Notes under the pieces: model-generated
Told to the model about the DNA's origin: nothing
The model's input: only the letters and a program-made list of their open reading frames with translations
The model's database searches: none
Assembly: GCA_038093975.1 (NCBI GenBank)
Contig: JBBPTG010000099.1
Coordinates: forward strand, 33,289 to 97,288
Direction of reading: 5' to 3'
Source of the DNA: Chalciporus piperatus
Lineage: Eukaryota > Basidiomycota > Agaricomycetes > Boletales > Boletaceae
Length of the DNA stretch: 64,000 bases
In this document: one piece after another, positions 1 to 64,000 of the stretch
Numbering within the stretch: the stretch's first letter is position 1
Layout of the letters: every line of letters starts with the position of its first letter
Translations under genes and position numbers: made by a program

Positions 1-226
1 CCGTCGAGAAGCTCTCAGCTTGGACAGTTTCGCGGAGGCTCGCAAGCATCTTTGTGATGTTTCCCCACCGGGATTTTTCAGCCCCAGTGACGTGCTTACT
101 GAAGGCCGTGGAAGCAGCACAGGCTGCCCCGGCGAGAGCGTAGTCTTTATGAATGGCATGGTGACCGGCATCGGGGATACGCATCGGGGAAAACACGTGG
201 GTGATGTTGTATTCAACTTGCATCAT
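1..226 (-). CDS. hypothetical protein, N-terminal 75 codons (runs off left edge)
   Basis: Reading the minus strand from a double ATG at 226, 75 codons stay open to the window edge. The translation is ordinary soluble protein rich in Ala, Ser and His, with no signal peptide or membrane segment. I do not recognise a family. It is 5'-complete and 3'-truncated by the window. Codon composition looks coding and the ATG-ATG start is clean. The upstream 227-893 region would hold the promoter shared with the chromodomain gene on the other strand. A spurious ORF cannot be excluded at this length. Confidence 0.45.
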   Translation of the reverse strand, partial: MMQVEYNITHVFSPMRIPDAGHHAIHKDYALAGAACAASTAFSKHVTGAEKSRWGNITKMLASLRETVQAESFST

Positions 227-893
227 GATGGATTGTGAGGGTTCTGAAGTGTTGCTGAGTGTCGTCGGTGAGATGGTTTGAAGATGATACTTACTAGTAG
301 GATGTCAGAGACGCTGCCAGAGTCAGTGGCGGCTGTTGGGTGGCTCGAACTCGCCCGAGTTAATTATTGGCTAATCGGGCGTACGCGCGAAGCATGGTTC
401 GCGCGTACGCCCGATTAGGCAATATTGCGCCAACAGTGGGCTGGACGACGTGCGCGACGTTGACGATGGTGGCGGGGCAGAAAGAAGGGAGACCGACGGA
501 CTCCGGTTCCACTGTCGCGATGTTCTCCAACAGTCAGCGACGAACGCAACTCGGAACAGGAGTCCATCGTTCTGGCAGTCACCCGTGTTCGTCGCCCGAG
601 TACCCGGTTCGAGTGCGTCACCGGTGATGCTTTTGGAGGTGGATCTACTTGCCGCTCATTCAGTGACCTCGTGAACAACTTCCCGTTCTTGTTCCTCGTC
701 CGGACTGACATCGCAGCATTCACGAATTGCTGGAAAGTAGAGTCCAAGGTTACGACTAGTAGTAGTACTACCAGTTCCGTTTATGTTGATTACGTAAATG
801 CCCACTACACTGTTGGACTCTTCGATAGCTCGATATTGTAGTACTACCTCAATTCAATAGGCGCCAAGTTTTCACGACGCTTTTCTCGGGACC
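227..893. other. intergenic region between divergent genes
   Basis: No supported coding sequence. It contains the perfect 21-bp inverted repeat at 371-418 and presumably the divergent promoters of the left-edge gene and the chromodomain gene at 894. Confidence 0.5.
371..418. repeat. perfect 21-bp inverted repeat, 6-bp spacer
   Basis: Left arm 371-391 and right arm 398-418 are exact reverse complements, separated by GCATGG. Pairing continues imperfectly to about 366-424. The arms are CpG-rich, with a GCGTACGCGCG core. It could form a cruciform or be a dyad protein-binding site. Confidence 0.85.
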
Positions 894-3800
894 ATGTCGT
901 CCGATGACGAATCCGCAACCAAGGACTTGGACGTTTCCGAGCGCGAAACCCAATTCGTTCCCCGGTCGGACGACGACGAAGTGTTATGGGAAGTCCAAGA
1001 GATCACTGCTGAACGTGGCAAACAGTACAAAGTCAAATGGGCTGGACTCGATACTGCCACTGGAAAACCGTGGGCTCAGTCATGGGTCGCGAAACATGAC
1101 TGTACGGATAAATTGGTCGCGGAGTGGAAGCTGAAGAACAAGCTAGGAGCGGGGAAGAAGAAACGCGGTGAGTGGTTGTTTCTCATCTCGTTTTCTGTGC
1201 CGTCCAGGCCTTCCAGTTCGGTCGGGACTGGACTGTTCGGGTTGGGGAGCGCTAAGGCACGAGAATGCAAACGAACACGCTGACGGTGGTCTCCATTCAC
1301 ACGCGTTTGTAGGGCGTCCAAGTACGAAGTCACGATCGTCTGTGTCCTCCAAATCTGATCGTACATCTACAACGAAGAAGGAAACGCGTCCATCGACGTC
1401 CAAAGTCTCCTCGTCTTCGCGTTTAAGCTTGGTCGAGGAAGATCACGATGTCTCACCGCCCCCAAGGAAATCGCCTGTCAAGCGAAAACGACAGTCGGAG
1501 ACACCTGTTCTTGAAACGGGTGAGCCTTCCAAACTGGCGTCATCGTCTAGCTCGGTGGAGAAGTTCCTCTCTCCCCCGCCGAAGAAACGTGCTCCGAAAC
1601 GCAAACGACAGTCCGTGACACCTGTGGAGACGTCGAAGAGTGGTGCTCAGGTTGATGAACGTTATGAGTCGGAGTCGTCACGACCCCGCAAGAAGCAGAA
1701 GTCTATGGTCGAGGTGCTATTGCCACCACTTGACTCTGATGAGGAAGACGTTCCACCTGGACCCAAGGCAAAGGCCGTACCACGGCATAAGTCGCCTCCG
1801 AAAAGTCACGATGTTTTGTCGGATGAAGACAGCTCCCCGCCCAAAGGCAAGCCCAGAGCTCTGCCCCGGAAGAAGGCACCGCCAGAGGATGTTGTTGTTC
1901 CCTCTGAAGCGTCTGCCTTTGGGGAGGCTGCGGGCCCGCTTGCACCGAAGAGCAAAGTCGTTCCCCGACGCAACACAAACAACGGCGTCCGGCTCTCTCG
2001 GGAAACTCCTCCCTCTGAGCCCAAGGGAGTGGCGAGACTAAAGCGCAAGTCTCCCTCGGAAGAATCCAGTCGTCCCTCGGAGAAAGAGGTGGAGTCGGTA
2101 GTATCTCCTCCCACCAAAGTCGGGCCTCCTCGAGGTGTGAAGCGCCACACGAAGCAGAAACAACCCGACTCGCACAGTAAACCTGGTGCTTCGCGTGCTA
2201 AGGCCCGACAAAACAATCCATCTGACGAGGGCGTTGCCGTTGAAGAGGCGCGAGGTCTCTTTGATAGCTGGGCCCCGGAAAGTCCTGTGTTGGCGCAGGA
2301 TGTCGCGGACATGGACCCTGTTGCCCCCGCTTCACTCCTACAGCTCCCTATACCGCAGGTTCCGGTCACGCGACCACGCAGTGATCTTTCTCCTGGAACC
2401 AGAGCGCGACTTGAATTATTCGATCGAATGATAACAGAAACGGATGATGTACATCAGTCCGTGGAATATGACGCTGTGTACGACAATCACGACCACTATG
2501 ACCCTCCACGTCCACCCAGTCCACCCCCTGCCCCACTACCAAAGTCAAAGCCCAGAGCTCCTAAACCAGGAACCCCTAACGAACTCGTCGTGCCCGAGAC
2601 CGAATCCTCAGGGAACTCCCAAACTCAGTCTCAACCCATCACCGCACCTCCTTCACTCCCAATCGCCGCACCAGGCGAGCCGTCTCCCCGCAAACCAGTC
2701 GACCTCCCCAGCATCGCTGTCATTTCTGCTTCTACCACCCCGTCGTCACCCGAAGAGCTCTTACCACCACCTCAACGACATCCTCCCGCTGCACCCTCGA
2801 AAAAGGCGACGTTCAAGCCTGTACCGCATATTTCCCCAAAGACGTTCCGTTCACGCTTGCGTGCCGTCGACGAAGCGCCTCCGAGCTCGATCGAAAGCTT
2901 TGCATCCCCGAAACGCGTAGACAAGGGGAAACAGAAAGCAATCGAGGTCGAGGCTGAGGTTTACGAGGCCGACTCTGATCTCTCTGAGGAAGAAGCCGAG
3001 GATCTCGTCCGCGCTCGCAAACGGACGAACGCGATGGTAACAGACTCGGTACTCAGGAAGAGGGGTCAGGAGCTCTCCAACAAAGAGCAACAGAGACGGG
3101 AGGCAGAGCGGCAGAAGAACAAACCGGCGAAACGACTCAAGGGTATCGATTCCATCATCAATGGGACCTTGTCTTCCTCGCCGTTGGGATCATCTCTCCC
3201 GTTTACTGGTGGCGACAATGCTCTCGAGCTGTCCTTGGCTGCAGGGGGTATGCCCGACCAGAGCGAAGCCGGGAATAGTACGACGTTGGATACGCAAGGT
3301 CAAAGTGCTGAAAAGCCGTTGACGGAAGAAGAAAAGGAACGGTTGCGGATTGAGCTTCGTCAGGAAGAAGAGGAGAGTACGCAGGAAGCGCTGGGTTACC
3401 CGATGCTCCCCGGTGCTGATGCTGATGCTGATGCTGAGATCCAGAGCGGCGGCGACATTGACATGTCGCCGTCCAGATGGTCCAAGGTGATTAATCCCCA
3501 CTTTCCTCTCGCGCGTTTGAGAGATGAAAACTGAAGTGAACTGTTATCGAGGACGCTCCGGATGTCATGGTCAAACCCAGGGACGATGTCGATCCTGTCG
3601 AACAGCCTTCGGCGGATCTTCAGCATGTGAGCGTTCTCGTCCAAGCCAGTCAAGAGGAACGCCATGAAGATACGGACGTCGAGCCTGTACCGACGAACCC
3701 TCCAGCCAGCTCTCCAGCTTGTCCCATTCCCGAAATTCTGGTAGGTCAACTCACGGTATTTCATAATATTGTTTACACATCCTTGGTTCATTCTAGTCCG

Positions 3801-5421
3801 ATTCACCAAAGAGAAGGCTCGGTGAAGCGCTGTCTCTACTTAACGTCAAGTCGGAAGAGATACAGCGGCTTGAGCGCGAACTGGATAGTGCGCGCAAAAC
3901 CGTTCAGGGACTCGAGGGCGACCTCGCCGAAAGTCGACGATCTCCGAAACCGAGTGAAGCCGACGTCGCCGCCTGGGAGGCGGAACGCAACGATTGGCTC
4001 AAGGCGCGGGAAATTCTTGAGGCGCAGGTGGCTGTGCATGTCAAAGACGCCGAAAAGGAGAGAGCAGACCGGTTGGCGTTGGAAGCTGAACGTGCCACCT
4101 GGGTAAAGGAGCGTGAGGAGTTGGTCGACAAGATGGCGCAACAATCGGAGGAGCTCTCTGTACTCGCGAAGATACGCCGTCAACAGGAGTTGAACTGGGA
4201 AAGCGAGCGGGCGGAGGAGAAAGCGAACTGGGAACTCGAGCGTGCGGGATTGGCCGTCTTGGCAAAGGAGCGTGAGGAGTTGGCCGACAAGATGGCGCAA
4301 CAATCGGAGGAGCTCTCTGTACTCGCGAAGATACGCCGTCAACAGGAGTTGAAGTGGGAAAGCGAGCGTGAGGAGTTGGCCGACAAGATGGCGCAACAAT
4401 CGGAGGAGCTCTCCGTACTCGCGAAGATACGCGGTGAACAGGACCAGCATCGGTTGAAGTGGGAAAGTGAGTGGGCGGAGGAGAAAGCGAACTGGGAACT
4501 CGAGCGTGCGGGATTGAAGGAAAAGCAAGAGATGTCGACGCGTTCTGTGGATGAATTGACGGGCAAGGTCGAGTCGTTGATGGGTGCCAAGGTTTCCGCT
4601 GAGAAGGATCGAGATTTCTTCCGCGAACAGTATGCGCAGGCGTCTGGGTTCGTTGGTTCTGTTCGTGAAGAGAACCTCGAGCTCGAGAAGAGGGTGAAGA
4701 TTGCTGAGGGCCAGGCACGAGAAGGGGTCGAGGGGATCAAGGCACTCTTCGAGGTAATCCTATCCCGTCAACTCTCGCTCGTTTCGATGTATTGATGCAT
4801 GCTCAGGGCCGTGTCAAAGCTCTTCAACTCGATATAGATCGTTGGAAGGGGCTCACGGAACTCCTACAAGAAAAGGATCGTCGAACAAACGACGAGCTTC
4901 GGTCCCGAGCTGCTCAAGCACCCGAGCTTGAAGAGCTTTGCGGACGCCTCACCGAGGAAAATAATTCCCTCGAGGCTGATCTTCGACAGCTTGGTCAAGC
5001 GCAGCGACGTACTGTCACCCAGAGGAACAAACTCTATTTCGAGATTCTGATGCTCAAGAAAGAAAGGGCCTCTCTCAAGTCGAAGATCTCACAGGCAATC
5101 AAGATGGTCGGAAGTAGCACCCAGGGAACTGCGACTCTCTCACAAACCGCCCTTGCGGTCGAGGATACGGAAATAGATCCTAATGACATGGAGATCCTAC
5201 CAGATCCCGTATCCCAGGCGTCGCAGGGTAGCCAAGATGAGGCTGCGTTGTTTCCGTGTATGTGGCGTCCCCAATGGAGGGATCAGTGTCAACAAATCTT
5301 TGATACCAAGGAGGTGTGTCGTGTTCGACCCTGGAAATTCGCTCATAGATTGGCTGACGACAACATGTAGGATCTGGAAAGACACCTCCAGGAGCATTTT
5401 CGTGATTTGGCGACGCCATAG
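894..5421 (+). CDS. chromodomain, coiled-coil and C2H2 zinc-finger protein (1383 aa)
   Basis: Six exons give an uninterrupted 1383-residue product: 894-1167, 1313-3486, 3552-3740, 3797-4753, 4807-5313 and 5371-5421. Introns are 53-145 nt. Residues about 27-85 look like a chromodomain (alternating strands, YKVKWAGL, terminal acidic helix), a fold that commonly reads methylated histone tails. Residues about 90-790 are a long basic, Ser/Pro/Lys-rich disordered region with many KRKR-type nuclear localisation motifs. Residues about 880-1330 are a long coiled coil with internal repeats. The last two exons together build a single C2H2 finger of GLI-like spacing (CMW..C...F.....L..H...H), visible only after splicing. 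A nuclear chromatin protein is inferred. The combination is not one I can name. The start ATG is well placed and the annotation is firm apart from function. Confidence 0.85.
4105..4475 (+). repeat. internal repeats coding for coiled coil
   Basis: A segment coding for EREELxDKMAQQSEELSVLA followed by KIRRQQELKWESER recurs three times (near 4112, 4270 and 4367) at high nucleotide identity. Unit spacings of about 159 and 97 bp are consistent with recent unequal duplication inside the exon. All are in frame and preserve the heptads. Confidence 0.85.
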
Positions 5422-5902
5422 CTCCCGTCTCCCTTCGACTTCGCATCACCCTGCTGTTTTCCTGTGTCGCTTGTATTTGATGCCCGTGGCTTACCTTCTT
5501 GGTTTATGTTGTATGTATGTTTAAAAATACATGACGCACTACAAACGCACTGCCTAGAGGAAATTCTTGATGCTCGATCTGGCTCGGATGTCAGCATTAC
5601 CCGGTGCAATTCGGCATTTGAACGGGGTGGGCCGCATGTCCAGTCCGTTACTGCAAGGTATAAGCATGTATACTTACAGGGGTGTTCACCGGAATCTCTC
5701 TGCCTTTGTCATCCAACGCCTTCTCAATCTTGAATCCCCAGAGCAATTGCGCGATGGTGATCAATGTCCCTTGTTCGGCCAATCCCTGACTACTGCATAA
5801 GTGTCGCCCCCCACCTGAAAGTCATATACCCTCGTTCATTGGGGAAAGAGGGAACGGACGATTGGTCAGTAGTCGCTCTTCTGCATTACATCGCTTTCTT
5901 TC
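5422..5902. other. intergenic region, 3' flank of the chromodomain gene
   Basis: No coding region or RNA gene recognised. It separates the chromodomain gene from the MYND relic block. Confidence 0.4.
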
Positions 5903-5965
5903 GTGGGGGAACTTCAAGATCCAAAATATCGGCGCATGATGCGCAACACGTACCCACTTCAACCC
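5903..5965 (+). pseudogene. 3'-end relic of a MYND-family gene
   Basis: Translation gives LQDPKYRRMMRNTYPL, matching the conserved C-terminus of the MYND family (LRDPKFQRLMKN.YPL). It most resembles the end of the copy at 24693-25916. Only this piece remains. Immediately downstream (about 5970-6110) the sequence matches the upstream region of the copy at 22966-24221, so an E-like 3' end and a D-like 5' region were copied here as one block. Confidence 0.75.
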
Positions 5966-6149
5966 AGCCTGGTTTACAATTGCAGCGGCGAGGATATTCT
6001 TGCCAAGTTGTCAATTGATATCCTCGATCGAGAAAAGTTGCAATTGCCAACTTGGTCGACTCGGACGCAGGGCCCGGATCCACTTTCATAGATTGAGTTA
6101 CTTGGGCGCCAATGCCATCGTAGTCTTCCCATCCATCGCATCCATCGCC

Positions 6150-7367
6150 ATGGCCCGGACATGCCACACGTGTAAGGGCCACCCAGACAACAACGAAAAC
6201 CTCAAGCGTTGTACCGGCTGTCAAAAAGTCTTCTACTGCTCAACAGAATGTCAGAAGGATGATTGGATTCGTCATATATTCGACTGCAAACCACGCCGTC
6301 CCATCACCACCGCCGACTACCTTGCGTTAGCAGTTCACGACAACGTGTTTCCTGAGGACCGGCAGACCTGTGAAGATTACGGGTTTAATCGCTCAATCAC
6401 CTCAGAGGATCAGGGCAATGTGCTCGGTTTGTACATTGGTATGTTTGGTGCCTGGACCTACCTAGGTGGATCTTGCTCAATATGCATGTAGGCCTTATCA
6501 AATACTTGGATATTCCATCCAAGACCATCCACAACTGGCGGGTTGGTGGAGTCCTGGTGGAAGGGATAAAAGCTGCCTATTCCACGATCCCAGAACCTCT
6601 AAGAGACGAACACTTTTCGTGGTTCGTGCAAAACGAGAACTTGATTTCAGGCAAGCCTTCCGAGTCGTCTGGTCAGACGTTACGCGATCACGGAGGTGCC
6701 ATGCTGTTGCGCGCCTGGAGATTCATAGGAGGCAGCGAAAGAGATTCTGTCAAGGAGATCAACGCTGCCATCGCACGGAAAACTCCCCAGGAACGGGACT
6801 GCCTTTCGCTCTACACTCTCCTTTTATCAAATTGGCATCCACGTCCAGAACTTGACCTCTGGGTCGACTTCGGTTTTGCATCATACAGGTCGCAGGAAGA
6901 AGAAATGGAATTGGGTGGGCAGTACGAAGAGTTGATCAAGAGGTGCTCGTTTAAGGAGTTCTGCGACGCGTACCACCCTGTACCACCATGGTGGCTTGCT
7001 CGACCTCTTCCGTTCCAAAGGACTGCAGCTGTCTGCCAATCGCTACCTCCAGGACATCCTCACTGGGCGCGGAGGCTGGCCTAAGACAGTGTGGCACCTC
7101 AAGCAGTTTACGCGAGTCGATGAGACCGAGATGATGCCTTCGATTATCGTGGATTATGGTTTCATGAACTGCAAGGACGATTCCGAGAGGCGGCAGCTCA
7201 AGAGGGTGTACAAGGCTTTCTTCGAGACCCACGATGGAGATCCGTTGGCACTTCACGAGGCTTGCAGGCAAGGGAACATACATGGATTTCTTTCCGGGGT
7301 CGTGAAGGGTCTTCGAGATCCAAAGTTCCAACGCCTCATGAAAAACTCATACCCTCCAAAGATTTGA
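6150..7367 (+). pseudogene. MYND zinc-finger gene, copy A (frameshifted)
   Basis: Exon 1 (6150-6438) encodes a complete MYND finger: CHTC, CTGC, YC...C, then W..H...C. An intron (6439-6491) is in phase 1, and exon 2 starts at 6492 with LIKYLDIPSKTIHNW. At 6971-6990 the 10-mer TACCACCCTG precedes TACCACCATG, which sibling copies have once. The 10-bp insertion shifts the frame after FKEFCDAYH, and the original frame resumes from about 6990 to the stop at 7367. MYND fingers bind proline-rich peptides in partner proteins. The roughly 300-residue C-terminal region, with DYGF.NC and GDPLALHEAC, is conserved across copies but of unknown role. A sequencing error is the only alternative to a pseudogene. 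Confidence 0.85.
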
Positions 7368-7828
7368 CTGTCGAATCGTCCCTAATTTTTATTGCTTACT
7401 CTTGCAATCTTCGTTCGCTATATTGGCACTTTGGTATACCGTTTAGTAGTATGCACTTGCAGGAACTGATGTTGTAGTAGTCATCCTCGGTGGGAGCATG
7501 AGGCTGCCACCGCCTGTGAAGGCGACAGATCGCCATCGGTAAATGTCATTGACAATGCATTGACATAAGTTGGAGCCATCCTCACAGCTTAGTCTAAGAT
7601 CTAGATTTCAAAGACTAGTACTGATATGATATAGGCACATTTGGAGTTGATTGTGGTGAGTTGTATTATCGCGATATCGATATCACTGGATGCACCTCGG
7701 GATGTGTCTGAGTTGATGGCGCTTTTCGAAATGACACAGAAGTTCAAGGTTGGGGTATACGTACTTATTGCAACGATAGCATAGAGATAAATCAAGCAGT
7801 CATATGGAAGCTCGACGTGAGTGGTGCA
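7368..7828. other. intergenic region between convergent genes
   Basis: The 3' flanks of MYND copy A and the FunK1 kinase meet here. No ORF of substance and no structured RNA was recognised. Confidence 0.4.
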
Positions 7829-10308
7829 CTAGCACCCACGACGACGTTTTGCACTGGGCTCGGTAGTCGGACTTGATGCGCGACGCTTCCGAGTCGAACC
7901 CCCCGATGAACATTTCGAGTTGGCAGACTGACTCTGTGAAGTCAACAGCCGGTTCATCCTCGGTTGCTCCTGGAACTCCGTTATCAACCCTGCGGAAGGT
8001 GGGTAAACAGTTTCGTCAGCCCCGTCGTCCTCCGGCCAACCAGCTTCGGCCAAAGCATCCTCAATGGCGTCGAGGAACCATGTCGAAGACTTGAGGTGTT
8101 CCATAGCTTCATCATAGTGTTTGATCATAAACTTCAGGCTCAATAACGTTAGTTCATCGTCCGAGTTCTTTGCAGGCTTGCTCAGCCTGAATGCGGCGTC
8201 TGCGGGGGGAGGTCGGGAATACAATCTGCGGAATGGTTCACAGAGAGTCGACAAAAGATCAGACAGCGGGGTGGGTTGCGTGAACTCGAAGTCGTCAGCA
8301 GGGTAGATGCCTGCACCGAGTACCAGTGCTTTGATATGTGCCTTTTCTTGGTAATGCGCACCATCGAACATCTGCATATAGCAGCAAGCCCGAGCTTCGG
8401 GGCAAAATTCCTCGGTGAAAGGAACAAGTCGAAGGATGAGCCATCCGATCACGTGGATGAAGGATTCGATATCGTTGGAGAGTGTGTGCATCTTGCGAGG
8501 GTCCCTCAAGAGAGCCGCTGACATGAACTGCATTGTGCCCTGTACATTATAAGGCAACGTGAGCATGCGAACACCTGACTTCCACCAGCTCAAATGGACT
8601 TACCGCGCAATCATATTGTTGGGCTCCGACTTCGTCACGCAGCTTCCCCATTTCCCAGTCGATTAACAAGCCATACCCGTCATTTGTAATGAGGATGTTG
8701 CCAATGCTGATGTCTCGATGCAGGATTAACACGATTTCATACGCGTACCAATGAGCTGATCATGCGCACGTCAGCGAAACCCCAATTCCAAGACGAATAT
8801 CACAAACACACCTTGCATAGATGGCTTGAACGAGTTCTTTGGTGCATTTGAACCCGGTGAGCGGACGTCCGACGACGCCGAGAACAAGCCTGTAATGTTG
8901 GAAGGGCTTCACGGTGACGGTGACGCACAACCAGTCGGCGTCGCGGAAGTTTTGTGTTTGCGTCATGCCTCCTGGTACATCACCGCCAGCGACGTGCTTC
9001 GGGATGTTGGGGGTCTTTTTCTCGTGGAGTAACTCATATATCTCGTGTTCGCGCATCATCTTCAAGGTGGTGTTTGGATTGTTCGAGAGGAAAAGCCACG
9101 CGTCCTTCAAATACACAACACCTTCTCTGTCCCATGGAGATGCTTCTTCTGAGCCATGAGGAATCCCGGGCTCAGCATGAGTGGTAATATCCTCACACTG
9201 CGGTCCTTGGTGCGGAATGAAAAATATAGGAAGGGCGCGTGTACAACGAGCGACCAGCGGGTCCGAGTAGGGTGGTGGGAAAGGGCCATAGCCGCGACCC
9301 TTCCCAGACAGGCCAGGTAGATCATACTCGCACAACGGAGTTTCTGCACTGTCGAGGGCGAGCCCCTTCCTAACACGCTGAGCGACATCTGAGGTAAGGT
9401 CGGCTGGCCGAACTGACATGTCATAACCGCGTTGGGCATCTGAGAGATGAGAGAATCTCCAAAGAAACGAGGCCATGACATCTGGATGTTGATGGAAGTC
9501 GAACGCAGCTGTGACGATGGTTCCAGCTTGGTCCCATCGGAGAAAACGAGCGTGATTGTCGGTGATGAAGATGGAGAATGAGAAATGACGGAATTGGCGG
9601 GCGTGGTGGGTGACAGCGTAGCTTATAAGCTGGCCACGCGCCCCTCGGGCACCTTTTGTCTCTGGCGTGAAAGTGGTTTGCTCATCAGACGCGCCAGCAG
9701 ATAGTTGTTCAGGACCTCGGAAGGGCAGTTCGCTCGTGTTCCCTTTGAATTCTACCCATAACTCCATCTGCGAAAAGTTGGTGCCACTGTGCACTTGATC
9801 ACCTGCACGATACAGAGAGACATCCGGTTTGAGCTTCTTAGCTGCGTCGGCCCTGTTGCCGGCGTCAACGGCGACGAAACCAGGCATCCAGCTTTCTATG
9901 GCACGGATCTGCAAAGTGGATCTGCTCAACAACACCGCGACGAGATATGAACGGATGGGTCCTTACGAAGGGGGTGTAGCGATTGCTTTCTGACGACTGG
10001 CTGAGCATTTGTTGGAAAGGATCCTTGGGAAGTGATGGACATTGCCCCGAGGCGGAGGCAACGGGAAGGAATTCATCGAGAAAGTCGTTGACGGGCATTG
10101 GGCCCACCCAGTGACCGGTCATCTCGAGTGAGAGTGTGATTCTGATCTTGTTGAGGTCTTCAGGGACCTCAGACGCAAACGGCGCGTGTCCAGCGTGCTT
10201 TTTCATCACTGGCGGTGATTCGGTCTGCGAGAGTGACGCGAGTTGTGCTTTCTCGTCGCGAGTCGCGCTAGAAAGGGGAAGGGTTTCTCCCCCGTGAAGT
10301 GAGGACAT
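7829..10308 (-). CDS. FunK1-type protein kinase (767 aa)
   Basis: Four exons (9967-10308, 8810-9908, 8604-8755, 7829-8539) join in frame into 767 residues. The N-terminal half has the arrangement of the fungal FunK1 family: KPDVSLY, then MELWVEFKG, and later VVYLKDAWL. The catalytic loop is HRDISIGNILI and the DFG position reads IDWEMGK, the DWE variant usual in this family. After the kinase core (GTMQFMSAALL, then HTLSNDIESFIHVIGW) comes a polar tail ending in a KRRRG basic cluster, a likely nuclear signal. FunK1 kinases are expanded in mushroom-forming fungi and their substrates are mostly unknown. No disruption is visible. The exon 2/3 donor was chosen to keep the frame into the HRD motif. 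Confidence 0.92.
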
Positions 10309-10878
10309 GTTTAGCGCGGAAAGGTTGGGAAAGGGGAGAGTGACCGTTGGATTGGGAGGCTCTCCGAGTCGGTCTATTTATTCTCTGAGACAATCGACTA
10401 TAGAGTCCACACATGTCAGACTCTGTGGAGTGGCATTGTTCTACTAACCTGGGATTCCTTTCTCTCTTTCTTCGTGCTGTGGAGGGCACGAGGTTGTGGA
10501 TTTGACCAGAATGTGAACTCGCTGCGAGAGCATTTAAATTATATTAGCCTGCCAGGCAAGTCCAGTGGCACTTTGACATGTCGGTCGCGTGGCAGATTCG
10601 TCATTCCAAGGGGTGGTCGCGTACCGCGTTTTGGTCAGGTGACATTTTTAACCAACCGGCGAGTCCCCGGTCCGTGGGTAGTATGCCTCCTCCCGATTAC
10701 TGACTGGTTCGCAACGAGACAGGCCGCTCAGTCGAATGAGTATCACGATTGGAGTGGACTGCCCAACTATACAAACATTGTTACTTCACAAGATAGGTAT
10801 CTTTCACTCGGGAACTACCCAGCGGACCACTTTCCCTGCAGAATCACCGACCCACAAAGTCTCCCTATACAAAAAGGG
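10309..10878. other. intergenic region, promoter of the FunK1 gene and 3' flank of the BEACH gene
   Basis: No supported gene. Short unrelated ORFs overlap here without family resemblance or coding bias. Confidence 0.4.
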
Positions 10879-13800
10879 TTATCTTAGACATGGAACTGGA
10901 AGAGAAGGAAGTAAGACCCACCCAACGAATTTGACACATGTCACAGACGCAGACGTAGGCTTCTCAGCTTCCAAATCACGGACCTTCAGGAAGCCCCACT
11001 GAGCCCGAGAGCCCTGGGGAGTGTCTTCAGCACTCCAGGTATATAGTGCAGCTGATCCATCTGCGTGTCCGGTTGCGATGATGCCTAGATGAGAATACTC
11101 TCGTTCATGGAAAGCGATAGATGTCACATAAGGTGACGGCGAGCCCAGCACGCTCGTTGTGAGATCCAGTCTCGCAATGGGCCGTGCATTGATGGTATGT
11201 AGCCACAATGAGCCCAAGGAAGATGTCGCGACGTAACCCTTGAAACAAGAATAAGATGATAGAAATGACGGATTAGATGGTTGAAACTCACCGTAGATTC
11301 GTTGATTGCAATTGAATGTATAGCTGAAGTTTCAATCGAACTGCCAGCATGCCAGATCGATCGAACGTATAACCCTCTGTTGAGATCCCACAGGATCGCG
11401 CTCCCGTCTTGGCTCCCGCTGACTGCTAATGACCAGGCCCTAGATACGCTGACGCAAATAATAGGACCGCTATGTTTGCGCAGAAGGTAGACGAGTGACA
11501 GCGAGGGTTCATGACCTTTTCGGGACTTGGATGTCGTCGAGCCCACAAAGGGCGATGTCGTCGGGGGAGGTGCATGGTTTAGGCGCCAGACACGCACCAA
11601 GGAGTCGCTTGAGCCAGTCACGAGAGTGTCCTGGTCCGCAAACACGGCACAAGTAGGAGAAGTAGCTTCGATCGTTTGTAAAACCTAAGAGAGAACACTA
11701 TCAGTCCTCTCCGGGACTCAGCGGTTTGGGGTTTACCGTAGCGTGATGGAGCACTCTCAAAGTACCGTCTTTCCCCCATTGTATTTGTTCATCGGGTCGA
11801 GATTGGGGCGAAAGTAGACCTTCAGGCATAGGGAATACGTTTCCATTGTCGTCCTTCGTAATACACGCCACAGGTCCGTCCAGTGCCACTTTGATGCTAT
11901 GAGTATCTATCATTTTGATAAACGTAACAGCTCACATTTTAGTGGCCTAGGGTCTCGGGACAACGCCAGTGCATCCTCCGGGACTCCGCGGGGGGTGTGC
12001 ACAGGGAGGCTGAGTATACCCTGCAGGTTCCTCGGCGGATGAGGCGACGAGAAAAGCTTGCGAGGCGTCTGACCAACTACGCATCGCGTCAATTCATGTC
12101 AATATTCAGAAAGTGAACATGATCACAGTTGTGAATGATCCCAATCGTGGCTTCTCGTTCAAGGGGGTCTTTGATATTGTCCAGGTCTGTGGGAATGATG
12201 AGCATGGCTCTCGCTCATAATTTCGGGAAAGAACCTTACCTATCGCTCCCTCGTAGCTGAGCGGATGAAAGACGTTGAGGGAATCGACGTCGCGCTGCTT
12301 GCAGCCCCAAATCAGGTCGATCCACGCTGGCAAGTTCTCGCTAATGTAGCGACTCTCCAAGGCCTTCAGAGGGGTCGGGATGAGCGAATAAGTAAAACCA
12401 GCTGCAACAATCGCAGTACTGACTTGGCGATGCATATGTACGAACAAGAGCGGGTCTCCCTTGGCCCATGGGGGCAGCTTCACGTCGTTAATCTTCTCTC
12501 CTGCAGTTTGCGAAAAACCGAAGTCGAGGTGGGAGAGATTCTCAAGGAATCTAGCCGCATGGATCAGATTGTTGTTACAATCGCCAGGATCGACTCACTC
12601 TGGACACGTGAAGAACTCGGGAATAAGTTCTCGAACGTCTCCTCTCTTGTCTTTCGAAGCTGAGAGATACGTCCTTGCCATATCACTATACACAGTGATC
12701 AGCAATAACGTGAGGACAAAGCCCGTCCCACACACATGAAAAGTCTATCCGGAATGTCCCAATCTCCGCCCTACAAAGAGAAGAAGATTAGTGAGTCTGT
12801 TTCTAAGGCCGAAGCATACCTGTAGGGTTTTGAACATGTTCGTGAATGGTGCGATGCGGATCAAGAAATGGCAAACGATCATTGATCTGTGACAGACAAG
12901 GTCATTCACCAGCACGAGGAAGTCTTATAAGTGGGCCTACGAGCTAAAATGAGTACCGTAGTGAAATGGCATCTCTCCAACGCTTTTCAGATTGGTATAC
13001 CGACTTTGAGCAATCTCACATCGCTCGGGTGTCAGGGCGCCCATTGGTTTAGAAAGGCTACGGGGGGGATGGTGAGCGTGGAAACCAGAAAGTATGCAAG
13101 GAAGCGTACTCTCGGAATGAGTTGAGCGAGGACAAGTCCAGAATGTCTGAGGTATAATCCTGCAAAACCCAGGCTTTCGAACCCGAATCAGCGCAATGCT
13201 GACATGAAACCAAGCAGGAAACGTACGAAAAACGGGATACTGTGTTGCATCGCTGGGAGTGCGTCCGGACAGTTGGTTCAAGATACTGAGATAGGCATAC
13301 TACCCGTACACAGTCGGCATGGATACGATAAGAGGGGACCGATGTACTTACATTGCTGATCTCTCTATTCTGCCATTGCCGCTGAGCTGTTGTCAGCGCC
13401 TTGTCATGGGAAGTGGATGTTGCTCTACCCTTTGACATCATGCTCATCTCGCGGAGCACTAGCCCAAGGGTCGATATGTGCACGGGTACGGAATGTCGAG
13501 TTATGATTGCCTGTAGCCTCTGAGAGATATCATGGCGATGTGCACCGTCTAAGAAGACGGCTAACATCGTTCGACTGTCCTTGAAGAAGATCTCCAGCCT
13601 GATGGTCTCCATTGAGCCCACGTTCAACGAACAAAGTTGTGAACTCACGCGACATCTCTGAACAAGAATGACTTGTTTGAAAAACCGGCGATTTGTTCGA
13701 GTGTCCTGCGCCTCAATAAGTGTCGCACATACATACTGGAGAATGCTCAGCTCACCACCGCCGAGCTCTTTGAGGGGTTCGCAGATGCGGTGTACTCCCC

Positions 13801-16800
13801 GCAACGAAGAACAACCCCTTTGGTGCATCGACCGCATCGATCAATTCACCAACATCGTTCTCAATCAATCCATCCAATATATAAAGGTGAGTACGGCCGA
13901 AAATAAGCAGCCCAGCTGAGAAAAGGTTAGGGATACCAATAACTCCGCAAAGCCTGAGCTTACGTACGATAGGAATCAACCCCAGAGATACGGGATATCG
14001 TGCTAACCGCCTCGATGATGTCCCCTGGTTCGAGTTCATGCCTGACCCTGCGATGTTTGTCCTCCGCGATTTCGTCCATCAGGGCGTTGCCGTTGTCCTC
14101 AGAGAACCCATCCGTGTCGTCTTTGATTGAACCGTCTGTTTGCAAGGTCGATGAAGCTTCGGGATCTCTCTCGGCGGTCATCGTCGTCGAACTACTTGTC
14201 TCTGGATGATGAATAGCAGACGGCGTTTCGAAGAATGGCTCCAGTTTGTTGCTACATGAGCCTTGGTTAGAGAAAGAAGTGGGATGCTGCGAGTCGAACT
14301 CACCGTGTTCGATGAGGGCCTTCGGTTTCGTCTAATCTCCAAGTCCGTTCAGGTCCAAGATGGGACCACACGTCACGTTCCGTGGTTCCTCCCAGGATGC
14401 CTTCGCGAATCGTAGCAATACGTCGACGGCGCTCACGCCTGTAATGCGTGATGAGTCACGCAGTCCAGTACGACAGGTATACCACATCTTACGTGTCGAT
14501 GAAACCTTTACGATACCGTTCCCTCTCGGAAGCAGTGATCGTGTTTCTCCACTCTTCCAAACGACTGATGCTCTTCCGCAAGGTCTCTTCTTGAACAGAT
14601 GCAAGTCTGCTTGATGAAGGCGTCAGCGTGGGGCTCGATGGCCGTGGTGACCCAGGTTTCGTGATATCCAGTATCTGTTGACCGGTCTATCAGCGTCGTC
14701 TTGAAGGAACAGTGCGCACGCCTACCTGTTGCTTCTGTGCTGATGATATGTGATTGCCCATCCCCACCAACAACCCGAGATGTGTCAGTTGTGTCGATAC
14801 CTTCGGATCATCGTTGCCTGGCGAAGACGAGAGACACTCTAAGAGAATCTCCGTTGCGCTCTGAGATTTGAACAGTTGCCGGAACGCAGAGTGCGAGGTA
14901 TGAAGATCAATCAAGTCGCCCAACATCCTCTCCACCACAACTTTCGATGGTCCTGAATCGAAACCAGGTCAGCAACAACCGCCGGCACATAAATCGAAGA
15001 TTGACCTTGGACATCGGTATCCGAAACCGCCAGCAAACCTTGTCGAAGAGCGACCAAGATCACGCTCAACATTTGCGGACATTTCACCGTCTTCGAGTCG
15101 GCCTTTGATTGATTGTCACCCTGGTTCGGATGTAACAGCACGTCGAGAGCAGCTTCGTGCAACGCATCGTTCCAAATAGGCGGAAGCACCTTCCTCAGCA
15201 ACAGCCAACCGCTCGCCAGCTCAAATCTCTTGCCAAAAGAGGACGAGATCCCCAAACTGATGCTCATGATCGAGAGGATCTGACAAGCGACTCCAGGCGA
15301 GGGATCGGTTCCAAGCCACAACAAAGCGATGCGTGCAACCGGGAGGATTTCAGCAAACTTCATGTACATGCTTGGGATTCGAAAGAGAGATATGACTGCG
15401 TCCAGAACTTGTCGAACTTTCTCGTTGCTGTTGCTACCGATAGAGGACGTGCGTGGCGAAGGTGGCGAAACAGTTTCTACAAAGTATGGTCGCATGAGTC
15501 AGGTCACAAACGACGAAGACGATACACATACCGGAGGTGATGTTTCCTGCGATATACGAGGCAATGGGCTTGATAGCGTCATTGGCAGAGAAGTTGGCTT
15601 GCATGACAACGCCCAGTGCGCTGATGACATGAGGAACCGTCTCCAGAGGGTACCACGACGATTGCAACGCAAACAACAGCTTGCGCACAACATTGCACTT
15701 CAACAACCGAGTCTTTGCGTTAAATTTCCTATATCGGCTGGCACGAAGGAGAAACGCAAAATGTTCGAGGTGAGCTCTCTGAATATCCGGGGTCGTCATC
15801 GACCAAAGTTCGAAATCGAGGGCGATGGTAGAGTACGCGATCGTATTGTTGACGGCGGAGACGCTGGGTAACAAGCGGTTAGACCCATGAAAGTCGATCG
15901 TGATGATCTCTTACTCTGGTGATCGGAAGCTCAGTCCGAGAAACTCGAACAGGATCTCGAAGGAAGTCATGTTGACCAAGCGACTTTTATGGTGAAGGAT
16001 ACTAGCAAGGGCATCGTAGCCAGCTACGATCCTCAATAGGTGAACAGAGCGCTGATTTGTTGTCCTTACCCATGCGTTCCATGTCTTCCGAGTTCTGCCA
16101 ACAGTGCCGAAGGCTTTCACAGAGAATGGATATAGTCCGGGATAGCTCGTGGGGCGTCTTTCCAAACCCGATGAGAGGCGTCGCAAATAACTGGGCGAAA
16201 TCTTACCTCCGCTAAAGATACCAAGCGAAGGGTCAACTGAGCTCCACCTATGCTCCATAATGACAGATCCAAAGGTCGACACGGGACAGCTAAGAGGGGT
16301 CCTACGATTGTGAGATTGGATTTGTCCGGCGTTCCAGAGCGAGGGTAAGTGTCCAATGGCAAAAAATCAGGAAGATCTTTCGGGACGAGTTTGCAGAGGA
16401 TCGAGTCCTCATTAACTAGGATTCCGTCTCTGATCGCTTTCTTGAGGGAGGTTTCTCCTGAAGTAGATCCCAAGCCGACCATTTTCATGTTCAGTGAGGT
16501 TGAAGCTTCGTACGTGAGGAACCGAACGAGAGCCTTGTCCTGGAAGTTTCCTTCATACCTGGGTCCCAGATGATAAACAAATTTGGGCAATTCATCATCT
16601 ACAATTCATCAGCAAGGGTAGATTCGAAGACGAGACGATTACCTAGTGGAGAAGACAAAAGATACGCCGACGCAATACACCAACTGGAAGTCTGATCTGG
16701 TGTGTTATCACCCAGAGTGAATTCTCCGACACGATTCTCATGAATTCTGGGATATGCCCAATCAAGCGAGTCAGCAAGAACACCATCTATAAACAGTCCT

Positions 16801-18312
16801 AGAAAGGATGTTAGAGGTGAGCAACGATATAAGGTCTCCAAACGTACGAACGGCAGGTTGTGATGTTCTGTGCGGGTAGTATACAAGAGTGACATGAGTC
16901 CACCGCGAAGTCACCATTCGTGATTGGGATAGAATGGCAAAGTCTTGACGGGAACCATTTTTCAGTGCGAGAACCCCGTTGCTGCCCACAGTCAGAGCTA
17001 CAGCGCAACGCGAGCCGAGCGAGATACTGAATATTCTCGAGGTCTCGGAGGGCATTCTTTCAAACCATGCCCAGAGCTATATTCAACCATATTGTAGCAT
17101 GCAACGCCAAGCATATTCCACCACTCACCATAAAGGTAAAACCTGCAGGCGGGAGGGTGGTCAGGTTTCCGAGGGGCATCGTTACCGAAGACGTATCCTG
17201 GAATGTTATTTGAGGAGGCCACTTTGATTTCAAACCGGTGCGAATGAGGTCAATCATCTCTGCATCCAACGACTTGTCCTCTTTTACTGCGCACTGCAAC
17301 AGTTGTTGCGTGTTCTGTGTGGAAGCGCCCATTTCAAGCAACCGTTTGATGACTTTACACTGCAGCCGACGATCCGCAGCATTGGAGCCCTGCTGGTCTG
17401 CTGTCGTAGTCATGAAACGAGAGAATAGTGGGGTCAGGATACCCAACATGCTCAGGATGGCCAGATTGCGATGGGAGGAGTGGGTCAGGTGCTCCAAGAT
17501 CTTATAGACTATGAATCGGAGAGAGGTATTTGTCGCGAAAGATCCGACGGCGAAGTCCCAGAGGACTCTAAAAACGTATGGGAGGTGGATGGTACCCAAG
17601 GATGGTGCATATTCCAAGAAGTGGATGTCCAACTCGCTGAGGCCAGGGCAAGAAGCTTGCAATGTCGCGAACATGTCCACCAGAGCGAATTCATCGAAAG
17701 ACAGTGAAAGAAGACATCCAAGAACCTTCTCAAAGGTGATTGGATGCCTGAGAAGCCCTTCGCATGCATCAGACAAAGCCGTGTATCCGACATAGTCCTG
17801 GAGTCAACGTGTAAGCGAATGAACTAACTCGGCCATATCGCTGACCTGGAAGAAGGTTAAATTGTCTGAATGACCGCTTAAAGCCTTGGAAGTGACCATG
17901 AACACGAGCTGCATGCAATCGAGCACTTCTTGAGTAGACTGGGGGTTCGTTAATGCAGATGGTGTCGCCGGTGGTAGTGTCGATAGGACATGCATCAAAA
18001 CAAGAAATCCGTCCGCTTCGCGAAATGCATCTAATGTCATGGGGTTCTGCTCGAGGATGGACTGAAGAGAACGTAAGGTCTATAGAACGCTGTGAATTCG
18101 AGGATGTGCAGTCGGGCAGCACGAGCATTCACCGTGATACGAGAGTGGCCATCATCTGTCAGCTTCAACACATCCACCACGGACTGAACTTGGGCTGTGA
18201 GCAGGCGACTCTCGGCTGACTCGGACGCGTCAGTTTCGCCATTGTTGTCCAGTGCAGTCTCGTGCGGTTGATCCTGGAGATGTCGAAGAGGCGCTAGTAA
18301 GGACCTCAGCAT
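10879..18312 (-). CDS. BEACH-domain and WD40 protein, neurobeachin/Bph1-like
   Basis: A large gene of roughly 25 exons encodes about 2000 residues. In order: N-terminal helical region (18312-17060); a concanavalin-like segment (about 17060-16600, with LWAWFERMP and [10 protein letters not shown]); the family-typical TPHELSRT...[11 protein letters not shown] and [17 protein letters not shown] blocks (16600-15430); a PH-BEACH domain (about 14210-13480, [18 protein letters not shown], then [14 protein letters not shown]); the BEACH domain (about 13480-11950, [59 protein letters not shown]); and C-terminal WD40 repeats (11690-10879, [24 protein letters not shown]). Such proteins act as scaffolds in vesicle and membrane trafficking and autophagy. 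Every block can be joined by plausible introns and I see no disabling lesion. Individual splice sites, especially near the N-terminus (about 18060) and near 16070, are provisional. Confidence 0.92.
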
Positions 18313-18519
18313 TATATCGAATGGATACAGTCAAGGTTCATTACACCGCAGTAGGAGAGAGATCGAGGACGTCGGCTGGCAGTGGATGTATCAGGTTGGA
18401 AGGAGTCGACGCGACAGGGCGTTGACCGTTGCACTTTCCTTTTTGAGAAACGTTTCCGTACTAGAATTTCAACTATACCCGCCCTCTTCCTCTATCCTTT
18501 GATTGATATTATCATTGAT
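18313..18519. promoter_or_regulatory. short divergent promoter region
   Basis: Only 207 bp separate the ATG of the BEACH gene (minus) from that of the kinase-like gene (plus), so regulatory DNA must be shared. No named site is claimed. Confidence 0.5.
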
Positions 18520-19488
18520 ATGGATGACAACCCAACACTTGATGACACAAGGTAAGACAGGGAAAAGACATACCATCTATCTGTTGATCCAAACATTCTC
18601 CATACTAGTAGTGTCACCGAGCATGCGCTCAAAGCATTCTTCCCGGGTCAGAAGCTCTCTCTGAAACCATTCGACGGCCCTGAAATCACTTTCACTGTCT
18701 GCAAACTGTTCACACCAGTCTCATTCGCTGTCGTCGTACTCGCCAAAACAGACACGGAGCCTCTCGAGCAGGTGGTAATCAAAATATACGATCCCCGCTA
18801 TACCCAAACGAGAATGGCGGCCAATCCGGAATTCAGTTACCGATCGCGCCCGTGGAAACTGGTCAACGAACAGGCAGCTGCAATGGCTCGCCCACAAAAC
18901 TCCAGGCTCGCCGACGACGAGCTGCGGGAGATGATCCCCTGGCCCTCTTCTCCGGAGGAACTGGCTAATTTCAGTCCAGAGGAACGGGATGCCTACTATG
19001 TCCTCTACGAGGAGCGACTTTACAGATTCTTGAAGGCATCCTACGACGTGGAGTTTAGAGCGTATGAGCGGTTGTACGAGTTCCAGGGGTCTGTTATCCC
19101 TTGTCTGGAGATGGCCGGTTGGTTCATACCACCAGACGAACGCGCCATCCAACCACCTGCTATCGTTTTCGAATATATCCCCTCTCTCAGTCCAGACCAA
19201 ATATCTTCGGCTGGGATTACCCCCGCTATCTTTGAACATCTAATCAAGGCTGTCGACAAGTTCGGATCTTGCGGTGTTGCTCACTGCGAAATAGAGCCGA
19301 AGAAGGTACTCCTCACACCTCCGGAAAAGCCAACCAGGGCTGTTTTGATTGACTTTGGCTGTGCTGGGGTCCGAGACGAGGATGACGAGGATGACGAGTG
19401 GTGGAGGGCTGTTGAATTTCATGACGATATGTTCTTTATCGGAAGGGTGGTTGAAAAATATACTACTACTAGTACAAGCTCATCGTAA
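18520..19488 (+). CDS. degenerate protein-kinase-like protein (303 aa)
   Basis: Exon 1 (18520-18551) joins exon 2 (18609-19488) in phase 2 to give 303 residues. The middle has VVIKIYDPRY (VAIK-like lysine strand) and IVFEYI (hinge-like). The C-terminal part has VAHCEIEPKKVLL where HRDIKPxN is expected, then VLIDFGCAG with an intact DFG. The HRD Asp is replaced by Glu, the loop Asn is missing, and the protein ends soon after an acidic stretch, without the C-terminal helices of a full kinase. It is probably a pseudokinase, related to the short fungal protein-kinase-like proteins common in agarics. It shares a divergent promoter region with the BEACH gene. Function unknown. Confidence 0.8.
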
Positions 19489-19688
19489 ACCCCACTCGTG
19501 TACTTGCCAGGCTTCAAAGCAACCATGAACGTACTCTGGTTCCTTCAGCGCGACCAACAACCTTGGACTACTCAGCCTCTTCAACGCAGTGATTCCCTGT
19601 ATCACCAATCCAGAAGATTTTTGCGAAGTGCCAATATAGCGAACGAAGATTGCAACAGTAGTCAATAAAAATAGGGACGATTCGACAG

Positions 19689-20894
19689 TCAAAGGTCTGG
19701 AAGTGGGTATGGGTTTTCATGAGGCGCCGGAACTTTGAATCTCGAAGACCTTTCACGACGCCGGAAAGAACTCCATGTATGTTCCCTTGCCTGCAAGCCT
19801 CGTGAAGTGCCAACGGATCTCCATCGTGAGTCTCGAAGAAAGCCTTGTAGGCCCTCTTTAGCTGCCGCCTCTCGGAATCATTCCTGCAATTCATGAAACC
19901 ATAATCCACGGTAATCGAAGGCTTCATGTCGGTCTGATCGACTTGTGTGAACTGCTTGAGGCGCCACACTGTTTTACGGAAGCCTTCGGGCCCAGTGAGG
20001 ATGTCCTGTAGGCAGCGATGGGCAGGCAGCTGCAGTCCTTTGGAACGGAAGAGGTCGAGCAAGCCATCATCACCGTACGCGTCGCAGAACTCTTTGAACG
20101 AGCACCTCGTGATCAACTCTTGGTACTGCCGACCTAATTCCATTTCTTCTTCCTGCGACCTGCACGATGCGAAACCGAAGTTGATCCAGAGGTCAAGTTC
20201 TGGGCCCGGATGCCATTTTGATAAAAGGAGGGTGTAGAACGAAAAGCAGTCCCGTTCCTGGCGAGTTTTCTGTGCGACGGCAGCGTTGATCTCCTCGACA
20301 GAATCTCTTTCACTGCCTTTTATGAATCTCCAGGCGCGCAATAGCATGGCACCTCCGTGATCGCGTAACGTCTGACGACTTGGACGAAGGCTCGCCTGCA
20401 ATCACGTCCTCGTTTTGCAGGAACCACGGAAAGTAGCCGCCTCTGAAATTCTCTGGGAGCTTGGAATATGCAGCTTTTATCTCTTCCACCAAAACCCCAC
20501 CAACCCGCCAGTGGTGGATGGTCTTGGATGGAATATGCATGCGTTCCATAAGGCCTACGTGCAGATTGTCAGTGAGCGAGATCCACCTGGCTAAGTCCAA
20601 GCGCCAAACATACCAATGTACAAACCGAGCAATTTGCTCTGATTCTCTGAGGTGATTGCACGATAAAACCCGTAATCTTCACAGGTCTGCCGGTCCTCAG
20701 GAAACACGTTGTCGTGGACTGCTAACGCAAGGTAGTCGGCGGTGGTGATGGGACCGCGTGGTTTGCAGTCGAATATAATCATCCTTCTGACATTGTGTTG
20801 AGCAGTAGAAGACATTTTGCCAGCCAGCACAACGCTTGAGGTTTTCGTTGTTGTCTGATTCGTGGCCATCACACATGTGGCATGTCCGGGCCAT
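19689..20894 (-). pseudogene. MYND zinc-finger gene, copy B (multiply broken)
   Basis: Same layout as the intact copies: exon 1 from ATG 20894, intron about 20555-20613, exon 2 to a stop-equivalent at 19689. Lesions: a TGT to TGG change at 20824-20826 turns a zinc-binding Cys of the second pair into Trp; an 11-bp deletion near 20780 removes the W..H part of the finger and shifts the frame; a 2-bp deletion near 20385 shifts it again; and a 1-bp deletion near 19718 alters the C-terminus. Long intact stretches in between show the decay is recent. Confidence 0.9.
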
Positions 20895-21365
20895 GGCGAT
20901 GGATGAGATGGGTGGGAAGACTACGATGGAATTGGCGCCCAAGTAACTCGATGTCTGAGAGTGGATCGGCGGGGCCCTCCGGGCTCAGTTGGCAATTGCA
21001 AGTATTCTTGATCGAGGATGTCAAGGGATATCATAAGCAGATGCGACCGGTGTGCACACATTCCAAACCTACGCCACTGGAAGAGCGACTCCTTTCCCCC
21101 GAAGAAGGCATTTGGAAGACATACCTGCGGTTTGGCAGTACTGCAGTGGCTCGTCGCGAAACTGAACTCGAACTGCGCTAATCTGGCAGTGTCGGGTTAG
21201 TCGTTCTGGATGCAAGAGAAGAGCAGCCTGTGTGGCTGTCTCAGAGCAATTTACCGAGATTGCCAGTAGTAGGAAGTAGTACAAGGTCTGTTACCTGCAA
21301 ATGCATACTAAACGGTATAGCAAGCAAGAAAAAGGACAATGGAAAAAATGGGGACAATTGGACTG
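20895..21365. other. intergenic region with duplicated MYND-family upstream block
   Basis: About 20900-21010 is homologous to the region just upstream of copy A (about 6010-6149), including TTGGGCGCCAAT followed by ATCGTAGTCTTCCCA. No other gene is visible up to the 3' end of copy C. Confidence 0.6.
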
Positions 21366-22568
21366 TCAGAATTCTGGAAGTGGGTATGTGTTTTTCATGA
21401 GGCGCCGGAACTTTAGATCTCGAAGACCCTTCACGGTTATCGAAAGAAAACCATGGATATCCCCTTTCATCGCCGCATCGTGAAGCGCCAACGGATCTCC
21501 ATTGTGGGTCTCGAAGAAAGCCTTGTACACCCTCCTCAACTGTCGCGTCTCGGAATCGTCCCTGCAGTTCCCGAAACCATAATCCACAACAGCAGGGTCC
21601 ATGCCGAGGGCACGATCATGTGTGAACTGTTTGAGGCACCACACAGATTTCCAGTGGCCTGCACGCGTGGTGAGGATGTCTTGGAGGTAGCGGTCGGCGC
21701 GTAGTGGCACCTCCTTGGAACGGAAGAGGCCGAGTAGGCCACCATTGAGATATGCGTCATAGAACTCTTTGAACGTGCACTTGTGGATCAGTTCTTGGTA
21801 TTTTAAACCCAACTGTATTTGTTCTCTTGGTGATGTGCATGATGCGAAACCAAATTCGACCCACTCCCCAAATTCTGGGGATGGGTACCAGTCGGCCAAG
21901 GTTTGGGCGTACATGATGAAGCAGGCCCGTTCCCTGTTGGACATCCGTTTGATGGCAACCCTAACCTCCTCCCCGGAATTCTTTTCACTGCGTCCAATGA
22001 ATCTCCAAGCACGCAAAAACATGACATTGTTGTCTTCGCGCACTTTTTCCTCGGACATGGGCTCGCCGGTAAACAGGTGCTCGTTTCGCAGGAACCACTG
22101 GAAGGAACCACCCTTTGAGCGTTCCGGGTCCTTGAGATACACCGCTTTTATCTCTTGGAAGAGGACCCCACTGACTTGCCAGCGGTGGATGGTCTTGGGT
22201 GAAATCTTCATGCGCCGAATGAGACCTACATGTATATTGAGAGAGAGCATGTCGACATTGGTGCTGAACACACCGATATATAAGCCCAGCAAGTTACTCT
22301 TATCTTCCAGGAAGGATACACGGTTAAAACCATAATCCTCAGAGGTTTGATAGTTGTCAGGAAGTAGCCTCTCGTGGCATGCTAACGCGAGATAGTCGGC
22401 GGTGTTGATTGGACGGCTTGGTTTGCAGTTGAATATATGGCAAACCCAGTCGTCCTTCTGGCATTCAGCTGAACAGTAGAACACCTTTTGACAACCAGCA
22501 CAGCGTTTGAGTTCCGCCTCGTTGTAACGCTCTGAGTCGCCTTTACACTTGTGACATGTCCGCACCAT
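21366..22568 (-). CDS. MYND zinc-finger protein, copy C (intact)
   Basis: A single open frame of 400 codons. The finger has all ligands: CHKC, CAGC, YC...C, then WVCHIFNC. The region aligned with the family intron (22226-22273, 48 nt, GT..AG, phase 1) is open in this copy. Splicing it gives 384 residues (LYIGLIRRMK), retaining it gives 400. The C-terminal region ends GDPLALHDAAMKGDIHGF and LKNTYPLPEF-like residues, as in the siblings. C is the most divergent member of the cluster. The family probably acts in protein-protein contacts through MYND. The role of the C-terminal region is not known. Confidence 0.88.
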   Translation of the reverse strand: MVRTCHKCKGDSERYNEAELKRCAGCQKVFYCSAECQKDDWVCHIFNCKPSRPINTADYLALACHERLLPDNYQTSEDYGFNRVSFLEDKSNLLGLYIGVFSTNVDMLSLNIHVGLIRRMKISPKTIHRWQVSGVLFQEIKAVYLKDPERSKGGSFQWFLRNEHLFTGEPMSEEKVREDNNVMFLRAWRFIGRSEKNSGEEVRVAIKRMSNRERACFIMYAQTLADWYPSPEFGEWVEFGFASCTSPREQIQLGLKYQELIHKCTFKEFYDAYLNGGLLGLFRSKEVPLRADRYLQDILTTRAGHWKSVWCLKQFTHDRALGMDPAVVDYGFGNCRDDSETRQLRRVYKAFFETHNGDPLALHDAAMKGDIHGFLSITVKGLRDLKFRRLMKNTYPLPEF

Positions 22569-22965
22569 AGCGAAGGAAGAAAGTAGGATGGCTGGGATGC
22601 CAAGTAATACGTAGGATACCGTGAGGGGCTCTCGCTGAGGTTTTGAGCAGGTTTAAACATTGATCGTGATCTTGCGTTCTCAATCGATATGAGTATCACC
22701 GAACTTGCACCGAACACAAAGCTACACAAAGTTTCGACCTTCCAAAAATAGGCATCGGTACTGTACATTTGAAGTTTCTACAACGCTAACGACGGTCTGC
22801 ATCCGAGTCGTGTGTCGAGTACTGTACATCCAGCTGATGACCATAGCCTGACTGAAATCCAGATGTATCAGAATAAAACAGAAAAGTCAATAATCGTAAA
22901 CTCTGGTCCCTGCAAGTGCATACTAATAAACAGTATAGCCAAGTGTCAATATAGCGAAAGAAGAG
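22569..22965. other. intergenic region between MYND copies C and D
   Basis: Promoter of C and 3' flank of D. A short stretch near 22910-22960 resembles the 3' flanks of copies A and B (TATAGC..AGAA and nearby). No separate gene. Confidence 0.4.
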
Positions 22966-24221
22966 TCAAGTTGCAAAAATAAAAAATGGGGACGATCCGA
23001 CAGTGAATTCTGGAAGTGGGTATGGATTTTTCATGAGGCGCTGGAACTTTGGATCTCGAAGACCTTTCACGACTCCGGAAAGAAATCCATGTATATCCCC
23101 TTGCAGGCAAGCCTCGTGAAGTGCCAAAGGATCTCCATCGTGGGTCTCGAAGAAAGCCTTGTACACCCTCTTTAGCTGCCGCTTCTCAGAATCGTCCCTG
23201 CAGTTCATGAAACCATAGTCCACGATGATCGAAGGGATCGGGTCCGAGTCGGCCACATCAGCTCGTGTGAACTGCTTGAGGTGCCACACTGTTTTAGGGC
23301 AGCCTCCGGGCCCAATGAGGATGTCCTGGAGGTAGCGATTGGCAGGCAGCGTCAGTCCTTTGGAACGGAAGAGGTCGAGCAAGCCACCATGGTGGTACGC
23401 GTCGCAGAACTCCTTGAACGAGCACCTGGCGATCAACTTTTGGTACTGCATACTCAATTTCATTTCATCTTTCTGCGACCTGCACGATGCAAGACCGAAC
23501 CCGACCCAGAGGTGAGACTCTGGGCGTGGGCGCCATTCTGATAAAAGGAGGGTGTAGAGCGAAAGGCACTCCAGTTCCTGGCGAGTTTTCCCTGTGATGG
23601 CAGCGTTCATGTCCTTGACAGTATCTCTTTCACTGCCTCCTATGAATCTCCAGGCGCGCAACAGCATGGCATCTTTGTGATCGCGTGACATCTGACTGGA
23701 CGACTCGGAAGGCTTGCCTGAAATCACGTGCTCGTTTTGCGAGAACCACGAAAAGTGTTCGCCTCTTATATGTTCTGGGATCGTGGAATAGGCAGCTTTT
23801 ATCCCTTCCACCAGGACTCCACCAACCCGCCAGTGGTGGACGGTCTTGGGTGAAATATCCATGCCTTTCATAAGGTCTAGAGGCAGATTGAGCGAGATCC
23901 GTGACCTAGATAGGTCCAAGCACCAAACATACCAGTGTACACACCGAGCACATTGCCCTGATCCTCTGAGGTTATTGAGCGATTAAACCCGTAATCTTCA
24001 CAGGTCTGCCGGTCCTCAGGAAACACGTTGTCGTGGACTGCTAACGCAAGGTAGTCGGCGGTGGTGATGGAACGGCGTGGTTTGCAGTCGAATATATGAC
24101 GAATCCAATCTTTCTTCTGACATTTCGTTGAGCAGTAGAAGACTTTTTGACAGCCAGTACAACGCTTGAGGTTGTCGTTATTGTCTGTGTGGCCCTTACA
24201 CGTGTGGCATGTCCGGGACAT
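22966..24221 (-). CDS. MYND zinc-finger protein, copy D (intact, 399 aa)
   Basis: Exon 1 is 23933-24221, intron 23877-23932, exon 2 22966-23876, giving 399 residues. The finger reads CHTC, CTGC, YC...C, then W..H...C, complete. Exon 2 contains WRVGGVLVEGIKAAYS, then MLLRAWRFIGGS, then FKEFCDAYHHGGLLDLF, the spot where copy A has its 10-bp insertion. It ends LPEF plus a short unique tail. D is closest to A, and its upstream DNA (24240-24430) also matches that of A. Intact and probably expressed. Confidence 0.9.
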
Positions 24222-24692
24222 GGCGGAGGTTGGGAGTAGGATGTGATGGGTGGGAAAACTACGCTGGGATTGGGGCCCAGGTGGGGCGCTCAATGTGTAG
24301 GGGCGGATCCGCGTTTAAATCCTGCGTCACTCGACCAAGTTAGAAAGATTCTCAAGTTTTCTCGAGGTTATCGATTGACAAGGCAAGGATATCCTCGCCG
24401 CTGCAATTGTAAACCAGGCTTGGCACCAACTACCCTGTTAAATTGCGAGGGAATCTAGAGAGATGGGCAAGACCGCGAAGGATCGGTGCACGGCGTGACC
24501 CTCCGTCTGGGTCGGGGGTTCGATTCGAGTTATGTAGGGACAAATTCCGTTTCGAGCGAGAAGACGGACGAAACTGACTCTCGTTGAAACTAAGAACACC
24601 TACTATAGTAACATGCAGCCAGCGAAATGCTCCACACAAGAAGGGAGAAAAACAACAAGCAGCAAGCGAACGTAGTACGTAAAAAAGCTGGG
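24222..24692. other. intergenic region between MYND copies D and E
   Basis: 24330-24430 (reverse) matches the block upstream of copy A, including GGTTTACAATTGCAGCGGCG. A GGTTCGATTC stretch near 24516 resembles a tRNA B-box but no cloverleaf can be drawn around it. Confidence 0.6.
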
Positions 24693-25916
24693 TCAATAAT
24701 CATCATCCGCTGGTGGAAGTGGGTACGGATTCCACATCATGCGCCGATATTTTGGATCTTGAAGCCCCCACGATTCCCGAAAGAAAGCCATGTATGTTCC
24801 CTTGGATCGCGGCGTTGTGAAGCGCCAACGGATCTCCCCTGGGGCTCGCGAAAAAGGCCTGGTACACACTCTTTAGCTCTCGCTTCTCCGAATCACTCTT
24901 ACATTCGAAGAAACCATAATCCACCCCGACCGCAGGGTGCATACGAGCGAACGCATTAGCACTATCGTCATCGATGACCTGTTTGAGCCACCACACCGAT
25001 TTGTAGCATTCCGGGGGGTTGCCGATGATCTCTGGGAGATGGTAGTGGACGTCCACCGGCACTCCCTTTGAGTCGAAGAGGCTCAGCAGGCGACCCTGGC
25101 TGTATGCGCGGGAGAACTCCTGGAACGTGCACTTGTGGATCAACTTGCGGTAACGCTCACCCAGCCGCATTACTTCTACCCGGGTCTTGCATGTTACGAA
25201 GCTGAACGTGATGTAGAGGTCAGATTCTGGGAATGGGAGCGTCGCCCTGGATAGGACCAGCATGTAGAGGTGATGGCAGTCCCGTTCGTGCCGAGGTTTT
25301 TGTGCGATGGCAGCGTTGATCTGCTCGACCGAATCGCTTGCATTGCCGCCCGTGAATCTCCAACCTTCCACTGCCATGGCTTCGGCAAAGCTGCGCCCCG
25401 TTTCGGGAGAGGGCCTGCCTGTCACGTGCTCGTTCTGCAGGAACCCACCAAAAGGAGTCAAAGCCTGGAATATGCGGCTTTTATCTCGTAAACCAGGCCT
25501 TCGGAGAGTAGCCAACGATGGATGGTCTGGGGCTGAATCTTCATGTCCCTGATAAGACCTGTACAGATATTGAGGGAGCTCGCACGGACGAGAGGATCAA
25601 ACATACCAGTATATAAGCCGAGCAACTTGTTCTTGTCCTCAGGGGTGAATACCCGATAAAACCCATAATCCTGACAGGTCTGGGGGTGCAGAGGAAGCCG
25701 GTTCTCGTGGACGGCCAACCCAAGGTAGTCGGCAGTGTTGATGGGACGAGTAGGGTTGCAGGAGAAGATATGACGAGGACAGTCGTCCTTCTGGCATTCG
25801 TCTGAACAGTAGAAAACGTCTCAACAGCCAGTGCAACGCAGGAGGTTTGATTCGTTCTGACTGGCTGAGCGGCCGCATTTGTTGCATGTCTGAGGGGAAG
25901 TGGCAGTCGGAATCAT
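24693..25916 (-). pseudogene. MYND zinc-finger gene, copy E (nonsense and frameshifts)
   Basis: The frame opens at ATG 25916. The finger begins CNKC and CTGC, then meets an in-frame TGA (25821-25823) before DVFYC, and the W of W..H is Cys. The family intron (25559-25606) is present. Exon 2 shifts frame just after EIKAAYS (about 25470), loses about five residues and continues open as GGFLQNEHV. Near 24760 a 2-bp deficit, relative to the sibling copies, shifts the frame so that LQDPKYRRMMWNPYPLP is read in another frame, ending at the stop-equivalent 24693. At least three independent lesions make it non-functional. Confidence 0.85.
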
Positions 25917-26979
25917 GGCTTGTGAGTCCCAGTCAAAACGAGCAATCGGAGGGTAGCGGTAGATATCGGCTAGGCTCGGGTCTCAGTTTTTCTTCGCTGA
26001 TCTTGGGTATGTTGGGAGGTTTTCATATCGGGTGTTCTTGTTCTATATCCCCAGATCTTGCCCAACTGTTAGCAACTGCCCCGCTACGGGCAGAGACAGA
26101 TCTTCTCGTCTCAGTTGGACTGGTATTATCACAAAACAATGAATGTATTCAGCCACAGTGTCCGGGAATAATACTACAAGCTAGCAGTGTGAGTAGAGAA
26201 CAGGTAGTAACTAGCGAGAAGAAATGGGGCCCGGGGGAGGCGTAACGGTGATGAAAGTTTGAAGCAGGACAACCATGACCGGGAGAAGGGCGAAGCGATC
26301 GATGAGGGCCGTGTTGTAAACATGGCGGAGCCTGAGGTAGGCAAAATTGGACAATGGTACCGGTACCGAGCGAGCGAGGGCAAGGTGAAGCAAACGAGAG
26401 CAGGGTGAATCATACGAGTAGTGACGACCGAATAGAAATGGCGAGGGGCGTAATGATGATGGATTGACACACGACAGCCGGGAGAAGCGAGATACGATCG
26501 ACGACGGCGATGCGGTCAACGTGGCGGGAGCGGGAGCGGTAGCGAGCGAGCGAGGGCAAGGTGAAGCAAACGAGAGCAGTAGCAATGACCGAATAGAAAT
26601 GGCGAGGGGCGTAATGATGATGGATTGACACACGACAGCCGGGAGAAGCGAGATACGATCGACGACGGCGATGCGGTCAACGTGGCAGGAGTAGGCAAAA
26701 TCGGATGATGGTATAGGCAGCGAGCGACCCTCGAGAGCAGGGTGAGGCGAAAGCGACGACAGTGATGCAAGGATGACAACGAAGCTATAAATGTGGGGAG
26801 AAGAATGAAGAAAAACGATGCTAGCGGACCAGATTGCGAGTGAAAAAAGCGATACAAATGATTTGGGCAATGGTGATGGGGCGATACACGATGGCAATGA
26901 TTCCAATGCTGTGGTGAAAATGCTGAGACGTGCGGGGACGAGAAAATGGTGTGGAGAAGTTGCTGCTTGAATTTTTGGA
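25917..26979. repeat. intergenic region with imperfect tandem repeats (about 26230-26900)
   Basis: About 105 bp at 26426-26530 recur at 26587-26690 (161-bp offset). GCGAGCGAGGGCAAGGTGAA recurs near 26366 and 26543, and looser GCGATG/AGAAGCGA-type repeats fill the rest. Long ORFs on the minus strand here are products of the repetition and resemble no family. Confidence 0.7.
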
Positions 26980-29900
26980 TCAGCCACCCTGGCTAGGCTC
27001 GGCGCCGGCTTCATCTGCCTCGATAACTGCTTTACCTTTCCCCTGTAATACCCATGAACGAGTGAGTCTCACCCTTGGCAGCACTTTTTTGAGGCTCCCA
27101 CGGTCTTACAGACCCATTTCCCTCTACAGGGGAAATTGGTCTGTGAGACCGGACTACCCCACTCAGCTCTCCCCTATGGCCCTAAAATGGCATCCAGGTA
27201 CCTGACAGACCTCTTGGGGGCCTCTCGCGAGGCTTGCACGAGCCTCCACCAGCACAGCCACACCGCATTTTTTCAGTCCTGGCAGCTAGGTATTTTTTTG
27301 TCACTCGGGGCCTCTTGGGGGCTTCTCACGGGCCTCTCGCGAGCCTCGCACGAGCCTCCACCAGCACAGCCACACCGCATTTTTTTCAGTCCTGGCACTA
27401 TGTATAGCTAGGTATGTTTTTCTTCATTTCTTCATATGTTTTGTGCGATGCATCGATGCTTACATAATCGCTTAGATTGCTCGTTCTCGCGCGCCGCCGG
27501 CACCTCCAGAACGCGCACGACATGTCCATTTTGGGACACATAGTTTCAACATACCCTCCCCTCACTTTTCTGCTCAACCACTCGCTTCCCTGCCCTCAGG
27601 GATTGTTCTAATTTGTTACACTAGTGTTGTACAGTGCTAGTTAGCATTTCCGACCGCTTTAATCATTATATTAGACTGTATATAGGTAGATATCTACAAA
27701 TGTCAGAAAACACAAAAATGTGTTCGCATTTTTGATTGGCTGGGTACATATGTTACAAGACTCGATTCCTAAGTAGTAAATATGTATAGGAACAATATCC
27801 AAGCAGCTCAGATAGCAGGGATTTGTCCCTGTGATGTAGGAGTAGATTTCCCTCCTGCCCCTGAATAACAAAAAAGCGGTTCGCATTTTTGATCAGCCAG
27901 GTAGATATGGTTTTGGAAGTGATACATAGGTAACTCATACATGTATCTACAGGATAACAGAAGCTCAGACACCAGGGGACTTCCCCTGGGATGCAGGAAC
28001 AGATATGATGTACACCCCTATATACTCTGAAGCGGTCAATCCACTGATCTATACATCAGGGCAACTATCTAGGAACCTAGAATACATACATTACACTAGA
28101 TCCTCAAATTTGCGAGAGGCTAGCTTCAGGATTGAGTGCAGGAGAAGGCAAATGACACACAAGAAGCGTGAGAAACTGACCAGAAACTCAGGAGACTTGC
28201 AAAAACATACCAGGAACACAACAATGTGGAGCTCAGGGTGTGATAGGAAAAGAGGGACAATCAATGGGTATCATTAGAAACTATTCTAGCTACTGTTCCT
28301 GGCATTCTGTGCTATCAGGATGCTCAAAAAGCGAACATTGCATTCAAGTTCCCAAAAGTTCACTAGCTTGAGGCCTAAGTTAGTAGTGCTTTAATTGAGT
28401 TACTTCAGTGGGTTATAGGAGATTTACTGAGATACCACAGAATGCTAGGTGTATGCAGTAGGCACAGTAGCTAGAATCGTTCCTAATGATACCCATTGAC
28501 TGTCCCTCTTTTCCTATCACACCCTGAGCTCCACATTGTTGTGTTCCTGGTATGTTTTTGCAAGTCTCCTGAGTTTCTGGTCAGTTTCTCACGCTTCTTG
28601 TGTGTCATTTGCCTTCTCCTGCACTCAATCCTGAAGCTAGCCTCTCGCAAATTTGGGGATCTAGTGTAATGTATGTATTCTAGGTTCCTAGATAGTTGCC
28701 CTGATGTATAGATCAGTGGATTGACCGCTTCAGAGTATATAGGGGTGTACATCATATCTGTTCCTGCATCCCAGGGGAAGTCCCCTGGTGTCTGAGCTTC
28801 TGTTATCCTGTAGATACATGTATGAGTTACCTATGTATCACTTCCAAAACCATATCTACCTGGCTGATCAAAAATGCGAACCGCTTTTTTGTTATTCAGG
28901 GGCAGGAGGGAAATCTACTCCTACACCACAGGGACAGATCCCTGCTATCTGAGCTGCTAGGATATTGTTCCAATACATACCCACTACTTAGGAATCAAGT
29001 CTTATAACATATTTACCCAGCCAATCAAAAATGCGAACACATTTTTGGTTTTCTGACATTTGTAGATATCTACCTATATACAGTCTAAGATTACAAGTAA
29101 AGCGGTTGGAAATGCCAACTAACACTGTACAGTACTGGGATGATAAATTGGAACAATCCCTGAGGGCAGGGAAGCGAATGGTTGAGCAGAAAAGTGAGGG
29201 GAGGGTATGTTGAATCTATGTGTCCCAAAATGGACATGTTGTAGGCGTTCTGGAAGTGCCGGCGGCGCGCGAGAACGAGCAATCTAAGCGATTATGTAAG
29301 CATCGATGCATCGCACAAAACATATGAAGAAATGAAGAAAAACATACCTGGCTATACATAGTGCCAGGACTGAAAAAAATGCGGTGTGGCTGTGCTGGTG
29401 GAGGCTCATGCGAGGCTCGCGAGAGGCCCGCGGGAGGCCCCGAAGAGGCCCCGAGTGAAATTCCTGGCAAGAGCCTCCAAAGAGGGGGGGTCTAAGAGAC
29501 CCATTGTTCCCTACAAGGAAAATGGGTCCGTGAGACCTCTATTGGGGCCGAAAAGTGCTGCCTGAGGTGGTGAGTCTTGTCCTGCTTCGAGCTGCCAACA
29601 TACCTTTTTGGCACGGATTTCCTCCGCTTTCCAGAACTCCCTCTCTTGTTCGGATAAAGATCCCCAGTAATTCTCGAACTCGTCGTTCGTGACGAGCCGT
29701 CCTTTGCCTTTGGCCTCGTCATTTTTATATGCCCTCCCACAAAGGCTGCTGTAAGGAGTCTATCAGTACTGTTGCATACGATCACAGCTTTGGCTTGCTT
29801 ACCGAGCGGTGAAACTGTTTTTCGAGATTCGCAGCTGGGCATTGGGGTTTGCTACCCTTTTTCCAGTCTTTGCACTGGCCGAGGCCTCGAGGGTTGGGTC

Positions 29901-31529
29901 TATCTGAATGAGAGTGCTACTAGTAGCGCTCTCGCGGATAGCTTTTACTGGCATGGGAGCCTTCGGCATCCAATCGGCGCTTGTAGCTTCGGTCATAAGT
30001 ATTGTCATGTCATTAGCGAGAGTCTCAAAGCTTGATCCTCTCAGTGCCAGTGGACTCGGACTTGGAAGATAGGCGTCATCTTCAAGTCCGTCACCCAGGA
30101 CATTGCCAATCTGAGTGTATAAACATTAGTATAGCTCACCACACGAATAATACCTTACCTTCATGTTTGCATACATCGCCTTATCGGGGAGTGGTACGCG
30201 ACTCGGTTGTGGTTGGGGAACTGGGATTGGGGCCGACGCGGCGCGAGTGAGATTCTCCATTCCGACTCGGCTCTTCTTAGAACTGCCAGGGAGAGCAGTA
30301 GTTGGTAGTGGTCGTTTCAGGGTTGAATTTGGCTCTGGCGTCAACGAGGCACTCCGTGATACACTTGCTGCTTTGATCCGTGTGATCACCATGTCCTCGA
30401 TTTTGATGTTCGAGTCCTCAGGTACATCTTCATCGCGCGATTTCCCGCCCTCCCATTGAGGAAAAACTTTGATTGCGAACTGTGTCGCCTTCCAATCGTA
30501 CTCGCACAGGCGAAAGTGCTCATATGCGGATCGCATCCTACGGCAGAAGAACTCGTTGGCGAAAGAGTCCGCTTTGAGCCACGAGCGGGGGCAGTGTCCT
30601 GTTTCTTGGAGCGTCTTGAAAAATCCGCGTGCTCGTATACGCATATCAGCTACAACACTGGCCTCGGCAACGATACCCTCTGAATCAATCAGGTACGGGA
30701 ATGTGAGTTTTTCCTTTTTGTCAGTGAACTCGACAACACCCTGGTTCTGCTTCTTCACATTTTTCCAATCCCTTTCACGGAAAAAAAGCTTCTGAGGGTC
30801 GGCAAGATCCTTGGCATTAGCTAAAGGATGGTGATCCTCTTGCAGGCAGTAGGCGACGACATAATCAAATGGATTGGGAGCAGGAGCACTTGACGCGGCA
30901 ACGGCCGGAGTGACGGATTGAACGTTTTGGGAGGCAACTTCGTTTAGCTTCGAGAGAAGTTGGTCGTACATAGACCTAACATACAATATTAGATAACAGG
31001 ACAAGCGTTGAAGTGAAAACCACACTGAATCAGATCGCGCTCGTGCTTCATCTCAACCACGAGGGCTTGCAGATGAGCTATCTCCTCCTTGCTGGATTTG
31101 AGCTCCTCTATCAAGCTCATCAGGTCCTCTAGCTCAGATGTGTTGGAAACATCACTCCGTGAAGTCATGGAGTGACTATATGCGCGAGAATTCTGGCTGT
31201 TCTCGCTCGAGACACTCAGAAGACGGCTCCGTACACTTGACTGATCACTGCTGCATGTTGGTGGTGTGGGGAGGAAGCTCTGCACAAAATATTAGACATG
31301 ATTATAAGATATTGTCGGCTAGACTTACAGTGATGCTATGACCAAGATGTTGGTCGATGTTTTGAGTTTGATCTTGATTCTCGTGCAATGGCACATATAG
31401 ACTGGTTGGAGAAAAGCCTACTTGGGCATCTGGTGGAGTATCTCGTTCCAGGGTCATCAGAGGAAATGATAAGACTGGTAAGATTGGTGTTATGGGACTA
31501 ACACTGGCTTCAGTGAAATTGTAGCTCAT
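26980..31529 (-). CDS. unknown nuclear-type protein (595 aa) with a transposon in its last intron
   Basis: Six exons join exactly in frame: 31329-31529, 31026-31279, 30159-30975, 29803-30110, 29604-29748, 26980-27042. Total 595 residues. Residues about 90-145 form a coiled coil (LEDLMSLIEELKSSKEEIAHL). Next comes a conserved-looking region with DYVVAYCLQEDHHPLAN, LFFRERDW, FPYLIDSEGIV and RRMRSAYEHFRLCEYDW. After that is a Ser/Pro-rich linker, and near the end FENYWGSLSEQEREFWKA, which faintly recalls an HMG-box helix. I do not recognise the family; its mobile-element surroundings suggest it may be transposon-borne. The last intron (27043-29603) is 2561 nt only because of the inserted fold-back element. 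The start at 31529 lies 91 bp from the divergent gene at 31621. Confidence 0.75.
27070..29569. mobile_element. 2500-bp fold-back element with 8-bp target duplication
   Basis: The termini are inverted repeats: CACCCTTGGCAGCACTTTT at the left, CACCTCAGGCAGCACTTTT read inward from the right. The repeat target GTGAGTCT lies at 27062-27069 and again at 29570-29577. Nearly the whole element is a palindrome: left arm about 27070-28310, right arm about 28455-29569, spacer roughly 145 bp. The left arm is longer because of one extra tandem copy of a subterminal unit (CCTCCACCAGCACAGCCACA). No transposase is encoded. An 8-bp duplication fits hAT-like or KDZ-like mobilisation, but the family is not proven. 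It lies in the last intron of the 26980-31529 gene. Confidence 0.93.
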
Positions 31530-31620
31530 GGCGGTAGGAAGCGAGGCAGAACAAACATATGCAAACGTACTTTGCAAGTCGTACGACGTTGTCGACAATT
31601 CATTTAGATTAACCTTAGCC

Positions 31621-32251
31621 ATGGATCCCATCATCGACAACAACGAGAACGTCACTCTCGCTGACAATACCATCTTGATGGACATCGGAGACTTACACCC
31701 AGCCTGGAAAACGTATGCGGCTGATTTTCAAGTGGATAAACCCGGCCAGTTTGTTAGTTTGAAGGTTACGACACTGCTCCTATTGATAATTCTGAACATT
31801 TTCATTTTTCAGCGGCTCGTTGTACGCATCAAAGAAAAAGACCTCAAAGAAAGCCACAACCCTGATGCCGAAAACCAGATCACTGGCACCGAGAAAATCA
31901 CTGACCGCGACAACCGCGATGGGTATGAGATAGTATTTTCGGTCATCTGATCGTGTTTCTTATCTTGTCCATACTAGCATTGAGTCTACCAACAGCTCTA
32001 GAAAAGCTTCTTTGAAGCCTCGTTTCAAACCTGTCAAAGTTCTATCACGTATCAGTCTCTACAAGGCGCCTACACACTACGGGATCGTCTCGAAGTTGCG
32101 TGGCAAAAAATACAAACCGACTGCGAAGATCCTATCCCTTCCAGTTCTATCCTATAACACTCCTCCTGCGAACCAGGCATTCGAAGCTGCGATGGCTCAG
32201 TTCAACAGTACGAGTGACAGACCGGGCTTGTGTATGAACGAATCTGTATAA
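31621..32251 (+). CDS. hypothetical protein (171 aa), divergent to the 595-aa gene
   Basis: Three exons (31621-31752, 31813-31922, 31978-32251) join in frame to 171 residues. The N-terminal half is acidic (DNNENVTLADNTILMDIGD), the C-terminal half basic (KASLKPRFKPVKVL, LRGKKYKPTAKI). No family recognised. It starts 91 bp from the ATG of the 595-residue gene and ends 87 bp from the convergent gene fragment, so the three sit tightly packed and may belong to one mobile element. Confidence 0.55.
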
Positions 32252-32338
32252 ATACTGCTGCGGATCACACTGTCGAGTCCCCGAGTTGTGCACTTGTATT
32301 ATTATTCTCTAGCTGTACAATACGAGAACCATGTGTTT

Positions 32339-33000
32339 TTACAAATTCTGCTCTGCCTCGTCGCCCTGATCCTCTTCTTGAAAATCCCCTAGAAAAGGAA
32401 TACCTCCTCCTGGCCGTGGTACAAAATACATACGATCTTCGTCAAAGCGACGTTCTGGCACCATCGCAATGACGGCCTCGATTGACTTGATGGAAATTGC
32501 AACAACTCCGGGATCTCCAAGTGGCAGACACGAAATATATGTTTGAATTGACGAGCGTAAGAGGTCGGGATGAGGTAATGAATAGAGCGAGACGATGGCA
32601 ATACCCTCGGTCGAGAGACGATCATTCGTACTAAAGCGACACTCGAGGAAGTATCGTACTTCAGCGAACCGTCGCTGTCCATTCAAGATGATCTAGTGTT
32701 TACAATTTGTCAGCGAAGTTTTTTTTTTTTAAAAAAAAGACCATACCTGTACGTTTCGCGCTTTGCGGGCATTCTGGCGTGATCCCTCCTTCCAAGCGGA
32801 GCGGGCTATTTGTCCATTGGGTAATCGCAATCGGGCCCATCGAATAACACGTATTGCACCATCGGGAGTGAAGCATTGAAGGAGTGGCGAGTTAGGATGA
32901 TGATGTTCGACATAGTCTCGAAGAGCCCAGCCTTCGTGGACACTTGTCGGCCTCGAAGTTCGGTCACGATATGTGAGTAGAGCATAGGCATCAGCAACAC
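32339..33000 (-). pseudogene. C-terminal fragment of a transposon-type protein
   Basis: Two exon blocks (32747-33000 and 32339-32692, intron 32693-32746) give a C-terminal part with WARLRLPNGQIARSAWKEG, then ILNGQRRFAEVRYFLECRF, VSLYS and VVAISIKSIEAVIAMVP. This pattern recalls the C-terminal region of large agaricomycete transposon proteins of the Plavaka type, from memory only. The 5' part is missing because the satellite-bearing inverted-repeat element begins at 32989-33001. The junction reads TTTTTGCAG just before the coding sequence, so a 3' splice site may be supplied there. Confidence 0.6.
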
Positions 33001-33024
33001 TGCAAAAAGTCTGAAGTTACTGGA

Positions 33025-33560
33025 ATGACTGGATCAGTTAAACCAGTACACCAGTTGCTCAGTTGCCCAGTCATCCAGTCAGCCAGTCATTTCAGTAATC
33101 TCATTGGTTCATTAGCCCAGTCACTTCAGTAGTCTCAGTAGCTCAGTAGCCCAGTGTTCCAGTCATCCAGTTATCTCAGTAGCCTAGTAGCCCAGTGTCC
33201 CAGTCATGTAGTCATCTCAGCAGCCTAGTAGCCCAGTGCCCTAGCCATCCAGCAATCCAGTTGTCTCATTACTCCAGCCATCCAGTATTCCAGTATTCCA
33301 GTAATCTAGTCACTCAGTGGTCCAGTAATCCAGTAGTCTCAGTAGTCCAGTCATCCAGCCATTCAGTCATCCAGTCATTTCAGTAATCCAGTCACTCAGT
33401 GATCCAGTAATCTAGTCACTCCAGTCACTCCAGTCACACAAGTGACACCAGTAACCCAGTCACCAGTCACTCCCAGTCACCTCAGTAATCCAGCCACCCA
33501 GTAATCCAGTCACCCAGTCACCTCAGTAATCCAGTCACCCAGTCACCCAGTCACCCAGTC
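33025..33560. repeat. CCAGT-type satellite array (left arm)
   Basis: A dense array of short units around CCAGTCA/CCAGTAA/TCTCAGTAG, irregular in length. The complementary array lies at 34905-35720. Confidence 0.9.
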
Positions 33561-33754
33561 CCTATTACTAGTTCACTATATCTTATGATTAATTCACACC
33601 TTATGACAGTTCAGAAAATGCGAAATATATTATGTCTAACTATTACATGTATTGTGGTACAATAGGTACTAGTTAATGAAGTGCCATGCAGCACGAGCGG
33701 CTGTGTACGAGGTGAGTAGGTGTGTTGGTCAACAAATAAACACGAACCATTGAA

Positions 33755-34213
33755 GCCGGCAGGGCTGTTGAGCCCGCGCCGGCTTCGTTGCTTGAGCTCG
33801 AGGTGGTGAGAGGTGGTGGAGGTAGGGCAGCATGCAACACGAGCATGTATGTGAGTTAGTGGTGGTGGTAGTGAACTATGACTCACCTTCGTGAAGCCGG
33901 CGGGGCTGTTGAGCCCACGCCGGCCGCGTTTTCATCGTTTTCGTGGTGAGGGTGATGTGGTAGGTGGTAGCGGGCCAAAGAGTGCAAGCGGCTGTGGGCG
34001 AGGTGAGCGGATGACTTATCACTCACCTCGTGAAGCCGGCGGGGCTGTTGAGCCCACGCCGGCCGCGTTTTCGCGTTTTCGCGTTTTCGTCATTTTCGTG
34101 TCGGGGGTAGGGTGGTGGGTGGTGGCGGGCTGTTTGCGGGGTGAGCGGATGAGGTGGTGGGCGAGTTTTCGCTCACCTGGCGATGCCGGCGGAGCTTTTG
34201 AGCCCTCGCCGGC
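33755..34213. repeat. four copies of a GC-rich hairpin, about 140 bp apart
   Basis: A GCCGGCxGGGCTGTTGAGCCC core followed by CGCCGGC starts at 33755, 33896, 34035 and 34185. Each can fold on itself (GCCGGC/GCCGGC and GGGCT/AGCCC). Spacings are 141, 139 and 150 bp. The units also share a CTCACC leader. Confidence 0.85.
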
Positions 34214-34369
34214 TGTTTTGCTGTTGTTGAGGTGTGGTGTAGTGGTGAGAGAGAGTCGAAGAGGTGGCGCGGCAAATTCAACATGGTCACGTGACTTTCT
34301 CATGCCAGATTTTTGGATTTTTGTGAAGTCCGAGCATTAGGGAAATGAGACTACACTTCATTAGGATTT

Positions 34370-34840
34370 CCTACACTTTGACAGCTACCACACTTTTTGT
34401 ACACTTTAGTACGCTTTTTTGTACACTTTGGCTACACTCAATCACTACACACTTTCCCACACTCTAGACTACACTTTTACTACGCTTTTTTGTACACTTT
34501 AGCTACACTAATCCCAATACATTTTGCTACACTTTGAGTACACTTTTACTACGCTTTTTTGTACACTTTGGCTACACTCAATCACTACACACTTTCCCAC
34601 ACTCTTGACTACACTTTTACTACGCTTTTTTGTACACTTTGGCTACACTCAATCACTACACACTTTCCCACACTCTTGACTACACTTTTACTACGCCTTT
34701 TTGTACACTTTAGCTACACTCAATCTAGCTACACTTTCCCACACTTTTACTACACTTTTACTACACTTTTTTGTACACTACACTCAATCCTAATACCCTT
34801 TCCCACATTGTTAACTACACTTTTAGTACACATTTTTGTG
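34370..34840 (+). repeat. TACACTTT minisatellite, unit about 72 bp
   Basis: Repeats built from TTGTACACTTTGGCTACACT, ATCACTACACACTTTCCCAC and ACTACACTTTTACTACGC, at least four long units plus partial ones. Confidence 0.9.
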
Positions 34841-34904
34841 GACTTTAGCTATAATCCATCCTATGAATGATTATAAAATGTCACTAATTAGAATGACTCT
34901 ATTA

Positions 34905-35720
34905 GATGACTGAGTAGTACTGGAGTGATTGGGTGAGCTGAGGGCTGGGTAACTGGATAACTGGTATGACTGGTGTGACTGAAGTGATTGGTTTACTGGA
35001 CCACAGGGTGACTGAATTACTGGAGTGACTGGATTACTGAGGTGACTGGATTACTGGAGTGACTTGTGTGACTTGTGTGACTTGTGTGACTGGAGTGACT
35101 GGATTACTGGACCACTGAGTGACTAGATTACTGGAATACTGTAATACTGGATGGCTGGAGTAATGAGACAACTGGATTGCTGGATGACTAGGGCACTGGG
35201 CTACTAGGCTGCTGAGATGACTACATGACTGGGAAACTGAGCTACTAGGCTACTGAGATAACTGGATGACTGGAACACTGGGCTACTGAGCTACTGAGAC
35301 TACTGAAGTGACTGCATGATTGGATGACTGGGCTGCTGGGTTACTGGAACTACTGGATGACTGGATGACTGGGTTACTGGGTTACTGGAACTACTGGATG
35401 ACTGAATGACTGAATGACTGGGCTACTGAGACCACTGAAATGACTGGATGACTGGATGACTGAGCTACTGGGACTACTGAAATGACTGGATGACTGGATG
35501 ACTGGGCTGCTGGATGACTGAGACTACTGAGACTACTGGATGACTGAATGACTGAGCTACTGAAGCTACTGAATTGACTGGATGACTGGGCCACTAGGCC
35601 ACTGGGTTACTAAGACTACTGAAACTACTTGATGACTGGGTGACTAGGTTACTGAAACTACTGAAACTACTGAAATTACTGGTTACTGGGCCACTGGACT
35701 ACTGATTCAACTGATCCAGT
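34905..35720. repeat. ACTGG-type satellite array (right arm)
   Basis: Short irregular units around ACTGGATGACTGG and GGTTACTG. This is the reverse complement of the array at 33025-33560, forming the second arm of the inverted-repeat element. Confidence 0.9.
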
Positions 35721-35747
35721 CATTCCAGTAACTTCAGACTTTTTGCA

Positions 35748-36268
35748 GTGTTGCTGATGTAGACCTCCGTATTCGCTACGAGCACGACGAAAACAACAAC
35801 GGACTCATCGGATACGCTGACGCTAGTTGGGCCAACGAAACCGGCCGACACTCCGTTAGTGGCGACTCTTGGTACTATGCCGGAGGCCTCATCTCGCACG
35901 TTTCCAAGAAACAAGCCACGGTAGCGCTATCCTCAACTGAGGCAGAGTATATGGCCGCAACCCACGCTACTCAGGAGGGCTTATGGCTCCAATCGCTTTT
36001 CACCGAGCTCAGCATCCCTTTCGACTCGCCTGTCCCTGTCTATCTAGACAACACCGGCACTATCGATTTGTCGAGCGCAGCTAAGTTTCATCAACGTTCC
36101 AAACACATAGACTTATGTTATCACTTCATACGAGAGCACGTCGACAATGGTTCTTTCACGTTAATCTGGATTCCTTCTCATCACAACATTGCAGACATTT
36201 TCACTAAAGCATTACCTCGTCCAGCTTTCGAAAAATTTCGCACATCTCTTGGACTAGTGGCTCAATGA
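35748..36268 (+). pseudogene. Ty1/copia RNase H, 3' remnant of pol
   Basis: An open frame reads GYADASWAN, then KKQATVALSSTEAEYMAATHA, an RNase H signature, then KFHQRSKHIDLCYHFIREHV, and closes IADIFTKALPRPAFEKFR with a stop at 36266-36268. Everything upstream of RNase H is gone, cut off by the satellite element. A purine tract (GAAGGGGG) follows, as expected next to a 3' LTR. Confidence 0.9.
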
Positions 36269-36276
36269 AGGGGGTA

Positions 36277-36443
36277 TGTTAGACTCATTGTCATTCACAC
36301 TTAATCATCTCGCCACTCGCCTGCATACATCCAGCATTACGTAATCATTCTTACTGTACTCGCGTCGTGCCTCCGTCGTTTTCCCTCAGCGTTCTATCAC
36401 CACAAGTGACGACCGCTGAGTTAACATCGGACTAGATCCTACA
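36277..36443 (+). mobile_element. possible 3' LTR remnant of the copia element
   Basis: It begins TGTTAGACTC directly after a purine tract and could end at CTACA just before the gypsy remnant. No second copy exists in the window to confirm the ends. Confidence 0.35.
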
Positions 36444-37440
36444 CTTCCCCTTATTGGAGATCTCGTTGACAAACTGAAAGACGCTAAAGTCTTTACCAAG
36501 TTTGATGTACGATGGGGTTACAACAATGTCCGCATCAAAGACGGACATCAGTGGAAGGCCGCTTTCCTCACTCACAAAGGCCTCTTTGAACTGACTGTGA
36601 TGTTCTTTGAACTGAACAACTCCTCGGCCACCTTCCAAGTTTTTGGTTCAGTCCTTGAGAAGATATGCTTATTTTATTATATTACCATGATTATCATATG
36701 TTTTGGTGGATATAGCATTGGAATAGAGGTCAAGTTAAGTAAAATACAAGCAAATATGTAATCTCAGCAGTGCAAATTAACATGTGTATTTGAGTTGAGT
36801 TTGTCTCAATCAGTCATTTCATCAATTTACTTCAATATTCAGAAAGAAAGTCAAACAAGGTCGAAAAAATTTGTAAAAAAATCAGGAAAAATAGTGGTAA
36901 ATGACCATATATAGGTTATTATGTCTAACCAGTTATAACCAGTTTGTGTACAGTTTTGTAAAATTTTGGAAGTGACAAAACTGTAACTGAAACCAGACAT
37001 AACCAGTTACAATTTTTCACTCGGTTTCAGTTATATTTCACTCCAGTTAAGTTAAGTTTCGGTTTTTTTCCAGTTATGTAACTGGACTTTTAAACACTAC
37101 TTCCAACGCTTCATGAACGACTCTTTTAGAGACATGATAGCTGAAGGATGGCTCGTCATCTATATGGACGACCTTCTCATCTTTTCTCCCGACGACGCTA
37201 CTCACACTGCTCGCACGCAACGAGTCCTCAAACATATATGTAAGAACTAGATCTCCATCTTCATTTGGAAAAATGCAACTTTGCCGTAAACGAGGTAGAA
37301 TATCTTGGCATGATCGTCCGCCCCGGAGAGCTTGCCATGGTTTCCGTCAAACTTGACGGCATCCCTCAATGGCCCATTCCCACTACAGTTAAGGAAGTTC
37401 GCTCATTCCTTGGCTTCGCCAACTTCTACCGACATTTTAT
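36444..37440 (+). pseudogene. Ty3/gypsy reverse transcriptase remnant
   Basis: It reads [26 protein letters not shown], then, after a 461-bp insertion, RFMNDSFRDMIAEGWLVIYM and DDLLIFS (the RT catalytic YMDD). A frameshift and a TAG near 37248 follow, then LEKCNFAVNEVEYLGMI and VRSFLGFANFYRHFI. It stops at the terminal repeat of the KDZ-bearing unit at 37441. RT domain only; inactive. Confidence 0.88.
36639..37099. mobile_element. 461-bp AT-rich insertion (MITE-like) inside gypsy RT
   Basis: CTTCCAA at 36632-36638 is repeated at 37100-37106, and removing the insert plus one copy restores SATFQRFMN in the reverse transcriptase. The right end, read inward, is TAGTGTTTAAAAGTCCAG, similar to hAT ends. 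The left end (GTTTTTGGTTCAGTCC) matches it only weakly. AACCAGTTATAACCAG-type motifs recur inside. Confidence 0.7.
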
Positions 37441-37738
37441 CACTTCAGGCGACCCCTTTTGAAGGGCTGATAGCCTCTACTTTTCTTACCAGAAGAAGGG
37501 GCTAATAGCCCACTTTCCTGTGGGCGCTCCCATAGCTTTCCCACAGTATGTGGGAAAATGATTATTGAGCTATTTAGATGCAATATATCATTATGTCCCT
37601 GACTGATGGAAGTCCCACAGATCTTGCAAGGGATTCCCATGAACACCATGTGGGCTTCCCAAGTCACCATTAACATAAAGTAGCCAAAGCTATTTTTAGA
37701 CATTTCTGACCCTTGATGAGATTCTTGTGGGAGTCCCA
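37441..37738 (+). repeat. left terminal inverted repeat of the KDZ unit
   Basis: Matches the reverse complement of 49448-49724, with one extra stretch of about 22 bp near 37650 (a second TGGGCTTCCC-like copy). Confidence 0.92.
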
Positions 37739-38340
37739 CAATATGACAAACAATCTATTTCAATAAACATTTGAAAATCTTCAAGTTCCCAGCCTTTCGC
37801 AAGAGATTGATGGCCCATTAATGAATACACCACCAAATGAACAATGAATCTTTACAAGCCAAGAAAACTAGATATGATGTGCAAAGTGCCAACTCAAATG
37901 TTCCAAGATAGCATATTTCTAATATTTCTCATATTTTTGGTCATTTTGCCATATTTAGTAATGTCAAAGGAGAACAATAAATGCAACAGCATGTTTGAAC
38001 TTTGTATTTCCATGGAACAACTGTTTACTTGACTAAGTCGTACAGGATGCCACTTGGCTGAAGGTTCTACCCTAAGTTTTAACTCCAAGAATTCCAAGAA
38101 ACCTTTGGGTGACATACTGAACTTCAGAAGTACAATCTGATGCTTGCATTAGAAAGAAATGATTGATCAAGGCAAATCCCTCACGTGAATAAAATAAGCT
38201 CAGGTTGAACAGTGAGACACTTTGGAAGTCAACAAAAGACCTGAATGTCAGTTACAATGCAAAAGGGATACTCAGTCAAGATTAGTGGGCAGTCTCATTA
38301 GAAGCTCGCACAGAAGATAGAAGATGGGTAGAAGGCCCAA
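37739..38340. other. AT-rich interior of the KDZ unit, no gene
   Basis: No coding sequence with family resemblance. It separates the left terminal repeat from the satellite array. Confidence 0.4.
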
Positions 38341-38379
38341 TGTACTTCAGGGAGATCCCACTTGGTATGTATGAGAAGC

Positions 38380-39480
38380 CTCATATGATCAGGGTGACTT
38401 CCATTGGGGTTATGTGGGCGGCCCCATATGAGAGGGAGACTCCTGTTGGGCATATATGGGAAGCCCTATACACCTGATGCGAATCCTGCAGGGGATGTGG
38501 GAAGCCTATCTGACAAGGGGGGCTCCCACAGAGAATAAGTGGGAAGCCTTCTATTCCAAGGAGGAGTCCCACCAAGGATGTGTGGGATGCCCTATACACC
38601 CCATGGGACTCCCGCCGGGAAGTGTGGGAAGCCTTTTATCCCAAGGGGGAGTCCCTCCAAGGATATGTGGGATGCCTATATGCCAATGGGGAGTCCCAGC
38701 AAGGATGTGTGGGATGCCCTATATGTCCCATGGGACTCCCGCTGGGGAAGTGTGGGAAGCCTATATGCCAAGGAGGAGTCCCACCAAGGATATGTGGGAA
38801 GCCTTCTATTCCAAGGAGGAGTCCCACCAATGATGTGTGGGATGCCCTATAAACCCCATGGGACTTCCATGGGAGAAGTGTGGGAAGCCTTCTATCCCAA
38901 GTAGGAGTCCCACCAGGGATGTGTGGGATGCCCTATACCTCCCATGGGACTCCCGCATGGAAAGTGTGGGAAGCCTATATGCCAACGGGGAATCCCACCA
39001 AAGACATGTGGGAAGCCTTCTATCCCACAGGGGAGTCCCACGAAAGATATGTGGGAAGCCTTCTATCTCAAGGGGGAGTCCCACCAAGGATGTGTGGGAT
39101 GCCCCATATACCCCATGGGAATCCCGCATGGAAAGTGTGGGAAGCCTATATGCCAACGGGGAATCCCACCAAAGACATGTGGGAAGCCTTCTATCCCAGG
39201 GAGGAGTCTCACGAAAGATATGTGGGAAGCCTTCTATCCCAAGGGGGAGTCCCACCAAGGATGTGTGGGATGCCCCATACACCCCATGGGAATCCCGCAG
39301 GAGATGTGTGGGAAGCCTATATGACAAGATGGAGTTCCAACAAGGATGTGTGAGAAGCCTTATATGGCAAGAAAGAGACATGGATGCATGGGAGGACCTG
39401 TATACGACTCCCACTGAGGCTGTGTGGGAAGCTTTATATGCCAAGGGGAACCCCCAGTGAGGATGAGTGGGAAGCCCTAT
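38380..39480 (+). repeat. minisatellite with GGGAGTCCC palindromes (left subterminal array)
   Basis: Units of about 60 bp carry GTGTGGGAAGCCT, TATGCCAA and GGGGAGTCCCACCAAGGATG, alternating with CCATGGGACTCCCGC. More than fifteen units, with higher-order duplication of about 120-170 bp. The long ORFs in all frames are products of the array. Confidence 0.9.
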
Positions 39481-39830
39481 ATCAAAGGTGTGACTCTCAT
39501 CTGAGAAATGTGGAAAGCACCATATAATTACCAGATGACTGAGCCCAGGTGATGCTGCAATAAGTGTTGTCAAGATCACACAGATGTATTGGTTGTTAAA
39601 GTGTGATGCAGACACAAGGTTGGCAGTGTGTGAGCAATACACACTGATTGCCTGGGGTTTTATGAGCTCCTCCAAATGTGACAAAGAGTAAATAGAAGTC
39701 TTGGAAACTTGAAATCCATGTTAAGTTTACTTCTTCTCCAGACTCCCCTCAGAGCTATCCACATGTCCTCAAGGGATACCCACATGGCCTGAAGTCTGAT
39801 CATGGTCCATGGACTACCCACATTTCCTGA
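39481..39830. other. spacer between two satellite arrays
   Basis: No gene or repeat recognised. Confidence 0.35.
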
Positions 39831-40770
39831 GGGGATCTTCCCACATGTCACAATGGGAGTCCCATATAGCGCAGAGGGATTCCCACATGTCAGACAGGGA
39901 TGCCCATATATCCCAAAGGGATTCCCACATATTACGACGGGAGTCCCATACATGTGCAAGGGATTCCCACATGTCACGACGGGAGTCCCACATGTCAGAA
40001 TGGGAGTCCCATATAGCGCAGAGGGATTCCCACATGGCAGACAGGGATGCCCATATATCCCAAAGGGATTCCCACATATTACGACGGGAATCCCATACAT
40101 GTGCAAGGGATTCCCACATGTCACGACGGGTGTTACGAACGCTCAGTTCCTTATCCTAGTCTTTCCTAGACTTCACTACACTTACTACGTTTCTCTTTCA
40201 CTTTTGAACTTAGTCGCTTTCTCTCCCTTTTCTGTTATCTTATCTTATCAAGATCACATCACGTGACCTGCTGACATCAGCTAGGTCTAGCCTTTCGCTT
40301 ACGTAACGTGGCTGTGCGTGGCTGTGCACTTTCCCCACTGTCCATGACTCATACCGAGTCACCATGACTCAGACTCTTAATGACTCATTATGACTCACCG
40401 TGACTCATACTGACTCACGCTGACTCATCTCGCTTCCTAGTATACGCTACATATGGCTGTTACTCGCCATGACTCATATCTAGTCATACCTAGTCATATA
40501 GTTAAGGTTTAGCCCCAACATGTACAAACACTGTCAATAGTATATAAACCCGGGTTGACAAGCACGGCTCTCCAGTCTTGTTCTCCTGGAGTTTCCTCAT
40601 CGAACCTCAGCCAAGTACATCGGCTCGCTATTGTCTAGTGTGAGTCTTAGCTCTTAGTTGAGTTGAGTCGTTTCAACGGGAGTCCCACATTTCATAATGG
40701 GAGTCCCATATAGCACAGAGGGATTCCCATATGTCACAACAGGAGTCCCACATGCAAGTTATCCACATCT
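39831..40770. repeat. second minisatellite (GGGATTCCCACAT), split by a solo LTR
   Basis: Units such as CACGACGGGAGTCCCACATG and GCAGAGGGATTCCCACATG occupy 39831-40130 and resume at 40676-40770. The solo LTR at 40131-40675 lies between, with ACGGG duplicated on both sides. Confidence 0.9.
40131..40675 (+). mobile_element. solo LTR 1 (545 bp), target duplication ACGGG
   Basis: Starts TGTTACGAAC and ends CGTTTCA. ACGGG precedes it (40126-40130) and follows it (40676-40680). It contains eight TGACTCA heptamers in 40345-40476, a GTATATAAA TATA box near 40541, and a second copy at 40951-41543. No internal retroelement sequence remains, so it arose by LTR-LTR recombination. Drawn as plus because the TATA box is read that way. 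Confidence 0.95.
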
Positions 40771-40950
40771 CATATCAATAACTCAACCAAACAGGAACAC
40801 AGCACATTAGTGATTGTTGACTATCTACACAAGAATGGCAAGACTATGTACTCTACTCTTCACCGGAGTCCTCTGAATATGTGGCTTCATTGGATGGCCC
40901 CATCCCTGCATTGCCCATGGCCATGGGATAGTTGTAAGGAGGAGCAGGAC

Positions 40951-41543
40951 TGTTACGAACGCTCAGTTCCTTATCCTAGTCTTTCCTACACTTACTACGT
41001 TTCTCTTTCACTTTTGGACTTAGTCGCTTTCTCTCCCTTTTCTGTTATCTTATCTTATCAAGATCACATCACATGACCTGCTGACATCAGCTAGGTCTAG
41101 CCTTTCGCTTACATAACGTGGCTGTACGTGGCTGTGCATCTTCCCCACTGTCCATGACTCATACCGAGTCACCATGACTCAGACTCTTAATGACTCATTA
41201 TGACTCACCGTGACTCATACTGACTCACGCTGACTCATCTCGCTTCCTAGTCATATACGCTATTGGCTGTTACTCGCCATGACTCATATCTAGTCATACC
41301 TAGTCATATAGTTAAGGTTTAGCCACAACATGTACAAACACTGTCAATAGTATATAAACCCAGGTTGACAAGCACTGGCTCCCCAGTCTTGTTCTCCTGG
41401 AGTTTCCTCTTCTTGAACTTCATGGGCCAAGCGCTCCTGCTTGCCTAGTCTGATCCTCAGCTCTAGTTACTGAGTTGATGTGGTTTCGCTAGGGCATGTT
41501 GTCTGATGATAGCGCTAGCTCTTGATTGAGTTGAGTCGTTTCA
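40951..41543 (+). mobile_element. solo LTR 2 (593 bp), target duplication AGGAC
   Basis: Same family as solo LTR 1, with the same termini, the eight TGACTCA sites (41155-41286) and the TATA box. AGGAC lies at 40946-40950 and 41544-41548. It has inserted in the last coding exon of the minus-strand gene and supplies a premature TGA stop. Confidence 0.95.
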
Positions 41544-44527
41544 AGGACCATGAGGAGGTTGGTATGGTGGATACATCTGATTGTGATACATGGGCATAGG
41601 GGGGTACTGGTAAAACTGTGAATGTGCCGGATGCAACCATGGATTAGCAAGACCACCAGGTGGAGGCCCTGGAACAACAGATCGACCACGATGAACCTTG
41701 GAGCGGGATTTTACTCGTTCCCGAGGTGACTGTGTGGGAGCACGGGATCGAGGCCGAGTTGGGTTTGCAACAGTGCTGCGAGGCACCAGTGGACCAACAA
41801 CATCATCATCATCAGAGTCTGCCCGGTGAGGGAGTTGCAATGGACGAGCAGGCACAGCTTCAATATGCAGAGGAACAGCACGAGGAGCAGGGTGAGGTCG
41901 CAGAGGGGCAAGAGGAGGTGATGGAGTTGGGACTGGTGGTGGTTTGGGATTGGCTTCAGTGACATCAAGACCTTCCGACTCTGAATCATCAATCCAGCGC
42001 CTCACTCGGCGGCGTGGCTCGATAGGTTTCGAGGATGGACCAGCTGAGTGTTCACGTGTATCCTTGTCCACCTCGACACTCGCAGATCGCGCTCGCTTCT
42101 TCTTTCCTTTGCCCTTCTTGCTCGCAGTCGGCTTCAGGGAATTTCGAATGGAAGCGAGAATGTCGCCATGAGTGTCGATCACCAAGGGGATAGAACCCCA
42201 TGCAGTATCAGCAGGGGATATCGAGAGCTCAGCTATGATGTATTAGTTCTTGCCATGATGTTACACTTAACAATGCATACCTTGGTCCCATGAGACAATG
42301 TCGATCTCGTTCGCGACCTTGGCTTTCGCCTCTGAGTTCCGTTTATAGGCCTCCAGCATTCTTCGCAACGCACTGAGTCCCAGACTCTTAGCATCGCAAT
42401 TGATGCCTGGCACAAGTGACTCAGTGTCCCAGTTGACCAAGCGAACCTTCAACTCGATTGCCACCTCCAGCCACCGTGCCCAAGGAAAGGTTTGCCCTTT
42501 AATCTTGAGCGACGATCCACCCTGAAATGCCGCTGGAAGTATTTGAGTATTAGTCCACAGCTGCAACCCAATGTCCCTTACCTAGCTTTTTTACAAGGAT
42601 TTTGCTGAGACTTGTACGTGCACCATCCCGAGTTTTTGTGTGGATCTCGTGGGCAGCGAGACGAGGGGCTTGCCCAGACGGGTCAGCGGAACCAAGCAAG
42701 GATGTGAATGCACCGTGCAACAATGTTTGCCTCAATTCTTGAGCCCTAGGGACATTTAGTGCACCACTTCCATTATGCAACTGCCGACTTACTTAAAACA
42801 TGTTTTGAAGGTGTTGAGAATCTTCTTGGCAGGGATACCCACATTATCCAGTAGAAACTGCGCACGGCGACTGCCTCCAAAAAATGCTGAGCCTTTCCTC
42901 GCAACATCATCGACACCAGTGTAAATCATGGCACCAATAACTTCAACATCCTCGATATTTCTGTAGGCCGCAGCCTATAGGAGACTCAGCTGCAACACTC
43001 GAGAAGTTAGAATGGCGGAACATACCAGGGAGGAGAATTGCTTCCCTGCATTCTTTACGCGGAGTGCAGCACTCTGAGACCCAGTATCATTCTGCGGTTT
43101 GACCTCTAATTGTCTTCGGATCTCCGCCCTTTGCTCGTCGTTGGTTGTTACATCCCATGTCTTCTCCTTGAACATTCTATACTCCATGGCAATGCACTCC
43201 TCCCAATCCTTCTGGGATTCTGCAGAGATAATGGTCAGAATAGGTGGGTTGCCACTACATGAGCTACACACCTTCTAATGTCTTGGGTTGATCTTGCGCG
43301 AGGAAGGCGCGAAAGAGATTTACCAAGCTTGTTGCGCGCGCTTTGTGGGTAGCAATCCCAGCTTCTAGCAACACTGTGCGAGTGGTGCGTCCGATTTCTT
43401 GTGCTAATTCCTCAGCGCGTGCCAAGACTTGAGCCCCGAAGGCACGACATTCCTCCCGTTCCTCGTTTGTCATCGGACCATGCTTCATATCCCACATATC
43501 CCTCGTCAGGACGTCAACAGGGTCATCTTCGTGCGTGGGGGCCTCCGCTTCATCATCTTCGTTGTTGTTCCCGTTCTCTGCCTCCTCCTCTTGATCTCGC
43601 TCTGCCGTGTTATCCCTGTAGTCTGGGTCCCGATCGTCATCATCGCCTGGGAGATTTAATTCCTCACGGTCCGCTCGCCATTTTCCCTTTTCAAAAAAGC
43701 GATCGGGAGGAGTCTGTGAAACACTGATGTCAGCATGGACGATTGTGATCACCTAGGTTACAATTACCTCGTCATTATCATCCACCGCATCACTATTCTT
43801 CGCAGGCGAAGATTCAGGTGGCGGGGACAACGGAGGCAACGGGGACTTGGGTAATGGGGGTGGGGTATGCAATTCCTGTGCGCCGATGTAAACCTTCAGA
43901 CCATCCATCGATATGTTTTGACACATACCCTTATCGGTGTTCTTAATCCCGCCTCGGCTGCTGCATCATCGGCGTCTGGCGATATAAATCGGTTTGGATC
44001 ATCGAGCATTGGATCATTCCGAGGGGGTGGCTGTTCAGGATGGATGCTCTGTGATCTCATTATGGCATCCTGAACTTCATGGGATGCATCCTCAGCTGGA
44101 AGAGGATCCCCTGGCGGGGGCACGTCTGTGGCTTTGGCCGAGGAGGCCTTGATCGAGCGGGACGGCTTGTCAGTCATTGGGTCATTCTTCTGTGCAGATC
44201 GTGTCATCAATCGTTCATTTACTGTACAATCAACCTCACCTGCCCCGTGCGACGCTTCTTGCCTCGAGGAGGGCTGATCTTCTTCACTGGCGCTTCCTGT
44301 GCTTCATTTTCAGTGGTTGGGTCATTCTTCTGGGCAGTGAGTCATCAATCGTGGATTTACTGTACAATCAATCTCACCTTCAGTGTGCGACGCTTCTTGC
44401 CTCGAGGAGGCCCGATCTTAATACCTGGATCTTCCTGTCCTTCATTGGGGCTGGAGATCGACGGTGCATTTGCATCCAGACCATCTGCACCAAGAGCGGC
44501 CTTCGCGCGGCGGGTGAGAAGAACCAT
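41541..44527 (-). CDS. unknown KDZ-linked protein, divergent partner of the transposase
   Basis: ATG at 44527, with exons 44378-44527 and 44240-44329, a third beginning at 44189, then about six more down to 41541. Basic PPRGKKRRT appears twice through an exon duplication. Next are acidic and proline-rich stretches. A conserved-looking helical region follows with LTRDMWDMKHG, GRTTRTVLLEAGIATHKARA and DWEECIAMEYRMFKEK, then NIEDVEVIGAMIYTG and FPWARWLEVAIELKVRLVNW. The tail is basic and Pro/Arg-rich. Proteins of this type recur in agaric genomes, probably as transposon-borne genes, but I know no function. Nuclear location is inferred from the basic clusters. The present stop at 41541-41543 lies inside solo LTR 2. 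Without the LTR the frame runs on 22 codons to a TAG at 40853-40855. Middle exon borders are approximate. Confidence 0.72.
44200..44420 (-). repeat. tandem exon-plus-intron duplication in the KDZ-linked gene
   Basis: About 137 bp, holding the exon end PPRGKKRRT, the donor GTGAG(A/G)TTGATTGTACAG, a short intron and the acceptor before KNDP, occur twice in a row. Both keep reading frame and splice signals, so the duplication added a 30-codon exon. Confidence 0.88.
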
Positions 44528-44609
44528 CGGGCTGCTACGAAATTGGTAGTGAGCATGATGAATCAGTCGGTCGGTCTAGGCACGATACGCATCGTTGCCT
44601 TGCATCACT

Positions 44610-45127
44610 GTTCGACACGCGTCGAACGGGGGCGACCGAGACACTCGCGCCAGACACGCGTCTGACTGAGCATCACAGGGAAAGTAATAGATGGACCTAC
44701 TGTACAGTAGCAATGAGCGGAAGGAGTGGTATAGACGGGGAAGAATGGACGAGGGGTGAGACTGCAAAGCGGTTAGAGACAACTGAACGGGCAAAGGAGG
44801 ACGTACAATGGCGACAACACGGGATAATATTCGGAAGGAGGGTAGATGGTGAAGACTGGACGAGCGGCGAGACTGTAAAGAAGTGAGCGCAGATGGAACT
44901 CAATGGATGAACTTACTGGGAGGAGTGTTGTGACGGCAAAGATGTCTGGAGGAGCATTGAGACTGTAATGAAGTGAGCGCACACTGAAATCAGTGGATAA
45001 CTTACGATGGCGCGCCCTGGGAGGTCGAAGGATGGTGCAACGAAGCGCTTCGTGCACGAGCGAGTACAGCAGGACACGCGTCCTGCTATACTATGCTGAA
45101 GGAAGTAGTCCCAACACGCGTTGGGAC
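44610..45127. promoter_or_regulatory. four dyads sharing the core ACACGCGT
   Basis: GTTCGAC/GTCGAAC (44610-44627), CAGAC/GTCTG (44651-44664), AGCAGGAC/GTCCTGCT (45068-45087) and GTCCCAAC/GTTGGGAC (45108-45127) are perfect inverted arms around the same ACGC spacer. The arms differ in sequence; the core ACACGCGT is constant. ACGCGT is also the classical MluI cell-cycle box bound by MBF in yeasts. Function here is inferred. Confidence 0.75.
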
Positions 45128-45690
45128 TCGGAAGATGCTTGAGGGAGGTGGTGGTGGTGATGTGGTGTGTGGATGGAAAGAGATGGTGGACGAGGGAAAA
45201 CTGTGGACCGCTGTTTGGATGTTTTCCAAACTCCGCAGAAATACGCGGTTCCCCAGATTGGGTAGGTTGCCTAATCAAATGAAGTAACACATCTCTACCT
45301 AATTTGACAGCTTCACGTAAGTGTCATCGGAGTTTCAACTTAATCACCCAGCGGAGCTCAAACACTATTCTCTCCTTCGTCCTTCTTCTCTTCCATCCAC
45401 CACCACCACCACCACCGCTTCCCTCAAGCATCTTCCGAGTCCCAACACGTGTTGGGACTACTTCCTTCCGTATAGTATAGCAGGATGCGTGTCCTGCTGT
45501 ACTTGCTTGTGCATGAAGCGTTTTGTTGCACCATCCTTCGACCTCCCAGGGCGTGCCATCGTAAGTTATCCACTGATTTCAGTGTGCGCTCACTTCATTA
45601 CAGTCTCAACGCTCCTCCAGACATCTTTGCCGTCACAACACTCCTCCCAGTAAGTTCATCCATTGAGTTCCATCTGCGCTCACCACTCTT
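44880..45690. promoter_or_regulatory. inverted-repeat bidirectional promoter/leader of the KDZ pair
   Basis: About 300 bp at 44880-45180 are repeated inverted at about 45395-45684, around a 215-bp unlike centre. Each arm contains, outward: CCTCAAGCATCTTCCGAG, two 20-bp dyads, CCTCCCAGGGCG, and leader pieces GTAAGTTATCC...CATTACAG and CTCCTCCCAGTAAGTTCATCC that look like 5'-UTR introns. The plus arm leads directly into the KDZ ATG (45694), the minus arm toward the partner gene ATG (44527). Both genes thus start from copies of one leader. Confidence 0.82.
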
Positions 45691-45693
45691 ACA

Positions 45694-48600
45694 ATGTCCT
45701 TCTCTCGTCCGAGACTTTCTCGCAAGTCTAAGTCCACCTCACCTGTGAAGCCCTCCACATCCTCTGCCTTGGATGGAGCTCTCCCTTCTTCTACTTCTAG
45801 CTACCTCATCACTGGTGACATATCTCGTCAGTATTCCAGGCTCAAGAAGCAGGAGTCTTTTGTTCGCCCTGTCATGCACATTGCTGGTCAAAGCTATGGT
45901 CAAGGGCTTTTTAGACCCCCTTTGATCTCTCAGAAGTCTATGAAACCTTTCCTATCCTCCAGCTCGCCCTTTCCTTCCTTCCCTTCCAGTGACTCTCCTT
46001 CCTTCCCTTCCAGTGACACATCCTTCTTCCATTATGAAGATACCAGCACTCCAGTGCCTTCTTCCCCAAATAAGTATGGCAGTAAGAAAGCTCGGCAATG
46101 GGCTCGATGGCGTGATGAAGTCATCCCCAGCCTTGTTGACCCTTATCTGGCCTACCTGGCCTCTGCCACTTCTCAAGTCACCATACAGACATGTTCTTGT
46201 GGTGAAGCTCGAAAGCTTTCTATCTTGGTTGTTCACTTTGACAGTAAGCCCTCTGCTGTGCTTCCTTGTTGCTGCAATCTCATGGGCTGACACTGTCAAA
46301 CAGAGTTTGAGACAGTTACTCTATCTGTGTGCAAGTGTAATCCTGCAGCTTCTCAGCTTCTCAGCTTGGGTCTATTCCCATCTACTCCTCTTTTCCCCTC
46401 CCTTGCAGTCTCTATTTCTCTCTTGGAGTTCAATCGTGAATGCTTCCTCAGGATGCCTCCCAATGTTTCTGGATGGTGTGCAGCAGTGGAAGCCTTTTTG
46501 GAAAGCAGATCCATGTCTTCCTCCTTGGTATGTTCAATCCTATGTTCATGTGTTTCAAGATTTATTGACTTTGCATTCAGAAACCACTTCGTCGACATTA
46601 CGCCAATGCCTTTCATTGGTATATCTATCTTCATCAGACTACATCCATGCGTGTGGATGAAGCCCTCTCACTCGCGCGAGCTGAGACAATCAATTCCCAA
46701 TCTCCTTCTCAATACTTGCAATCTCGCTGTCCCATTTGTTTTGGTGGTGATCTTTGTCATGATGATTCTTCTCTGTGAGTTCAACACTTTGCTTTGCTTT
46801 ATTCTTTGTCTCATGCAGGTTGTTCCTCAAGGGTGGATTGTATTGTATGTTTGGATGCATGCTTTACACAGAAGAGAAGACATTCACCTAGGGATCCAAA
46901 ATGCCAGCATCCTGACTCAGTCTTTCTCTCAGAAGCCAAGGTCAAGCAGGCTGAGGATCTTGTTGCTAGCCTGCGTCAACCTCGAGGTAGACAGCCCCCT
47001 GCCGATGAAGTAGCACCAGGCATGCAGGTCTCCCCTGCTATTCTTCAGGAGTGTCATGATTCTTTCAAGGCTGCTGATGAACACAGAGTAAAAGCTAGCA
47101 CTCAGTTCTTCTCTGACACTGGGCTCATGGCTCTGTTGTGCCGCCATGATATTGTATTGTGGATGGTGAACATGACCACCCCTGGTGAAAGACAGCACTA
47201 TGCCCTGGCACTCCTGAAGGAGCTGTTGTCTCATCTACCCCAGTCCATGAAAGTTGGATTTTTATATGATATTGGCTGCCAGCTTCATCACAGCTGTGTC
47301 AAATGGGACTTTTTGGGGGAGGATCTGGCCAGAGTTTACTTTGGCATTTCTGTCTTTCATGCCTTTGCTCATAACTGGGCCTGCCAACTTGTTTATCATC
47401 CAAGGAAATGTTCTGGCTTTGGGCTTTCTGATGGTGAAGGTTGTGAGAGACTATGGAGTGGGCTCAAGAAATTGATACCCTCTTTGCGTGTTTCTGGTGT
47501 AAGTGCTTTCAGGGTTCATTTCCCAGGACAATAATTGAGTTTATTTGACAGTATCATCAACACCTATCTGTTCTTGATGCTCAAGTTCTGTTCTTGCAAG
47601 AGAAGTCCATGTCTAACTTGGGAGTGTGGATGGATTGCAAATGGACAAAGTGCCAACAGCGCATGTCAGAGGCCAAGGCTTGTCTTGTGGGTCAGGACTT
47701 GCAAACTTTGCAAGCTGCTTGGTCTGCTCAAGTAGCTGCTCAAACCAAAGCCCTGCCAAGTAAGTTTGTGGTATGTCATTTTGAGCCATTTTTGACTTTG
47801 AAATATTCTAGAGCAATCCAAGTCAAAAGGAGTTCAGGCTGTGGAGAAGGCACTTCTCTTGACAGAGAATGTTGCTGATCTCCAACAGCAAATCAAGACT
47901 CTGGAACATCAACTTACCCTCCCAGATAGTGATGTTACTGCTATCGATCTGGAGATACAAAGTGCCAAGCAGCATCTCACTACCATGAAATCTGCCTTGA
48001 ATACTTGTTTGACTGCTCTGGGGGTGGAAGAAACCCATCAGTTGAAGAAGTTGAAGAACAATGCCTATTTGCGGGATAGGATGAATGCTAGAGCCTTGAA
48101 GTATCGCATTCGGGAACGTCTTCGTTAAAGAAAGTTTGAATTTGACCGTTTGACACAGGAATATCGTCAAACTATCAATGGTATGCTTTTTTTAGTTAGT
48201 ATATTAAATACTCACCAGACTGTCTAGAGAAAAAACTTCACTCTCACACTCAGTCAGCCATTAGTCGCCGTGAGCCTGGTATCTTGGCCTTGGTTGCCAA
48301 GTACAATGCTCTCTGTGATAAAATGAGACATCATCTACATTAGGGACTTGCACCAAAGGGAGCAATTGTTCCTTTCAAGGTTCCCAAGGAGAGAGTCTGG
48401 AGTTTAGATGTGGATGATGAGGTTTGGCAGGATGTTGGTTTGGAAGATTATGATGGTTCAGAGGGAATTCCTAACTGGCTTGGTGATGAAAAGATCAGTC
48501 AAGGTATAAAAGCTATGCTTGAGCTTGATCGTTGCATGGAAGAAGAAGCAAGACTTCAGAGAGAAAGAGCTGCTATGCAAAGCTGGATGCATAAAGAATG

Positions 48601-49041
48601 GAATGTGGTGTTGAAGGCACTTGAAGATACAGGTTTTTCTGTTCATTGATCTCCTTGTGAATGATGGTTGACAATGTCTCAGACAATGTTGCTATGCAAT
48701 ACCAACTTGAATTGCATAGGAAGAAGCTTCTTTAACTTTGTGCTCTTTGGCAGAAAGGTGTTGAGGATATACCTGGTTCACATGTTACTGGTGTATCATG
48801 GGGTCCTTCCATCTTACAGATTACTGCTATGCAGTCCAATATCCCACAGGAGATGGAAAAGAATGATGACCTGAGCTCCTCAGACTCTGAAGATGACAAT
48901 GTTGAGGATGCTGAAGTGATTGATTTGATAGAGGACTTTGGATTATTGAGTCATGGAGTGGACCCCTTGGAAGAAGACATAGAGGGTTCTTTGCATGGTG
49001 CTGATCTTTACATTGGGAGAAAAAGACATCGAGTAGAGTAA
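45694..49041 (+). CDS. KDZ transposase with CxC1-like cysteine cluster (C-terminal stops)
   Basis: Exon 1 is 45694-46243 and exon 2 begins at 46304. Their junction builds a cysteine cluster, CSCGEAR...VHFDKFETVTLSVCKC, then LGLFPSTPLFPSLA, typical of CxC1-like domains attached to KDZ transposases. After two or three introns comes ICFGGD and IVCLDACFTQKR, then the KDZ core: FFSDTGLMALLCRHD, then GFLYDIGCQLHHS, then SVFHAFAHNWACQLVYHPRK and GLSDGEGCERLWSGLKKL. This supplies the expected acidic residues. A coiled-coil tail follows. The tail has in-frame TAA (48126-48128), TAG (48341-48343) and TAA (48733-48735), with conserved-looking frame beyond each, ending at 49041. KDZ enzymes move large DNA elements in fungi. 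The core is intact; loss of the tail may inactivate this copy. Confidence 0.85.
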
Positions 49042-49447
49042 ATATTCTATCCTATGTCCATAAATGTGTTAGCTTGCAAATGTTGAGAAATACAAGCACT
49101 TTCATGTGGAAATGCAATTAGACCTGAAATATGGGACATTCACTGACTAAATGGGAACCCCAGCCCTCTATAGTGGGACACCCCCTCAACATATGGGCCT
49201 CACAATATTCTATGGTGGGACTCCTTCAACATCAAGTGGGAATCCCAGCCGTCTATAGTGGGACACCCCCTCAACATATGGGCCTCCCAATGCTCAGCAT
49301 GGGACTGCTCCAACAATGGATGGGACTTCCATATTCATAAACTCAATTACCACTCCACCAACCGCAAGATTACATAATATTGCATAATATTTCTTTGGAA
49401 TATTATTAATTAGTTCATCAATGATGAGCGATTTTGTTGACTGATTG
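49042..49447 (+). repeat. right subterminal repeats of the KDZ unit
   Basis: CCTCTATAGTGGGACACCCC and CTCAACATATGGGCCTC occur twice, with TGGGAATCCCAGCC and GTGGGACTCC between. The same palindromic GGGAnTCCC theme as the left arrays. Confidence 0.75.
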
Positions 49448-49724
49448 ATGGGACTCCCACAAGAATCTCACCAAGGGTCAGAAATGTCTAAAAATAGCTT
49501 TGGCTACTTTATGTTAATGGTGACTTGGGAATCCCTTGCAAGATCTGTGGGACTTCCATCAGTCAGGGACATAATGATATATTGCATCTAAATAGCTCAA
49601 TAATCATTTTCCCACATACTGTGGGAAAGCTATGGGAGCGCCCACAGGAAAGTGGGCTATTAGCCCCTTCTTCTGGTAAGAAAAGTAGAGGCTATTAGCC
49701 CTTCAAAAGGGGTCGCCTGAAGTG
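49448..49724 (-). repeat. right terminal inverted repeat of the KDZ unit
   Basis: Reverse complement of 37441-37738, ending ...GGGGTCGCCTGAAGTG at 49724. Confidence 0.92.
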
Positions 49725-50272
49725 TGGGCGAGCACGTCGATCTGGAAGTAGGCTTTGACCAGATTGCTAAATTCGACCCAATCAGGCCATGCTGCTATGC
49801 CCATGGGACCACATGGTCTGTCCCGCTCTTCTCGTGCCTCTGCTTCCGTCGGCATAATGAGGGGAGGCAGCGGCCTCAATTCTCGACATGACAACTCCTC
49901 TATTGTTATCTGAGCAAACCTGGCTGCTTTTCCCTCGAGACGTGAGAGAACTGCCAAGCTGCGGACCTTGTTGTTTTTCCATGTATCGACAGACTGCCAG
50001 GCATTCACCTGCGCCCACCACAAACATAACTTGGTGCGGTCACCATACCATTTCCCAGGGTCGGCAACCTTTTTGGACACGGAGTCCGAATTGTCTGAAA
50101 TGAGCGCCTTCAGAGCGGCGGTGAGAACAGCGATGGGATCAGCGGAATCTGCCATCGGAGTTTCGGGATGAGGAGTAGGGGGATGAGAGCTTTCGGATGA
50201 GGATGGAAGATGACGTGGGGGAGATCTGTAACCTTGAGCTTGTGGTTCCTGATCGTATAGCTCTGCTGACAT
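49725..50272 (-). pseudogene. Ty3/gypsy gag, N-terminal part
   Basis: ATG at 50272. It reads a Pro/Ser-rich head, then DPGKWYGDRTKLCLWWAQVN, WPDWVEFSNLVKAYFQID, a gypsy gag-like pattern. It enters the KDZ terminal repeat at 49724 and stops. Upstream 50273-50979 is its leader and lies next to a minus-oriented LTR, so this is the 5' end of a minus-strand element whose remainder is missing. Confidence 0.75.
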
Positions 50273-50979
50273 ATATCTTTACTGAACCCTATCTTCCAAA
50301 GGTTCTCTGGGGATGACAGACACGAGGACGAAGGAAATATTTCTTTGAGCGGAGATAATATCTGCGATGCTTATTGGAATCTTTGCAGACCTTCTGAGGA
50401 ATTTTCCCAAGATCTGTTTGGATTTTACACATGCACTACTCTCGAACTTCTATCTTCGAGCAGCAGCAAAGAGCTATTGTAATACAATATATTTATTTCT
50501 GTTTTCTATTTTTTGTACCTCGGCGGTGCTGCCGGCTTACGTTTCCTACGTATGACTCAGCCAAGGGGGCGGCGATGCGCTTTTCCCTTGTCGTCCTTCG
50601 CAATTGGGCACGACCCCAACTCGGTCTTCGAACAAAATACTATAGTACTGAGGGTAACAGAGACGGGGCACTAAAGGCTGGCCCAAACGAAATGAAAAGC
50701 CAAAAGGCGAATGTGTGACGTCAACAGGTGATCACACGAACCTGGGTTGTGTCTACGGTCAGAGGGCTAGCGTGTGAGCGGACCCCAAGACGTCTCGAAC
50801 AACCAAAGAGCCCCTAGTGCACTATGGGGTGAAGCAACATTATCCTTATTGACGGCGGACGACCGTATAATCAACAGTGGACGGAGTTGTTGTCTCCTGC
50901 GTGTCACGTACGCGAACGATGCTTCTGGATCAACTCTTTGGCCCTAGAGTCTGGGCGGTGTGTTCAAGTCTAATCCAAG
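50273..50979 (-). other. leader of the minus-strand gypsy element, no gene
   Basis: Lies between the LTR end and gag. Just inside the LTR, read on the minus strand, is CTTGGATTAGACTTGAACAC, a possible tRNA primer-binding site beginning TGG. Confidence 0.5.
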
Positions 50980-51146
50980 TGTTATGATCTCTCACAACAC
51001 ACGGCGGGGACTTACAGAGTGTTGCATAAGAAACTGCAGTGTGGATTTCGCAAACTTCATGTTTGTCATTATTTGTTATTCTTGAAAACTCGAAATAAAC
51101 CTCGGAATATACAATATATCGTGTCACACACTGCACGCTCCTCCCC

Positions 51147-52223
51147 ATGCCACCGCATCTCAACCAACAGCTGAAAAATCACATTATTGTCTGGTGGTAT
51201 GAGTTCGGAAAGTCTGCACTGGAGATCGCACAGCTCACTGGGTGCTCTGAACGCACCGTATACGAGATCCTCAGACTCCACCGGGACTACGGGCAGGTGA
51301 ACAATCCTTTCGCTCGCCCTTGCGGTCGACCACGAAGCCTCCAGCAAGGGGATCTCACCTATATCTCTTCTATCCTTGATGCAAATCCCACACTCTATCT
51401 CGACGAGGTTCAAGAGCGACTCCTACATGCACGGGATGTCGATGTGTCTCTTGCAACACTTTCTCGTACAATCCGTCGCCTCCAGATGACACACAAACAG
51501 CTCTCGAAAACAGCCGCAGAGAGAAACGAGCTACTCCGTGCAACCTGGCAAGCTGAATATGGTGACATTGGGATGGAATGTTTTGTTTGGCTTGATGAAT
51601 CTAGCATAGATGACCTGACGAATCAACGAGTGAATGGATGGTCACGACTTGGACAGGTTTGCGTTCGACGTGATACGTTCATCCGTGGACAGCGGTTTTC
51701 GATCTTGCCGGCACTGAGCGTGGATGGAATCATTGCATTGGACATATTCGAAGGCTCTGTAAACAAAGAGAAGTTCATCTCATTTCTTCATCTTCAAGTT
51801 GTTCGTTTTCATCATCTGTTTCCTAGTATCAGTGTGTTGCTTACTCCTCTTTGCAGGCTCCAAAGTTGACCCCATATCCGGGTCCACGTAGTGTCATTGT
51901 GATGGATAACTGTTCAATCCATCATGACAATGAAGTTCGTCAGATCATTGAGATCCAATGTGGTGAGTACCTTTGAAATGTCATGCTCACTATCCACATT
52001 CAAGAACGTGAGTACAGGAGCGAAATTGATTTATTTACCACCCTACTCGCCCGATTTCAATCCAATTGAACAGGCGTTCTCAGCTATCAAGGGATGGCTA
52101 CGGCGTCATGAGCGTCAAGCCCTCACACCCGAAGTTCGGCCATGGCTCATTCATCAGGCAGTCATGTCTGTGTCGCCAGAGGATGCAGAGGGCTGGATCC
52201 TCAACTCTGGATACTCACGATAG
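51147..52223 (+). CDS. Tc1/mariner-family transposase (321 aa)
   Basis: Exons 51147-51800, 51857-51962 and 52018-52223 join in frame to 321 residues. The N-terminus is a helix-turn-helix (ALEIAQLTGCSERTVYEILR), followed by a GRPRSL hook-like motif. The DDE catalytic core is CFVWLDESSIDD (first Asp), VIVMDNCSIHHD (second Asp) and LPPYSPDFNPIEQAF (Glu), with about 35 residues between the second Asp and the Glu. It catalyses cut-and-paste transposition into TA. No stop codon or frameshift is present. Transcription likely starts between the left inverted repeat and 51146. Confidence 0.93.
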
Positions 52224-52336
52224 ATATCTGGGTCAACATTAATAATTGCTATATTGTAAAAACGAATGGTAGTCTCGAAGATTGACATTGTACTGAAAGG
52301 CAAATTGATACGGGTATCGAAGAGACACAATATGAC

Positions 52337-54141
52337 CTAGTTCAACCGGCGCCTCTTGGACTCCTGGCGTTCAGACCATGCCTTTGAGAAAGCTTGGTAT
52401 TTACGAGCACTGCCCTCGACAGTATCCAAGACCTCATTGAGGCGAGAGATAGGGGTATCAGCAATGATATCAGGAGTAAGATTGAGATCTGACAATGCTT
52501 TCTCTGCCATTCGCAAGTCAATGCCCTTCACCTTGAGAAAGTCTTCAAGACAAGCATGAATTTCTGTACCAACAGGCAGAGGTGGTGAGAGAAGCAGGGA
52601 CTCAGGTTCATAGCGAGACCTTTTTGTCGGAGTAGTTGGAGTAGTCGAAGAAGCTGTAGGTAAAGTAGGTTTGGGAATGAGATGAGTAAGGAGTGGAATA
52701 ACAGTGGCAAGAAGAAGAGAAGTTGCATTGGAAGAGGGGCTGGGGGGTGCAGCGGCTGTGCGAGCGTATGGGCCGGAGTGGCCACAAAGTTTGACACAAC
52801 CATCGAGACGACCATCACGAAGGACATCAAACTCAACAGTATTGGGTGGCTCATGTTTTGTAGCATCAGCAGCAGCCTACAGTTCACTTCTCAGACATGT
52901 CATTGATATGTTATGATTAGACTCACGATAGCCGCAGCCCAAATTTTCAATCTTCGGTGATTGAGTCCAAGATGCTCGCCATTAGAATTGACATAGCAAT
53001 GTCCATGTTCGCCATGTTCGCCAGCATGCTTTTCGCATGGCCACTTTTGCTTCAGTTGGAGAAGAATTGCTCCATGCAGTTGCGCATCCTCACTGAAGAG
53101 ATCAACACGAGGGACCTTGGATTTCATCAAGATCTAGTCTCAAGACATAAACAGTGACTTACTCGGGTCCCATATGCTAGTTCATCATCCTGTTCTTGAG
53201 ATCTCTCTTGACGAGGAAGTGGCTATGTGGAAAGATTCAAGTTGAGTTTGCAGTGTGAGGGATGACCGACATACCCTCTTTCGAATGCGAAAACCATCCA
53301 TCATATCTACATCAAACTCCACATTGACGGAGCACGAATCTTTCTTCTTCTTCGAAATGCTGGCCTTTGCGACATTGAAATCATGATCGTTGGTGATCGT
53401 CATAGCACCAGTCTTTCCGCCACTTTGCAAAACTCAGAAAGTGGCCAATAGCAATGAACTGAAAGGTATTACCTAGAGCCGGACCACCACATCTTGTAGT
53501 CGGGACCGGAATGAACACCAGGGCTGAACTGCTCATCAAGGTCATGGACCTTGAAGCACGCTTTGACGAACTCGGCACGGTCGAGATCCGCGAGCTTGAT
53601 ATGGTCAGACTTGATGATACGCTGCTTCTTCAACGAAACCTTTGCACGACTACTCGTAGCAGATTTCTCTGGGATCATCTGAGTGATGCAAACAGCAACA
53701 AGATGACCCTCATCGTCGGTTGATACTATTATACTTCATAAAGACTTCAGATAGCCTGCGCGAGACTATAACTTACCGCTTGCCTTAGGCTGCGAGCTAG
53801 TCGGTTGTTGATCTTCCGCCACTGCCACAGGCAGGCTGTGTGGCCGGCCATCTGGAGCGGATCATGATCATCAACCAAATTCAAGACATAATCAAAGCTT
53901 CGAAAGCTTACTGATCCAGGTCACATCATTTGGCAGGGATGGCTGCATAGCAGGCACAGCCAAAGAGTTGGCAAGGTTACGCATCAACCTTAGCGGAGAA
54001 GAGGGAGATTCGGCACGAGGAGTCAAGAACATTGAATGAGTGATAAAGTTGGATTGGAATGGGCCTACCTTCATTTTCGGGCTCTCGCTTTATGCTCAAG
54101 CTGAGTGGAAGATCCGACAGGGTCTGCATGAGAGGTCCCAT
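52337..54141 (-). CDS. cargo gene of the mariner element, unknown function
   Basis: A minus-strand multi-exon gene entirely inside the mariner element. Blocks in order: MGPLMQTLSDLPLSLSIKRE (from ATG 54141, provisional), LMRNLANSLAVPAMQPSLP, LADLDRAEFVKACFKVHDLD, GAMTITNDHDFNVAKASI, then a Cys/His cluster KWPCEKHAGEHGEHGHCYV followed by GEHLGLNHRRLKIWAAAI, then PPNTVEFDVLRDGRLDG. A Ser/Pro/Thr linker and a helical tail (MAEKALSDLNLTPDIIAD) end in KRRRLN at 52337. The Cys/His block resembles a widespread agaricomycete protein of unknown role, and could bind metal. It converges with the transposase gene (stops 113 bp apart). Exon borders are approximate. Confidence 0.72.
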
Positions 54142-55139
54142 CAGCCCTGTCCTCGTTTTTTTCAAGTTCACAAGATCCGGTGGTTGCAAGACCATCACGA
54201 ACATACCAAATATCCAAAGCAAGTCAAAATGACATCATTTCGAGTGTAAGCGGGGGAAACAAACCGGTCAAATTTCCAGCCCTGGCCTCGTTGTCTTTGA
54301 TCCCGTGGCCCCAGGATTATTGCCCAGGGCTGCTCGTAAAAATGAGCGCACTCGGAAAGACGTACAAAGTGACCAAAAACCCCGCCAGGATCATCACCGG
54401 TGTGGAGCAGCAGAGTTGATCATTGAACACTCAACGCTGACGAAGAGACGAGCACCTGAAGGTGGAAGTCAGCCTCAAAGTAGCTTGGTTTGTGCACGTA
54501 CTAGGCCCAGGTTCCATTGGTTGATCAGCAATCAAACACGATAGATATAGATCGTGCTCGCAAACATAGTAGTAGTGGGCGGGAGGTGAGAGAAACACTG
54601 TGTTGTCACAGATGTAGTGTGACACGCTGAACAATGGTTATTTTCGAGTATTTTTTCTGACGACAAATAAGCCCAAATAGGAGTTTTTCGTATCAAACAC
54701 TGCAGTTTCTTATGCAACACACTGTAGGTCACACTAGACCTTGCGAAGGATAAGCTGAGTACTAAAACTTAATGACGGTGAAGTCACAAATGGATTAGAC
54801 TGGGGTCTGTGATAAGTACAGGGCTACTTATATACTATTGAGAAGTGCACACAGACCAACAGCCGAATAAGGAAATCACAAGGGAAAAGATAGATAAGTT
54901 AAATGGGATAAGAAAAAGGTACCAGGCACGGATTAGGGTCTAGGCCATGACATCATTGCTGACTCATCTAAGTCTGGACCTTTGTCACGTGACCTGATTA
55001 TGTAATAGTGTATGTAATGCTACAGGGACTACCGGAGCGGATACAGATAAATCTGGCTTGACCCCTAAGTTGTAGACAAAGTCCAGAGTTCGAATACCGT
55101 TGTAGGCAAAAGTTTGAAAAGTTTTTAAATACTATAACA

Positions 55140-57173
55140 GGATTGGCTAACTTCTATCGACGTTTCATTCAAGGCTTCGCTGACATTGCTCGTCCCTTGA
55201 ATGACCTTACCAAAAAGGACACGCCATACCGGTGGGGACCGGAGCAACAGCAAGCTTTTGATAAGCTGAAATAGCAATTCACTACCGCTCCGCTTTTGGC
55301 TTTCCTGACCGCTCTAAAGAAGTCAGAGTAGAAACAGACGCTAGTGATATTGCAACGGGAGCTGTGCTCTCGGTTAAATGCGATGATGGCCTCCAGAGGC
55401 CTTGTGCCTTCATTTCCCATGCCTTTAGTTCTGCCGAGAAGCACTACCCGGTTTATGACAAGGAGCTTCTAGCTGTCATACGGGCTTTGCAGGAATGGAG
55501 ACATTATCTAATGGGTCGAGAACATTTCGAGATTTGGACTGATCACAAGAATCTCGAATATTGGAAATCTCCCCAAACTCTGAGCCCACGTCAAGCACGC
55601 TGGAACGTGTTGCTCTCAGAGTATAATTACTCGATTATTTATAAACCGGGTTCTACAAATGGAAGGGCTGATGCTTTATCCTGTCGAGAAGATCACGGAG
55701 AAGCAGATCCCGACCATAACAAAAACATTACTGTACTTCCTGCTTCTGTTTTTATTAATACAGTTACTCTTTCTTCGCCTATCTATGACGAAATACAAAA
55801 TGAATCAGAAAAAAATAAAAAATGATACTCTAGATGGCTTCATTTTTGACGAGGGGTCTATAGTATTTAAAAATAATAAAAACAAGGTTTTTGTACCTAC
55901 TTCTTTACGTATCAAACTTCTTACAATACTTCATGATTCTCCTATTGGCAGCCACGGTGGCCAAGGACGTACTTTACATCTAGTTACCTGCTATTTCTCG
56001 TGGCCTGGTGTCACAAAGGACGTTAAAACTTACGTAGAACATTGTCAGACGTGCGCCCTCACGAAGGGAAAGTCAACTGCACAAGCTGGCAAATTAATTC
56101 CCCTTCCTGTTCCAAAAGAACCATGGAAGGATATATCTATAGACTTTACCACGGGTTTCCCTAAATCACGTGGCTTTGATGCTATTTGTGTAATTGTAGA
56201 TCACTTCTCTAAAGCAGTCGAGTTCATAGCTTGTAAAAAGACAATTTCTTCAAAAGAACTAGCTATTTGATTTAGAGACAATGTTTGGTGTAGACACGGA
56301 CTTCCCTCTTCGATTGTTTCAGATCGAGGACCACAATTTGCATCGGAGTTTACTTCGCAGCTTTGCACCCTTCTAGGAATAGAACAGAAGCTGTCAACTG
56401 CTTATCACCCCCAAACCGATGGCCAAACGGAGCGTATGAACCAAGAACTCCAGCAGTATCTCTGCACCTACGTGGCTAAACGTCAAACGGAATGGGCTGA
56501 TTGGTTGAAGATAGCACAGTTCCATCACAATTCCTCCCTTTCCACTGCCACCGGAACGATCCCTTTCGCTATCACAAAAAACTACTTCCCACGCATGGGA
56601 TTCGAGGGCGATTCATCTCCGGCTGGCACATTCCTAGAGAAATGTGGAAAGGCACACAAAGAAGTCGAGCAGGCGTTAGAAGAAACTCAGAACAGGATGA
56701 AAGAGCAAGCGGACAAGCATCGGTCCGAAGCTCCAGATTATCAAATCGGAGATTTCGTTATGTTATCCACGGACAACCTCAAATTACCTTATCCTTCCAA
56801 AAAGATGATGCAGAATTGGATCAGACCTTATCAGATCACAAAGGTCCTTCCCAATGCAGTCACCCTTGACTTGCCCAATTCCATGCACATCCATCCCACG
56901 GTTAATGTCAAACGGGTCAAACCGGCTCGAGAACCATTGGAAGGGCAACCGGTCCGTCTTCCGGATCCGGTCATAGTCAATCAAGGAGGAGAAGAAGAGT
57001 ATGAGGTGGACTACGTAGTAAAATCTCAGGTTAAACAATGACAGTTAGAGTACCTGGTTCATTGGAAAGGTTGGGATATATCGGACCGTACATGGGAAAA
57101 GGCAGCACATTTGTCAAATGCACCCGAAGCTGTCAAAGCTTTTCACAAAAAGCACCCGTCCGCCCCACGCTGA
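55140..57173 (+). pseudogene. Ty3/gypsy chromovirus pol: RNase H, integrase, chromodomain
   Basis: It begins GLANFYRRFIQGFADIARPL (end of RT). RNase H shows VETDASD...GAVLS and PVYDKELLAVIRALQEWRHY. Integrase shows the zinc H..H..C..C region ending HCQTCALTKGK, then DFTTGFPKSRGFDAICVIVD, SDRGPQFAS and TAYHPQTDGQTERMNQE. The end is a chromodomain (LEYLVHWKGWDISDRTWE). In-frame stops at 55272-55274 (TAG), 56268-56270 (TGA) and 57039-57041 (TGA), plus a frameshift near 55306, make it dead. Chromodomains steer such elements to heterochromatin. It abuts a reversed LTR on the left. Confidence 0.93.
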
Positions 57174-57289
57174 ATCAACATGACCATGGGAAATTTCTCT
57201 ACCTTGTTCCAAAAATACGAAAATCTGACAGAGGTTCCTGAATGGGAATTGCCGAATCGCCTGGAATGTGATTCCTAGAGAGGGGATAG

Positions 57290-57740
57290 TGTTATAGTAT
57301 TTAAAAACTTTTCAAACTTTTGTCTACAACGGTATTCGAACACTGGACTTTGTCTACAACTTAGGGGTCAAGCCGGATTCATCTTTATCCGCTCTGGTAG
57401 TCCCTGTAGTATTCCGTAATCTATTACATAATCAGGTCACGTGACAAAGGTCCAGACTTAGATGAGTCAGCAATGATGTCATGGTCTAGACCCTAATCCG
57501 TGCCTGATACCTTTTCTTATCATCGTCCCATTTACCATATCTATCTTTCCCTTTATGATTTCCTTATTCAGCTGTTGGTCTGTGCGCACTTCTCAGTAGT
57601 ATATAAGTAGCCCTGTACTTATCACAGACCCCAGTCTAATCCATTTGTGACTTCACCATCATTAAGTTTTAGTACTCAGCTTAGTCTTTCGCAAGGTCTA
57701 GCGTACCTTAGTCCCCGCCGTGTTGTGAGCAATCATAACA
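57290..57740 (+). mobile_element. chromovirus 3' LTR (451 bp)
   Basis: TGTTATAGTATTT at the start, CAATCATAACA at the end, preceded by a purine tract (AGAGAGGGGATAG, 57277-57289). It has a TATATAAGTAG box near 57600 and a GTCACGTGAC E-box near 57436. About 90% like the copies at 50980-55139 and 60902-61355. Confidence 0.92.
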
Positions 57741-57840
57741 GAGCTGCTACCAGTGGCGACGGATCTTCGAAGAGTACAGTACCGTCAGTCGACCACCATC
57801 TCCCCTTGTTGGCTGTACTCCACTCCTCACAAGAGCTGCC

Positions 57841-58066
57841 TTGATGACGCTCGAAGCTCTTTATGCCGAGGATTCAGATCTCTTCCTTGGCGAAGCCTGC
57901 ACATGGCTTGGCGTTCAACACAGAATCACGATCACACCACCTACACTATGTCGGAATTTGCTCGTGGCCGGACTCACCCACAAAATCCTTTGCAAGATAG
58001 CTGCCGAGTGTAATGAGATCAATCGCGAAGCATTCAGAGACATGCTTCAAACTCGCTTCATGGGAG
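57841..58066 (+). pseudogene. Tc1/mariner-type transposase fragment
   Basis: MTLEALYAEDSDLFLGEACT, then ITITPPTLCRNLLVAGLTHK and REAFRDMLQTRFMG resemble the linker and helix-turn-helix preceding the DDE domain in agaric Tc1/mariner transposases. It is cut off at 58066 by the hAT end. Confidence 0.65.
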
Positions 58067-58300
58067 TAGTGATGGGCAGGGCCAGGCTTCGAGCTCCAAG
58101 CTGGGCCGGGCCCAGCCCGGCTTGATGCAAGGGCTCTCTCAGCCTACAGGCTCGGGCTTTGCTTTCTTACAGGCCCCAATGCTGGGACCAGGCCGGGGCT
58201 TGCAGTAGTAGCGTATAATTGTCGTTCGGCATCCACCGAGATACTGTACATACTGTATACTACTTACCTGTGGCTTGCAGCTTCGAATGCTTCCGCCGAA

Positions 58301-61300
58301 ATGGACACCACCCCCAGCGAAAACATAGGCGCTCGACCTAAACGGGCTACAATTCCGTCGGCAAAGCTAAGAGACACCGAGAACGCAGCCACACCGGAGC
58401 TTCGCTCACACCAACAAACCAAATCAGGCCCATTGTTAGGAGATGGTGTACACAACTCGCCCGCATCCTCTGATGATGAATCCGCCCCTCCGACCTTGCC
58501 TTCCCACTCTCTGGGTCAGAAACGAAAAAGAAACACCGCCGACAACACGATCAACCTGTTGGACTCAGATGACGAGGTAAGCGCACCATCTCGACTCAGC
58601 AAAGGTGTGTTTGTGATATAAACGAACTCTTCCTGTACGCTGACCGATGTAACACATTGCAGGTAAACGGGTGGCAACGTCAGACACTCGCTCGGACGCT
58701 CACTTGGACAATAATGGTGAGTAAACGATCTGGTCAGCACCTTGAATGCTAACACTTCAAATCTTAGCTTTGTCCTCGTCGTTAGCCGTGCAGGACTTAG
58801 ATGCTGTTGGTCCTGATGGACTACTGGCGGAAATCCAAGTAATGGATATTGACGAGCCTCAACAGGTTCGTCGAGAGCAACGGAGTCGTGATGTCGACCA
58901 TTTCTTCGACGAGCCATACGTTCGAGCCGAGGATAGCAAGAAATGTCGCAACTGCAAGCATTGCTCGTACGTATCGAGATCTTCGTGCCATATACAATGC
59001 TAAGATGTTAACAGCAAGCCTACACTCCCGGTGACACTCATCACTGAGGTATCAACACTCCGCCGTCATTTAGAATCAAACCATCATGTAGGTACGTCTT
59101 CATATCATTCCAATGTATGTTGGCACTAACGTGAACCAGGCCGAGTATTTGAAGTGGGCGGAAACGACCAATTTCACTTCGATGCTTCCCAAGGACCGGA
59201 AATCCCAGAAAGACAAAGCACAAACTGGCCGTCAAACACAACTCGATCCTCACTTTCAGCCTACTGCCCCGAAGGAACGAGTAGTCCCATCCAGTGACGA
59301 GCGCCTCCGTACCGCTACGATTGAATGGTTGGTAAATACAGATCAGGTAAATAGTGTCTAGATACATGTACGATATTGAGCTAATGCTCAGACAGCCAAT
59401 ATCTGCTCTCGAACACCCCAGTTTCAAGAATATGATGGATGTTGCAGCCCGCGCAACCAATGGCGTGAAAATCCCGAGCCGTAAGGTTACGCGCCAAGAA
59501 ATTATTGATATGTTCAAGGAACAAATGATCAAACTACGCACGCAGCTATTGGTATGTAGGGTGGCAACATGTGCCTAAAAATGGCTTACAATCCTTTCGT
59601 AGAGCAGTGCCGTTAAAGGGCGGGTGAACCTCACATGTGATGCATGGCAAGCATCGAACACGGATGCCTATTTCGCCGTCACTGGGACCTGGATTCAGGA
59701 AAGCTCACCGGGAGCATGGGAGCTCAAAACGGCCATTCTTGGCTTTACGCAAATGAACAATGCACATAATGGAATCCGGTTGGGACAGGCTCTTTACAAG
59801 GTCGTCAAACGGGTGGGAATCGCACACAAGGTATATTCTCTCTTACAACAATCCCTTGAACTAACTCCATGGAACAGATTGGACATGTTACATGCGATAA
59901 TGCTTCCAATATGGACACAATGATGACGGAGTTAGTGAACCAAATCGAGCGTGCGACGGGCAAAAAGTGGAACGCACAAAAACGCCGAGTTCGGTAAGAG
60001 TTTAAACTATATGTTCAACATTTTGCTAACATATATGTACATATATTGCCCACATCATCAATCTAGCAACGCAAGCCCTTCTGCGTGCTCACAGTAAATC
60101 CAAGGAATATGATCCGAAGAATCCCGATGCAGAACTAATCGCAGAGCGGGACTCTCAGTGTGATGAAGTTGGGGTCGTATGGTCAATTTGTGTCAAGGTA
60201 AGTGATGCTTTATCATACCTGGATACATTATTCACAGTTATTCGAACAGGAGCGCTCCTCGGCAAAACGCAAGGAACTTTTTCAGATAATTCAACGACAA
60301 GACAAGCCAAACCACCCGCCGCGTCAACGACCACTGCAACTCCTTCTTGACATGCCGATTCGATGATCATCAACATATCTGATGCTTGAGCGCGCCGAAA
60401 AGCTCAAGGATGTAAGTTACATTTTTTTTTTGGTTTATGCAACTAGAGTATGATGGTTTGTTACACAGGACGCCGACACCTTTGTGCATGAGATAGCTGT
60501 GGCGGAGAAGGATTGAGAGAAGCGCCAGAAGTTACTCAATCTCCAACTGACAGACAAAGAATGGGTGTGGGTCAGTGTCCTGCTGGGCCTACTTGCAAAG
60601 TCAGAATACGCACAACAATCATTTTCATCTGACTGTGGTCCCGCTGCCCATCTCGCTCTTCCGGCCCTTGAGTCATTGCACAAGGCATGGTATACCTGAA
60701 GCACGAAAGCAGAATACTTCGACTTCTGGACGGCCCTTAAAGCGGGCGTAAACAAGGTTGCCGAATACTATGAGAAAACGGCAGACTCCAATGCATACAT
60801 CATGGCTATGTGTATGTTATCGATGGTTTTAGCATCATCGTGGCTAACAGTTAATATTATAGTGCTCGATCCTGTCCAAAAGTGTTATAGTATTTAAAAA
60901 GTGTTATAGTATTTAAAAACTTTTCAAACTTTTGCCTACAACGGTATTCGAACTCTGGACTTTGTCTACAACTTAGGGGTCAAGCTGGATTCATCTTAAT
61001 CCGCTCCGGTAGTCTCTGTAGCATTACGTAAAAACTATTACATAATCAGGTCACGTGACAAAGGTCCAGACTTAGATGAGTCAGCAATGATGTCATGGCC
61101 TAGACCCTAATCCGTGCCTGGTACCTTCTCTTATCGTCGTCCCTTTACCTTATCTATCTTTCCCTTTATGATTTCCTTATTCGGCTGTTGGTCTGTGCGC
61201 ACTTCTCAATAGTATATAAGTAGCCCTGTACTTATCACAGACCCCAGTCTAATCCATTTGTGACTTCACTGTCATTAAGCTTTAGTACTCAGCATATCCT

Positions 61301-61726
61301 TCGCATAGGCCTAGTGTTGCCTAAAGTCCCCGCTGTGTTGTGAGAGATCATAACAAAAAGTCACATCATATACGCAAATTCTGGGGAGCAGAGATGTACG
61401 AGGAAGCAATGAAACACGCGGAAGACTTGGTGTGTCATGTATCGTAAGTATACCTAATAGTATGGTTTACTAATATAGTATAGTACAAGGAACGATACTT
61501 GGAGCTAAATGGCAATGTCATCGAGAAGCCAAAGGAGGCCGTGAAGATGACAGCAGCATATGGGAAGATTAGCCGGCTCTTACGTGAGCTCTCGGATGAC
61601 GAGGACGACAACCAAAACCTGCTCGCAACTCCGTCAGTGCACGGAGATCCTCATCGACCTTGGCTCGAGGACTTCCATGGTTACCTCAACTCAAAGGTGT
61701 TGAACTGGTGTCATCCTAAGCCATAA
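58301..61726 (+). pseudogene. hAT transposase gene, broken by stops and an LTR
   Basis: Many short exons. A BED-like finger is assembled from KKCRNCKHC and EVSTLRRHLESNHH. Next come KWAETTNFTSMLPK and VNLTCDAWQASNTDAYFAVT, then IGHVTCDNASNMDTMM, the hAT RNase H-like core. In-frame TGA codons occur at 60364-60366 (TRWSSTYLML-type position), 60514-60516 and 60697-60699. After LLDPVQK a solo LTR (60902-61355) interrupts the gene. It resumes HIRKFWGAEMYEEA and ends WCHPKP at 61726. Inactive. Confidence 0.88.
60902..61355 (+). mobile_element. solo chromovirus LTR (454 bp) inside the hAT gene
   Basis: Starts TGTTATAGTATTT, ends GATCATAACA, followed by AAAAG (61356-61360). AAAAG also precedes it at 60897-60901. 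The first 19 bp including AAAAG are repeated just upstream (60883-60901), which itself follows another AAAAG at 60878-60882. Confidence 0.93.
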
Positions 61727-61739
61727 GGCTATGGACTAC

Positions 61740-61936
61740 CAGAGCAGCATACTGCGTAGACACAAAGGGAGTTTGTGCTCGCTCACCTGATTGCAACGTT
61801 GTGGTTGTGGTTAAAGAGTTATATTAACTCAGATCGACTGAGTTTGAATATATAAGTGTACAGTGGTGATTACCTAATCAACTATCGTTTATGGAAACGT
61901 AGTGAACTATACACTATGAGCGTAATACGTTCAACA
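61740..61936 (-). mobile_element. 3' LTR of the minus-strand copia element (outer end uncertain)
   Basis: Read on the minus strand, GCATGGGGGAG (purine tract) precedes TGTTGAACGTATTACGC at 61936. The outer end near 61740 is not defined, as the partner LTR is outside the window. About 200 bp, short as usual for Ty1/copia. Confidence 0.6.
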
Positions 61937-62002
61937 CTCCCCCATGCTTAGTGTACGTTAGTATATGCGAGCATAGTAAGAATGTATATTCATGCGCACA
62001 AA

Positions 62003-64000
62003 CTAATCGGCACGATGTATCACTAGACCAAGGAGTGAACGGAACTTCTCGAATTTGATATAACCCAGATTCTTTGTAAAGATATCTGCAGGGTTTTCAT
62101 TTCCTTCGATGTAGAAAAGTTCAACGTGCTTTTCCTCGATTGCATCACGAATAGTGTGATAAGCAATACGTATATGTCTATGCTTTTTCTGATTGACAGG
62201 ATTTTGTGATAAAAATATCGATCCTTGATTGTCGCCACAGAGAGGAATGGGTTTGAGATTATATCCCAATTCACTCAGCATTTGCTTTACACCAATGATT
62301 TGGTTGCAGCAATTAGACAAAGCAATGTACTCAGCTTCAGTGGTGCTGTTCGCTGTATTCTTTTGGAGATGCGAGTTCCACATGAAAGCTGCATTCGCGA
62401 GTTTCAGGAAGTATCCTGTCTGCGAGCGTGAACGTTCTGGATCAGCTCCGAGATCAGAGTCAGAGAGTCCAATTAGACCAGAACCACTCTTTCCATTGTA
62501 TACGAGAGCATAGTCTCGTGTTCCCTTTAGGTACTTCACGATGTAGAGTGCTTTATCGAGATGCTCTTGAGTCGGATTTGCCGATTGTCTCGCAAGTTGT
62601 GTAACTGCGTAGGCAATGTCCGGGCGTGTGCCGAGCATGATATAGAGTAGGGATCCGATGACCACTTGGAAACGCGTCCGTAACACAGGGTCAACATCTT
62701 GTGTGTTTTTGATCGGATAATATCCCTGAGGCAAAGGGGTGCGTGCTGGTTTTGCATCTTGCATACCGCAACGTTCAACCACCTTATCAAGGTAATCGCA
62801 TTGATCAACAAAGATCAAGCGTTTAGATCGGTCTCGACGAATTCTCATGCGGAGAAATTCATTTGTTTCACCGAGATCGCGGCATTCCCATCGTTTCATA
62901 AACTTTGCTTTGAGTTGATCAATCTCAAGCTTGTTGGGACCGCAAAAGAAGGCGTCATCCACATAAACAACGACATAGACTTTGCCGCGTGTGTAGACAT
63001 AAATGCCTGCGTCTGAGTAAATCTTTTTAAAGCCTAGTTCCTCCATAGACTTCTTTAATTCGCGCCACCATGTAATACCAGCTTGTTTAAGGCCGTATAG
63101 TGCGCGTCGAAGTTTGAGAACTTTGCCGGCTAACTCAGGTGTGGCAAAACCTTCTGGAAATTCCATATAGATTTCTTCTTCCAGTGGACCATATAGATAT
63201 GCGGAACGCACGTCTAGTCCAGTGATGTGCCAATCTTCTAGAGCGGCGAGTGCAAGCATCATTCGCACTGTCTCAAATCGGACAACAGGAGAGAAGATCT
63301 CATCGTAATCAATTCCTTCGATCTGGGAAAATCCCTTCGCAACCAATCTGGCGCGTTTACGACCGTCGGTTTTGACGTCAAAGACCCATCGGTTTTTAAT
63401 GACTTTCCGATTTTTGGGTCTGTCGACTACTTCATAAACTTTGCGTTCTTTGAGCATTTGCAATTCTTTCATGCATGCCTCACGCCAAAGCTTCTGTTCG
63501 TCGGATGGTAATCGCTGAATGTCTCTGAAAGACCATTCGCGGTGATTGGGTTTTTCCTCTGTATCATTGATAGCTTTAGCACATAAATAACGTGCCAAGT
63601 CTACTCCCCCTTCCCGGGTTAGTCGTTCAATCTCCGTCTCTGAGTCCTCAGCTGATGCTGTTTCAGGAGCGGGTGGCTCAGGAGTTGATGGTAAACCACC
63701 GGGAATATTTGGTACTTTGGAGGAAGATTCTCCAGTGAGTTCCTTCCAGCGTGAGAGTCGTTCCACTTCCTTTACGGTTTTAGTGGGATGTTCGCGTTCG
63801 CCATAGACATTTCCAGGTCGAAGCGGGATCTTGCGATCACGTTGTGGACGTTCTCTGCGACTAGTACGGTCGCTTTTAGGTGGTAATGCTGGTGGAGCAT
63901 TGTTCGTCGGTACACGACGAGGGGGTGTGACTGGTGCAGGAGGAATTTCTGCTTCTTCTTCGTCATCATCCGCTGATTCATCATCGCGGGGTATTTCCTC
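62003..64000 (-). CDS. Ty1/copia pol: reverse transcriptase and RNase H (5' end outside window)
   Basis: Open without interruption from the right edge to the stop at 62003-62005; the Met at 63766 is internal. A basic, proline-rich linker (RPQRDRKIPLRPGNVYGERE) precedes the RT domain. RT shows LWREACMKELQML, VFDVKTDGRKRARLVAKGFS, DYDEIFSPVVRFETVRMMLA, DVRSAYLYGPLEEEIYMEFP, LYGLKQAG and the catalytic VYVVVYVDDAFF. RNase H shows GLSDSDLGADPERSRSQTGY and NSTTEAEYIALSNCCNQ, then HRHIRIAYHTIRDAIEEKHV and NPADIFTKNL. No stop or shift is seen over about 660 codons, so this element may be young. Gag and integrase would lie beyond 64000. Confidence 0.95.
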   Translation of the reverse strand, partial: EEIPRDDESADDDEEEAEIPPAPVTPPRRVPTNNAPPALPPKSDRTSRRERPQRDRKIPLRPGNVYGEREHPTKTVKEVERLSRWKELTGESSSKVPNIPGGLPSTPEPPAPETASAEDSETEIERLTREGGVDLARYLCAKAINDTEEKPNHREWSFRDIQRLPSDEQKLWREACMKELQMLKERKVYEVVDRPKNRKVIKNRWVFDVKTDGRKRARLVAKGFSQIEGIDYDEIFSPVVRFETVRMMLALAALEDWHITGLDVRSAYLYGPLEEEIYMEFPEGFATPELAGKVLKLRRALYGLKQAGITWWRELKKSMEELGFKKIYSDAGIYVYTRGKVYVVVYVDDAFFCGPNKLEIDQLKAKFMKRWECRDLGETNEFLRMRIRRDRSKRLIFVDQCDYLDKVVERCGMQDAKPARTPLPQGYYPIKNTQDVDPVLRTRFQVVIGSLLYIMLGTRPDIAYAVTQLARQSANPTQEHLDKALYIVKYLKGTRDYALVYNGKSGSGLIGLSDSDLGADPERSRSQTGYFLKLANAAFMWNSHLQKNTANSTTEAEYIALSNCCNQIIGVKQMLSELGYNLKPIPLCGDNQGSIFLSQNPVNQKKHRHIRIAYHTIRDAIEEKHVELFYIEGNENPADIFTKNLGYIKFEKFRSLLGLVIHRAD

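What the first reader, a model, noticed from the sequence alone, without database searches (positions are those of the whole stretch)
37441..49724. KDZ-bearing unit with two divergent genes started by one duplicated, inverted leader
Seen: 280-300-bp terminal inverted repeats, a KDZ transposase with CxC1-like cluster (plus), and a second multi-exon gene (minus). The two are separated by about 300-bp inverted arms carrying matching leader and intron-like pieces. Known: KDZ transposons are expanded in Agaricomycetes and associate with varied accessory genes. Inferred: the minus gene is a co-regulated accessory protein of the element, perhaps for DNA binding or host chromatin. I know of no description of this pair with a palindromic bidirectional leader.
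Basis: partly seen in the sequence, partly recalled or inferred. Interest (0 to 1): 0.75.

Follow-up and report, generated by a model that had tools for sequence, protein, structure and literature searches.

The report
KDZ transposon rearranged beside shared leader
A mushroom-type jumping gene carries two extra genes that start back to back from mirrored copies of one leader, and in this copy a deletion seems to have removed one of them and put the transposase gene in its place.

Summary
The anatomy is real: about 300-bp terminal inverted repeats, a KDZ/CxC1 transposase gene (+), an 844-aa multi-exon gene A (-), and between them 280-nt inverted arms, 95% alike, with matching leader introns. 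The interpretation needs correcting. In two related copies in the same genome (C13, C216) the plus-side arm leads not into KDZ but into a third gene, B, and KDZ follows B with its own upstream DNA. Measured against C13, the window copy lacks 3,079 bp (B plus the KDZ upstream region), which places the arm 10 bp before the KDZ start codon. Native layout: A <- mirrored leader -> B, then KDZ. B has relatives in Boletus and Paxillus, and the Boletus protein model runs on into a KDZ N-terminus, so B-KDZ adjacency extends beyond this genome. The window KDZ has nonsense codons. The window's left end pairs with contig C402 as one insertion (8-bp target duplication), so the apparently complete element joins two insertions or is an assembly chimera. 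Co-regulation of A and B is inferred; there are no expression data. New variant of a known kind.

The parts
37441..37738 (+). left terminal inverted repeat, terminus 5'-CACTTCAGG
   Evidence: CACTTCAGG at all 10 ends that one search found (one, C219, differs at the next base)
37433..37440 (.). 8-bp target duplication CATTTTAT; its partner is at contig C402, not at the window's right end
   Evidence: 8 of 8 match, best of 45 end pairs; joining the flanks restores an open frame that I recognise from memory as Ty3/gypsy pol
38452..39365 (.). subterminal tandem array, about 43-bp unit, rich in TGGGA/TCCCA half sites
39832..40130 (.). subterminal 21-bp array with GGGANTCCC quasi-palindromes, continuing at about 40676-40753
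40131..40675 (+). solo LTR inserted in the 21-bp array (5-bp duplication ACGGG)
40951..41543 (+). solo LTR inserted in the 3' end of gene A (5-bp duplication AGGAC); supplies the present stop codon and cuts off 30 residues
41541..44527 (-). gene A: 10 exons, open 844-aa frame, no Pfam match
44873..44916 (-). gene A leader intron 2 (GTAAGT..ACAG), predicted
   Evidence: sequence read; alignment
44963..45005 (-). gene A leader intron 1 (GTAAGT..ACAG), predicted
   Evidence: sequence read; alignment
44883..45162 (-). leader arm on the gene A side
45163..45403 (.). spacer between the arms
45404..45683 (+). leader arm on the plus side; precedes gene B in C13 and C216
45561..45603 (+). plus-side leader intron 1, predicted; the donor of the second intron (45650) has no usual acceptor before the KDZ ATG
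   Evidence: sequence read; alignment
45683..45684 (.). deletion junction: gene B and the KDZ upstream region (3,079 bp as measured in C13) are missing here
   Evidence: window 45683 and 45684 correspond to C13 local positions 2422 and 5502
45694..48649 (+). KDZ transposase gene with CxC1 cluster, 7 exons modelled; two nonsense codons (exons 6 and 7). The open frame 48736-49041 is probably its last exon (not resolved)
49149..49291 (.). right subterminal TGGGA/TCCCA-rich repeats
49449..49724 (-). right terminal inverted repeat, ends ...CCTGAAGTG

Best explanation
This is a copy of a KDZ-superfamily DNA transposon whose native gene order is: TIR, subterminal GGGANTCCC repeats, gene A (minus), inverted duplicated leader, gene B (plus), KDZ transposase (plus), subterminal repeats, TIR. 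The mirrored leader gives A and B the same start region (short leader exons, introns and hairpins), so they are probably expressed together; KDZ natively has its own upstream region. In the window copy a deletion of about 3.1 kb removed B and the KDZ upstream region and joined the B-side arm to the KDZ start codon. Shown: the layouts, the breakpoints, splice-site conservation, B-KDZ adjacency, TIRs and the 8-bp duplication. Inferred: transcription and splicing of the leaders, co-expression of A and B, a helper role for B in transposition, and a nuclear role for A (only from its basic motifs).
For: Leader pair at 4 loci (C99, C13, C170, C216), each beside gene A or its first exon. C13 and C216 share about 1.5 kb of leader and gene B DNA running on from the plus-side arm, and a further 863-column match that runs into the KDZ gene. 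Window homology to C13 stops at window 45683 and resumes at window 45684 after 3,079 bp of C13. B lies upstream of KDZ on the same strand at C13 (two copies), C216 and the diverged C332: 4 of the 5 B loci found, C178 being the exception. Boletus edulis P0001 (45% identity over 97% of the B query) ends in a KDZ N-terminus (27 of 39 identical, E=6e-16). Leader splice sites: ACAG acceptor of intron 1 in 7 of 7 full arms, GTAAGT donors of introns 1 and 2 in 6 of 7 each. 8-bp target duplication.
Against: No transcript data. The deletion and the mixed ends rest on one assembly; a chimera cannot be excluded, although by eye the junction has at most 4 bp of shared sequence. B in C13 has an in-frame stop and one exon junction that I could not resolve; B in C216 is rearranged by an inversion. 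None of the copies examined has A, B and KDZ all intact, so the native layout is put together from decayed copies. C178 carries a B fragment about 20 kb from the nearest KDZ hit. The Boletus fusion could be a gene-model artefact or a true fused protein.
Confidence: 0.75

Rival explanations
1. The window arrangement is native: KDZ and gene A are a co-regulated pair sharing one duplicated leader.
For: In the window the arm ends 10 bp before the KDZ ATG and the KDZ domain is preserved.
Against: C13 and C216 have gene B in that place, and KDZ upstream DNA shared with C427; in the window the second leader intron has lost its usual acceptor and KDZ has nonsense codons.
Confidence: 0.07
2. The junction of arm and KDZ, and the mixed ends of the element, are assembly errors between near-identical copies, so the window element does not exist as such.
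For: The left end pairs with C402 (8 of 8) while the right end has a different flank; other copies are 96-99% identical to the window over long stretches.
Against: No N runs in the window; at the arm-KDZ junction I see at most 4 bp of shared sequence, too little for an overlap misjoin. Ectopic recombination between copies would give the same mixed ends.
Confidence: 0.15
3. The inverted arms are not gene leaders but a separate fold-back element inserted between genes.
For: They form a near-perfect palindrome, and two of three leader stretches fold better than 200 of 200 shuffles (z -5.9 and -4.9; the third z -2.0, 9 of 200 as good).
Against: The arms were found at only 4 loci, each at the gene A start, with splice sites conserved in place. 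A target duplication for such an insertion was not sought.
Confidence: 0.03

Closest known systems
KDZ1, KDZ2 and KDZ3 of Cryptococcus neoformans (PMC12810828; passages seen)
   Same: KDZ plus CxC1 transposase; about 11, 9.2 and 10 kb; TIRs of 241, 139 and 169 bp; 8-bp duplications (4-8 bp for KDZ2 and KDZ3)
   Different: The passages seen mention only the transposase; I saw no accessory gene pair or inverted leader there (figures are not held). Those elements are shown to move; this one is not.
Kyakuja elements of Agaricomycetes carrying TET/JBP (PMC12730594; abstract, sections 11 and 18 and passages seen)
   Same: KDZ superfamily; CA..TG termini; an extra gene beside the transposase
   Different: Kyakuja there has 7-bp duplications, no TIRs and a TET/JBP gene; this family has an 8-bp duplication, about 300-bp TIRs and genes A and B. 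In this genome 16 of 25 TET/JBP hits over cut-off lie within 5 kb of a KDZ locus; none of these is on C99, C216, C287, C402, C332 or C13, and the one on C427 is 7.8 kb away.
Zisupton and Dileera (PMC12730594, same parts)
   Same: 8-bp duplications; TIRs for Zisupton
   Different: Transposase phylogeny not tested here; genes A and B are not mentioned in the parts seen.
KDZ elements of Marasmius oreades (PMC8290104) and Agaricus bisporus (PMC7473861), passages seen
   Same: KDZ groups listed as common DNA elements of mushroom genomes; TIR motifs said to be in a supplementary figure for M. oreades
   Different: Supplements not seen; no accessory genes described in the passages.
Boletus edulis hypothetical protein L210DRAFT_3647701 (P0001)
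   Same: Gene B homologue directly followed by a KDZ N-terminus
   Different: Annotated as one fused protein; in C13 the B and KDZ frames are separate.

Membership tests
KDZ superfamily | KDZ transposase domain PF18758 | tested here: met
   209.3 bits against cut-off 26.6
KDZ superfamily | CxC cysteine cluster N-terminal to the domain | tested here: met
   CxC1 38.5 bits against cut-off 26.9
KDZ superfamily | TIRs and 8-bp target duplication, as in Cryptococcus KDZ1 | tested here: met
   TIRs; CATTTTAT 8 of 8 across C99-left and C402. The window's own two ends share no duplication.
Kyakuja | 7-bp duplication, CA..TG termini, no TIRs (PMC12730594) | tested here: not met
   CA..TG met; 8-bp duplication and TIRs present
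Zisupton or Dileera | position in the transposase tree | not tested
   no reference transposases were to hand
TET/JBP-carrying transposon | TET/JBP gene within the element | tested here: not met
   no PF12851 match on C99, C216 or C287; C427 has one 7.8 kb from its truncated KDZ

The most novel reading that the evidence does not exclude
A lineage of KDZ transposons in mushroom fungi carries a cassette of two accessory genes driven by one leader duplicated as a mirror image, kept alike by gene conversion and carrying hairpins with a common AC-GCGU-GU tip but different stems; this leader co-regulates proteins needed with the transposase, and deletions can hand it to the transposase itself.
Probability: 0.3. 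Interest if true: 0.6.

Novelty: new variant of a known kind. Interest (0 to 1): 0.42.

Why it matters
KDZ elements are common in mushroom genomes, and in the papers seen here the extra gene discussed is TET/JBP. Gene B, adjacent to KDZ here and in Boletus, is a concrete candidate for a protein that works with the transposase. The mirrored leader is a simple way to give two divergent genes one control region, and its homogenisation can be tested by comparing copies.

Tried and rejected
Rejected: KDZ as the native partner of the leader. Rejected: the direct repeats at 40131 and 40951 as part of the element's genes; they are two solo LTRs with their own 5-bp duplications. Led nowhere: homologue searches with gene A (none among the 7,993 candidates scored, a capped list; none among 3,002); Pfam with A and two B pieces; solved-structure sequence searches with P0001 and the core of A; structure prediction of P0001 from a 3-row alignment (mean pLDDT 31, so no fold search was run); viral contigs with B (57 pattern matches, none confirmed); Rfam on 37000-50500 (none). 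One search, a palindrome scan, used the wrong centre and missed the hairpins. One search was off by one base for the window's left end and was redone. Inverted repeats of 80 nt or more within 3 kb were sought in 14 stretches at other KDZ loci: 11 had none; L015, L016 and L020 had some that I did not follow, so mirrored leaders at other KDZ families are not excluded. No tree of the arms or of the transposases was built.

Full report
Observation. Terminal inverted repeats run 37441-37738 and 49449-49724; the leader arms 44883-45162 and 45404-45683 are 280 nt, 95% complementary and 241 nt apart, far beyond chance. The + gene is a KDZ transposase with a CxC1 cluster. The - gene, A, has ten exons and an open 844-aa frame, with no Pfam match. 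The genome is held as G000 (35.5 Mb, 484 contigs, unnamed); the window is C99:33289-97288.

What the other copies show. The leader pair was found at four loci: C99, C13, C170 and C216. In C13 and C216 the plus-side arm runs on into a third gene, B, and the KDZ gene follows B. In C13 the last B frame ends at C13:312846 and the KDZ start codon is at about 313075. In C13, C216 and C427 the DNA just before the KDZ start is shared among them and differs from the window. Window homology to C13 breaks at window 45683 and resumes at 45684 after 3,079 bp of C13. The window is therefore best read as a deletion derivative: B and the KDZ upstream region are gone and the B-side arm lies 10 bp before the KDZ ATG at 45694. 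The second leader intron keeps its donor (45650) but has lost its usual acceptor (sequence). In C170 the B-side arm is cut short, and no KDZ hit was found on that contig.

Gene B. The search gave three relatives: Boletus edulis (45% identity, 97% of the query), Paxillus rubicundulus (36%, 97%) and one unnamed protein (48%, 63%); only the 7,996 candidates sharing most words were scored. The Boletus model ends with a stretch 27 of 39 identical to the KDZ N-terminus of this element, which I read as a gene model that ran from B into KDZ, though a true fusion is possible. In this genome B lies just upstream of KDZ, on the same strand, at 4 of the 5 B loci found: C13 twice, C216 and the diverged C332. 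At the fifth, C178, the nearest KDZ hit is about 20 kb away. Gene A, or its first exon, was found at six loci (C99, C216, C13, C170, C219, C176), three beside KDZ; C219 also has a TIR of this family.

The arms. Identity between the two arms of a copy is 95.0% in C99, 95.0% in C13 and 84.1% in C216. The gene A-side arm of C99 is 84.4% like its counterpart in C216 and 97.1% like that of C13. Since C216 also has the pair, the duplication came before the split from C216, so the arms of the C99/C13/C170 group, 90-97% alike in all comparisons, have probably been homogenised after it. Against very recent conversion, the A-side arms of C99 and C13 are closer to each other than the two arms of either copy. 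This rests on identities; no tree was built. The leaders carry hairpins with a common tip and different stems.

Ends. All ten ends found start CACTTCAGG. Of 45 end pairs, C99-left and C402 match 8 of 8 (CATTTTAT), and joining their flanks restores an open frame that I recognise from memory as Ty3/gypsy pol. The next best pair (C124, 7 of 8) points outward on one contig and is unexplained; the third best pairs match 4 of 8. C402 carries the right part of the element. The window's two TIRs thus come from different insertions, joined by recombination or by assembly.

Decay. The window KDZ has two nonsense codons before the end of my model; the C402 copy, which covers exons 5-7 only, lacks them; C287 has a 1-base gap in exon 6, C216 a stop in exon 3 and several gaps, and C13 a 1-base gap in exon 1. 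A solo LTR cuts off the last 30 residues of A.

Comparison. Cryptococcus KDZ1 is about 11 kb with 241-bp TIRs, 8-bp duplications and a KDZ plus CxC1 transposase (PMC12810828, passages). Kyakuja has 7-bp duplications and no TIRs (PMC12730594, abstract, sections 11 and 18 and passages), so this family is not Kyakuja by those features. In this genome another set of KDZ loci has TET/JBP genes nearby: 16 of 25 TET/JBP hits over cut-off lie within 5 kb of one of 61 KDZ loci (75 hits merged). Nothing in the listings (capped at 20 of 65 and 30 of 227), nor in the parts seen of four papers, mentions an A/B cassette or a mirrored leader. Iyer et al. 2014 is not held, and supplements were not seen, so it may be described there.

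Verdict. Real structure, corrected reading: the mirrored leader belongs to A and B, and the KDZ link in the window is secondary. A new variant of a known kind, of moderate interest.

Noticed in passing
window 44610-44627, 45068-45087, 45107-45128, 45438-45459; C13 local 2720-2741, 2750-2773, 2776-2799: Leader hairpins of 18-24 bp with different stems but a shared AC-GCGT-GT tip (or a one-base variant); those whose strand is unambiguous are in sense orientation in both leaders. 129 kb from 13 other KDZ stretches had no GCGT-loop match (one ATGT/ACAT-loop sequence only); against leader-only use, one GCGT hairpin lies inside the KDZ gene of C13 (local 6459-6476).
   Followed up: partly
window 37441-40140, 40141-41540 and 49041-49724: GGGANTCCC quasi-palindromes: all 31 in the window lie inside the element, 25 in 37441-40140, 3 in 40141-41540 and 3 in 49041-49724; TGGGA/TCCCA half sites are dense near both ends. 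Possible transposase binding sites.
   Followed up: partly
window 40131-40675 and 40951-41543: Two solo LTRs of one family with 5-bp duplications ACGGG and AGGAC; similar sequence lies near KDZ loci on C163 and C216.
   Followed up: yes
G000:C124:8149 and C124:22620: Two element ends facing away from each other share a 7-of-8 flank match, as if one insertion were turned inside out on the contig.
   Followed up: no
window 44203-44308 and 44341-44446: Tandem duplication in gene A of an exon part plus intron (138-bp unit), giving two PPRGKKRRT basic motifs.
   Followed up: no
L020:4564-7768 (C75): Long inverted repeats (724 and 492 nt, 100% complementary) about 5 kb upstream of another KDZ gene.
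   Followed up: no
G000, whole genome: TET/JBP genes over cut-off lie within 5 kb of a KDZ locus in 16 of 25 cases; of the 16, 14 are on the opposite strand and 10 lie 1.3-1.6 kb away.
   Followed up: partly
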